From Pezizomycotina sp. ARF18 (lineage: Eukaryota > Ascomycota): a stretch of 61,137 nt of DNA. Location of the stretch: contig AZLU01000009.1 of assembly GCA_002224055.1 (NCBI GenBank), positions 223,782 to 284,918 on the forward strand. Reading direction: 5' to 3'. Below are positions 1 to 61,137 of the stretch, one piece after another. How positions within the stretch are numbered: the first letter of the stretch is position 1; the number at the start of each line of letters is the position of its first letter. The position numbers were made by a program, and so were the translations under genes. The notes under the pieces were generated by a model. The model did not search any database. It was not told the DNA's origin and saw only the letters and a program-made list of their open reading frames with translations.

Positions 1-530
1 AAATGGCATCGGTGGGATGGGTGATGAGCGATGCGCTGCGTGATCTTAGCTATGTTCCTGGATAATACGGCGGAGAAGAGCTTCTGAATAATTACACAGG
101 AGATGGTGAAAACCTGTTAGATGCACTACTACTACTACTGAAATGTATTGGAATTTTGATACTCATTCTGTTAGATTTGCATATTGTATCCCTAATTTGT
201 ATACCAAGGACCATATAGATACCGCTCCGGAGGCCGAGGCGTTAAATACTTTTCTTCAGGGAATTCCATGTTTAGAAATTTTTAATGCATCCAGTAACTA
301 AGACAGCCAGTTTCTACTGCATTCACGATAATACAGAATCTAATGTTTCGTGCGGCTCTAAGGGGAGCTAGAGGCCAAGCCGAGAAGACAAAGCGCATTT
401 CGTTGGAGATCTAGAGCTAGCTGCCACAGTATTTTCTTTCTAAACCTGAAAACTTCCGCTAACCAAAAAGATCCACCATCAATCCATTGCTCCATCCTCT
501 ATATTATCTCGCTATGTCATACTCAAGGCT
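1..530. other. Intergenic, no gene recognised
   Basis: No reading frame here resembles a known protein and I see no clear splice-site pattern. The sequence is moderately AT-rich, with a short CTA trinucleotide run near 123-140. It lies downstream of the minus-strand esterase and would hold its 3' UTR and terminator. Confidence 0.4.
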
Positions 531-1755
531 CTAAACTACTCTTTCGACTGATCCCTTCCCAATAACGCGCTCCAACCTCCGCAACACCATCCCCACCATC
601 TCCCGCTTTGCCTACAATCCTGCCCGACAAACGGGTGCGGAACACCCTCGAACATCTTATACTCTACCTCCACGCCCGCTTCTTTCAACTTATCAGTATA
701 GGCCTTCCCTCGTCGCGTAGTACGTCTACCTCCGCCGTTATAATCATGCAAGGCGTAAATCCTTGAATGATTTAGCGTGCATAGGTGATAACGCCGGTTC
801 CTCGTAGAATTCAGGCGTGGGGTTGGAAAGGTAAAAAGTGCCGGTAGAAGTACGACATACGGTGGAAGGAGAGGAAGGACGCGTCGTGGAAGAGGTGGTA
901 GAAGGGTAGGGGCAGTCTGGGGCGAATGTCAGCGAGGGAAAAAAGTATTGGTAATGTTTTAAAGAGAGTAATATAGAGGATAACTCTACATCTTTGAGTT
1001 GGAATTCCTCGTCTATAACGCTAGCATCGCAGACAGCACGACTAGAACGGCGTATTTTATCTTTAGCCCGCGTCGCGGGCTCTATGGGTGACGTATATCG
1101 CGATGTGGCTGCCCGCCGATACGCCGCCGAGGAGGATCGTGGAACTTGTCTAATCCCAACGAAATCTGCGTTTTGTAAATCTTCAGAATACATGTAAGAC
1201 AATATATCAGTACGACATTTGTTCTAACTTTCTTCTTAAGCCTCGATTTTTTTTTTTAATAGCAGAATCGAAACCACGTATTCAACAGCTCCCACCCATC
1301 TCCACCGCGACGGATACTTAAACTCAGGCGCAAGTCTGTAATCCACGTCGACGACGTAACACTAGTCTATCAACAAGACTCTTACACCACCCCTCCGCTT
1401 CCCCACTGCGCCAATGTCCACCGCCGCCATGAAAATGTATGTATAACACTGTTTTTCTGTCTTGTGATCCTTCGGACGTAGAAATTAAGCGTTATAGCTC
1501 CCCCGGATTCGATACTTGGAATTCAACATCTTCTTCAAGGCTATTGTCGGGTAGCGGTGTATGGAGAGGTGGGATTGTGGAGGTGTACTTTGCAGGATCG
1601 GAGCGGTAGGTTTCGAGGGGAACTTGGTGCTCGAGCGTTGTTCCGGGGATATGAGCATTATAGAGGTTCAAGTAGGCGGGTTAGGAGCTTTGGTGCTCGG
1701 GAAGGATGGTATTGCGCGGCTTGCTGTTGTAGAGGATGTCGGAACGGGGAGCCAT
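531..1755 (-). CDS. Alpha/beta hydrolase, HSL-type esterase/lipase (frame-disrupted)
   Basis: Read on the minus strand from an ATG at 1755-1753 (MAPRSDILYN) to a TAG at 533-531, this is a hormone-sensitive-lipase-like carboxylesterase (alpha/beta hydrolase fold-3). In order, the shifted frames show an HFHGGGG oxyanion-hole motif (near 1435-1415), DVDYRLAPE (near 1340-1315), a nucleophile elbow GVSAGSHIA (near 1125-1100), EEPALSPMHA (near 800-770), the acid region ITAEVDVLRDEG (near 745-710) and the histidine region GVPHPF (near 645-625). All three triad positions are therefore present. The frames change at least five times by one or two bases, for example near 747 and near 708 (a GGG-AA context). 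About 400 residues would be expected, as in the family. The substrate is unknown. It is divergently oriented to the oxygenase at 2666, so a shared promoter in 1756-2665 is possible. Family call confident; whether it is intact is uncertain. Confidence 0.72.
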
Positions 1756-2665
1756 TGCTTTAAAATTATGCAAGGGTGATATCATACGTCTTAAGGAATA
1801 TCGTTAGGGGATATAAAGATATATACTAAGTAGGCGATAGTACTTAATTGCAGAGGAAAATCGTTTTATATCGTCAGTCTCGGGTGTTTATCGCAATCAT
1901 TTCTAGGTATGATCCTGGGAAATACATAGCAAAATAGCCTAACCGAGAATGTGGGGAATAAGAATTTAAGCTTAATAGCAGTTTCGTTTAAAATCATTCA
2001 TTCAGGCTCTCGGGAATTGGCTCACGGCTGCTTTTTTGCCGGGTCCAGAATTATAAAAACGATTAAGATCAGGCAAAAAAGAACACTCCGATGCTGTCTT
2101 CTTATAAGATCAGTAATCTATAATATTTCAATAGAACGAACCATTATTATCGTCGAAACAACTTATTTACATAATGTTTATCCCTAGCCTAAGCTAGCTG
2201 TGGGGTATTTCAATCCAAGTGGATCTCTTGAGGGGTGTCAGTTTTGTCGACAACATAGATTCATCCACGGCAGTTACTTCTCGTCCACGGCAGTTCATTT
2301 TACACACGATTTCTCTCTAGCATGCTCCGTGCCTATACAGAATACTACTAGTAGTAGTAATTCTCCACCTTCACCTGTTTTCGCTCCTTTCTTCGCAGTG
2401 TTTTGGTCGAGGCTTGTCCTTGGCTGTTTTCAACCCCGGTTAAAAAGAAGATAGACCAAATAGCATCATGCAGAAAAAATTTTGTTATATATTCGCGCCT
2501 CTCGGTCCAACTATCTCTCCCCTTGCTGTATGTAGTATATATTGGATCCGACAACCAAGCCCGGCCAGCCTCGTGCCATAAAATCATCCTTCAATCCCCC
2601 GAACTTCCACAAAACCTTTCCGTAAACCTCATCCTGATTACAGGCTTTCGAGCTTTCTGTTTGTT
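1756..2665. promoter_or_regulatory. Divergent intergenic region between esterase and oxygenase
   Basis: About 0.9 kb separates the starts of two divergent genes, so it probably carries both promoters. I cannot name a specific factor site. A direct repeat of a short word (tccacggcagtt) occurs at about 2262 and 2285, and a TAG/AGT-rich stretch lies near 2342-2360. No convincing coding sequence is seen. Confidence 0.3.
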
Positions 2666-3843
2666 ATGGCTTCAATCACTATCCCAGATATGCCTGAACT
2701 ATCCCCGTTGTCCATCGCCGCGGGCGTGGTCCTCTCCTACCTCGCGCTACAAAGCTCCTCCGCTACAACCGCATAAAACGCCTCCATAAAAAGTACAACA
2801 TCGACTCCCTCACCCTCTCCGACGCGGAAATTATAATGCGCACGATGGGACAGTACGAATTTCCCTACGTCTACAAAACATCGCTAGAGTTCGCGCTGTT
2901 CGTACTTACGCTATACCCACTATCTCCTCCTTACTTGATGCCACGAAGCAGTTCGCGCACCCGGTAAATTCTCACAGGCGGTACACGGATACGGGAGTTT
3001 TAATCGGGAAATAATGAGTAACCCGCTTGATTCTCCGCGCCGAAAATCGCGTTCCAGCGCTTAAACTTCCTCCACGGCCGACACGTGACAAAATTTCCAA
3101 CGACGACTTGCTCTACACGCTAGCACTATTCATGTGTCAACCCGTCGTGTTTATCGATAATTGGGAGTGGCGGGGTACTACACCCCTAGAGCGCAAAGCG
3201 CAGTGGTTGTTCTGGAGCAACGTCGGCCAGCGGATGAACATACATAGCATACCGGATTCCTACGAAGGCATGAAGAAATGGGCGGACGAGTACGAAGAAA
3301 GTACATGGTACCCGCGCAGAGTAATCACGACGTAGCGGAGTACACTACGAATTTACTGATCTACTTCATTCCTAATTTCGCAAAGAAAACCGCGAGGGAT
3401 CTTATTTTGAGCGTTTTGGATGAGCGATTGCGTATCGCGATGCTGTATCCTCCGCCGCCGAGTTACGCTGTTAAATTACAGAACGCCATCATAGCGATGC
3501 GGAGGTTTTATCTAAAACACTTGGCACCGCCGAGGATTATACCGTTCAGCACGACGCACACTAAAGCTATCGACGAAAGCAAGCCCGTGGAGGAGAGGAG
3601 GTACTTCTATAAGCTGTGGGGGGTGCAGCCTTGGTACGTCGAGAACAACTGGTGGAATAGGTGGAGCATTACGGGGCTTACGGCTGGGGGATGGGGCTGC
3701 CGATGCCGGGTGGTGCGTATTATGGCGAGAGGGGTTATAATATTAATGAGATTGGACCGAGGGGGTTGGAAAAGGTCGGGCCGGGGCATGAGCGGGCGAG
3801 GAAGGAAATAATAGATGCAGGAAGGGGAGGAGGTGGAAGTTAA
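2666..3843 (+). CDS. mpaB-family ER-bound oxygenase / rubber-oxygenase-like protein (frame-disrupted)
   Basis: The protein starts at the ATG at 2666 (MASITIPDMP) with a hydrophobic N-terminal segment (about residues 12-28) that would anchor it in the ER. It continues through RYNRIKRLHKKYN, IIMRTMGQYEFPYVY, DTGVLIG, ISNDDLLYTLALF, QRMNIHSIPDSYE, VAEYTTNLLIYF and LDERLRIAMLYPPPP, and ends at the TAA at 3841-3843. This order is that of the mpaB/mpaB'/rubber-oxygenase catalytic domain family, proposed haem-dependent oxygenases; MpaB' cleaves a prenyl side chain in mycophenolic acid synthesis. The family call rests on pattern recall. At least seven one- or two-base shifts interrupt it, for example at a GGG run near 3009 and near 2753, 2897, 3300 and 3675. 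Every segment continues the family pattern in order. The substrate is unknown; the neighbouring esterase and transporters suggest a metabolite-modifying role. Confidence 0.7.
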
Positions 3844-4600
3844 CGTGGTAGGTGATGATGCTGGGGAGGGAAGCTTTGCTAAGTCGGAGGGGATGTCCCG
3901 TTGCGTTTGCTCATTGAAGGGGTTTAGGGTTGTTAGGTATTCCATTACGACGCCTAGAGATGGAGTATTACACGAGTTTTCTAATGCGATCTCAATGATG
4001 CTATTGCGTTCCTTCCGCATTATCTCTCCTTATATTCCCCCCCTGTTCTTCAATTCATGTTCGCTGAAGTTCACAAAGCGAAGGTTCTCTGAGCGTTGAA
4101 GCACCGCCCACGAGTTGCGAGAATACACACCTAATATTGTTATTGTTAACCATCATTTCAACGTCATTTTAAGTAAAATGTGTAAATATAACTCAGATTA
4201 CAACATATGAGTGTCTATTGTGACAATATTCTTGTCATCACGAGCAGTAGTCATCACGGTAGGGTGTACCACAGCTTATAACTTAGTTTAAGCAGTTGCC
4301 CGATCCAATCTCTGAATTAAAATTTGAAGATTTCTCATCTAAGCTATCCACCGGACATAGATATAAATCGAAATATCTAGTCTATCGAGACACTGAAGCA
4401 TCCTTGTATAGATTCGAATTTCTAACCACCGCAAATCACTTTTTCGAGGACGTAATCGGCAAACAAGAGTCGGGAAAAATAAAGAGCAAGAGTTTTAAAT
4501 GCTGCTGCGATGGAAGCGGTGATAGACCGTATTTGAGGAAAAGAAAACGGTTGAACGAACTGTTGAAGCAAGCCAAAAAAAAAAAAAAACAAGGTTAAAA
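3844..4600. other. Spacer downstream of the oxygenase
   Basis: A 100-codon open frame at 4296-4598 ends in a run of lysines encoded by an A-tract. It has no recognisable family, and I do not accept it as a gene. The rest is AT-rich and without features I can support. Confidence 0.3.
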
Positions 4601-4610
4601 AAAAGAAAGA

Positions 4611-4690
4611 AAGAAAGCCCGAGAATCGAACCTCGGTCCTGTCAAAGCAGGTCCTATAGGTGGCCGTAACCGTTCCGATTCTACTAAGAA
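4611..4690 (-). tRNA. Possible tRNA relic or tRNA-derived Pol III element
   Basis: On the minus strand a strong B-box-like T-arm (GGTTCGATTCT) lies at about 4622-4635. It is preceded by a hairpin resembling an anticodon arm (CCTG, loop, CAGG) and followed by a T-rich tract that could terminate RNA polymerase III. An A-box-like stretch (TAGTAGAATCGG) occurs near 4675-4686. The cloverleaf does not close: I find no 5' acceptor strand matching the 3' one. The T-loop has one extra base, which a single missing G would explain. No anticodon can be assigned. It may be a decayed tRNA or a tRNA-derived fragment. Confidence 0.22.
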
Positions 4691-5029
4691 CGAATTTCAA
4701 ACTACAAAAAAGACTATATAAAATAACCAAGGAACCCGAAAAGGACTCTTAGCGCGCGATCACGTGCTGAGACCTAGCACGAAGTTGGGATAAGCCGGAG
4801 CTCGCTGGAGGGTCGCATGAATCGACGAAGAAGGAGATTTCAGTAACGCCTCACCGGATCTTTCTACGAAGCATGCATTCTCGGATCTCCTTAGGCCATT
4901 CCTCGTCTATATGTAACTTCTGATTGGCTAGGTGCGTGAAAGAAATTACTTTGGCGATGTTAATGACGGAAGGAATTGTGCCCATGCTACAGCATACGAT
5001 ATCACTATAATTCGATTATACCACAACAT

Positions 5030-6420
5030 CTAAACATGCAATGTAACCAATTCTGGTTTCGAAATGCCTATCATGTTAAGAAGCGCCGCGGATAGGCTAT
5101 AGCGGAAGATGACGTGCTCCCGACTAACTGAAATCAGTACGTAGCAAGCTTTATGGAAGAGTCCAGCGTCGGAAGATACGGAAGCGTTGACATTTACAGC
5201 TTCCTGCGCATCTCTATGGATTTTAGCTTGATAGGCGATGTGATCGTCTAATCTCTTAACACGGTGACGTGGGAAGCTTGCTCTGATCTGTCGGGAGCTC
5301 TGCAGACGGATCCGAACTCTTATTTCGAACACTTTGACCTCGGAACACTTTTACATTTCATCCCTCAAGGCCTCTGTCTCTCTCTGTATCTGGTTTCCTC
5401 CGAGGTCTTCTCCTACTAAAATACCTATACTTAAAATGCATATGTCGATAATATATATCATCGTGCTGTTGGTAGCTTGAAACCTTCCTTTCGAGCTCCA
5501 GGCTGATATGTGAAATATATGAAGGATCAACAACCATATTACTCACCTTGAGCGAATCTCTTCAGCAATGCTTTCTTTTGGTAAAGTTCATTGTTTTCTA
5601 CAGAATGTATGCTCTACAGTTGGCCACGAAATTGAAATTTTTCTTGTAGCTAACGTGCTCAAGGGCTCTTCAGCGATTACTCAGACACGGAGAATTATAA
5701 CTATAGCCTTTAGCAAGAATCCCTTGGACAGCGGTAGTTGAGTAGATTTGACAGATATAAGGTACCGTCCATAGCCCCCAGGGCTTTCTCTCGAGCTTTT
5801 TCTCTTGTATCTTCCTGTTTACTGCTATCTTCTCGAATGGATACTCATAAGGCGTCATGAAACCGTCGATAGGCATCTCGTGCTACCGATTTCAACTAAG
5901 CAAACAAATCCTAGATAGAGAAGGTAACAAATTATATCTACTTATCCCCAATACAAAGAACAGGTAAATATACGGTTTCTATTACATCTCATCGATGTCG
6001 GAAGTGTTACCTGAGAGCACGAATTTCCAAATCCGACGAATGATTCCTGATGTTTTATATGATATAAATGCTGTAGACACTTGCATCTCTCAAGGCGGGT
6101 TTCATTTCCCGAAAAGTATCGTGAGGGCGTCGTCGACCAGTATGTTTTGACGCCATTCGCCAATACTCGGTGAATTTCTCCATAAATTTACGTAAAAAGC
6201 ACACTAGTTGACTGTATATTCAAAGCTTTCTATTACAAACCGTACTATAAACATTTGTTCTTACGAAATCGACAGCTAGCGTTTCCAATATTTCCTTTCT
6301 TTCCAGAAACCGAAAAGCTCCTCGCAATTGCGAAAGCATGATATGTAACGGCATGGGGCCAAAACCAGCCTCAAGCCGCCCAGACATTAACGACCTTCCC
6401 GAAGCGAAAGAGCCCAAAAA
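5030..6420 (-). pseudogene. Unidentified minus-strand coding remnant
   Basis: Several minus-strand stretches look protein-like and lie in a consistent order. They are FMEKFTEYWRMASKHTG (near 6185-6135), VARDAYRRFHDAL (near 5900-5855), NNELYQKKALLKRFAQ (near 5600-5553) followed by a GTGAGT donor, and a 100-codon frame (5332-5030) containing RLDDHIAYQAKIHRDAQEA. GT-starting junctions near 6012 and 5553 could be introns. I cannot name the family; an alpha-helical, charged protein is all that can be said. Frames change repeatedly and stops intervene, as in the better-identified neighbours. It may also be a chance alignment of open frames. Confidence 0.25.
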
Positions 6421-6706
6421 ACGCCCTCCCGGCTAGGATTCCAATTCCACGAGCATACGTAAAACAAGCTTGCGCGGCGAACATAAAAAAGGGCATTTTG
6501 GGCTCCACAGCACTGCAAGAAACAGCAGCTTCTCGGTCGTACTTCTCTTCTGTATAGAACGGTAAGGGTATCTATTTTCTTGACTCACCTTGCTATTCTG
6601 CTACTGGCAATTCAGCCTATTTTCCCTTCGTCGCTGTCCACTAGGCAGTCGATCCAGTCAATGACCAATGAAATCCACGGGTTTTCGCAAAAGCTTTTGT
6701 GTTTTC

Positions 6707-7101
6707 ATGGATCCACTCCCCCATGAACCCCGCTACAAATCCATGTGCGGATGACGACTGGGAACGCGCGTATGTGAACCAAAAAATCGTGAAATTATCG
6801 TGCTTTTACAAGCAGGTGAGCTAATAGGGCCTTTTGAACGCTGTTACCCTAGATGAAGACAGCCCTAGGACTCGAGATAGCGTATGAATCTCGATCCCTG
6901 CTGATAAAACATGGCCTTCAAACTGTCGAATTAACGAATTGGGACATGGACAAGGGCAAGGATACCCTTTGATCCCACGAACCGCTTGAAGATAATGAAT
7001 ACGAACGCATGATCGATCTAGATCTTATTGTCGCCGAGATAGTTACCCGAGCTATTAAATATCAAGCTTTGCGTCAGCCATTGCTGAATTGCGAGGAATA
7101 A
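6707..7101 (+). CDS. Small unknown protein, two exons (frame-disrupted)
   Basis: A coherent small gene of about 120 residues. It starts at 6707 (MDPLP) or, after a likely missing C in the C-run at 6717-6722, reads from 6723. Exon 1 carries ADDDWERAYVNQKIVK and ends at 6815. A 37-nt intron (GTGAGC...TAG, 6816-6852) follows. Exon 2 gives MKTALGLEIAYESRSLLIKHG and TVELTNWDMDKGKDTL. Two further one-base shifts (near 6969 and 6982) lead to PLEDNEYERMIDLDLIVAEIV and a TAA at 7099-7101. The protein is acidic and alpha-helical with no signal peptide or membrane segment. I do not recognise a family. It lies directly upstream of the ABC transporter, on the same strand. Confidence 0.42.
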
Positions 7102-7268
7102 AAAGGACGGATGTTTCCTTCTCTCCGCTGCCTAAAATCTTCCTCACCTTGATCCAAAAAATTCCCACAAAGTTGGCCTTCTCCAACTCTGCTAAGGACC
7201 GCGAGTGATCGAGTTACAACCAAACCTACCTAAATCTCGTGTAACATAAACCAACCACAAAACTCTGC

Positions 7269-10200
7269 ATGAACGACTTCCACACCTTAAACGCGAGCAG
7301 CAGCCGCGTCTTGCTCCGCGGACCTAACCTTCGGCCCGGGTCTTGAAAATTGCCACCGGGCATCGACTTTACCTCTTCTTCGAAGAAACGATCTTCGGCC
7401 TCCTCCCGCCGCCACTACTACTGACGCCCCTCGCCTCTACGCTCTATCCCGCAAAAGAACCCGCGTGCACGACTCGAACTTCCGCTCTACAAAATTAGTA
7501 AACATCGCATTTTTAGCGATACTAAAGCTTACGCTCGTATTACTATGGGCATTGCGGGCGCCGTGGAAGACGAAGCTGAGCATCGCAGCTGCGGCGCTGA
7601 GCTTCGTGGAGTGTTAGCGCTGGGAGCGCTGAGTTATTGGGAACATGTCCGGAATATACGGCCCAGCTCGCTGATCAGTCTTGCGCTATTGATCTCCCTC
7701 GCACTAGATGCTATAAAGCTCCGTACACTGTTTTTAATGTATTATGACCAGCTGATTACGAGTATGTTTACCGCGGCGTTCGCGCTGAAGTTCAGCATCC
7801 TGATGCTGGAGACCAGGAGCAAGAAGGACTTTCTAAGAGGACCCGACGCCGAAAAGACTCCCGAAGAGATAAGCGGCGTACTAAACAGAAGCGTATTCTG
7901 GTGGTTAAACTCGCTCTTCTTCCAGGGCTACAGAAAGCTCCTGACGATGGACGACCTGTTCATCCTCGACGAGACGCTGTCGGATCGGACATCCAGGTTA
8001 AATTCCGCAGGAGGTGGGAGAAGCTCTCCAAAGCAAAAGGAAACTTCGCCTCTTCCGTACCTGCGTATACGCTACGCTGCCTTTATTCATCGCGCCGATC
8101 TTACCGAACCTCTTTTCGCTCTGCGCTATATTCTGCAGCCGCTCCTCGTTAACCGCTCGTCGAATTCGTATCGAACCCGTCGAAACAAAGGACGTCGGAT
8201 ACCTCCTCATCGCCGCCTTCGCGCTCGTATACATCGCGTCGCGGTGTTTACTTCTTACGCGGCAATAAGATCGACCGCATGACCACGCCGTCCGTGGATG
8301 CCTCGTCACGGCGATCTACGATAAATCGCTCGAGCTCAGCTTGTCCGAATCCGCCACGGGCGCCAGCCTAACGCTCATGAGCGCGATGTTGAGAAGTGCG
8401 TGCTGGGCTTCAAGCTGCTGCACATGTTCGCCACGAACACCTGCTCGTCGGGGTGGCGTTGTACATGCTGTATAAGCAGCTCGGTCTCGCCTTCTTATCT
8501 CCCGTCATCTTCAACATTAATCCTGACCTTTGCGAGCTCGCAGCTCACGGACGCTCGTGAAGCGGCAGCAGGAGTGGATGAAAAGCCATGCAAGACCGCG
8601 TAGCCTTTACGTCCTCCATGATATCTTCGATGAAAGGCGTGAAAGTTATGGGTCTGGCCAGGAGACTTGAGCATAAGATTGACCGGATGCGCCGCGATGA
8701 GATGCAGAAGGCGAGGCTTACGAGGCGGTGGATCGTGCTTCTTATCGTACTCTCCGAAGCAGCTTCAGACGGCTCCAAGTGGATTACGTTCTTCGTGTAC
8801 GCCATCATCCAGCTGATTAAAGGCGGCGGCGGGTTTGACGTGAAGAGAATATTCACGGCTTTGTCGATCTTAACAATTTTCGTGGGACAGTAAGTAAATG
8901 ATTTTTTTATTCCCCCAGGGATTCGTAAGCTAAAGGATATAGAATCCACGACATGTTGCAGTGGCTCCCCACGATTGCCTCGGCATACGGATGCCTTAAA
9001 CGTATTGAGCAGTTCATGCTGGCGGATACGAAGGAGGATAGTAGGTTGCTTAAGCGGAAGTCCAGCGCCAGCTATACCATCAAGGACTCGTCATCGCGGC
9101 CAAGGTCGCCGCCGAGAGGTAGTACCGTCATCAACATCCGGGATATGAGCGCCGGATGGACGAAGGAGAATTCCGTACTGAAAGATGTCGACCTTGAAGT
9201 CAGACAGGGCTCTTTAACGGCGATTGTCGGACCGTAAGTGCGATCCTCTTCTTCTACAAGGTTCGCTTTCTAATAGTAAATAGCGTCGGATCTGGCAAGA
9301 GTACACTTCTCCTAAGCATCCTCGCGAAACGCATATCAAAAAAGGCTTCATCGACCTCGCCGCTTCGCCTTACTCGATCTCCTTCTGCGCACAGACACCA
9401 TGGTTGGTCAATAAAACTATCCGGGAGAACATTATTGGCCAGTCGATATTCGATGATGAGTGGTACAACGAAGTTATCCGAGCGTGTGCTCTTATGGAAG
9501 ATCTCAGCATATACCCAAGGGTGACCAACAGCTGTCGGAACCAAGGTGTAACGTTAAGTGGAGGACAGAAGCAGAGGATTGCCTAGCACGTACGCTATAC
9601 GCCAAAAAGCCAGTTGTTCTTCTGGACGATATCTTTAGCGGGTTAGATGCCGTAACCGAAGACCACATCTTCCGTAAGCTTCTCGGAAAAGCGGGCTCCT
9701 CCGCAACGGCGAATACACCGTTTTGATCGCGACACATGCGGAATCGGCTGTCTGGTAGCAGACAATATTGTCCAGGTTGACCCAAGCGGGCACGTTAAGG
9801 TGACAGACAAAATGGCAGAACTGACGGAGGTGCTTACGCACACTACAACACATGCGCCGACTATGAAAGAGGAGCCCAAACTAAGCTACAGCAAGCCAAG
9901 GCGAAAGACGACATGCAACACAATGACTCGCCAGAAGGACCGGAGATTTCACCGTGTACAAGTTTTACATCAGGCGTTCGGCGTCACACACGCATTAGCC
10001 TTTTTCTTCTTCTGCAGCATCCTCATCGCATGTAGTCTCCTCCAAAACGTTTGGCTGCAGCGGTGGACGGACAAGTCTAACGACCGCAACTTGAACACCC
10101 CGTTCTACATGGGCATATACACGATGCTTATTACTCTAGAGATGTCTGGCCTAGCAGCCTGGGCATGGCATTTCTTCATGTATCCTTTGCCTCGGAGCTC

Positions 10201-11698
10201 GATCTGGCTGCATTTCGCAGCTGAATACGCTAATGAAAGCGAGGATGAGCTTTTTCAGCAATACCGACGTCGGCGTGACGACAACCGCTTTAGCCAGGAT
10301 ATGATGATGTTGGACACTGAGCTGCCTATGGCCTTCCTCAATGTCATCAGCTCGTCGATGATGACTCTAGGTTCTCTCGTGATCATCTTGGTAGCGACGC
10401 CGTGGCTTACGGCGGTGGTACCGTTTCTGTTTCTGGTGTTCTACCTGCTCCAGAAGTTCTACCTGACAACTTCCCGGCAGATCCGTCTGATGGACCTAGA
10501 GTCGAAGAGCCCGCTGTACACCCATTTTATCGAAACACTAGGTGGTCTGTCCACATCAGGGCGTTCAACTGGAGCCAGGAAATGAGGGAAGAAAGCAACC
10601 AATTGCTCCTGAGATCGCAGAAGCCTTCTATTTGCTGACAACGATACAGCGTTGGCTGGATATGGTCTCGGTCTTGTGGTAGCTGGAATGGGTGCGACCG
10701 TGGTCTTCATTGCGGTGGAGCTCAGGGATAAGATCAATCCCGGTCTTCTCGGTCTCGCTCTGGTCAACTTATTAACGTCGGGGAGGTCTCAAGTGGCTCA
10801 TTGTCTTCTGGACCATGCTGGAGACTCCATCGGCGCCGTTGCTCGGATTCGCGCCTTCACTCGCGAAACACCGATGGAGGACAACCATAAGGCTGAGTTG
10901 GGACCCAAAGAACTGTCAATAACCGAGGGCCGGCTGACATCGAAAACCTATCCGCAAGCCACAATTGGACTCGGAGATCGTCCTCAAGAACATCTCTTAT
11001 CTCTGCACCCAGGTGAAAGGGTAGGTATCTGCGGCCGTAGCGGTAGTGGGAAATCGTCTCTATATCAACCCTCTTCCGCCTCCTCGAGGTGCGTTCGGGC
11101 ACGATCTCATCGATGGCGATGATATAACCTCCCACGACATCGATCACCTCCGCGGCGCTATCAACGTTCTCTCGCAGGATCCGTTTTCCTTCAAGGGACC
11201 GTTAAAGAAAACCTCTCTATGCGACCCCTCAGTCTCCCTCCTCGACACTTCGCCTGCTTCCAGTATCCATGATAGCTTCACCGAAGAGGAGATGCACGAA
11301 GCGCTGGCAAAGGTTGGCCTCCTGGACAAAATAAGGACGATGTCGGCGGCCTCGATGCCAAGTTTGAACCCGAGTCCACGCTGTCCCACGGCGACGTCAA
11401 CTGTTCTGCCTCGCTCGTGCCTGCTAAAGAAGACCGGAGCCGTTTGTTGGTGCTGGATGAGTTCACGTCCAGCGTCGACCTGGAAACAGACTCGAAGATG
11501 CAGAAGGTTCTGAGGGATAACTTCGAGAAGACGACATTATCGCGGTTGTTCATAGATTGGATACGGTCTGGACTTTGACAGGATCGTGGTCATGGACCAG
11601 GCGTCATGGCGGAGGTTGGTAGACCAAGCGAACTGCTGGGGAAAGATGGCAGCCTCTTCAAGACGCTATATGATGTACAAGAAGGAGAAAACGCCTGA
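7269..11698 (+). CDS. ABC transporter, ABCC (MRP-like multidrug) subfamily (frame-disrupted)
   Basis: A full-length ABCC exporter of about 1,400 residues. The fungal ABCC N-terminal membrane domain runs from the ATG at 7269 through FRSTKLVNIAFLAIL and KKDFLRGPDAEKTPEE. The first transporter domain covers about 7850-8960. NBD1 has Walker A PVGSGKSTLLL, whose codons are split by a 50-nt intron at 9234-9283, then signature LSGGQKQRIA (near 9555-9585), Walker B VVLLDD and switch ATHAES (near 9730). The second transporter domain covers about 9980-10860. NBD2 has GRSGSGKSS (near 11035), LSQDPFSF, a signature of the ABCC-typical LSHG type (near 11380), Walker B LLVLDEF (near 11445) and C-terminal LYDVQEGE before the TGA at 11696-11698. 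Another intron starts at the GTAAGT at 8890. More than ten one- or two-base shifts interrupt it. Such pumps export conjugates, drugs or secondary metabolites across plasma or vacuolar membranes. The neighbouring oxygenase and esterase are compatible with metabolite export. Confidence 0.8.
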
Positions 11699-12203
11699 AG
11701 CAGATAAACCTATTTTCTTTGATTGTATGACTCGAGAATTTGTATATAAGGTATAGGAGACGATGAAGGGATGTAGTGGTGATTTAGTTAGCGTCCTTGA
11801 TGGGCATTTTGGTGTATGTGCGATTTTGCTTGCTTCGCAGCGCTTTACATAATAATAAATAATAAATAAATAAACAAACAATAATTATTTTCCCTCCGCA
11901 AATTCACAAAACGGGCATTTTCAACTTCAAGTTCTTTAATCTCAACATCAACGTCTACCTCGAGTCCTACCCCGACCCTCATCCTCAGTATAGACGTACA
12001 TCTCCTACATCACGGATCGAGCGCACTCTACACCTCAAATCTATCAAGCTTCTTGGTGCACGTTATCGACAATCTCAAAAGATCTCCTGACACCTTCTCC
12101 GCCTTGCCCATTCTGACCGTTGAAGAACAAATTGGTTCTAGCTATCAATCCCTCTCAATCTATCACCGACTGACCCGAAGTGAAGCCGTCCGCCGGCGAT
12201 ATG
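11699..12203 (+). pseudogene. Possible condensation-domain-like fragment
   Basis: After a short spacer, one frame stays open from about 11912 to 12279. It contains SIDVHLLHHGSSALYTSNLSS and VHVIDNLKRSPDTFSALPIL. That spacing faintly resembles the C-terminal end of a condensation domain of a nonribosomal peptide synthetase (an Asp/Leu strand, a Leu-rich helix, then P-x-x-x-x-S-x-L-P-hydrophobic). No core HHxxxDG motif or adenylation domain is visible. It could equally be a chance open frame upstream of the next remnant. Treat it as a weak lead only. Confidence 0.15.
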
Positions 12204-12775
12204 GACACGGAGTCGGCCGAAGTCCAATGTGCCGACGGCCTGGCAGTCCTTCCGTTCTCTCCCTCGTTCGAACGAGCTGAGGTGAGTGTATTATATATTA
12301 TCTAACGTCTTGAGCTGATTGCAATCAATCTTTTGCACAGTTCCAGGTACGCTCCGGTTGTCGAAATTTAGCCTATAAATTCTGAAGGAGAGGAACGCCG
12401 TCGAGTTTGGCTTTCAAGGCTTGAAATTCTGGTAGCCAGTCAGCAGTTAATGAAGACTTATTCTAAGCGCGAACGTCGATGATACAGAACTAGACTCGGC
12501 CAAGTTTGCAAGCATTGTAACGTCTTTCGTTCCAACAACTATCAATCTAAAGGCAATCAAGTTTTGGAAACGGTTTCTTGCCCCCTCAGAGAAGCTCGGC
12601 AAAAGTTATGAGAGTGGATTCTTATAGCGTCAAGCCGAGAGATTATTCTTTTCTGAGGTATTCCCGATACCAGAACTTAAAGGAAAATTTTTCCTTGTCG
12701 AAGGTGAGGTTCGTCTTCCAAATATATCCGGCATCTCCATCCAAGCTTTTCTAGGTAGATAAATATTGACGCTTA
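12204..12775 (+). pseudogene. Unidentified two-exon coding remnant
   Basis: A reading frame from the ATG at about 12210 (MDTESAEVQCADGLAVLPF) runs to a good GTGAGT donor near 12282. A short intron with a GCTGAT-like branch site follows and ends in CACAG near 12340. Downstream, a coding-like frame at 12472-12627 (DDTELDSAKFASIVTSF, TINLKAIKFWKRFLAPSEK) meets a TAG. After a shift it continues as RLFFSEVFPIPELKGKFFL and VRLPNISGISIQAFL to about 12755. Composition is that of a globular protein. I recognise no family. It is disrupted in the same way as its neighbours. Confidence 0.3.
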
Positions 12776-14737
12776 AGTATATCAAGGGATAGAAGTTTTC
12801 GAAGATCACACAGCCAAGACGCGAAGATATCGACTTGGCAGGAACGACATGGAACGTTGAAGCCTACTACTATCTGGTTATTCCTGCCTCCTTCAGAAGT
12901 TGCGAGCTAAGTCATATCTTGTGTCTCACAGCGGGTCATCTCCAGAGGCAAGATTAGACGCCTATATCTTTCGTCCCCGGAACGCCCCCCCCCCCCCCCC
13001 CAAAAAAAAAAAAAAAGCGCATGAGATAGAGACTCATGAGGGGGGTTGATACATAACCTCGAAGTTTTGCCTCTAGAGAAATGTTGACCTCCGATTTTTA
13101 TATAATTCATATATCCCTTTTAACTTTTCCAAATTATGTGATAACGTTCTAACGGGTTGCAGTTTATTTTGGCAATTTCGCAAAGCAATCGTTCACGCCG
13201 AGACAATCTTGGGACAATGCTTGGTTTGAGATATATCAACCCGCCGGCAAAATATCGATACCGGAACCGAAGGGATTTTATCGATTCCAGCAAAAGATAT
13301 GAGAAAGAAGATAACCGTGCCACGCCGGAAAAGGCGGCAGGATTCTTGGCCGTCCGATGGTTCCTAGAGGTAGTTGTCCTTCTACTTTGATGAAAATTTG
13401 GAGGAAGACCGTCCCAATTCTCTCAATTACCTGGTCGTTTGTGATTGAAGCTGATACGTATACGCGGCCTGTGTTTGGATGCTCCGGTAGCCGCCAACAC
13501 GAGTCCCATTCTCCCGGCTCATAGATTGGAAAAATTTCGGTACATACGGGTTTTGTGGACCGCCGGTTGTCGCAATCAACGGACGGTTGACAGTTGGAAC
13601 ATGTGCACTTTGGCTAGCTTTTTGGCTAAGCTCTTGAGAACATTTGGTGGAAAGAACCCGACCTTCGAAACGCCTCGCGTTTTCGCATTAACTTGCCTTT
13701 GAAAAAAGTTTGCTCGTCGGAAACAAACGCCCACCCTTTTTTTTTTTCGTACTAATAACGAATAGATTGTTTTTGTTTTCTTAAATTGTGACGAGCTCAC
13801 GCATATATAGGTTTTGTTTACAGTCCCCTCCTTGCTCCGAATCCACGATAACAATTACTATTATCTAATTTTATCAATTTTCAACAGGGACCAGGAATAG
13901 CGAACCCACGCTTCAATTTCAACGGTTCAACCTGAGTCTGAATGACGAAGGGCAAGCACGGACGTGAAGAAATTTAGAGGGACAGGCTGCTGATTTGCTC
14001 AATTCGGGAGTTCGCAGGATCTCCGCCAGCGATAGAAAACAGACCGACGGTTATTCCTTTTTTTAGCCAAGTCGTTTAGAGCCAACCCCATGCAAACTGG
14101 TAGGGGAGAAGATCGGAGGCTCCCGAAACAGGGCGCATGTGTCAGGCTGTTTCCTTCCCACTGCTATTTTACGTATAGAGTGCGGTTTATCTGCAGTGCT
14201 TGAGGAACCTGCAGACTAAAAATTCTTTTTAACTGTCTGGGAAAATTCCTATAAGGATCAGGGGCTTTTAGGTTCTATCCCTTCCTTATGGTATACATCA
14301 TTATCCATCTTTTTTACCGCATAGAGATTACGGGGACATTCATATACAAATAGCTTGTTGCAGGTAGATGGGAATTGGGCAGTACATCCGCCCTGTTGTT
14401 TCCAACCTTTCGCAACCCTCGGACTCCGACATAGTGGGTTGCCATGTTCTTCGAGGACTTACTCCTTTCGAGATATTGATTTGGCGAAACAAGCAATGTG
14501 AAGTCGCAATATTTGTTGTTTTCTTTTTTCTCTTTTTTTGACATCGATATGCGCCGAGATATTGCCAGCGATCAAGTTCCTATAATCCAAGACACGTAGC
14601 GAGGGTGGCCCTCGATGGGTCCCATTGGATGCGGAGTAGCATCATGATGTCCTCTGGAAGTATCCATCTTATCGAATAAAATAGACTGGATCCCCGTCCC
14701 TCTTACTCAACCCAAGACTCCGGTAGTTCTTACCCAG
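12776..14737. other. Spacer between the ABC-side remnant and the MFS gene
   Basis: No gene is recognised. The stretch contains a striking junction of a C17 run (12985-13001) with an A15 run (13002-13016). Several open frames of 60-90 codons show no family resemblance. Confidence 0.35.
12985..13016. repeat. C17-A15 homopolymer junction
   Basis: A run of 17 C is followed directly by 15 A. Comparable C/T or T/G junctions occur at 41590-41620 and 51913-51943. Such paired homopolymers are prone to slippage and to sequencing-length error. Confidence 0.8.
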
Positions 14738-14950
14738 TTGTTTCTTGTTTCCTTTCCTTCCTTTCTTCTCTCTCTATTTTTTCTTTCTTATTCATTCGTT
14801 TCCTTTGTTACTTTTTTTTTTTGTTGTTTGCTGTTGTTCCTTATCCTTCCTCTCTCTTTTATCTTCACTTCTTCCCCCGCCTGGCGCGATTTTTTATTCT
14901 TCTTCTTTTACTTGTTTCATTCATCACAGGTTCTGCGAACTTTTTGTGTT
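14738..14950 (+). promoter_or_regulatory. Pyrimidine-rich leader/promoter of the MFS gene
   Basis: About 200 bases are almost entirely C and T on the plus strand, just upstream of the MFS start at 14965. Such C/T tracts are common immediately upstream of transcription or translation starts in filamentous fungi. Its translation in two frames is a poly-Phe/Leu/Ser shadow and should not be read as a protein. Confidence 0.5.
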
Positions 14951-14964
14951 CTCTAAAGTTCATC

Positions 14965-16667
14965 ATGAAGCCGACAAGTCTTACCATCAACTTGCGGTAT
15001 CGAAGCCAGGTGCCAGCGGACGGCGACACTAACTCCCGGTTACACGAAAAGCTCGTGCACAACAAGCTGACGACGCCAAGGACAACGGCAGGTAAACGTT
15101 CGTTAAGGAACTACAGGGGAATCGACAACATCCGCGTGGAAGAAGTTCAGGCAAAGGGGACGGAGGCAGATAATATGGATCGGGTCTGTAGGCTCGCCGA
15201 GCCGATTGCCGCGATGAGCATCGCGCCGTACATCTATCACTACATCCGCCATCTGAACAACTGCCATGATAAAGACGTCGGCTACCACGTCGGTCTGCTG
15301 TCCGCTGCTTTTGCGGCGGCCCAGTTCTCGACGGGCTTTGTTGGGGTAGCTTGAGCGACAAGCTGGGCAAGAAGAACTGCATCCTATTAGGTCTTCTCGG
15401 GAGCGCTGCGTCTCATTTACTATGGGTCTTTCTTCCAACTTGCACATGGCGTTCATCGCCAGGCTGATGGGCGGTTCGCTCAATGCAAACGTTTCCATCT
15501 ACAAGTCGATGATCGGCGAGGTTGTGCAGAGGATCAAGGTATGGCTTTGCAGCCCTCGCGGCCGTCTGGGCTATCGGAAGCATGATTGGGAGTTTCGTGG
15601 GTGGGAAACTCGCATTCGCGGGCACGCACAACGAAGGCTCTTTCCTATCCGAACGGATATGGTGGAAATTCCCGGCGTTGCTGCCCAGCTTGGTGGTCGT
15701 CGCATGCCTGCTACTAAGTTTCGTCGTGGCTGCGTTTACTTTGGAGGATTCCCTCACGCCACCCGCCGCGGTGAAAAGGACATTGCGGATGAAGACAATT
15801 ACGACTATGACGCTGAGAACTTGAGCCCGCCATGTTGGACCTCGAGCCGAACCTTCGGACGCCGCTCATCTCCGCCATCCCAAGATCGCCATCCGGCCGC
15901 ATCTTGCTTCCGAAGACTCCCAAGTCGCCCGCTGTCATTCTCACGCCGCTTCCTACCGAACCGTCTAGCGAGCTCACATTGTTCAAGACATTTATCTCCC
16001 CAAGCATGCTCCTCCCGTGGGTAACTTCGTACATCATCATCACTCTGCAGACGTCCTCGTACACCGACCTGATCACGCTCTCTCCTCGACGCCGTACTCC
16101 CTCGGAGGGTTAGGCTTCAGCCAATCGACTCTGTCCTCGCTCTTCGCTGTATCCTCCCTCGTCAGCGCCGCGATTCAGTTCTCCGCCCTCGCGCTGATGA
16201 AGAGCAAGACGGCTCGCTCGTGCTGGGTAATGTACATGTTCGTCGTCGCCACGCTTCCCGCGGTTGCCTTCTTCACCCCTGCCATCCGCGGCTTCTTCTC
16301 GTCATCTAATGATATGCGCGAGGTGTTCGTACTTGGCTTTGTTATGATCTGCCAGTCGTGCTCTGAAGCACTTGGGTTCTCGGTACTCGGCTGTTTGATT
16401 ACGAACTCGACGCCTAGGCAGTTCCTCAACCGCATCAATGGCGCCCTGCACAGTCTCGGAGCGCTAGCTAGAGTCGTGGGTCCGCTATGCCTCACATGGA
16501 TGTTCGCGAAGGAGGCTTCCTCGTCAACTCAGGAGAACGGCGGTCACGTGGCCGTCTCCGTGTGGATTGTACTAGGCGTCATCGGCCTCGTCGGTTTCAT
16601 AATTGTTCTCCTTTCGGGTAAAGGAAAGAAAGAAGACGGGGAAGGGTATGAAGCCGTTGACGGCTGA
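14965..16667 (+). CDS. Major facilitator superfamily transporter, YCR023C/ZIF1-like (frame-disrupted)
   Basis: Starts at the ATG at 14965 (MKPTSLTINL) and ends at the TGA at 16665-16667. A hydrophilic N-terminus precedes CRLAEPIAAMSIAPYIYHYI, then DVGYHVGLLSAAFAAAQF (TM2). In a shifted frame comes WGSLSDKLGKKNCILLG, the MFS loop-2 signature, followed by LHMAFIARLMGGSLNANVS and VWAIGSMIGSFVGGKL. A central cytosolic loop (about 15750-15990) contains TPLISAIPRSPSGR and TPKSPAVILTPLP. The last frame gives PYSLGGLGFSQSTLSSLF and the C-terminal helices. About 560 residues and 12 membrane segments fit the family. At least five one- or two-base shifts (near 15344, 15420, 15530, 15785, 16095) interrupt it. 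The substrate is unknown; related proteins move drugs, metabolites or zinc chelators. Confidence 0.75.
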
Positions 16668-19600
16668 TTATCATTCACATTGCACTTTTTGTTTTTTATC
16701 GATTTGATATCGAATTATTCTTTACCGACGGGGACTTTGATAGTCTCATCTCGTCAGGTCTTTTACATTCTTGTACATAATTTGAGAGAGAAAGGGAACC
16801 TTTTGTTTTACTTCTGGGATACCCAAACCGAACAAAAAGCTGTTTTTCGTATATAAAAAAAATTAAAAACGTAATACAAAAAAAGTTAATAAAATAATAA
16901 AATAAATACAACTGGGGTCGCTCTCGCGGTCTCAAACCTTCGGGTTTTATTTATATTTCGTCTATGTTTATCGGATCCCAGCCTCATTGTAAGTCGCGAT
17001 GTCTTTCGACGGCTGTCAACCACAATCACGGTGTCTTAGACCATTGTAACCTCCACATATCTCGCTCAAGATGACTTATTTATAAACACTCCGCGTTTCT
17101 TATCTATATATTACAACTTGTTTCGAGATTTACAGGAAAATACTGTGTCTTAATATAAATACCGATAAAAATAATACAGCTATACCAGTTCTACCTCGTC
17201 ACTGTCGAATATGTTGGGTCCGCCTATTTGCGATTGCGTGAGCGCAAGTATCCTCAAGCTTCGAAAATTACTGTCGTTAATAGATAAACACCGTGCGACA
17301 CCATTTCTTCCCCTTCCTATCAATTGTTCGAACTATTGCAGTAGCAGAAAGTTTTACTTATCTGATAATAGTCAATATCTTTAAATGTCTCTCTGACTTT
17401 GAGATAAAATGTCTAAAGGCTATGCGGAAACCGTACAACCTCGAATCGATGTATCCTGACGGTCTTTGCTGCGTCATCATCTTATACAACTTTTATTATC
17501 CCACGATTATCCCCAATCGAGGCCATGGGTTTTCGGCAATAGGAATACCAGTCAGTTTCACCTTGGGAATGTAGCAATTATCCGTTGCGTTTACTTGCGC
17601 GCACTGAGTTGGTATGCCACGTCGGCATAGACGGTCTAAGTCCGCGATACTAGTAGCCCGACGCTAGATGTTCTAGGTGGAAACGTAGTATTGAAGTTTC
17701 AAGCCCTTCCAGACCTTATATTGATTATCGTTTTGAAACATTCGTTCGAGGCATATATGTCACGTTGAAGTCTTTGATAATCTGTTTATAGTATTTCTAA
17801 GTACGAGTATGATAGGGATATATTCTTCTCCTTAGCCTACCAAGAGAATATTTACGATATCAGTAGGTCTTGGACAGCTAAAAAACGTTTGGCCTAAACT
17901 GTATAGTACTGCCGCCTTCGCTCTCCGTCTATGACGTAAATCTAGCCATGTCGACACCCATTCATTGAACTCTGCCTCATCTCGGCGTTATACTGAATTC
18001 TAGAGTAAGTGTATTCCTAAATGAACTATAGATGCATATTGTAAGGCTTTATAAGGCTATAGGACTCCAACCACCGAGCCTACATCGATACGCGCCTAAA
18101 ACTGCGATGAATCATAGCTTGAAGATTAAATTAAATTTTTTTGTTTATCAATATCTACGGCGCTTAAGTTCTGCTCGAATCTTTCCCGGTAGTAAGCCGT
18201 GAATTCTGCCGGGCGGTTATCCTTTAGGACGAAGCAAACAGTGGAACGAAAAGTGTTTCTATGCGGAAACTCTCGCTCCTTGTAACTGTGGTTTCAAAAT
18301 GGGTGCGTTATCCTCACTAGATCCTCTCTGCTCAGGTACAATATCGCGCCGGGCAGTTCGCAAGCGATATTGCCAGATAAAACTACAAGCTGCTATGAGG
18401 ATAACAGCACGGAGATGACGTTGTTTCATTGGAATATTTCATAGTCGCTCGATGCCAGAAAGGTCTCGATTTCTGATTGTAAAAGCTGAAACCACTTTGC
18501 GTAACGCTTTATACGGGTAAAAGCTTTGGAGCAGACTAGATGGAAAGATGTGTAATTTTCAAGTTATACTTGCCATCCTGTGCCTTCTTGTATGCCCATT
18601 GTCGAGCCACTTACGCTGCGATGCTATAACGTGCCCACACGCGCCGCGCTACGCTTTTAAGACGTAAAATTTATGTAACATTCGTATAGGCATATCATGA
18701 GACTACAGGTGGGACCCTTGACGTATGTGGAGTGGCGAAACGAGGCGGTATATCACCTGTAGCCTTTCGTTAACCCTTAAACCCTTCCTATGCTTTCGCA
18801 GAGTCTTGGTTTAGGGAGTATGGTCCTTGGTCCCCTGTTAACTGCTGCACAGAACGCCCCCGTCAAAGAAATGCAAATTTACCAAGTTATGTAGGTTGTG
18901 GTTGTTGATCCCCAGGACTTAGCACGTCGCATCTGAGCGCCGCAGATGGGGGTATTTCTAATTGATCGTATGCTCCATGCAATCGCCTCCCAGATGTACT
19001 TGAAATCAGATTTTCACCAATGTCAAAACCTTTGCGCCAGTATCTTGCTTTTGGATAGTCTCTACGAGTTTACAATTCGTATTTTGGAATCACACAATTT
19101 AATCGACATACACGGTAGCATCTGCGGTTTTGCCTGAATAGGGTGCGCTGATCATGGTATTCGTGCGTTGCGTCGGAGTATGTGTTTTGATCGATTCTGT
19201 GATATGCGTGACCACGTCCGAGAGGAATGATCCCGATCATGGACGTTTTTATTTGGCTTTGTGTGAAAAACTTCAAACTCCCTTCTACTTTGAAAACTGC
19301 CCTATGTCTGTAAATACGGTTTGGACAACGTTATGTTGCTTTCTGCTGTGTTGTTGTTTGCTAAGGATCCAGTAAAGTTAAACATTTTGTTGATATCGGT
19401 TGTCGCATATTGCACTTTTCATTTCCTAGAGGAATCAACAACTAGGGCGTAGATAATCGCGGAAGTAGGACTTTCTAATATTTCTCGAAGCTACGGTCCA
19501 TATGTGGGTGAAGGATTTCTTGTAGCGTGGCTGCAGGGAGGGTTATTTTCTAGCATTCGGGGCTGGTTTGTAACTCTACGCTGGTCAATTTGATTCTATT

Positions 19601-21043
19601 TGCTATTTAGTGCTGAAGGTATCTCTATTAAGCAGCGTGGCTTTTAATATTTTCAAATGCATTATGTTGGGAGGGATACCTATTTGCCATGAGCCACGAA
19701 GCTCTAATATCGGGCGTTATGACAGAAACAGCTGCAGCTTTACAAGCATTACGATTATCCAGCTCCTTGATTATGAAAGCTGGCGTTTTAGTACCCTAAG
19801 AGAACGTCAGAATCGAGGAGGAGAACGCAGTCACTACAAATAGCAATTGCCCCTTTCATTCCTATGACGGAAAAAGCTCGATCGATGCGATAAAGCCTGA
19901 TTATGTCCTCGAATGCCGGCATCGTATATTATTGGCCTTCTTGGGCAGTACAAAGAGGCTGGAAACTAAGTGCTATCGATTCGCTTGCTATGCCTTTTAC
20001 ATTTCCGAGAGGTTCGACCTTCGAGAAAACAGCTTATTCTATCCAATCAACACATTTTCGTTCGTAACAAATTATTCATCGATTGCGCTTCTCACCTTTG
20101 TTTTACGAACTGACCGCAGGCGCTTCTAAGTCCAAACAGCCCGATTGTTATCAAAGAAGTAGTACTTCATACATCCAAAAAAAAAGCATCAGAATTTATC
20201 TGCCGTTCTTAGCGTATGCTATGAAAGGTACAGCACGCGGCTGATAATTTATTCTGCTCTCATAAAGAGCTGGTTCAAAGGACTCGTTTATAAACTGTTT
20301 ATATCATAGAAAACAGGCCATGGACGGAACATTTAAGTGTTCATGAAGAATGTCAGACAGCGCTACGTCTTTCAATAACTTTTCGAGGCGTGGATTATCG
20401 TGAGATTCACTCTCCGTTGTCATAACTGATCGAGCTCAGGTCGCTTACCGGCATTGAATCTATTGAGTGACATGAAGTGCTTTATAAATAGATTTTCCAG
20501 ATCCTGAGGCTTGAAGGAGGGTTTACTTAAATTTATACGTATACGCGCGCTCTCCAGTCCTTGCCCAACGGAAGCACTTCCTATTGTATACGTTTGTGGT
20601 TGGTGTAAGACGTCGATCTCGCGACAAGACGACCCTCATATGCTATAAACGGTCTTGAAATCAACACTACCTACTTAATTCGATGAAGGCTCAAGTAACT
20701 TATGATTCCTCGAGAGCACGTTCGACGTAATTGAAATATGATCAAGAAATACTCCTTTGTTTATTAATTCCCTTTATACTGTGAAACGTCAAAACAGATT
20801 GGGTGAAGTGTGGAAGCTAAATTTATAGCCTATGGAGTTCGAAATGCGTACTGCTAAAGCAATAGTAGTGTTTATATAGCGAGTGACCTTGTTTGAGAAA
20901 GAACAAGTATATTATTACTACGTTATATACCTAGGCTAAGTGTATCTTATAAATTATGATAGTGGTTTGTGATTCGATTCGTGAAGCAAAACCAAAACCA
21001 GAAATATAAAATCCCCGCTAAATAAATTTAAAGTATCTCGCGA

Positions 21044-21184
21044 AAAAAAAAAAAAAAAAAAAAAAATCCGACTAATTGAATTTTCAAAAATATAGCAGAA
21101 CTAAAATAAATAAAAACAACAGCTTAGAATGAAAGGCAGATACAGAGCAGCCCGACATTAGAAGTTTTTTTTTTTTTTTTTTTT
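21044..21184. repeat. Opposed poly-A / poly-T runs
   Basis: A23 at 21044-21066 and T20 at 21165-21184 bracket 98 bases. The two runs could pair into a 20-bp A-T stem. They could also be the two tails of inserted transcripts in opposite orientation. No coding sequence lies between them. Confidence 0.5.
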
Positions 21185-24100
21185 GGCGAGGTCGGGAGGT
21201 TATTACTATGCCTTCACGGTTACTTACCCTCCCGCAAGCGTCATTTCGATTACCAATCGTTATATGCTAGCTTATTATCAATTAGGTCCCGTAGTGTAAT
21301 TCAGGTTCCCATTGAATTCCCTTGTCGAAGGTCTGATTATATGCCGTCCATCTCGTATATTCGTGTATTCGTGTTCCAATCAAGAAAGCTCTGGAGCCTT
21401 ACGACCGGCTGAGGATTTTGCTTTCGTTGGAAGTTGGAATGCCTCCTCGGCAATGGACTCCGGGCTCCGGCTTATTGTTAAATGAGTACCCGTAAAATGC
21501 CCTGGCATTACCTAGCCGTATTGGGCTAAAGCCTGGAAGTGTTATCGTTTTCTGCTAGTCTTATTTAGTTATCCTAATCTCTCTGGGCATCATCTTGTGC
21601 CGTGCAGATCTAGATTTCTCGCTCGAAGCGGTATGTGTGTACCAGGTGACAAGGAAATGTCTTTTATACAGTTCGTATAACTCCGTAGTATCCACTAGTC
21701 TCGGTTTAATAAGTTTTTCATCAAATACTTCGATAATATGAAATACTGAAATAAAGGCAGTTAGATATAGGCCGCTTTTCACGAGTACTACATGGGAATA
21801 TATAGACTTTCGAACGTATGTCAATAGATACTTTGAGTCTAAAAAATATTCTAACACGGGCGTATTGGGTTTATTGGCTTGTGTTCTCTTCTTTGATGAA
21901 GTCGTAAGTTTGAAAATTGGGTCTGGCGTCTATCACTCCTGTAGGAGCTAAGAGCGACGTCAAGTAACTTTCCAGCTTATACTTCTATGAGGACATCGTC
22001 CTATTTTTATCAACGCTTGGGATCCGTCCCGGCCCAAAACAAGCGCTAGATTTTATCGGTTGTTTTCATATTACTGAGGCTATGCGATGGCAGTGCTTAG
22101 TCTTTGCCTCCCTTTCACCACTATAGCGTGGAGGATATCGACGGATTAGATGATCAGTGGTCTATTTCTATGTCTCAGAGGGCCGAATTTCTAACCATAT
22201 GACCGGGAATGGCGCCTTTGCCAGCCCAGATTAATCTTTGTATCGCCGGCGCGCTTCTAAAATCATAACTATCTCCAATCTAGATTATCATATCCCGCGT
22301 GATTTTCTTATAGATATCACCTACCCTCCATTCATCGCTGGGACAAGCCTCGAAATTTATCGTATCAATCGTTCATTTGTTGATTGTTGGTTGAATTAGA
22401 ATCTATGTAGTATATATTGAACTTTACCCCGTCGATTTCTTCGGCGTCCCGCGTGGAAAACAGGTGATTATCAACCTCCACTTCGACCGTTCGTACTGCT
22501 GTTTGGGCTCGTAAAAAGGACCTCAAAGAATATCGGAGGTCGCGAGCTGCGGCTTCGTGGGCTCTCCATGAAAGGTTAGAGTTGATAAATAGTGGAGATG
22601 TTAGCTTTTTGTCAGGGGTTTTAGACAGGGATTAGATATGCTCCCCGGTTTTACATCATCAGGTGGCTGTGCTGCTCGTGTTTAACAAGGTGCCGAACAA
22701 GAAACAGAATAAATGAGTATCGTATTGATGCTCTCATCAGCTTCTCTAAGTATTGATAAGTCTTCAGAGGATGATGTACGCTGGGGGCTTGCAAAAAAAA
22801 TTATATCGGGGGTTCAAGCTGTCAGCCACGAGGAATAAGCATAGGTTTTGATTCTCTTTCCGCCCCGATTACGTTCAATTGGTAAGAAAACATTTAAACT
22901 TCGTTTTCAGATCGCATTATTATCGCTTGTTTTGAAATCACCGGTAAGATATGAAGTATCATTCGACCGGAGGGATGCAGTCATCGTCGTACATCTTGCA
23001 CAATCTCTGGCACGCTCAATCTTTTCTCCGTAATATTTTAACTCATATCGCCGTACTTGTGTCCTTCTCCTGACTACTTATGCCTCCACGGCGTCGCTTG
23101 AAATACGGAGTAATCAATGTTCTATCGTATCTGGTTGGAGAGTGCGAATCTCTGCTGTATATATTAGAATACATACGATCTCCTTCAAAATTTCTTCCAG
23201 ATTTCCCTAATGATAACTTCTCGTAGGCTCTAGTATAGGCTCTTTGTTGGAGAGGAAACCTCTAGCTAAGCTATCTGCTGTTCTATTGTGTTTAGTTGAT
23301 ATCGCTAGTCTGTTTTGATTTTCATGAGCTGAATGTGCTGCACTGAAAATCGCCTATCATAGCACTTTCGACGCTTAGATTTGGAACAATTCTCCGTTAT
23401 AGTCGCTCTTTTACGCAGAGGTCGCCCAACATACCTTCTCACAGTTCTCATCCGTGTGGTCCGAAGCGTGCTCAGGAATACACCAAGAATAGCACTCCTA
23501 CGTGCGGTAAAAGCGTTCTTCGTTTATATTCGTTTTCATTCTTATAGGCTCTGAGTGTCAAAACTCATTTTATAAGATTAAAGGCAGCGGGACCCAGGAA
23601 ATTCACTATCCCTCCAGAGCATCGCTTGCATCACCTGTGCATCATGCAACTTCCGTTTTACTGCGCATACAAGCTTTCCTTCAGTCTGGTGTCGGCGTAA
23701 GTATAGCAGCCATATAAATTGACGCCCCTTACGGATCTGTGAACCCCATTAAGAATCAGTCACAGCCGCCAGTTCCACCGCCCGATAGTTATCAGCAATA
23801 GGCCTTTCTGGATTACGTGTAGCTATATTGTAAGCAACAGCTTCGCAGGAGTCTATAAAGCCAGCATTCGAGCACCGTCGAATAATACCGCGTACTCTAG
23901 AACCGTGTATTATTGGGGCTGCTAGACATTACAATCTGTTTCTATACCATGGGGTAAGTCGCTGCGTTTATTTGATTCGCGTAATTTTTTAAAGCTACAG
24001 TCGGTTTTCCGAGTTGATTTTCCTACAATGCTATATTTTTCGAGTTGACGATGTATTTAAAACTCCGAAGGAGATTATAGACCCAGCGTTTCATCTTGAC

Positions 24101-27100
24101 CCTTGTAAATGCTATCCTCTGGCCTGTACATAGTTTGAAGTTTGGAGTTTTGAGACTGCCCTTGTTCTTATATCGGCTGCGAAATTGTTCCGTTTGTCCT
24201 GCGTCCGAACACTTCTAAAATAGCGAAAAGAATCTTTCTGACTTGGTTTTTTTCTCATTCTATCGTAATTGAATGTGTAAAGAACACTTCTATTTCCGGA
24301 CGTCTCCGGATTTGGCGTTCAACATCGATCGCATTGAACGTTATCTCATCCTGACTTTTCGAACGTTGGACAGGGAGTTCCCCGTCTCCAGCGTGGTGTG
24401 CACTCTTCAGTATATTTTTCTTTGCATATCTTCCGAAGTCGCAAATGAGTTTACTTAATTGCCATTTTCTTCTATGTTATCACAATTCAGTTTGACGATG
24501 AAACTCATCACACGTTAAGAATGCCTATAAGTCTACCGTCCGGAGGTCCTCGAGCATCTTATCACGCCTTGGATTTATTAAAAAAGAGCTTGCAGAATGG
24601 CTCCCTGTCTTCTTTATAGGGTGGTACTGCTCGGTATATTTGCGCCCCGTGTTTTCTGAAGCAGCAACGAAGCCCTTTGACTTGAATTTTTGTTCTATGC
24701 TGATTTGGAGCACCGTTACGAGGTTTTTAAATTCGCATATTAGTTTATGAACCCAGCGTCCTCCCAGCTCCCAGCTCCCTTTTATCCAGACGGACTATGA
24801 CTCTCCCTTCAGTGTTCTAGTATCGGTCCAGGGTACGGCCAACTCGTGATATAACTTGATCCCCCACAATTCGTAAACCTGCTAAATATCATGCTAGAGC
24901 TTTGAGTGCGGCGTAGTAAACTCAAGTTTAACCCCTCATGCGTTCAAGATACGCTACTAGTAGAAGTCACTCCTTTCGAGCGTTCCGAATTTGCACCACA
25001 GAACATATTTGTCTCTCGTATTAAATGCAGATTACAAAAGATACCATGACAATGTTCTCCGCAGGTACGTTAGATGCGAGATATTAAAAGAAAAAATCAA
25101 CGGTGGTTTATTTTTATATGACGGAGGATGAAATCGATCCCAAATATTTAATATGATTATGAGCCTCTCTCGGATTTTGCAATTCAGTGATAATCTATCG
25201 CGCTGGCACCCTTCCTGCCAATATTAAATTATCCGTGCGACGTACTTTAGCGTTTGATCAACTCTATGAATTGCTGTGAGTTTCGAGATATTAGCTATTT
25301 CAAGTCAATCATCCTCATGATTGATAATGGCATTGGTTATCTCAACCCTTCCTTCTAAACATTCCTAATAACCTCTATCTTTCCTCGTCCTCGATCTACG
25401 CGAAGATAGAAACTATACGAACAGGAAAGGCTTTCGATAAGAGAACGTGTGCGTATAACGAGACTACGGGTCTCACCGCTTTTATATCTCTGTGGACACC
25501 CTGATCCAAAGCGACAACCCATAACTCAACAGATATCGCTTTTTTTTTTGCGTTGGAATCAGGACTTATGAGGTGTAAGTTCTTCTCTAATAGCATATAT
25601 GTATCCATTCTGCTACGAGCTAAGGGAATATCGCCTTTTTCCCTTATCGGTGTAGGATCCTTTACCTGCAAAAGCAAACTAAAAACTTATGTGCGCGTGC
25701 GGTATAATCGCTCTGTCTAAGACCTACGGCCTATGCCGCCATTCGCGTGTGATATTATAGACTTGAAAGTCTCTACCGATACGGCTAACTCAATCCCGTA
25801 GCTTGATTCATTCGCCTTTACGACTATGACATGTATGCCTCCACCGATGCAGAACAGGAGTTTATACCAGCTCCAGGCTATGCATGCGTCCTAATGTATC
25901 ATTGGCTTATATCTATCCCTTCGATTATCGCCTCGTATCCATACGTCCAGTTTAACAAAAAAAAAACTTTTTATTGACCATGTTATTGACAAGTTCTTCT
26001 CGTGCACACTGATAAAATATCGTCGAGGGGAAAAGATGCCGTCTCTGATCAAGGTATCCGGCGGAACTTCCAACGGAAGCTTTGCTTTTCATTTAAGTCA
26101 TGACTACGGCTTCCGCTTAGCTTTGGTCTCAGCGCGCTCTCTACTTCGAGATGAAACTCATATTAGACCCCGCTTGCTTTTGCAAAAAAAAAAACAAAGA
26201 ACTACGAGGAAGCTCGTAGTAGCATCCACCGATATTGACGTCTCTAATGAGATCTAACGGTATCGACGTAGTAAAATCCGTCTAAACGAACGTAAAAATC
26301 TATACGCGCGATTCCGCTCGGGTTCGCGACGTCGTTGAAAGATTACATAGCTTTCGCGCTCGGAGCTGTTTCCCTGCCGATGTAGGCGAGCACGAATTTG
26401 TAGTTTACCCCTTAGCAGTATTACGAGTTGCCTAATTCAATATACAGCTTTTTGGGCTTGACTCTTTTATGATCAGTAACGCGCATGCTGATTGTATCGG
26501 AAACGGAAAATCTTGCTGGAAAAAGGGTCAATACCTCTATCAGCGTCTTGCTTTCTTCCTCTACACGGAGATTGAGAGTATGAAAAGACGGCAGTTTGGC
26601 ATTTCTATGTGAGCACTGACGACTCCCTCAAACAAAACCCCAAATCAACGCATGCCATCTTCTTGTGGTATAATTGAGCATTCTAATTCCTACGTTCCTA
26701 TAATCGAGACTGTGAGTGTGGAGTGGTTCCGATAGTATACCGGTACCCACTTAGCCACAAGGTTCATAGTATATGTTGCTTTTTGTATCGGCGTAGAGAA
26801 CTCTCGCTTGGAACGAAACACGAAGGACCGTATGTTACACATCGTTTCGTCGGTTTTTACAAAAATGGGGAAAAACCATATCGCGCACTATTCTTCTTGA
26901 CGATAATATTAAATTATGTGCTCAGCAGGCTCCTTTGGCTGAATTTCCTTATCATGCGCGTGCATTCTGGATATGCTACTGTCTTTTAGTGTTAGTTCTC
27001 TCTTTACGTCCGATGCGTATATTTGATTTTCTGCTTCATGTTTGAGATAAACTCTTATCACATGTAATTTTCCCGTTATATGAGAATATAACCATGATGA

Positions 27101-27599
27101 ATGCGACGGCGTCGACCGGTATTTACGTATCTAACGACGTCACACGTACCCGGCGTATGATTTAAATCTTCAAAATGAAGGCCCCAAGAATCCTTATGGA
27201 ACGTAACTTCTCCTCGGTTTAGTAGCTTTCACGACCTATACGGCCATCATCTCCCCGGCCTTTCAGATGGTAATTACAGAACTCCCGGCAATAAAGCGCT
27301 AGAATCCAATTGTTTAGCTCTTTAAACAGATATCGTTTGTCTAGCATGAGAGGCAATAAGTGTCTATCCCTCGTAGTATATGCGAATGGAAACTATGAGG
27401 AAATAGTCGTGATCTTCACTAGTACTTGCATCTCTAGCAAGCGTCTAGTGGTATCGACGTGTGGCTACTTTCTTCAAAAGATGACCCAAAGCTTATGGAC
27501 ACGCAATCGTCCTCGGTTTGTGACTTCTACAATTTATATGCATCCTTCACTTCCAGCAATGATAAAGGCTCTCCCGAGGATCCTAGCGATACCGTTCTC

Positions 27600-29115
27600 C
27601 TCGAGCGTGATTGTTCGGCTTTTCATATGTCCTCTCTACCTCCCGTGTCTCGAATTTATCAAGCGAATCTTAGAATTTCGATGGTTGTATCCATCTTTCG
27701 ATCGGCTATCGTTCCTTATGTATACGCCGAGTTGAGGCTCAAAATTTAAAAAGTCAAACCTATCCGTTTGCCCAGTAGCTACTTCATTTACAGTAAATAT
27801 CTTCTTCGGAGAAACGTTTAAGTGCGTCCTAATCAAGGCTAATCATGGCCGTTCGAGCTTTAAGATTTTTACGAGTTCTGCTTAGAATCTCAAGCCGCTA
27901 AATCGAAATGGCTTTATCGGCTCTTAACCCCCCGTCACCTCGAACTAGAGACTATGAGATAATCAAGGACGGCATCCATATTCACGTCTCGAACAAAGAT
28001 TCAGCAGCATCCTCTCCTCTTTTCCCCGGACCAAACTTACGTGGTTATGATTTTCTGTGGTTCCCGTGTTCGAAGATTTCGTGAACTTATTGCTTTTGCG
28101 TCCAGATATGCCACGGGCGCGAGACTATCACCCTTGCTCGCTTTCCGATAGCACTCACGGTGGGTATCGCTTTGTTATCCAACCTCGATCATAATGCACG
28201 TATACACCCTGCATATAAATCGTATACAAAATCCTGGTTCCTAACAAAGTAACCTTTCTACGCATGTCATGCCCCAGGGTAGAAGTTCCAATGTAGGGGT
28301 TGTGGATTATCGTTGACGAGCTTTGTATATTGGCAGTGGATTTGGTCTCAGCCGCACGGTATCTTGAGATCGGCTCTACCAACACAACCTTCCTATTGCA
28401 CGAGAACGGGACTCTATGAACCGGTCGCGACGTTGACCGGCTTTCAAGCCATCGATAAATATTCAGTAGTGTCAACGTAGGACAAAACTGCCTCAACGGA
28501 GAAACTAAAATCTATGAGCCGTTTTCCCGGCATACCGAATGCACTCCATCGTCCTTCAGCAGATGATAGAACCTTCGTCTATCGAACCCGGACAATTTCC
28601 TCGAACATAAATTCAGAACCAGAAACCTGCTTTCACCCGCACAATACGAATCGTATACCGTCAGTCGTCTACAGGACATTTGAGTGGTACTAGAGTATAC
28701 TAGTACCAGCATGGACTGGAGTCATTGGTCCGCTTTTATGATAAACCAAAGAGCACCATCAGTTCCGCATTACGAAGTCCACCTTGAAGTTTGTTGGCTT
28801 GTATCCACAGCTTGATTATGGTTCCTTATGTATACGTCGTCGAATTTCAATTTCAAATAGAAAGCCGGGCCGATAGTACCCGGCAGCTTTTCATATAAGT
28901 AATATCTCTCGAAGAAGCGTTTAACTACGCCATAATCAAGCTATCCTGTAAACCTCCACCAGGAGTTTTACGCTGTTCTAATAGCGAACACGAGTTCTGC
29001 TCAGATATTATCTTAGCCGTTTAATATCTGAGATAACGATACAGGACTATGAGAGAAACGATCGCGACGTCCACGTATTTAATCGCCAGCAAGTAATCAA
29101 AGGTTATCGATTAGA
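27600..29115. repeat. Diverged direct repeat, offset about 1.1 kb
   Basis: Several words recur in the same order at a near-constant offset. GTTCCTTATGTATACG is at 27711 and 28821 (1,110 bp), CGAGTTCTGCT at 27872 and 28990 (1,118 bp), and ACTATGAGA at 27951 and 29046 (1,095 bp). TTGTATCCA precedes the first word in both copies. Sequence between the words is strongly diverged. It may be two copies of a unit of about 1.1 kb, or alternate monomers of a unit of about 550 bp. Confidence 0.42.
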
Positions 29116-30539
29116 GGTACTTTCCGATAAAACTGCGGACCAAAGAAAACTTATGAGCCGTAATGTCTAACTAATACTTTCACGATTATAAGTACGGTCA
29201 GCTTCGTTTTTTAGACGGGCAAGAGGGTATGAAAAGCTCCTGCGATAATTATTAAATTTATTGGTTCGCTTTATTTCTTGCGTCTCAAGGTGCTATTAGT
29301 TTACTCTATGATGTCGGCGCAGAGCACGATTGGTTCGGCTTTTTATAGCAGAAGCCTCGATCGCATGCGTATATAGACGTACCTTGCCGTTGAATTTTAT
29401 ATGTAGAAAATTGTCTGCGAAGTACTTATTCACAAATAACCCGTTTATAGAGAAGCAGCCGCATGTCTTTATAAATCGATAAGTGTATATACGTATACCG
29501 TAAGAACTTCCTTTGTATATGAACACCCGGATACAACAGTTACTTTCTTATACCTCAAATACCACAACGAAATGCGAGTATGAGGTATTCCGTAGAACTT
29601 TCGAGGTCCCACTCAAAAACTTTTAGTCTGATTATGATTTTAGACTGCCGTCTACGATTTAGATGCTGTCTTGGAGAGACTCTGTGACACTGGATGACGA
29701 CGGGTTTATTTTGAACCCGCTATAACAGTTACCTTGTCTCAGCTCTAACAATATTTCCCTGCCTTTATACCCGTTCACTTGTGCTGTACTGCGAAGGCCG
29801 TTTCGATAACTTTTATTGTGTTTCGTAGATGTATAGAGTAACGTTACTTTTTATTTGTACGTAATTCTTCGTTTGTTTGTTCATACAGAAAAGAAAAAAA
29901 TTTGGTTGAATGCAGATTTTAGTTGTTGTTAACCCGAGTATTTTTGTGCCCAACTTTCACCAAAAAACACATAAAAAACCCACACAAAATTATCTTTCGG
30001 AATGAAAATATAGTTATCATTGAAATCAATTCGCTTATGAAAAATTACTGCAATATATATATATATAATCTTTTCTCAAATCTAAAAAAAAAAAAAAAAA
30101 AGAAGGCCAAAAGTGTATAGAACGTACAGCATTTGAAGCACCTCACCTAGCTGAGCAAGATTCTGCTATAGATTACCATACTGCTATGTTTCTATCCACT
30201 TCAAATCGTTAAGTTACAAATAAACAGGTTCGTATGGAATCGACTCGAGTTTTTCAAAATTGATAAATTGACGAAACTCAACCTATACCTTCCGAGATAA
30301 AATCTGTACTATCTAAAGCGTTCAAGCAACGCGGATTCGGTTGTTTACGCGGATTCTTTCAGGGTTGAGCTTTGGTCACCTGATTTTCCAAAATTAAGCA
30401 TCAGCATGAGAATGCTCAACGCCGTTGGGTATTTTCAAAAATACTACTGTGAAAGTGTTGATTCCCAACTATAGCTACTATAAAACAAAAATTACACAGT
30501 CCTAAGCAATTCGGCAAGGCGGTTTGAATGGTGTGTACT

Positions 30540-31800
30540 TCATGTTGTGGTGATATATGTTAAGGAGACCCATTTCAGCTCTTGATCATCTTGGCTCTTA
30601 AACAGAACTATTTTTTTTTGGGGGGGGGGAAATGAAAAGACCTCGTTTTGATCGACAATTTTTTCGAGTCATACCAAGTCATAGAACCGAATAACAAGGC
30701 ACCTGTCGTTCGATCCGCAAGGACGAGCTGGATCGAATAGTTGCATATCTTACAGTGGTCTTGACTTTCGATCCACAGTATCAAGGCCTAAAATTTTAAC
30801 TCGCGCTTTTCAGCCGCTTCGTTGGACATTGAAATTTTGTGAAATTATCTAGACTAGAGTGACCTGCACTACCTTATTGAAGAATATAACAGAATCGATT
30901 CCCTCATATGAGGGGACTCAATTCTATATTTAGCTTAGGCTCAAGTGAAACTTTTGATCCACACTTATCAATTGTTGAATTTTCAACGTTAACGTTTTGT
31001 TTCAACCAACGGATATTGAAAAATCTCACCAAAACCTCCCAAGTTCGAAGCATCCCAAACTATTCACGAGAAAACTGACACTGGAATTAACTTCTTCCCA
31101 TAAGGGGAACCTGATGCTGTAGTTAGTTTAGGCTCGGACGGAGTTTCGATCCGCTTTTATTCTGAGTATTTAGTTTTAATTTGTGCCCAAGTTAGTTTGA
31201 TCAATTAAATACTGGCGATGCTATGGGCGTTCCCAAACCATAATACCACAAAGGATCGAGCGCATATCCCAATCCGCCTTCAAGAAAGGAACCTGAAGCT
31301 ATGTTTAGTTTGGTCTCGGGCGGAGTTCGATCCGCTTATATTCCAAGTACCTGATTTTGATTTGCGTGAAAGTGATTCACGATTCATTTTGAGCAACTGA
31401 GGACTGGTGATGCTAGAGGCAGTCACAAACCACGAGACTATAAGAATTGAACGCACACTTCAATCAAACTTCATGAGGGGAACCCGAAACTGTAGTTAGT
31501 TTGGTCTCAGGCGAATTTTCAATCCGCTTCTATCTGAGTATTTGAAGTTAATTTTGCCGGAACGTTATTAAAATCTCAGGCTCAGTTTCAAGAACTGGTA
31601 GTGCTATAGGCTTCCAAACTATTATACCATAGACAGTTGAGCGTACATTTCAATCCGAATCCATGTGACGGTTTAGATTCCACGTTCACTTTAGTTCGTG
31701 CTGGTAGTTTGGGTTGACCTAAACATCCCGTTTTCAAGTTTTACTATGTATGCCCATGGACGCACGAGAAACATTTTCAAATCCATGATGGGTATTCCCA
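30540..31800. repeat. Degenerate tandem satellite, monomer about 188 bp
   Basis: The anchor AGGGGAAC/AGGGGACT followed by TAGTTTAG-GCTC and then TTTCGATCCGCTT recurs at 30911, 31103, 31286, 31476 and, weaker, about 31665, giving spacings of 192, 183, 190 and about 189 bp. A gap of 40-50 bases separates the two halves of the anchor in every copy, and ATTTTAATTTG-like and CTGGTGATGCTA-like words hold their phase too. Weaker earlier copies lie near 30557 and 30725. Copies look roughly two-thirds identical. The unit encodes nothing consistent. A spacing of this size is in the nucleosome/satellite range. Confidence 0.68.
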
Positions 31801-32538
31801 ACCTATCATCTTTGGTTGAAATTTGAACACTATTCAATCCGCTCCGATGACCTGAATGAGAAAACGAGACTTTTATGTTGTGAAATGGATGTTATGTCTC
31901 CACCCTATCATCACAGCTTCCCTACGTTAAGCCGACCCACCCGGTTAACGAACTCTGAAAAGATCCGCTTCATCTTATGTACTCTCAACACCCAATCCTC
32001 AGCGATAAGAATTATATAATCCGTTTCGCGTTAGTGAGCCGGATAAGAATACGTAGTTTTTATATCGCGAAGTTGTTGTTAGATCCACTCGAATACTACA
32101 GTGTTGATTCCGAAGCTATTCTGTGCCCCAAACCCAAGGAGTGCCGGCGACTTGCATTTTCGCGGCGTCTCAACATATCTTCGTATAACACAAAAATGAT
32201 ACTATTAGATTCGGCGCGAGTAGGAGATACAGGTTTGATATATTTTATCACATTTTTGCAAATTTTGTGTCATATTTTGTAATTCGATTTCTGCGATAAA
32301 GATGTACCAAAATCTGTGTAACTTCAGAAACCCCCGACGAAATTGCGTGCATGTCAAAAGCGTGCCTTCAACTCCACTTTTGACATCTCGGCTTCCTCCG
32401 ATGTCGGTAAAACCCCACTATTCTACGATCTTCACGATTTTATACAATAGCTTCAATTATATTAAACATTCTCAAGCCAATTTTTTTTTTTTTGACAAAA
32501 GTTTTCTAACCACAACCCCATCCCGAAACCAACTAACA
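31800..32538. other. Right edge of the gene desert and 5' region of the oxidoreductase
   Basis: Diverged non-coding sequence passes into the upstream region of the FAD oxidoreductase. The last 60 bases before the start at 32539 contain a T12 run and then a C/A-rich leader (ACCAACTAACA), a common fungal start context. No other gene is recognised. Confidence 0.4.
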
Positions 32539-34274
32539 ATGTCCTCCTCCTCCGACCCCCTCTCCCACCTCCGCACCCTCGACCCCGGTCTCCCTTCCCG
32601 TCCCCAACATCCTCCTACTGGCAGTCCCCTCCCTCAGCCATATCCTCCTTCTCATGCCTCCCGCCCGCCCAATGTAATCTACGACTACGCCATATCGGGT
32701 CCGGCATAACCGGCACCATGGCCGCGCACAACCTCCTCCAAGAGCGGCCCGATAGTAAAATAGCCATATTCGAAGCGAGAGGACTATGCAGCGGCGCTAC
32801 AGGTAGGAATGGAGGGCAACGAAGAGTGGGGTTTATAGGGTTTTTATGAAGAACGTTGAGAGGTTGGGAGAGGAGAAGGGGTGGAGGAGGCGGTTAGGGT
32901 TGCTAGGTTTGAGTCTGCGATATTGCTCCTTTATAATTATTATATTCTTACACAAAATGATATAATAATTTTCGTTTATTTTTTTTACGGGCTATTTTCG
33001 TTAGGCATGGGCTAAGGAGTTTTTTTTTAAGAAAGAGTGGTTTTTATAGCATAATAACATCCTCGCCCTACACTCCTCGTCCGCTCTCTCAAGCTAGAGC
33101 AAAAATGCGATTTACGATCTATACAATCCGTCGATATATTCTTCGACACAGCCCAGTACCTTGAAGCGGTTAAATCCGTAAACTTCCTCAAGTCGTGTTT
33201 TCTCCGGGGGATCCCGTTGCGGATTACACCGTCCACGACCAGGAAGAAACAAGGAGAAAGTTCCGTACGCCGGATGCGGTGGGTGGGATTAGTTACATGG
33301 CGGGTAGCATGAAACCGTACGCTTTCGTGTGCGAGGTTCTCAAGATCCTTATTGAGAGGGGTGTACAGGTGTACTCTCATACGCCCGTAACTGGCCTTAA
33401 GAAGACCTCGGAAGTGTGGGAAGTCACGACTTCATCTTCTACGGTCATGAAAGCAAGAGAAGTCCTCCTCTGCACAAACGCCTACACCTCCCACCTCCTC
33501 CCAACTCTCCGTGGCGGTATCATACCCGTCCGCGGACAAATAACACTCCAACGTCCCCCCATAACCTCCACCCTCTTAAACCCCCGCCTAGAAACCTCCT
33601 ACAGCTTCTTTTACACGGGTGGGTACGATTACTTAATCCAAGAACCTCGGCGCGGTGATATAGTCATCGGCGGCGGGTTCGCGAAGGCTTCAACTGAGGA
33701 ATTGGGGAGGACGGACGATGATGGTTATAATGAGATTGTGGGGGGGCATTTGAGGGGGACCATGGGGAGGTATTATGGGGAGAATTGGAGTGGTAGTGGG
33801 TATGAAGAAGGAGGGGAGGAGGTGGTGGTGAAGGAGTGGACGGGTATAATGGGTTTTCGGCGGATGGGTTTCCATGGGTTGGACGCGTACCAGTGCTGAG
33901 GAGGGGTTGTGGATGTGCGCGGGGTTTCAAGGACACGGTACGTTTTTTCTTCTTCTTCTTTCCTTTTCTTTACCTTGACTTGGTTTTGTTTACCCCGCAA
34001 AATACTCTTCCATGTCGTTCTGTACCCCGCATTTTTTGCTTCTGAAAAGGATGACGTGTGAAACATGCACTGACAACTCGCCATAATTAATCATTGTCGT
34101 GTGTCACTTGGGGAAAAAAAAAATATTTAGGTATGGTGCTGTGCTTCCTCTCCGCGCGGGGTTAGTGGATATGATCCTGGGTAAAGACGAAAAGAACTCA
34201 TGCAGTGGTTCCCCGATTGCTTCGTAGCTAGTGAGGAGAGGCTGGCTACGAAGTTTACGGGGAGGTTGACGTAG
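32539..34274 (+). CDS. FAD-dependent oxidoreductase, DAO family (frame-disrupted)
   Basis: Starts at the ATG at 32539 (MSSSSDPLSHLRTLDPGLPS). After one shift the frame reads IGSGITGTMAAHNLL (FAD-binding GxGxxG, near 32695-32735), IAIFEARGLCSGATGRNGG and, shifted again, VEEAVRVARFE. A first intron probably lies between about 32925 and 33045. Then come CDLRSIQSVDIFFDTAQYLE, RKFRTPDAVGG, PYAFVCEVLKILIERGVQV, CTNAYTSHLLP, PVRGQITLQRP and EWTGIMGF. A lost T in the TTTT run near 33855 moves the frame to SADGFPWVGRVP. LWMCAGFQGHG ends at 33937, and a 193-nt intron (GTACGT, 33938-34130) splits the Gly codon. The last exon (MVLCFLSARGLVDMIL ... FTGRLT) ends at the TAG at 34272-34274. DAO proteins oxidise amines, amino acids or sugars; the substrate is not deducible. 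About 480 residues is normal. Confidence 0.78.
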
Positions 34275-36579
34275 TGTATTAAGTAAAGCTGTGATGTCTG
34301 AAGCTGTAGATGTAGATGTGGCTTGAAAAAAGCTTTCAAAATAGAATGATTTAGCTCCCACATGGACATCTGGGGGCGCTGGGGCAAATTCGCCGCCTGA
34401 CATTGGACGGCTGTAAGCGAGCAGCGCCGAAAGGAGCGAGCAAAAAAAAAAAAAAAAAAAAAGAAAAAAGAGAGAGGAGCTAATATAGGACCTGGCGCTC
34501 TTTTAAGTTCTCTTATTCCTGGAAAAAATGACGGGGAGTACATTAGTTTTGCAGCTGAGCCGTGTCTCGTCCTTGTCGAAAGATCTTCCATGGACTGGTG
34601 CCCAACCCGCAGAAAATATCTCACGATTTGCCGGTACTAAACTTGTCTCGGCTAGAGAAGGAAAAAATAGTTCAACATGTTTTTATTTCCCTCGAATTTG
34701 CATTTACTAAGGGAGAAAACAGCTTAGCTTCAAATATTGCCCAAGATTCCTTTTCTGCAAGATCAGTCCTATTATTTCCCTTCTAATATTTTCAAAAAGT
34801 AAAAAAAAACAACTCACCGCGCATCTACACGATCAACTCACTCTCTCAAAAAACAAACAGTTTCTGTTTCTGTTTCTTTCGAGTTCGTTGAGAAGCAAGT
34901 TTCGAGAAAAAAAATTTCAGCTTGCAGTTTGCAGAAGCAAGATAAGAAGCCCATGATCAAAAACTTTTTTTTTGGAGGAAGTCCGATCCGGTGACAAAAA
35001 AAAAAAAATACGTCGTATGACATGACAAGGCAAAAAGAAAAATATCGATAAGGGTCATCTGGCAGAGGATAGATACATTGGGTCCCAACTTCTGCCGCCC
35101 TATCTCCACCCAAGAATGTCGTACCTTTCATGTATACTGCAACATTTTATATAAAATATCTTCCCCCCCCTCCATGAGTGGTCCATGGGGGTTCTTTGGA
35201 GCTTTTATTGGTTGTCGTCGCGTTGTTCAGTCATATGCAGGATAGAAGGAGCCACCACTTTTTATAAAAGCACTCCGAGGGAAAAAAAAAAAAAATTCTT
35301 ATTCGATATCACTATATCTCAGTTGCATCCTGTTACCTGCCCTGGTGGGTGAGCTGCATGGAAAAGGGAGGAATCTCAGTAAAAAGAGTTGTTTCTGTAT
35401 AGTTTTTCTGCGCGCTCCTCTTGATTCGCAAGAGTAGAAGAGAGCCTCCACAAAAATCCAAGTCGTCTATTCGCCACGTCCTCCTAGTCCAGCCCTGCTA
35501 GGAAGATCAGTATTATCAAGCAGAAAAAAAAGAAGTGGGGACAATGTATATGTATATGTATATGTATCTTATCCCTGGTGTTTTGCTTCTTTGGTACCGC
35601 AAGCCAAACCTTGCTAATAACCTATAGCTAGCAGTCGCTGATTGAGGTAATATGCCGTGTGATATCTGGTTAAGACAAGAGCAGTGTGAAGGTACAGTAG
35701 ACAATTGGGCAGGAGGAGCTTAACCTAGCAGTGCAGCAAGCAGGCGGAATGCAAGCAAGATGTACTATTTGTTCCTCCTTTTTCTCTTGGGCTTTCCTTC
35801 TTTTACAGTGAGATACGCGCCTCCGGGAATCCGTAGATAACGTAGGGAAACATAGGGAAAATACATGGGAAATAGTATGATTCAGCGACTGGTCATTTGT
35901 ACCCCTCTATAGTTCGAGATCCATTATTTCCTTTGAGTCGTTATCGGCGGGCGAAATAGAAAAAGAAAGAAAAAAAAAAAAAAAAAAAAAAAATATATAT
36001 GATAGAGAGAGCGAAAAAATTTTCAAAGCTAGAGTAAGGGAAAAAGGGAGCTAAACACAAACCTCCTGTCAAAAGGTTTTTCTTTGTTTCCCCGTGGGTT
36101 GTAAATTGCATGTAATTTCGCTTTTATTGCTCAAGGGAGTATTTTATTTACTCTTGTTTTATTTCTCTTCTGTCATTATATCCATTAATTCCTCTCTCTC
36201 TGGCAACGGGAAAAGAGGAAGGGAAAAAAAAGGGTTTAGATCCCTGGGATAAGTTATATATTAGTGTTAAAATTACTTATTTTTTTTTAAATTTTTTTTG
36301 AATAATAGTATTATTATTATATTATTTTGGTTACAGTCCTTTTTATCTTCTTCCCTTCTCTAATTTTATCTACCACGTTCTTTACTCATAACAAAACAAC
36401 TTCGCTCTCTTCAACTTTCAACTCAATAATCATCTATCATCTATCTATCGTCATCTATATCTATTAGATTGTTTTCATCTGATTCTCAAAAAGCTTTTTT
36501 CATCTTTCGGGCGGTTGCGATTTTCGTGTCTAAACAATACTTCGTTAAAGGCTCACAAAAGGATAACAAACCTCATAAC
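34275..36579. other. Intergenic, homopolymer-rich
   Basis: No gene is recognised in 2.3 kb. It contains A runs at 34441-34460 and 35970-35993, a TATATG hexamer repeat at about 35545-35567 and C/T- or A-rich segments. The final 200 bases are T-rich and probably contain the promoter and leader of the giant gene. Confidence 0.4.
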
Positions 36580-39500
36580 ATGATCAGTTTCTCGACCAAG
36601 AAGAACGAGACGCAGACCGGAACTACTATTCTTTTTCACTTCAACTGCAGCTCCAGGTGGTGGAGGCAACAGAATCACTACATTATCGCTGGTTACTACT
36701 AACCAATAAATAACACTCAAAGGAAAGTAACATTTTAAACGGATTTTTTTTTTTTTTTTTTTTTTAGGTATTTAGGACCGATGGACGGATACGATGACGC
36801 CCGTTTGTTCGGGTTCGACAGCGATACCTTGCGCGCCGCGTCCGTACGCGATCCCACGCCGCCTCCAGCGTACGAAGACGTCTGCGGGGATCGGGCGAAC
36901 GTGTTTGCGCGGCGAGGATACGTAAAGGTGAGGATTTTTTTTTTCACTTTTCTGTTTTTGTTTTCTTTTATCGTCACGATTTTTCTTTTTTATCGATATT
37001 TTTTTTTTTTTTCGGACGAGAAAAAAAAAGAGGGATACATTTAAAATTACAGTTGAAAAATTTTCACTTTTTTGTGCGAATTCGTCGTCCAATCGTTTTT
37101 GCAGTTTCAGGTATACAGGAAAGAAAGGAAGAATAGGAGAAGCACTTGGAGGAGGGGCGACATAACAAAGGACAATCGTATTGTCGACGAGAGGGATTGG
37201 AGGGGGAAGTGTGTTTTGCAGGCGCAAGGCCAAAGAAGGCTGTCTGGTCTGAAGAATAACGAGAGAAAAAGGAGCCTCCCTACTTTACTTTTCGCTCTAT
37301 CCCTTTCGGTAAAAATTGCAGAATTTCGAGAAGGGTGTCATTAAAAAACACACAGAGGCACCCCTTCGGAAAAGGACCGGAGGGGCATTCATGGAGTACT
37401 TTGAAGGAATGTTGATCGTGAAGAAAGAAAGGAACTTTTCTAACTCCCCTATTCTACTGCTTATTTTCAACAGGAATTCGACTCGTATATTCACAGTATC
37501 ATCGAGGCCTTTTCGTCGATTGTACCTCCTGCTTACGGCGCAGGCGAGGGGGAGAAAACACGATAACAACGGTAATGATCCTTACTGCAATTCCCTCTCA
37601 TTCGACTCCGACGAAAATGAAACCGCTACCGCTACCCGCAACAACAACAACCACAACAACAATAATACTGCCAAAAGTACACGGAGGTGTAGCGTGACCG
37701 ATTTTCAGCAGCAACAGAACAAGCAGGAGGAGGAGAAAAGGAGTCGCAGCAGCAGCAGCATCCCACCTTCGAATTCCAATGCATTGTTCGTTATTCGACT
37801 GGCGGCCAATGGGACCTTTGTTCTTCTTCTCCTTCTGATACTTCCTCTTGTTCTTGTTCTTGTTCTACTTTCTCAAAACCGTCTTCTTCTTCCCTTTCTT
37901 TGTTTCTACTTGTTCTTCTTGCTCTCCTTCGCCTCCCCGTCTTACTATTCCGTGGTTGACAAGTGAGTATTTATTATTATTATTATTCTATTTTATATTT
38001 ATTTATCCTTTTTTGGCTATTTGATTATTTTTATTTAATTTTAAATTTTGTGGTCCACTGCCCACTGCCCACTGCCCACTCCCTTTTTAAATAAACGCTC
38101 ATCACATCCTATATTGTTGACCCACTATTTACCCGGAATACCCTGCTTTCCTTCACGATAATTTATTTGTATTTTTTTTTTTTTTTTTATTTATTTATTT
38201 AACCACACCACACACACGACTAACAAAGTTACTTACCCTCCAAATAAAAAATAGAACCCAAGCCTCGCCGTCCCTCCTACCACCATTTCCTCAACCAAAA
38301 CAAAAGAATACCTCTACCTCTCGCTTCCCACGACCGGTACAAGTACCATCGACAGACGATAAGACAGAACCAGACGATAGTCACACGATACCCACGAACT
38401 TACCACTATTATTACGAAGTAACGAAACAATACCCGAAGCAAGAAAATAATACCCACCAGTACCTCCTACTCGAGAAGTTATTCGCGCTAAACGGGCCAC
38501 GCGTCGACCTCGGTGGAACACAGGACGTGGGGATCCGAGAACACAAGAAGGGGAAGAAGAAAGGGGGTGCGAATAACAATAACAATAACAATAACAGCAA
38601 CGGCAACAATAACAAGAGCACTGCAGGCGGAGGCTCTAGCGGCAACGGCAACGACTCGAACCCGGGAACACCAGTCGATGGGCCCGGAGGCAACGGCGGC
38701 GGAGACGATAACGGCGACGACGACAAAGACAAGGACAAGAAGAAGAAAAAGGACGACGACAAGGCCGAAGCCGAACGCCTGAAAAGGAAGAAGAGGAGCG
38801 CTTAGAAGCCGAACGCAAAGAGCAAGAGGAACAGGAAGAGCGAGACCGTAAGAGGCGACGGGAGGAAGAGGAGCGTAAAAAGAAAGAGGAAGGTGACAAG
38901 AAAAAAGAAGAGGAAGACAAAAAGGCGGCCGCCGCGGCAAAGGCTGCTGCTGCCGAAGCCGACAAGAAGAAAGAAGAAGAAGAAGACAACAGCATGAGCC
39001 AATGGGGCGTCGACAATGGCCCCAGTTGGGGCTTCGGGAACGGTGGCGGAGGAGCGGGGTTCGGTTCCAAAACCGGCGGTGGTGCCGCCGGAAACAAGAA
39101 GATGACAGTTGGCCAGAAGCGCGAACTCGAACGTGCCGAGCAGAGGAAAAAGAAATGGAGGAAGCCAACCGTCGGAAGAAGGAGCAGGAGGAAGCGACAA
39201 CGCAGCGGTTATTCGAGCGGAAACAGCAGCAGGAACGCCTCAAGCGCGAGGAAGAGGAGAAGCGCAAGTCGGCTGTCAACCCGAACGCATTCCGGGAACA
39301 CGGTAACAACAATACCAACGGCGGAGCGGGATTTACCTTCGGTGCTCCTAGGCCAACACCCGCACCGGCCCCGGTACCGGAACCCAAGAAGGAGGAAACC
39401 AAGTCCGGCGGCGGCTTCTGGGGCATGTGGGGTGTTGCTAAGAAGGTAGTCCAGGACCTCGGCGTAGAACAGGAGCAGCAGCCGAACGCCAGCTATCACC

Positions 39501-42500
39501 AAAAGCACGAAGACGCCGTATCCAGCGTTTCGAACGACAACGAAGGTGGCAGCACCGTCGGCTGGTTCGGCAGGCGGAGCAGCAGTAGTTCCAAGCCCCG
39601 TCCCGTAAGCCTGCAGCCGATCGCGGCGGAAAAGCCCGCCGAACCCCATCCCCCTCCGTAACCGCTATGCCCGTTATATCGGCGACGCCGAAGTCGCCAG
39701 CTGAGGAAGGCTTCAACATCAAACCTACTAGGAAGGGAGGAAAGGTGACACCCGCTGAAAAGCCCGCCGCGCCTGTCGACGAAGACAATGACCCCTGCGT
39801 CCCGGAATTCGTCAAGAAATCCCGCGCGCTACGGAAGACGACGACGAAGGTGGCGCCGACGCTACCGGAGGAACCGAACACTTCTAAGCCTAAGCCTAGA
39901 GCAGATCTTGACCTTGATCTTGACCTTGATAACCTCGACCTCACGGGGGCCGAGATCGATGAGCTTCTCGACGATCCAGTCGCTTCGAAGCCGAAGAGGA
40001 GCCGAAGAAGGCTGCTCCCGCTCCCGCTTCGAAACCGCTCGCTTCGCAGAACGCATGGGTTCAGCTACGGCAGTCAGAAGATCCGGCAAAACCTACGAGT
40101 CCTACTGCAGCGAAGAATATGACCAAACGGGAGCGCGAAAGGCTTCAGAAGGAAGATGAGGGGAAAAAACGGCGGGAAGAGGAAGAAGAGAAGAAGCGGC
40201 TTAAAGAAGAGCGGGAGAAGAAACGCAAAGAAGAAGAGGAGAAGAAACGTAAGGAGGAAGAGGAGAAGAAACGTAAGGAGGAAGAAGAGAGGAAAGCTAA
40301 GGAAGAGGAAGAACGTAAACGTAAGGAAGAGGAAAGAAAAGCCAAAGAAGAGGGAGAACGCAAGCGTAAAGCTGAAGAGGAGCGTATACGGAAAGAGGAA
40401 GAAGAGAAGAAGAGATTAGAAGAGGAAGAAAAGAAGCGGAAGGAAGAGGAGAGGAAGAAGCGTGAAGAGGAGCGGAAAAAACGCGAAGAGGAGAAGAAAA
40501 AGAGAGAGGAAGAGGCGCGTACGAAGAAAGAGGAAGAGGATAAGAAGCAGAAGGAGGAGGTGGAGAGGAAGAGACGCGAGCTAGCGGAGAAGCGAGCCGA
40601 AGCGGAGAGGAAGAGGAAGGAGGCGGATGAGAAGAAGGCCGAGGAGGCTAAGAAAAGAAAGAGGCCGAAGACGCCAAAAAGAAGAAGACCTCGAGGAAGC
40701 TAAAAAGAAGAGGGAGGCCGAAGAAGCGCGGAAGAAGAAAGAGCTTGAAGACGCAAAGAAGAAAAAGGAGCTTGAAGATGCTAAGAAGAAAAAAGAGCTG
40801 GACGATGCCAAAAGAAGAAAGAAGCTGAGGATAACAAGAAAAAAGAGCTTGAAGAGGCGAAGAAGAAGAAAGAGGCGGACGACAAGAGGAAGAAGGAGCT
40901 AGAGGAGAAGAAGCAGAGGGAGGCCGAGCTGCAAGAGAAACAACGTCTCGAGGAAGAGGAGTTCAAACGGAAGACTGCTGCTATCAAGCAGAAGAAGAAA
41001 ACAATCGATACCGTGGCAGCGGCAGCAGCAGCTACTACGGTCGCTGCAGTGGCAGTCAACAGTGCCAGGTCGTTTAAGAAGGATGACCCTGCGGAGATCT
41101 CTCCCTTGCCAACCCCCACAGACAAGAATACCGCTCGGAGCGGGATCTGGTCGTTTTGGGGAGGCTCAAAGGTATGTGTTTTTTTAGTTTCATTTTCTAC
41201 TGCTAAGCTGGTAAAATCCCCGGACCAGTCTTAGCATTCCACATCTTCAATCCCTCTACCTGCCCCATCATCTTCATCTCCATACCCGCCACGACTTCTA
41301 CTCTCTGCAACCCAATAATTCCTCTTATCTACATGTGGTTATTTCTGTTTCACCGTCTGAATTACTTAAACCCTTCTTTTAATGTGTTATTTTTCCCACC
41401 CTCCCTTTTATTTTTGCTCTGAATCGCTATGTAAAAAAAAATAATCACTATTCCTCATTCTCCCTTTCTCTGTTTTCTGCATCCTGCGCTGCACAGGCAC
41501 GAATCCGTGGTCGTTTCTGTATCACTGCAAGAGCTCGGTGCCTTTTTTTCGCTAGCACCGCTGCCAGTTTACCGCTATGTACTAGCGCTCCCCCCCCCCC
41601 CCCCCTTTTTTTTTTTTTTTCGCTGCACTGCTGCACTGCTGCGTTTTCACTTTTATCTCCCTATTTCCGAATTTTACTTATCTCTCACACCGATTCTTTC
41701 CACCCCCTTGGTCTCCCGTTCTCGCGAGTCCTGCATTCCCACGTATGCCATCCCATTTTTTATTTTCTCCCGTCTCAAGACAGCGAAAAGAAAGAGCTCA
41801 GAGTTGAAGGGGACTCTATCCCTAGCTGAGGAATATTACCCGAAAATGCCCCGAAAATAGAATCACCTGCTCTTGGGGCTGGGGTGATATTTTGATGAGG
41901 GAATGGCACGCAATGAGTCACATGACATCCTGCCACTTTTTCTTCTTTGGAAAGGGGGATGACTAATACGGGTGACACGCACTCCACTATTTTTTTTTGG
42001 CGCTGTTCTATTTCGTTTCCCCCTTCTCCTATTTTGTACCTTTTTTTTTTTTTGCTTTTCTTTCGTGCATATTGACGCTACCACGCAACCATTACGTTTT
42101 TTCCCGTAATAAAATTTCCCTCAAAGCTATCCCATTTTCGCTCTTTTTTTTCTCTCTCTTTCTCTTTCTCTCTCTTTCTTTCTTTCTCTCTTTCTTTCTT
42201 TCTCCTTCTCTTTATTCTCTCTCACTGCAATTTCATCAATTACTCTATCAAATTTATTATTCATCTCATCCATTGTTCCTCATCTCGCAATTAAACAATT
42301 ACATTTTATTTCTTCGTCCTCCTTTTCCCTTATTAATCTCACTCTTTACGAAAAAAATCAATATAGGAAGAAACATCCGCAACCTCCGATGACAACAATC
42401 CCGCACCGCCGTCACCGAAAGCACAGTCAAGAGCGAGAGGACTAGGGCTAGCGATCGACAGCAGCGCGAGTCCCGGATTATCAACGGACGAACCCGCTAT

Positions 42501-45366
42501 CCGTAAGAACACCGTCAAGAACGTCTACGCTACAGCAGACGGAGGTCCTAGATTATCGAGGTACGGGAACAAGGATATAGGAGGAGCAGCAAAAGTTTCG
42601 GAGAAGTCTCCGACGTCGCCACCATTGTCGCCTTCTGCTGGAGCTGATCCTTTCGCGTTCTTCGGAGCGCGGAGGAGGGGTGGTGGTCCGGATGATAAGA
42701 AGTATGGTCTGATATCTTTATTTGATGTTTTTTTGTGGGGTAATATCGAAAGGTGGTTGTTAACGATTAAACTTTTTTTTTTTTTTTTGTTGTTGCAGGG
42801 AACCACCTTCACCAACCAGATCGAAGGGAAGCGAACGTCCCAATCACCACCGAAAAAGAAAGACGCGGAAGCCGCTGCCGATAAACCAAAGATGAAATCC
42901 TCACCTGCTACCGCTAAAAAAGCAGCCGCGTCCGATAAAAAACCCGCGGTACGAAATCCGCCGATAAAAACCAGCTGAGAAAGCAGCAGAGCCATCCGGC
43001 GGCGGAGGATGGGGGCTCTTCGGCGGTGGAGCGGCAGTACCAACTAAAAAGCCGCCCCCGCAGCCAAGAAGAGCCCTCGCCTGATCCGAAGGCGGGAGAC
43101 GACGCCGTAGCCAAGAAGAAAGTTAGACGGATATCCGTAGCTGCTACCGGTTCACCGATGCCGAAAGCGAAGGAACCGAAATCGCCGACTAAGGAAGGTG
43201 CCGCGCCGCCCGTCCGGAAGCTCGAGAGGCGGAACACGGGAGGCGGCCTTTTGGGCTTTTTGGCGCCCGCTCCGCGCCGCCGAAGATGGTGAGGAGTAAA
43301 TCTGCGACTGCGGCGCCCACGACGAAGAAGAGCGAGGAGGAGAAGAAGAAGGAGGTGGATAAAGACGATGAGAAGAAGAGTGAAGAGGGTGGTGATGCTG
43401 CGCCGAAGGAGGAAGGCGCTGCGGCTGCGGAAGGCGGTGAGGGTGGCGAGGGATCTAATAAGCCTAAAGCTAAGAAGTCGGCGAAGGAGGCGCTAGCTGA
43501 AGCCAAAGCCCAGCGCGAGAAGCAGCGGGAAAAAGCGCGGTTGCAGATGATAGAAGCCGAGAAGCAGCGGAGAAAAGCGAAAGAAGCCAAAGAGAAAGCT
43601 AAGCGGGAAGCTCGCGAGGCCGAAGAAGCTAAACGCGCTGAGATACTGCAGAAGGCTAAAGAGAAGCGGAAGGCGGAAAAAGAAGCGAAGCGCAAAGCCG
43701 CTGAAGCCGAAGCTGAAGACAACGGAGGCGAGGGTGCAGTTACACCCACTGGAGGCGAAGAAGGTGCTGAAGGTGATAAATCAAAGCATACCTTAAGACC
43801 CCGGCGGCGGTATGGACATTGGGCAGTTCCGCGTTCCTGACACTCACTACCAGGTGCGAAATTCGAGTCGAATTCCGATTCTAGTAAGCACAAGCACCGC
43901 TCGAAGTCCGGTAAGGTTTCTTCCAAAGAGCATAAATCTTCCTCGAAGGAGAAATCCAGCAAATCCAAGTCCTCGAGATCTCCGGAGGAGAAGGAGAAGC
44001 GCAAGTCGAAGGCTGCCAAGGAGCCGGAGGCTGATGCTGTTCCTGAGTCTCCTACTGAGGAAGCTGCCCCGGCGCCCACCGAAGGTGAGGAAGCAGCACC
44101 GGCGGCTGAAGCTGCCGAAGGGGAGGAGAAGGCTGAGAAGGAGGTATTAGCTTTCGACGTCCCGTCTAACGAAGACGAGGCTTCCAGCGCGCCTCCGTCG
44201 CCTACGAAAGCCGAGGGTGACGATAAACCCGAAGGTGAGGAGAAACCTGAAGCCGGCGCCACCGGCGAAGAAAACGACGACGTCGATCCCCTACTCGACG
44301 AAGTCCGCCCTTCGAAGAAAGCCCTCGAGCGCCGCGGTACTAAAGCCGAGCGCCTCCTCGGCGAGAAACCGTCCAAGAGCAAGAGCAGCAGCAGCAAGTC
44401 TAAATCCCGCTCCGCCGAAAAGGAAAAAAAAGGAGAAAGAAGATAAAGAACACAAGAAATCCACGCGGCATATGAGCGCGAAGGAGCGGGAGGCGTACTT
44501 TAAAGAACGCGAAGCGCAATTACTCGCCGCGCGAGAAGCTAAATTAGCGGAGAAGGCACGCAAGAAGCAGGAGAAGGCGGATAAAGAAGCCGCTATCCAA
44601 GTTGCTAAAGCCGAAGAGGAGCGCCGCCGCGAAAAGAGCGTGCTGAAGCCACGCGCGCCGCGAGGAAGAACGAGAGCGCCGCAGACAGGAGCGTAAGGAG
44701 GAGGAAGCACGCTTGGCGGAAGCGCGCGAAGCTGAGCTAGCTGAATCCGACAAGCTGCGTAGCATACACATGGAAGCCGAGCGCGAAGAAGCCGAGAAGC
44801 GCGAGACGGAATTCCGCGAGGCCGCTGCGGAATACGACGCTTCCATCGGGAAATCCATCGGATCGTCCGCACGCTCCCGTCGCGGGTCCGATATTAAAGA
44901 AAAGGGAATAACGAAGGAAGAAAAGAAGCACGGCTTAAAGAAGCACGCCGCGCCGCACGCCGGGAGGAAAACGAGCTGCTGCTGCGGCCGCACTAAACGG
45001 CGATGATATTAAAAATCCCGCCGGAAGAGTAAATCCGAACAGCGAGAGAAAAACACCGCAGGGAGCGTTCCGATGACGAGAAGCACCGTTCGCGGGAGGT
45101 AGTTCGAGGGTAGCGACAGGAATTATATTCTGTCTAAAGAGGAGGAGGAGCAAGTACGCCGCGAAGCACGACGGGCTGCGCGACGCGAAGCGAAGGAGAT
45201 GCGCGGGAAGAGGGGTGAGGAGTCAGATTCTGAGAGCTACGAGCACAAGCGGGAGCGGAAGAGGGCTTCGAGGCAGGTTAGCGGGTACGGCGCTTATGAC
45301 GACGAGGAGAAGACGCCCAAGGCGGCCGTGCAGAAGGCTTCGACGTGGTTGAAGAAGCTATTCTAG
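36580..45366 (+). CDS. Giant Lys/Glu-rich coiled-coil protein with repeated Gly-aromatic motifs (multi-exon, frame-disrupted)
   Basis: A multi-exon gene encoding well over 2,000 residues. Candidate start is the ATG at 36580 (MISFSTKKNETQTG). An exon at about 36768-36927 reads MDGYDDARLFGFDSD ... PTPPPAYEDV. Another at 37474-37962 begins EFDSYIHSIIEAFSSIVPPAYG and becomes Asn/Gln/Ser-rich. The junction 37962/38255 joins in frame (PWLT-KPKPRRPSYHHF). The body (38255-41171, 42367-42701, 42799-45366) alternates Lys/Glu/Ala/Arg-rich helices (densest at 40119-41000 and 43490-43720) with disordered Ser/Pro/Lys segments (43880-44430). Gly-aromatic motifs recur: PSWGFGN, GGFWGMWGV, VGWFGR, GIWSFWGG, FAFFGA, GGWGLFGGG, GGGLLGF. 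The C-terminus ASTWLKKLF ends at the TAG at 45364-45366. Many one- or two-base shifts occur. Low complexity prevents a family call; a cytoskeletal or septal scaffold is only a guess. Two adjacent genes separated at the 1.2-kb intron cannot be excluded. Confidence 0.6.
37963..38254 (+). other. Intron in the giant gene (292 nt)
   Basis: Donor GTGAGT at 37963, branch-like GACTAAC near 38218 and acceptor ATAG at 38254. Splicing keeps the frame and splits a Lys codon (A / AA). The intron holds a CACTGCC tandem repeat (about 38056-38083) and a T18 run. Confidence 0.6.
41172..42366 (+). other. Unusually long intron in the giant gene (1,195 nt)
   Basis: Donor GTATGT follows the codons for FWGGSK, and acceptor ATATAG precedes EETSATSDDNNPAPP. 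At about 1.2 kb it is far longer than the other introns here. It contains a C16/T15 junction (41590-41620) and a C/T-rich tract at 42135-42215 of the kind that often sits upstream of fungal genes. It may therefore hide an internal promoter or mark the boundary of two genes. Confidence 0.5.
42135..42215 (+). promoter_or_regulatory. C/T microsatellite inside the long intron
   Basis: About 80 bases of CTTT/CTCT repeats on the plus strand, upstream of the EETSATSDD exon. It could be an ordinary simple repeat. If the giant locus is really two genes, it could instead be a C/T-rich promoter tract for the second. Confidence 0.45.
42702..42798 (+). other. Intron in the giant gene (97 nt)
   Basis: Donor GTATGG after the codons for GGGPDDKK, a long T-tract, and acceptor TTGCAG at 42798. 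Joining AA with G restores a Lys codon and continues with EPPSPTRSKGSERP. Confidence 0.6.
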
Positions 45367-45766
45367 TGGAAAAGCTTCTAGATAACACCCGTTGTTCCTT
45401 TTCTCACCTTTATATAAGTTTCGGTTGAAAAAAAAATTTTTTTTTTTTTCTTTTTTTTCTTTTTGAGTTGTTTTACTCTCATAGCGATGTTTTTGAATTT
45501 TTTTTCGCTAAGGACATATAAAAATTCTTACTTATTTAATAATTTTTTTCTTGGTAAGGGGATTAGGGACGGCGTTTATACATGGAACTTTTTTTCAACA
45601 TGTTTTACAGCAGGCAGCTTCCACATTTCTTCATCTTCATTTCTTTATATCACTCTTTAGGATTCGTTTTACTTTGTATGGGAGGAAGCGCTGTATTTTA
45701 ATAATTCTTTTCTTTATAACTTTCGTTGGAAGGATTTTTTCTTTTGTCAGATAGTGATAGTGGTTT

Positions 45767-45797
<31 letters not shown>

Positions 45798-46828
45798 CTC
45801 TCGATTTTGTGGATTTTGAGAAAAAAGTAAGATGTTTTTGCATACAGTTAAGTAGTTCTTTTTCCATAGCGAATTGATTTCGGTGATACATTTTTTTGAG
45901 AAGTAATCTTTTTGTATGTAACCGTTTTTGTGACATCCACGGCCTCTGGTTTGAAATCTCAAAAATTCTGCTGTTTATATTTAATCGCAAATAGAAACTA
46001 AAAAGCATTCTCTACCCCATGCACTATTTCAGTCTCGGACCCTACGGAGTAGGTTTCAAAACTACTCGAGTTCTTATAACGACTTGGGTGAGGATTTTTT
46101 TAAGACTTGGTCAACAGCATATTCTCCTTTGCAAAAGATGGACATACACTCTTTGCACCAGAATGCGAAGCTGGTTTGGGTGTCATTCTTTTTTTCTTTG
46201 AAAGGGTATGTTAAATAAGGACCCGGTTTATAGTGGTCAATATTGTAGCTCATCCTGTACAGCAGCGACTGCTGCTACTGTTCACAAAAAATAATATATA
46301 GGACTATAAAATACCTACCTAGTACTTACTTATATTACCAGCACCGTCATGTTCGAAATTCTTAGCAATTCGAATTCGAATTCGAATTCAATAAGCTTGA
46401 ACTGTATGCTTCTTAGCTACTCATTTCGCGCTCGCTCCTGTAGGCGCTAGCCACACTTACTAATAATACGAAAAATATGTGTGTGGCTTATACATGACGT
46501 TTCGATTTTAGTGTGGCTTGCAGTAAAGGGTAGTGAAAGGTGTACTTTTTGACTTTTTATTTTATCCCGCCCACCCCACCACTTCCGCCGTGTACTTCCC
46601 ACATACAAAGAGATCTATATCTCTAAGGGACACACACAACCACCACCACCCTACTCAACCCTCTCCCGATTAAATAAATAATCCCCTCCTTCCGTAGAAC
46701 GGAAATATTTCTCGTTCTCTCTTTCTCTCTTTCCTTTCTTTCCTTCTTCCCCAGTCGTTATCTTGTTCATCGTCATTGTTGTGCATTTGGTTTTTAATTC
46801 ATATTTCGTCTCATCCCACTGTACAGCC
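45367..46828. other. Intergenic between giant gene and HRD1 gene
   Basis: AT-rich spacer with a T28 run (45770-45797) and an AATTCG hexamer repeat (about 46367-46390). C/A-rich and then C/T-rich promoter-like sequence (46620-46760) leads to the HRD1 start. No gene is recognised. Confidence 0.45.
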
Positions 46829-49800
46829 ATGCGCTTGGCAGCGTACGGAACCGTAAGTTGTCCTTTTCGCATTGCTTCACTTCACATGTGAAATAGCACA
46901 TCTTTTCGAGCTAACAGTGTACTCTTTTCCTTACAGGTCAGCACCCTGCTGGCGACCGGAGTTGTCACCTATGCTTTCCACCAACGGGCGAACTTCTACT
47001 CTGCATCCGTCTATCTAGCACAATCAAATGCCTGTCTCATGGTCCGTACCTGCGCCGGCTGGGCCTCATCTGCTCCCTTTTTTTGGCCGCCACCCAACAA
47101 CAATTATCCGTGAAAAGCTGACAACCTTTTCCGTAAAAACCATCTTTCTAGATACTATGTAACTTCGGTTTCTTCCTTACGATACTCTTCGGCACCATCG
47201 TCCAGAAAATCTTCTACGGCCGCTGCGAGCGACGGAGATCGAGCACCTGTACGAGCGGGCGTGGTTCGCGGTCACCGAGACATGTTTAGCCATGACGATA
47301 TTCCGGGACGAGTTCGACGGGAGCTTCATCGTCATGTTTACGGTCCTGCTGTTCCTCAATGCTTCCACTGGCTCGGCAGCGACAGGGTGGATTTCGTACG
47401 GGACACTTTTTTTTTACTCTAGCTTAGATTTCTTGGCGTTTTTTGTAAGATTGCTGACAGCTCTTTGTCTTACTTTACTTTGTTACAGATGGAACAAACG
47501 CCGCCGACGAACCCTACGCTATTCCATACTAGGCTTTCGCTTCGCTGTTCTTACTCCTCGTTACGGACGTGCTCCTCACCAAGTACTGCGTTTCGACGCT
47601 GCTCGGCCTCGACAGGCCGAACATGACGGTCATGTTCGCTTTCGAATTCGCAATATTGACATAAGCTGCTCGTGCGTCACGGGGAGGTACATCCTCGGTC
47701 TGGTCGAAAAGCTTATCGTTTCCAAGCGCATTAACGCTGCGCGAGGTAGGATACAGGCGTCCATCCGGAGGAGAATCGCAGCCGGCGAGCTGGAAGAAGA
47801 CGACGAGGCGGAGGTCTTGGAGGACGAACTGAACGAAGGGGACTTGGGAGCTTGGGATGAGAAGGGGACGTACGTCTTTTACTTGGAGCTTATTACCGGT
47901 AAGTAGAGTTTTACTCTTTGAGGATTATTAATGGTGTTGGATGCTAATGTTGCTCTTCTTCCAGATCTCGTCAAGCTCCTCACGTACATGCTGTTCTTCT
48001 TCATCGTCCTAAGCGTCTACGGCCTCCCCTTCCACATCATCCGCGACATTTACCTCACGATAAGATCGTTCATCACGCGAATTAGGGATTTCATCCGCTT
48101 CAGGAGGGCTACCGCCCACATGGATTCCGCTACCCCGACGCGACGGCCGACGAGGTTGGACGGGAGGGAGTTTGCATAATTTGCCGCGAGGAAATGGTCG
48201 CTTGGACTGAACCTACCGGCGATAGTGCCGAGATCGGCGAGGAGGAACGCGCGCGCCACCAGAGGTCCCGACCGAAGAAGTTACCCTGTGGCCACGTTTT
48301 GCACTACTCGTGCCTCGCAGTTGGTTGGAAAGGCAGCAGAGGTGCACTTGTCGCCGGCCTGTTCTCGATGATGCGAACCCGGCTTCGGGGGTGGCGGGGC
48401 AACCTAACCAGGCTGCTGCTGCCGCCGCCGCCGCCGCTGCCCGAGGTGCTGCACCTGCGGGACAACCAGCTCAGAAGGTCAGCAACCACCCGCAGCCCAG
48501 CCGGGTGCCCAACCGCAGCTACCACAGCAAACTCCCGCTCCCAGCCAAATCAGCAGCAAGGGCAGCAGCAAGGGCAACAGCAACAGCCAGGTGCCGCCGC
48601 TCCGGTCAAGCGCCCTGCTGGTGGTTCGGAGCGCAATTGGTGGGCATTTCGTATAGGATTAGTGAGTGCTCAATTTGGCGTGGGTTTCGGTTTCGGAGCC
48701 CCACCCGGAGCCCGCAAGCCGCTCAGCAGCCACAACCAGCACAACAGCCACAAGCACAACTGCCAGCTGCCGGAGCCAATGCTCCTCCAGCTGGAGCTCG
48801 CGGCGGACCGTTTGGTATTTTCCAGGATGGCTTCGTTCAGGAATCGCGAACCAGCTAGCGCAGCGACAGCAAGAAATCTTCAGGGACAACAGGCACAGCA
48901 GGCTCAGCTGCAGGAGGGAATCCGGTTATGAACGCCACGTCCTGACGCAGCTTCACTGGCTCGACTCCATGGCCAGGAACCAGCACCTATGCTTACCCAG
49001 ATGTCGGATGAGTTGAGAGCCATGAGGGAGGAAGTTTCTCGAGGGAGAAGTTCGACCACGTCCACGACAACGGCGACAGATCAACCAGCAGCATCTTCGT
49101 CGACGCAGCTCCCGAAGCCGGTCAACCCACTCTTCCTACTACAGCTCCGCAAACCGCACCCTTGGCTTCTACGATTTCTAACAACGCACAGGCTCCATCT
49201 AGCTCTACGGTATTTCTGGGTTACAGCTGCCTCCCGGATGGTCCGTCGTACCACTGAATCCTCTCGGACAAACGCCAAGTGTCGCTAACAGCGTACCGAA
49301 CCTATTGGCCCATCGTCTCCTCGTCACTAGCACCGGCGGAGTCTCCCTTTCCACTTCCGGTATCCGCCGCCGCGGCGCCGACGCGACTACCGAACCCAAC
49401 TCCGGGACTGGCATTCCGCCCGCTCACCCGCAGCCGAACGTAGCAATCCCATGGCAGAAGCAACATCGCAGCAACCTCATCCGCAAACGAACCCACCATT
49501 ACTACCACCAGCAACGACAATAACAGAACCTCGAGAAGCAGCGGCCCAGGCGTCATTAACATGCCGCCGCGAAGTCCGCGCCCGTGAGCGAGGAAAACTC
49601 CCCACGTCCGATGAGCCCTCCGCTGCCGTCGCGCAGATGATGAACCGCCGTTCCGCTAGTAGGGGCCGGCGCTCGCAACCTAGAACCCCAGCAGCAGCGG
49701 CCACCGAGCCGTCAGCACAGCATGAGTCCCGGGAGCGCGAGGAATTTACCGCTCATGGATCCGGATATGAAGCTCTCTTAAACTTCCAGAAGCCAGCTGC

Positions 49801-50157
49801 GCAGTGATACTGAGCCGTTCGACGACGCGCTGGACGTTCGGCGGATATGGAGCGCCGGAGGTTGAGCGCGGGCGAGATACCGCTCAGTGAAACTGATGCG
49901 GTCTGGCCGGATTTTACTAGTAGCGGGAGCGATAAGCCAATGGATTATCGAAGACTCCCTCGGTTTCTGATGGTGGGAATGCGGTGAGGAAGGTGAGTGG
50001 GAATAGTAAGGGGAGCGGGATGTTCAATGTTATCCCGTCGCCGGCGGGGAGTAATAGGGCTGATTCGCCGGGATTGCCGCCGACGAGTAAGCTTGCAACT
50101 GAGAGCGAGACGGTCGAGGGGAACGGGAGCGCTGAGAAGGGAAGGGAGGGCTGGTGA
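46829..50157 (+). CDS. hrd1: HRD1/SYVN1-type ER-membrane RING E3 ubiquitin ligase (frame-disrupted)
   Basis: Starts at the ATG at 46829. Exon 1 (MRLAAYGT) is followed by introns at 46853-46936, 47042-47151 (CTGAC branch), 47396-47488 and 47899-47964. The N-terminal membrane region reads [59 protein letters not shown] and [20 protein letters not shown], typical of HRD1. The cytosolic RING follows: CIICREEM (near 48177-48200), [12 protein letters not shown] (near 48280-48315), then, after a shift, SWLERQQRC and CRRPVL. The tail is Gln/Pro/Ala-rich with [14 protein letters not shown] (near 49225) and ends at the TGA at 50155-50157. HRD1 ubiquitinates misfolded proteins retrotranslocated from the ER (ERAD). 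At least eight one- or two-base shifts occur. The last RING zinc pair reads C-T-C, one residue short of CxxC. HRD1 is a conserved single-copy gene in fungi, so heavy disruption here argues for sequence error. Confidence 0.83.
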
Positions 50158-51920
50158 TGGGGAGTGATAACGTTTTGTCTTTGTTTTCATTGTTTTATGT
50201 TATTGAGGGTGGAAGGATGTTATTACACCGTTATTGCAGAGGAGGATTTCTCTTTTTGTTACACCTTCATTCACCTTTTTTTTTTTTTTCTTTTTTTTTT
50301 TTAGGATTAAGCATTGCCTTGTCGTTGTTCTCCCCTCTTATTCATCACCATGCGTTACTTTATTATTAGTCACTACACATGCACAGTTTTTTTTAAGAAA
50401 ATTTCTTGGGGGGAAACTTTTTTTTTATTGACCCTAAGACTTTTATACATTACTTTAAGCTATTACTACCACTACTATTATCCTTTAAAAGCGAACCCAT
50501 TAAATAGTTTAAATCCTTCCCTCTATGCTTCTTGTTCCCTCTTCGTCGGTAAATACTTGACTTTATCCTTGCTCTTCCTCTTGCTTTATCGGTTCTCTTC
50601 TGTTCTTATTGGCATTACTTTACTAAAGTATGTTTGCAGCTCTTCTTTGCATTGGCATTACTTTATAACACAAGACTTCGTGCGGGTCATTTGAAAATAA
50701 ACAAAAGGGTTATGATATTGGTAAAGTGAGGAAATGATATTTGGAGGGAATGTTATGCGGCGTCGCTGTTTTGATGCTCGATACACTCTACACTCTCCTT
50801 AAGTGACGGATGCTTGAGGGGTGTGTGGGTGTGTACGGACAGTGTCTTGCAACTAATGGGGTGTATAGCATGGTTGCGCATGTGCAATGTTGCTGTGCAC
50901 TGGTTGACCAACTTGGCGCTATTTCACGTTGTCTTTTTTTTTTATGGTACCTTAGTAGACGTGTGTGGTTTGAAGTGGTATTGCCCCCCCCCCCCCCCAG
51001 CTCCCCCGGTAATAAGCGGCTTATGATATCGAACCGCGTCCTCGCTAGTCTCTGATAAAGATATGGCGGTTTTGTGGAAAGTGTGCTAGGTCCCCGGTGT
51101 TTGCTGGGTTAAGTTAGGAATATCATTTGGTGCAGATGGTCAAGGGTTTTTTTTTTTTTTTTGGCTTCTTCCGGATTAACTCTACTCTGCTTTCAACGTT
51201 AGCCGGTTGGGGGGGGGTTTGAGGCGTTTCTATGGATCCATGGGATTGTGGGATCAGGGCATTGGGAGGGGTATGGCACTAATTTGGGGGTTTTGATAGT
51301 ATCATCTTACTAAATGATACTAGCTACTAGCTAGTGTTTGTATTAGCACTACTAAAGTATCTTTCTGCCGTATAGCATTCCGAGTAGAAGATCTTTGGAA
51401 GTTTGTTGTGAGCCAGTGATTGGGGATGAGAAAGGTGGCTCGGAGAGGATTATGCTTTATGCTTTTTGGCTTTTTTTTCCAGATACGCTACTTCTATTTT
51501 TTATACGCCGTTGCGGAAGTTTGACGCCCGATTGCAAGTCGAGGGAGGAAGTATAGCATTGGACGGTGAAACGGGATGTTGTTGTGCGTTCCGAACGAAA
51601 CTTCGCGCCGTTTTATATACTTGATGTGCGGGGTGGAATACTTGACTTTATCTTTCTTCCCCTCTTCCGCCTCACTTTATGTTTCGGTTTTGAATAAAGC
51701 ATTACTTAGCAAAGCTATGATGAGCTTTTGTTGCAGAGGCACTGCTAAAATTTTGTTCGGTGCTGTATGACATTTTGGGGTTCAAGGTCCTCTTTGGAAA
51801 CTCTATTATGAGCCAATGGTTAAGGAGTGAGAAAGGTGATTTGGAGAGGGCGTGGTTTATCGCTTTTCGCCGTGTTTCTGCGTGCTCTACTTTCTGTTGT
51901 AGTTGATTGGGGTTTTTTTT
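50158..51920. other. Intergenic downstream of HRD1, start of the right gene-free block
   Basis: No gene is recognised. T-rich sequence and a C15 run (50984-50998) are present. Two related segments (near 51405-51435 and 51810-51840) share TTATGAGCCA and TGAGAAAGGTG-ttGGAGAGG-like words about 400 bp apart. They hint that the repeat array begins here in more diverged form. Confidence 0.4.
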
Positions 51921-54900
51921 TTTTTTTTTGGGGGGGGGGGGGGTTTTTATGGACAATAGCAGGCGCAATGGGAGAAATATGGTATGGTCGGGTCAGGTTT
52001 AGTGACGTTTGTGCGTCGCCCCCTTCCATCGTAAGGGTTTACTTTATGCGTGATGCAGACTTTGTTCGTAAAGTAGTCAAGTAGGAGTGTAAAACTATCG
52101 GTTGATGGTAACCTTTGGCTCCCCCTGGTGAAGATATCGATGTCGCCTTTGCTCGAGACTTTTTTTTTTTTTTTTTTCGCTAGAGGTTATGTACCCGGTA
52201 CGGCATTGGTGAGTTTTGAATACCTTGTATGGCACTCCTCGACTTTCTTCTCGGTTTTAGTGTTTACTCTTCTTTTTGTCCAGCATCCTCATCGACGGTT
52301 CAACTAACGTTTCTTTGATGGAAATGTTAAGTATCCGAGCTTTCTTGCAGAGATCCTGCTGGGTTGAGAGGGGTTTACGAGACTTTTGAGGTTTCTATGG
52401 ACTTTTCCCGTGAGCGATGGCCAGCAAGGGAGAAATATGGTGTAGTAGTAACGGCTTGAAGTTGTTATGGGGCCTTGTATACTGGTCTTAGTGTTTTTAC
52501 TTCTATCATTCCTGTTATTGCAGGACTTTACGTAGGAGTGGCGTATTATCACTCGATGACAGCATCTCCTGACGATAACAGGGACATTGGGAGAAAATAT
52601 GGAAGTTCTGGTGAAAAGTCAAATCGAAGGATTGTATGTGCTGATAACCGCAACTGCTTGTTAAGGTGTTTATCGTCGGATGTGGCTTCTGCTTTGGGCG
52701 TGGAGTGGTTGGTTGGTTGATATCGCACAGTTCCTGTATGAAGCGTAATTATCGAGTGATAGCCGGAGTTTTTTTTTTTTTTTTTTTTTTTTCACATATA
52801 TCCACAGCTGGAGCATTTGGTTTTTTTATTTGCTGTTTAGGGAGGGGGATGTTGAGTACGGAGTTGACGACAAACCTGGAGTGAGGTCTTTGGGGGTCTG
52901 CGAGACTTTCAAGACTACTATAGATAGATGAAGAAAATATGAGTGGGTTGAGTGCTAATGTTGCTATCCTTTGTTAGATCTCGATTTGTTTAAATTTATC
53001 CCGAAGTAGCGCTTCGCCGGTGTTGAAGCCTTAAGTATGAGGGGGTGTAATTATCGGTTAGGCGGTGGTCCAGTAAATTGTTAACTTGATATAAGGGAGC
53101 TCGTCGCCAGTACGGGCGAGTACGCTGTTGTCGTGTTATATTCCGGTGGCGCGCTCCGGGCTTCCCTAATTCTCCGCTGATAGATTTATGGCACTTCCTA
53201 CGGTGGATTTGGATTCTTTCTGGTTCTGTGATACTCGTTCTGGATTATCCCGCCAGCTCCCTTATCATAATATTCGCGTTTTCTGGAGGAGATATTTAGG
53301 TACCAAGCTTGCCCGTATAACTACCAGTGGGCTTTGAATACATCACGTTGTAAACGTTTAGGGAGAAATATGCGATTTTCGGTGACAGTATTGTTAGTAT
53401 ACATCGTAATCGCTCGTCTTTATTTACTTTTATCACTCGTCGGCAGTGGCTGATATTTGAAGCTTTCAAGTAAAGTATCTCTAGTGGTATAATATTCGGT
53501 TGATAGCAGTAAATCTTAGCTATCTGTCACCGCCAGGAACGAATACTCGTTGTCGGGTTATGCCTACCGGTCGTACGCGTTTCATGCGTTTTCATGCAAT
53601 TACGGAATTCTACCAAGTTGCGCTTTGTTTACTGAGTTTTGTAATACATTTTCTTTCTTTTCTTTCTTTTTTTTTATCTAACATGTTGGTCGGCGCTTTA
53701 CTCACTTTTCTTTTTTCTTTAAAAGAGATGGACAAGTATCGAGCTTGCTTGATTGTCCGATAGAGTTTGGAGTGTTTGCGAGATTTTCGACATTTCGATG
53801 CACGAGGTCGTCGGCCTCCAGGGAGAAATATGTTGTTTTCGGTGACCATTGTGCTGCTATACGGGAATACTTTGAGATTCGTTTACTTTATTAAGAGGGA
53901 TGTTTGTGGTGGTTATTGCAGTTTAAATATCTAAAGGCGTGTCAGCGGTCAATAGCGAAACATCCACTGGCTTTAATGAAGATATGGACGGTCACGAGCC
54001 CTTCACGGGAAACGCCGTGTTATGTTTCGTTTCGATCATTGCCGGCGCTATGCTTTCATTTTGCGGAAAACAGTGTATGGTATCTATCCGCGTCGAGGTA
54101 TATTGGGTTTTCTTTTGTCTTGTAATACCCGTTCTTTTATCCGCAGTACTAGTGCTTCAGAGCCTTTATCGGCTTTTTGTTTGAGGGAGATGTTACGTAT
54201 CAGATTTTGAACGGCGTATGGAGTGGGGGTTTTGGGAGATTTTTAAAGCAAAAGCTTCTATGTTTTATAACGTAGACGGTCAGGAGAAATACGAAGCTTT
54301 GGGGTGAGCGTAATCGTTGTTATGCGTCGTTTGTCTCTTCTGATTTGATTTATCGTCGGTGGTGAGTAGGTGTATTGGAGCTTGGGTATCGGGCGGCGCG
54401 CCGACGTGCTATCTGTTGATAGCGACGCATTCACTAATTTTTTTTTTATACATATAAAGCGGATATCGACGGCGGCGAGGACTTCACGGGGAAACGCTGG
54501 GTTATGTCTCGATGTTCAAGGGGCAGACCTTTTTTTTTTTCTCTCTTTTTTTGTCAAATACGGTATGGTTACGTCCCCTCTCGAGGTGTATTGAGGTTCT
54601 TTTGTGTTGTGATGCTTACTCTTTTTATCCAGTAGCTCGCTAGCTTTTTATTTGCGTTTTTGAATTTACTTAAGTATACTGGATGTTAAGTATTGAGCTC
54701 CCTGTATAAACTCCTGCGATGGAACTTGAGAAGGTTTGTAAGACGTTTCAAGGCTTCCTCTGGATCCTACGGTAAACGGTTGAGGAAATGTCGGAATGAT
54801 CGGCATACTGGTCATATTGCCTTTTTTAATACATAAAGGCCAATACTCTAATTTACTCTATGCTTCATGGTTTGTGGTTGATATTGCTAATTATAGGCTG

Positions 54901-56850
54901 GAACTGGGATTGCAAGTTGATGGCGGTAGAGCGTCGGGTCGATAAAGATATTGACGGGCTCGGTCGCATGAATGGGAAACACTGGGTTATGTCTCCCAGT
55001 CGCCTAGCTTCCATAGGATTTGAACATGTTACGACTTTCCAAACAAAGTTTGCGATGTTTGTTTCTTTTTATCCTGTGGATAGTTGTGTGCTTTATTTCT
55101 ACTTTTTTGAAGTGCCCAAGTAGGCGCCCAAGTATCGCGCTTCCCATAAAGCTCTTGAGCTGGACCATGGATGTTGGCAATTTTTTTTTGAAAGCTTCTA
55201 TGGATCGATCATACATTAAACACTCAGGAGAAATATGTAGTTTTCACTGACCTAATGCCATTATGCATTAGCTCTCTACCCTGTTTACTTTATCAAGAAT
55301 ACGTGATGTGGTTGATCTTGCCAATTATAGGCCATACCTGGTATGGTGGAGTTCATAGTAGTAAAGCGTCGGCTTGATAAGGAGGTATCGACGGCTGCCA
55401 GTATGTCCTACCTTGAGACACGCTGGGCTATAACCCCCCTGTCCTCTAGCTTTCACGAATTGAATACATCATGAGATTCTACGAAAGAAATTGTCTTCGC
55501 GATTTGAAATACTTGTTCTTTTTTTTAAATCCCTTCTGCCTCATAAATCTCATCTTCTACATTCTTTCTTTTCGAAGGTAGATGTTACATATCCAGGTTG
55601 CCCACAGAACGTCCGGGGTGGGTAAGTGGGGAGAAGTTGTGACACGTTCGAGGCTTCTATGGGCGCTGCGGTACCCGACGCGATGAGGAATATGGCATTT
55701 TGGGTAAGTGTAATTTTGTTACGCATCGTAGCCCCTACACTTACTCTATGGTTGGAATGTGGAGCGAATGATATTTGATAGCTTAACACGGTGCGTATAA
55801 TATTTGACAGCTCAAGACGGCACGTAATTATCTCGATGACAGCAAACAATGACCTGGGTAGCGTTGATAAGGAAGATATCTCACGCCACCAGTTGAGAAT
55901 ACGTTGAACCCGGCTATGGTCCACGTCGTCTTGCTCTCATGTATTTCATAAACGATGGATTCCTGGAAAGTTTTTTTTTCTTTTCTGGGTTTCTACCTTC
56001 TTGTAATGCTTTTGCTCTTTTCTATCGGGATAGTGTCTTTGGCGTTTACTCGCGTGCTTTTGAACGAAATGTTAAGTATCGGGCTTTCGTGTATAACTCC
56101 CTGGGTGAACCGTGGGGGAAGGGGGCTTGCGAGACGTTTTGAAAGCTTCTATACATGAGGTTGTACACGTTCAGGAGAAACACGAAGCTTTAGCTGGGTA
56201 TGATGGTGTTTGTCATTGTTCGCGCTTCTCTTCTTTTCTGTATCAAGGAGGACGACCGGTTGGAATTGCAGCTTAAGCACGGGGCGCAACTGTCGGTCGA
56301 TAGGGGCGTTGATAGAGATATCGACTATTGCCGGTATGCGAACGCTGCCACCAAGTATATGTGAAGAACGTTTGCCAGGATTTCTTTCAAAAATGTGCTT
56401 CATACGTTATGAAATTTGACGCATGGTTTCGGGCATTCAGAATTTTGCCAATGTACCCGTTTTATATGCCCCGGCTCGCTAGCTCTCCATTTTCATGTCT
56501 TGAAGGAGGTGTTAAGTATCGGAGTTGGCAGCATACCCCGAGTGGGTTTGAGGGTTTGCGAGAACTTTTGAAAGCTTCTATAAAGAGACTCGCAGGCGAT
56601 GAGAAAGATGGAGCTCTCGGCGACCATAATTTTGTCATACATTTTTACGTCAACGGGTTTACTTTACGGTGAGCAGGAGGTGTCTGGCTCGAATTGCGGT
56701 TTAAGTATGAGGCGTGTTGATAGTGGTGAATCATTCGCTTTATAAGATATCGATCGCTGCAACCACGAAGATCTTTAGGTTATGTCTGGACACTCGTGAG
56801 GCTTTCACGTGTTTCATACATTATGACATTTGCCAGGTCTGTTCTATATC
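51920..56850. repeat. Degenerate tandem array, monomer about 430-505 bp (clear part)
   Basis: The word GGAGAAATATG, or a variant, recurs at 51971, 52428, 52932, 53361, 53821, 54282, about 54783, 55224, about 55684, 56172 and 56600. The spacings are 457, 504, 429, 460, 461, 501, 441, 460, 488 and 428 bp. In most units other words keep the same order around it: GATGTTAAGTATCG, GCGAGAC, GAAAGCTTCTATGG, then this word followed by TTTTCGGTGACC, then TTTACTTTAT, TTGATAAGATATCGACGGC, GGGAAACGCTGGGTTATGTC, CTAGCTTTC and GAATACAT. Copies are strongly diverged and encode no shared protein. T-rich runs interrupt several units at a similar place. Confidence 0.75.
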
Positions 56851-57439
56851 CAAGGTTTGCAATGCTCATCTTCTATCGAGCACGCTCTAGATTTCACTAT
56901 CAGCTTTTGCCTGGAGCGTTGTGGAGCTCTGCGTAGTCGGTATGAGCGGGGTAGGTCTTCATCCGTCACGTGTCTTTGCAGGCTTTTCAGGGTTTCGCTT
57001 ATGTGCTACCTTTGGCAAGGAGTTTGACCTGTTCTTATGGGCTGCTCGAACATAGTTCCGAACAGGTTCTTCTTTTGGGAGTTGATTGCTTTATGGATAC
57101 TATGGTTCTTGGACGCCTGGGAGCTTTATGACGAGAAGGTCAGTGGGAACACTGTCAATTATGGCTTCCCTCGGCACTAGGAGCTTTGTTGGAGGGTTAT
57201 GCTTCGATGAGTGCCACTCTAGACTTTCATTTTAGTTTGATACACTTATGACATTTTTACGATCAAATAATTTTGGTCCATCGCCAGTTGTAACGCTTGT
57301 TTTTAATCTGGCGAAAATTGTTGGCTTTCACTACTTGCTTTTGTTTTGCGGGGGGAGATGCTAGTTATCAATCCTTAACGGAATCGCTGCGGGCTTTGGC
57401 TAGTGAGTAGGCGAAGCTTCGGTAGGCGATGGTGTTTGC

Positions 57440-57478
<39 letters not shown>

Positions 57479-59400
57479 CGCTTTATGTGATGGTCCGAAT
57501 GCCTCTGCGGATTGTTCTTATGAAGCCCCCGCGGCAGCCCTATCCCAACGTGTTTTTCATCTGAGGAGTTGCATCCTTGAGGCGGGTTTGTCATATGGCA
57601 TGCGGTGTAGCTACTATGCCTAGAATTTATGGCGAAAGAGCGTTCAGAGCCCGTAATCATATAATACTGTTCTGAGAGTGTGAGCTATGGACCATGCCTT
57701 CCCAAATGTCACTCTCTGTGGACATCGTTAGTATCGCGTGCTTTTCGTAGGGTGCTTAGGTTTTAATAGATATCGCCCTCGCCTTCCCGATACTGGAAGC
57801 TTTCTTGCTTGGTTTACGTCTCTATACTTGCTCAGCTCCGAGGACTTTTTATTCATACTTTTATGAAAGTTTACAATGATTGTATTCTGTGTTTGTGATA
57901 CTCGTTTGGTATCCGACAAGACCGCTTAGCTTTTCCTATTTGATATTCCTTGGGGAGATGCTAAATACCGATTTTTCCTAACATCGCTTGAGCGTTATGC
58001 GGAGGGATATCAAAGGTTGCCGGAATTTTTAGTGCGTAATGATATCCTGCGTGTTTTCGGGGTTTCGTTTACAGGGCGGTTTTTAACCTTTGATTGGCCT
58101 GTTTTTATCATCCTTGATCGTAGTACGAGTTTTCTCCCTTGGGGCCTTGATTGTTTATCGGTGGGATTGCTTGAGGTCTGCGAGGTTGTGTAACATAATA
58201 TATACGTTGAGGTTTGCGCAAACCCAGGAGATTTATGGCAAGGAGAGTGTTAAAGATATAACTACTCGAATGCCGTGAGTTTTATGACATGGTTTTGTTT
58301 CGATCACTCTCACTCTTAGGTTTTTTTTTTTTTATTCTTTTTTTTTTGTTTTGTAGAACACATTATTATGACATTTCACGAATAAGTCTAGGCACGAGAG
58401 ATTCAAGATTTGTCATACTCGTTCTCTTATTCCGCGTCTTTATCCTATGCGTTTTTGAGTGAGATGTCAAGTATGGGATTTTCCTGACATCAGTCGGGCT
58501 TTGCGTAGCGGGTATCACTTGATCTAGCGTGATAGTTCCAGCGCGGAGTGGCTTTTGCATGCTTTTCGAGGTCTTCGCCTTAAGGGCAGTTTCCAATCAT
58601 CCCTCCAATTTGGCTTATCGCTTGGAGTGTATTTTAAACAATTTTCTCCTGTTAGACTTAGATGATTTATGGACGACGGTTCAAGCGGCCGGTAAAGTAA
58701 TACATATATCACGTTTCTTTGACGCTGAGGACGTATCAAATGGCGTTTGGGGATATAATTATACAACTTTGCAACACCGTATCTACGGGCTTAACTTATG
58801 TCACATTAGTATTTCTAAGTTTACATTGTTTAGTAGATATCGATACTCGACTTGCCAGAGTTTTATTTTTTGTTTAGTACCTCTTTTAATATTCTTTGAC
58901 GATTATCTGGATCATCACCGTTCTGTAATGCTTCCTTTTTATCTTTCCGTTTCGCTAAGCGTTTATTGGCACTTCTTTGGATGGATTTAAGTATCGAAAG
59001 GTGTTCAGCTGAGAGAGGTATACGCAGTGAGTAAAAGAAGCTTTAGTGGCTGATGATTTTTCCTTTTCGAGGTTCGATCTACACAAACTTCCCCGCCATC
59101 CGTCTGATTAATTTTTATAGGACACTCTAAATACCTCCGAACAGCGCATTTTTGTTTTGTTGAAGTGTGTTGCTCGTTTTTTCTTATATCCGGCTCGCTG
59201 GGTGTTCATTAAATTTTTTCAGATGGATTTAAGTATCGACGTTGGCGGTGGGGTGGTTCTGCGTAGTGGGTACGGACGGTATCAGTGCACGTAGTGATAA
59301 TTTGCATGTCTTTACGGGCTTCGGTTTATCGGCTGTTTCCAATACGTTTAAATAATTTTTTCTATGATCTTAGACGTAAAAGTGGTTTTCTCCCTAGGGA
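56850..59400. repeat. Degenerate tandem array, second sub-type
   Basis: Continuing the array, units share a GAGATG-TAAGTA-like start (57356, 57955, 58462, 58984, 59224). Next come GGCTTTGCGTAGTGGGTA-like words (about 56931, 57395, 57985, 58497, 59014, 59259), then TTTGCATGCTTTTCGGGGTTTCG and GGGC-GTTTCCAA-like words. Spacings are mostly 470-590 bp. The start word matches that of the clear array, so this looks like a variant branch of the same family. It contains a T38 run at 57441-57478. Confidence 0.5.
57441..57478. repeat. T38 homopolymer
   Basis: The longest homopolymer in the window, inside a repeat-array monomer. Other long A/T runs are at 35970-35993 (A24), 36744-36765 (T22), 45770-45797 (T28) and 60177-60198 (T22). 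Confidence 0.85.
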
Positions 59401-61137
59401 ACTTAATTCTTTCATGAGGTCTGTTTGTCTGAAAGGGTAAGGCCGTATAATTGAGTTTCTTAGGCTCCTAGAGGTTTGTGGCGCGGAGTATTTCGAGAAT
59501 AACAGTTATTCATAATATTTTTTTTGATGCGTGTACTACGGATCATGTCCTCCAGAAGTCGTTCCCCGAAGACATCGTTTGTCAAGTCTTATGTATTTTG
59601 TCGTCCTCGTACACTTTTTTTTCTGTTTCGAGAAAGGGGACCATTTATAAAGCGACGAGACCTGTAGCTAATCCTGTAACGGTTGTTTCATATCAGAGCC
59701 TTTTAGACACCTTGGGGATTAATACTACCATGGAATGAGATTTTAACCACCTAATGTGTTCTATGTCCCTGCGGGGTATTTTGAGAGACTTTGCTACCAT
59801 TTCCCTTATGCCATGCTTCCCCGCCTTGCCTCTTACTTTGTGATTTGGTTTATGAGGGAATAGTCGCATACGACCAAATTCTTCGCTGAGAGATAGGACA
59901 AGATATCACAAGCGGAGGAACAGCTTAGGGAAAACAGCTTAGAGAAGAAGATAGGATGTAGTGAGTGCACTTACTCTCCGCCTATATCCTAATTCTTATA
60001 ATAACGCTCGTCATCGACGTAAATGTTGTGCTTGCGAGCGCTTTATGCAGTGGATGACCTTCGCGTGAATCGGCTAATCTTCATCAATATCTTTGAGAGG
60101 CTATCTTTGCGCTTTAAAATGCAACCCGCGCCTATCCATTAATAGTTAAAGCTTCGCTGTGGATGTGTCGACACCGTTTTTTTTTTTTTTTTTTTTTTCG
60201 AATGTTGTTTTATGCTGTCGGCGTGTAGCCACGATGACTGTGAGCTTATTGCGAAGCCAATTAGACGATTTCAATATTCTTATAAAAGTAATTACAACCA
60301 TGGTGTTTCTACGGTGCGGAACCTCTTTCATTTTTCGTTTACATCCTTTGTCAACATTGTGTGCTTTTCGTAGCCGACTTTGCTGCGATTTACTTCTACA
60401 CATCTTCGCTACAGGTGCGCGTGCGGATCCTCGATGCTTTGGGGAATCTGTGGCTCTGGAGTATCGTTCTCAATGTGACCAAGCTGGGGCCTTGCGGCGT
60501 TGCAAGGGGACTACCGATATGTTTAGTACTCCACGACATCACTTTTTTTTATACGTCCAGATCTTACTCCTGTGTTTTATAGCCTTCTATCTAGATATTT
60601 CCGTGAGTTTTGTTTATCAGAATAACGTCGGTGCTTATAGAAACGGTCTCTTCTTTTACAAAATTGAAGTTAATTTATAGCGCGTAGGGAGCGGTTCGAT
60701 AACGCGTAAATTGTTATGGATAGAAGACCCCAAGCTCTGATCGACGATAAATAGAGAGAATGATCGAGACATGAATATCCAACGTCTCGATCACTCTAAG
60801 ATGATTAAATTATCTTGGCTTCCTAGTTAACGTTGCGTTGTTTGTTAGACCGCGATGTGCTGTGTGTGTGTATGAATCATAGCTGCCTGTTCGCGGATTT
60901 GTTTATGATTTATCGAAATCTATTCGACCGAAATTGACTTTTCAAGTTTGGACTTTCTGTATCGATTATGTGGTTTTGCCCTGGGTAAGGGAATACATAT
61001 CACCTTCATATTTGTGAGTCAAAGGAGTATCGTCAAGATCTCGTCCAAGATCTTGTCACGCGAAGGGAATCGTTAGTGGAAAGCTATGTATAGGGGCTAT
61101 CATTTTTTAGTAGACACAGTGCATGCGTCCTTACCTT
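59400..61137. other. Gene-free right end
   Basis: No gene is recognised. A frame of 173 codons (60159-60680) begins in a T22 run (60177-60198) and has no family resemblance. Two perfect inverted repeats occur: TGATCGAGAC/GTCTCGATCA (60761-60770 and 60784-60793) and CAAGATC/GATCTTG (61034-61040 and 61049-61055). Confidence 0.4.

Follow-up and report, generated by a model that had tools for sequence, protein, structure and literature searches.

Xist and roX are long non-coding RNAs that contain repeats. Layered and decayed satellite arrays have been described in human DNA, where old alpha-satellite layers are reported to flank the centromeres (PMC2729386), and sensitive finders such as ULTRA are presented as being aimed at decayed tandem repeats (PMC11580682). 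The locus reported here lies on C9, a contig of 452.8 kb in a genome assembly of 46.4 Mb and 408 contigs, where about 17 head-to-tail repeats, all in one orientation, form an array of nearly 8 kb at about 275.7-283.5 kb. Gene content and short introns suggest that the assembly comes from a filamentous fungus. The array is real and very old, and as a feature it is fairly ordinary. Positions below are those of the window, i.e. the whole stretch of 61,137 nucleotides that was analysed (C9 bases 223782-284918), unless another segment is named.

Layout of the array and its surroundings

In a preliminary description, tandem repeats with a period of about 460 bp had been placed at 51920-59400, with eleven copies of a main type and a related sub-type continuing the array. 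The array was confirmed by ten units that aligned above random and were each recovered by a leave-one-out profile, and the proposed limits were good to about 300 bases, the last recognised unit ending at 59694. The main-type copies correspond to ten full units (A) plus a partial one, and the sub-type to six units (B), as follows.

46931-48928, plus strand: HRD1/synoviolin-like E3 ubiquitin ligase gene, recognised with Pfam in several frames
50200-51940, plus strand: T/G-rich left flank with weak internal repeats (50552/51637, 50612/51699, 51392/51791)
51941-52141, plus strand: partial A-type unit, the most decayed (17.5 bits, E 1.5e-5, outside the training set)
52214-52338, plus strand: junction block of the partial A unit (junction model 19.4 bits, outside training)
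52322-56910, plus strand: ten full A-type units, period about 465 bp, from profile and anchor words
52322-52834, 52847-53288, 53289-53713, 53726-54184 and 54187-54664, plus strand: A units u1 to u5
54682-55112, 55128-55577, 55580-56066, 56067-56506 and 56506-56910, plus strand: A units u6 to u10
53195-59243, discontinuous, plus strand: junction block of about 140 bp at unit boundaries (14 boundaries aligned)
56895-59694, plus strand: six B-type units, starting near 56896, 57355, 57954, 58460, 58978 and 59220

The start-to-start spacing of the A units, measured between anchors, was 521, 440, 445, 455, 498, 438, 456, 490 and 441, with a mean of about 465 bp that agrees with the period proposed, while B units were spaced by 242-599 bp and included a short fifth one (58978-59219). 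The two subtypes sit in separate blocks and have the junction block in common. A model of this block built from the 14 boundaries found two extra ones outside its training set, at 52214-52338 and at 52749-52864 (18.7 bits); its next best match in the window scored 7.0 bits, and 40 kb of flanking sequence, partly N, yielded at most 4.8 bits. The left flank did not clearly belong to the main unit, and neither the A nor the B profile had a significant match within 50200-51940. On the other side, the last recognised unit stops about 1.4 kb short of the window's right end. Self-comparison of 46-61.1 kb yielded 21 plus-strand matches, the reversed sequence giving 3; the 3 minus-strand matches were palindromes outside the array. 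A standard finder misses these repeats: TRF, with periods up to 500, left the array unreported and returned within it just a 29-bp duplication (two rows) and poly-T.

The array is located 3' of the HRD1-like gene and on the same strand. The membrane N-terminal part of this gene matched TPR_SYVN1_N (E 5.2e-23), for which the genome search returned 4 matches, all at this gene, and its RING region matched zf-RING_UBOX slightly below the cut-off (E 2.4e-5, 24.7 bits against 25.2); judged by eye, the tail of the gene would reach roughly 50.1 kb. HSP70 matches elsewhere in the assembly (C49, C70, C3 and others) were likewise split into neighbouring pieces, some of them not in the same frame, and the splitting of HSP70 and HRD1 genes may reflect assembly indel errors, introns or real decay. 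A run of N adjoins the right end of the window: the first 1000 positions of the next segment (L003:1-1000) contained not a single counted base, and the stretch of N seen from L003:900 onward stops at L003:1198. The downstream segments L003-L005 (C9:284919-314918), parts of which read N, contained few long open frames, one of them of 300 codons on L004. Within the window, the region 38000-44900 was rich in Lys, Glu and Arg codons and in short tandem repeats, and apparently encodes charged or coiled-coil proteins.

From about 50 kb on, the plus strand is T-rich and mostly G-rich. Between 50200 and 61137 this strand has 17 runs of at least nine T and none of A; in the rest of the window there are 21 T-runs and 16 A-runs. 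A T-run adjoining a G-run near 51.92 kb is an odd pair of homopolymers. The T excess persisted for about 3 kb past the N run (L003:1199-4000) and then was gone; the G excess showed no clear persistence over the same stretch.

Homology and divergence of the copies

When the ten A units were cut at the anchor word and aligned, their mean pairwise identity was 48.6% (range 42-60%), compared with 37-39% for ten sets of first-order Markov sequences aligned identically. Leave-one-out profiles of nine units recovered all ten, with 33.8, 46.4, 71.3, 107.0 and 77.6 bits for u1 to u5 and 80.3, 95.9, 69.8, 113.9 and 108.6 bits for u6 to u10, the best control score being 7.1 bits (ten profiles against 20 first-order Markov sequences of 11 kb each). 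Since the units score so far above the control (33.8-113.9 bits), the outcome named beforehand as fatal to the array, a profile scoring no better than on shuffled sequence, does not occur. For the B units, whose scores rest on five-unit profiles and are not comparable in bits with those of A, four of the six were clearly recovered (19.3-43.8 bits), one was marginal (8.6 bits; control maximum 6.5) and that at 58978-59219 was unrecovered when left out (-0.8 bits). The A profile weakly matched B units at model positions fitting the B boundaries, one match reaching E 6.7e-4 and the others being non-significant singly.

The closest of the 45 A-unit pairs were three adjacent ones (u4-u5, 58%; u6-u7, 57%; u9-u10, 60%), as expected from local tandem duplication or unequal exchange, and the remaining 42 pairs had 42-55% identity. 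Over all pairs, identity correlated weakly with distance (rank correlation, rho -0.22, p 0.15). Leave-one-out scores of u5 to u10 varied between 70 and 114 bits; from u4 leftwards they dropped through 107, 71, 46 and 34 bits to the 17.5-bit partial unit, beyond which nothing was significant. Together with the block-wise subtypes, this leftward drop resembles an array in which homogenisation has ceased. Because the mean identity is only 48.6%, and homogenised satellite units are highly identical, the array is at most a defunct satellite and is not filed as an active one.

The differences between copies were rich in transitions. In blastn comparisons, whose scoring gives transitions no preference, 128 of 249 inter-copy mismatches were transitions (61 alignments, E up to 10), whereas 30 Markov controls gave 134 of 431, with 0.32 expected. 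This argues for real mutation rather than random noise, although it is not decisive for every sequencing platform. The corresponding bias in the MAFFT alignment (337 of 570 mismatches) was discarded, random sequences aligned alike giving 0.57. A similarity of an HRD1 intron to 52938-52983 (E 0.19) was dropped as chance.

Coding potential, RNA structure and further copies

The array is non-coding, in agreement with the earlier view that its copies share no coding potential. The longest stop-free stretch of the consensus was 65 codons (control mean 68), and the units do not share a reading frame as a tandem gene family does. Conservation lacked a three-base rhythm (phase means 0.671, 0.633 and 0.650), and 38 of 213 gap runs were multiples of three. 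Pfam gave no match above the cut-off for ten open frames of the array and its flank (one row at E 0.017), nor for an eleventh. RNA gene units were rejected as well, as no structure was found: RNAalifold predicted zero pairs for either A alignment, and the mean folding z of ten units (20 dinucleotide shuffles each) was +0.63 on the plus and +0.21 on the minus strand, so that the conserved or unusually stable structure of structured non-coding RNA repeats was not seen. With Rfam, nothing in the array matched at E values up to 5; two rows scored below the gathering score, both of them left of the array, and no tRNA was detected in the window.

To the extent that searches weak at this divergence can tell, the array is likely unique in the genome. 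DNA queries with three array stretches found themselves alone and missed even sister units, so search sensitivity is low and other copies are possible; a query with 50200-61137 gave 12 matches, all of them poly-T stretches, and missed itself. One gapped pattern had zero matches genome-wide, the array included. Three further patterns of array words (22, 23 and 25 positions, 3 mismatches allowed) matched 10 places in the whole genome, 8 of them inside the array (3 of 4, 3 of 3 and 2 of 3 per pattern, each pattern thus matching just 2-3 array places). The two outside places, at C15:37482 (plus) and C15:65076 (minus), had 3 mismatches each and lay 28 kb apart in opposite orientation; the backward control of the first C15-matching pattern likewise matched once. 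As neither of two models matched in C15:27000-74999, we took these places as chance and not as further copies. The unit model had no match in 30 kb downstream or 10 kb upstream (parts read N). A family with one site per chromosome, which the preliminary description had named as a sign of a structural role, was accordingly not detected by these low-sensitivity searches, the pattern places being confined to the array and C15.

Origin of the array and alternative explanations

The preliminary description had also pointed to scattered words conserved among the diverged copies, and this gained support: conserved columns cluster more strongly than an even-rate neutral model yields. Conservation varied more among windows of 12 columns than in neutral simulations similar to the array in identity and indel load, in which the rate was even, with no mutation hotspots or clustered indels. 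In six of the seven settings none of the 40 replicates came up to the observed variance, and in the seventh one did. Ten units were simulated in five of the settings, two on a star and three on a paired tree (the third of these with a somewhat high mean identity of 50.7%), each giving 0 of 40; the other two used seven units, one of each close pair having been removed, and gave 0 and 1 of 40. The best 12-column window was reached by 0-6 of 40 replicates. There were 51 columns with at least 90% conservation, where the simulations averaged 40 and 34 and came up to 51 in 3 and 1 of 40 replicates; those at least 80% conserved showed no excess (107 against means of 112 and 96). Since the simulations had no hotspots or clustered indels, the clustering is a lead to possible constraint on these words and not a demonstration of it.

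Changes from the consensus leaned to T and G in six of six complementary pairs, none of them significant singly; when pooled, 168 of 788 amino-to-keto and 280 of 1612 keto-to-amino changes were counted (p 0.02). The consensus skew was not significantly above a stationary simulation, where 7 of 40 replicates reached it on either skew. Strand-asymmetric mutation was therefore adopted neither as skew decay nor as upkeep, as no single pair differs and the consensus skew is non-significant. Founder composition, transcription or replication may account for the strand bias.

We believe that the locus is probably a single-locus, non-coding, satellite-like array that grew by unequal exchange, whose homogenisation has ended and which is now decaying. 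The founder would have been a T/G-rich unit of about 460 bp next to the HRD1-like gene, multiplied on the spot through unequal exchange; the B units, with the same junction and a different middle part, would stem from a second wave or else from an older layer. Homogenisation would then have ceased or slowed strongly, leaving the copies to decay, most of all at the left edge, through point mutations, indels and the growth of poly-T. Within this explanation, the tandem order, the homology and divergence of the copies, the closeness of some adjacent pairs and the absence of a coding signal, an RNA-structure signal and a detected second copy were observed, and unequal exchange, the order of events and the lack of a present function are what we infer. 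Against it, the words cluster more than plain even decay predicts, identity correlates only weakly with distance, the T/G strand bias stays unexplained, and the loss of an array this diverged might be expected unless something keeps it.

Alternatively, the array might be constrained, its words being putative chromatin elements, protein-binding sites or segments of a long non-coding RNA that selection keeps while the rest drifts. The clustering above neutral simulation, which held with the paired tree and the reduced set, the excess of columns at least 90% conserved and the word order kept in ten copies all favour this, and the strand bias could reflect transcription (pooled p 0.02). We nevertheless consider it rather unlikely, as there is no surplus of columns at least 80% conserved, no complementary pair is significant singly, RNA structure and Rfam matches are lacking in the array, and mutation hotspots, clustered indels or alignment effects could yield like clustering. 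The narrower form, in which the repeats would be old regulatory or chromatin-organising units by the HRD1-like gene, with selection keeping ordered words in units of about 460 bp for a very long time as the rest drifted, and the array thus escaping standard repeat tools, strikes us as unlikely. That the units might be the remains of a family of small genes arranged in tandem is suggested by their gene-like size, and frame splitting of the kind seen in HSP70, frequent among the genes of this assembly, could hide open frames; but with consensus frames at chance, no three-base rhythm, indels not in threes and eleven open frames without a Pfam match above the cut-off, such pseudogenes are improbable.

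The proposed pericentromeric, subtelomeric or heterochromatin-nucleating role gained no support, whereas the great age and tandem origin proposed with it did. Layered subtypes and a decayed edge do recall layered alpha satellite, and the next 30 kb (parts N) are poor in long open frames, but the array is under 8 kb long, lies beside a conserved gene and has no second array detected by the low-sensitivity searches, and we regard its belonging to a centromere or heterochromatin block of the chromosome as very improbable. The repeats might also be a much younger, near-identical satellite blurred by poor sequence next to a gap, for which the N run at the window's right end, the HSP70 and HRD1 genes in different-frame pieces (possible indel errors) and odd homopolymers such as that near 51.92 kb could speak. 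However, the divergence far exceeds occasional indels, and assembly indel errors would be too few to produce it; the copies form subtypes and close pairs; and their substitutions are transition-rich, even if base-calling errors of some platforms are likewise transition-biased. Moreover, two intergenic stretches of 11 kb within the window do not clearly surpass the array in short-word structure (two-base words, 3.5 millibits in the array against 5.5 and 5.3; four-base words, 23.8 against 13.6 and 14.8 millibits). An artefact of this kind seems to us extremely unlikely.

The decaying satellite-like array that we favour means that the copies of a tandem array can fall below 50% identity while the array persists, unreported by a standard finder, and such arrays record how homogenisation stops. 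Were the clustered words constrained, this would be a cryptic regulatory array, worth seeking elsewhere.

The array is like Xist and roX in that words recur over several kb in a single strand orientation, but it is known from sequence alone and, unlike them, its units carry no RNA structure signal. With layered alpha satellite (PMC2729386) it has in common head-to-tail non-coding units, block-wise subtypes and older copies in which homogenisation has stopped; it differs in being one locus of less than 8 kb, with neither a family elsewhere nor a centromere link detected. It is also like the targets of ULTRA (PMC11580682) in that its tandem repeats can escape a standard finder, and unlike that work its detection came from a profile HMM and sequence-only covariance models.
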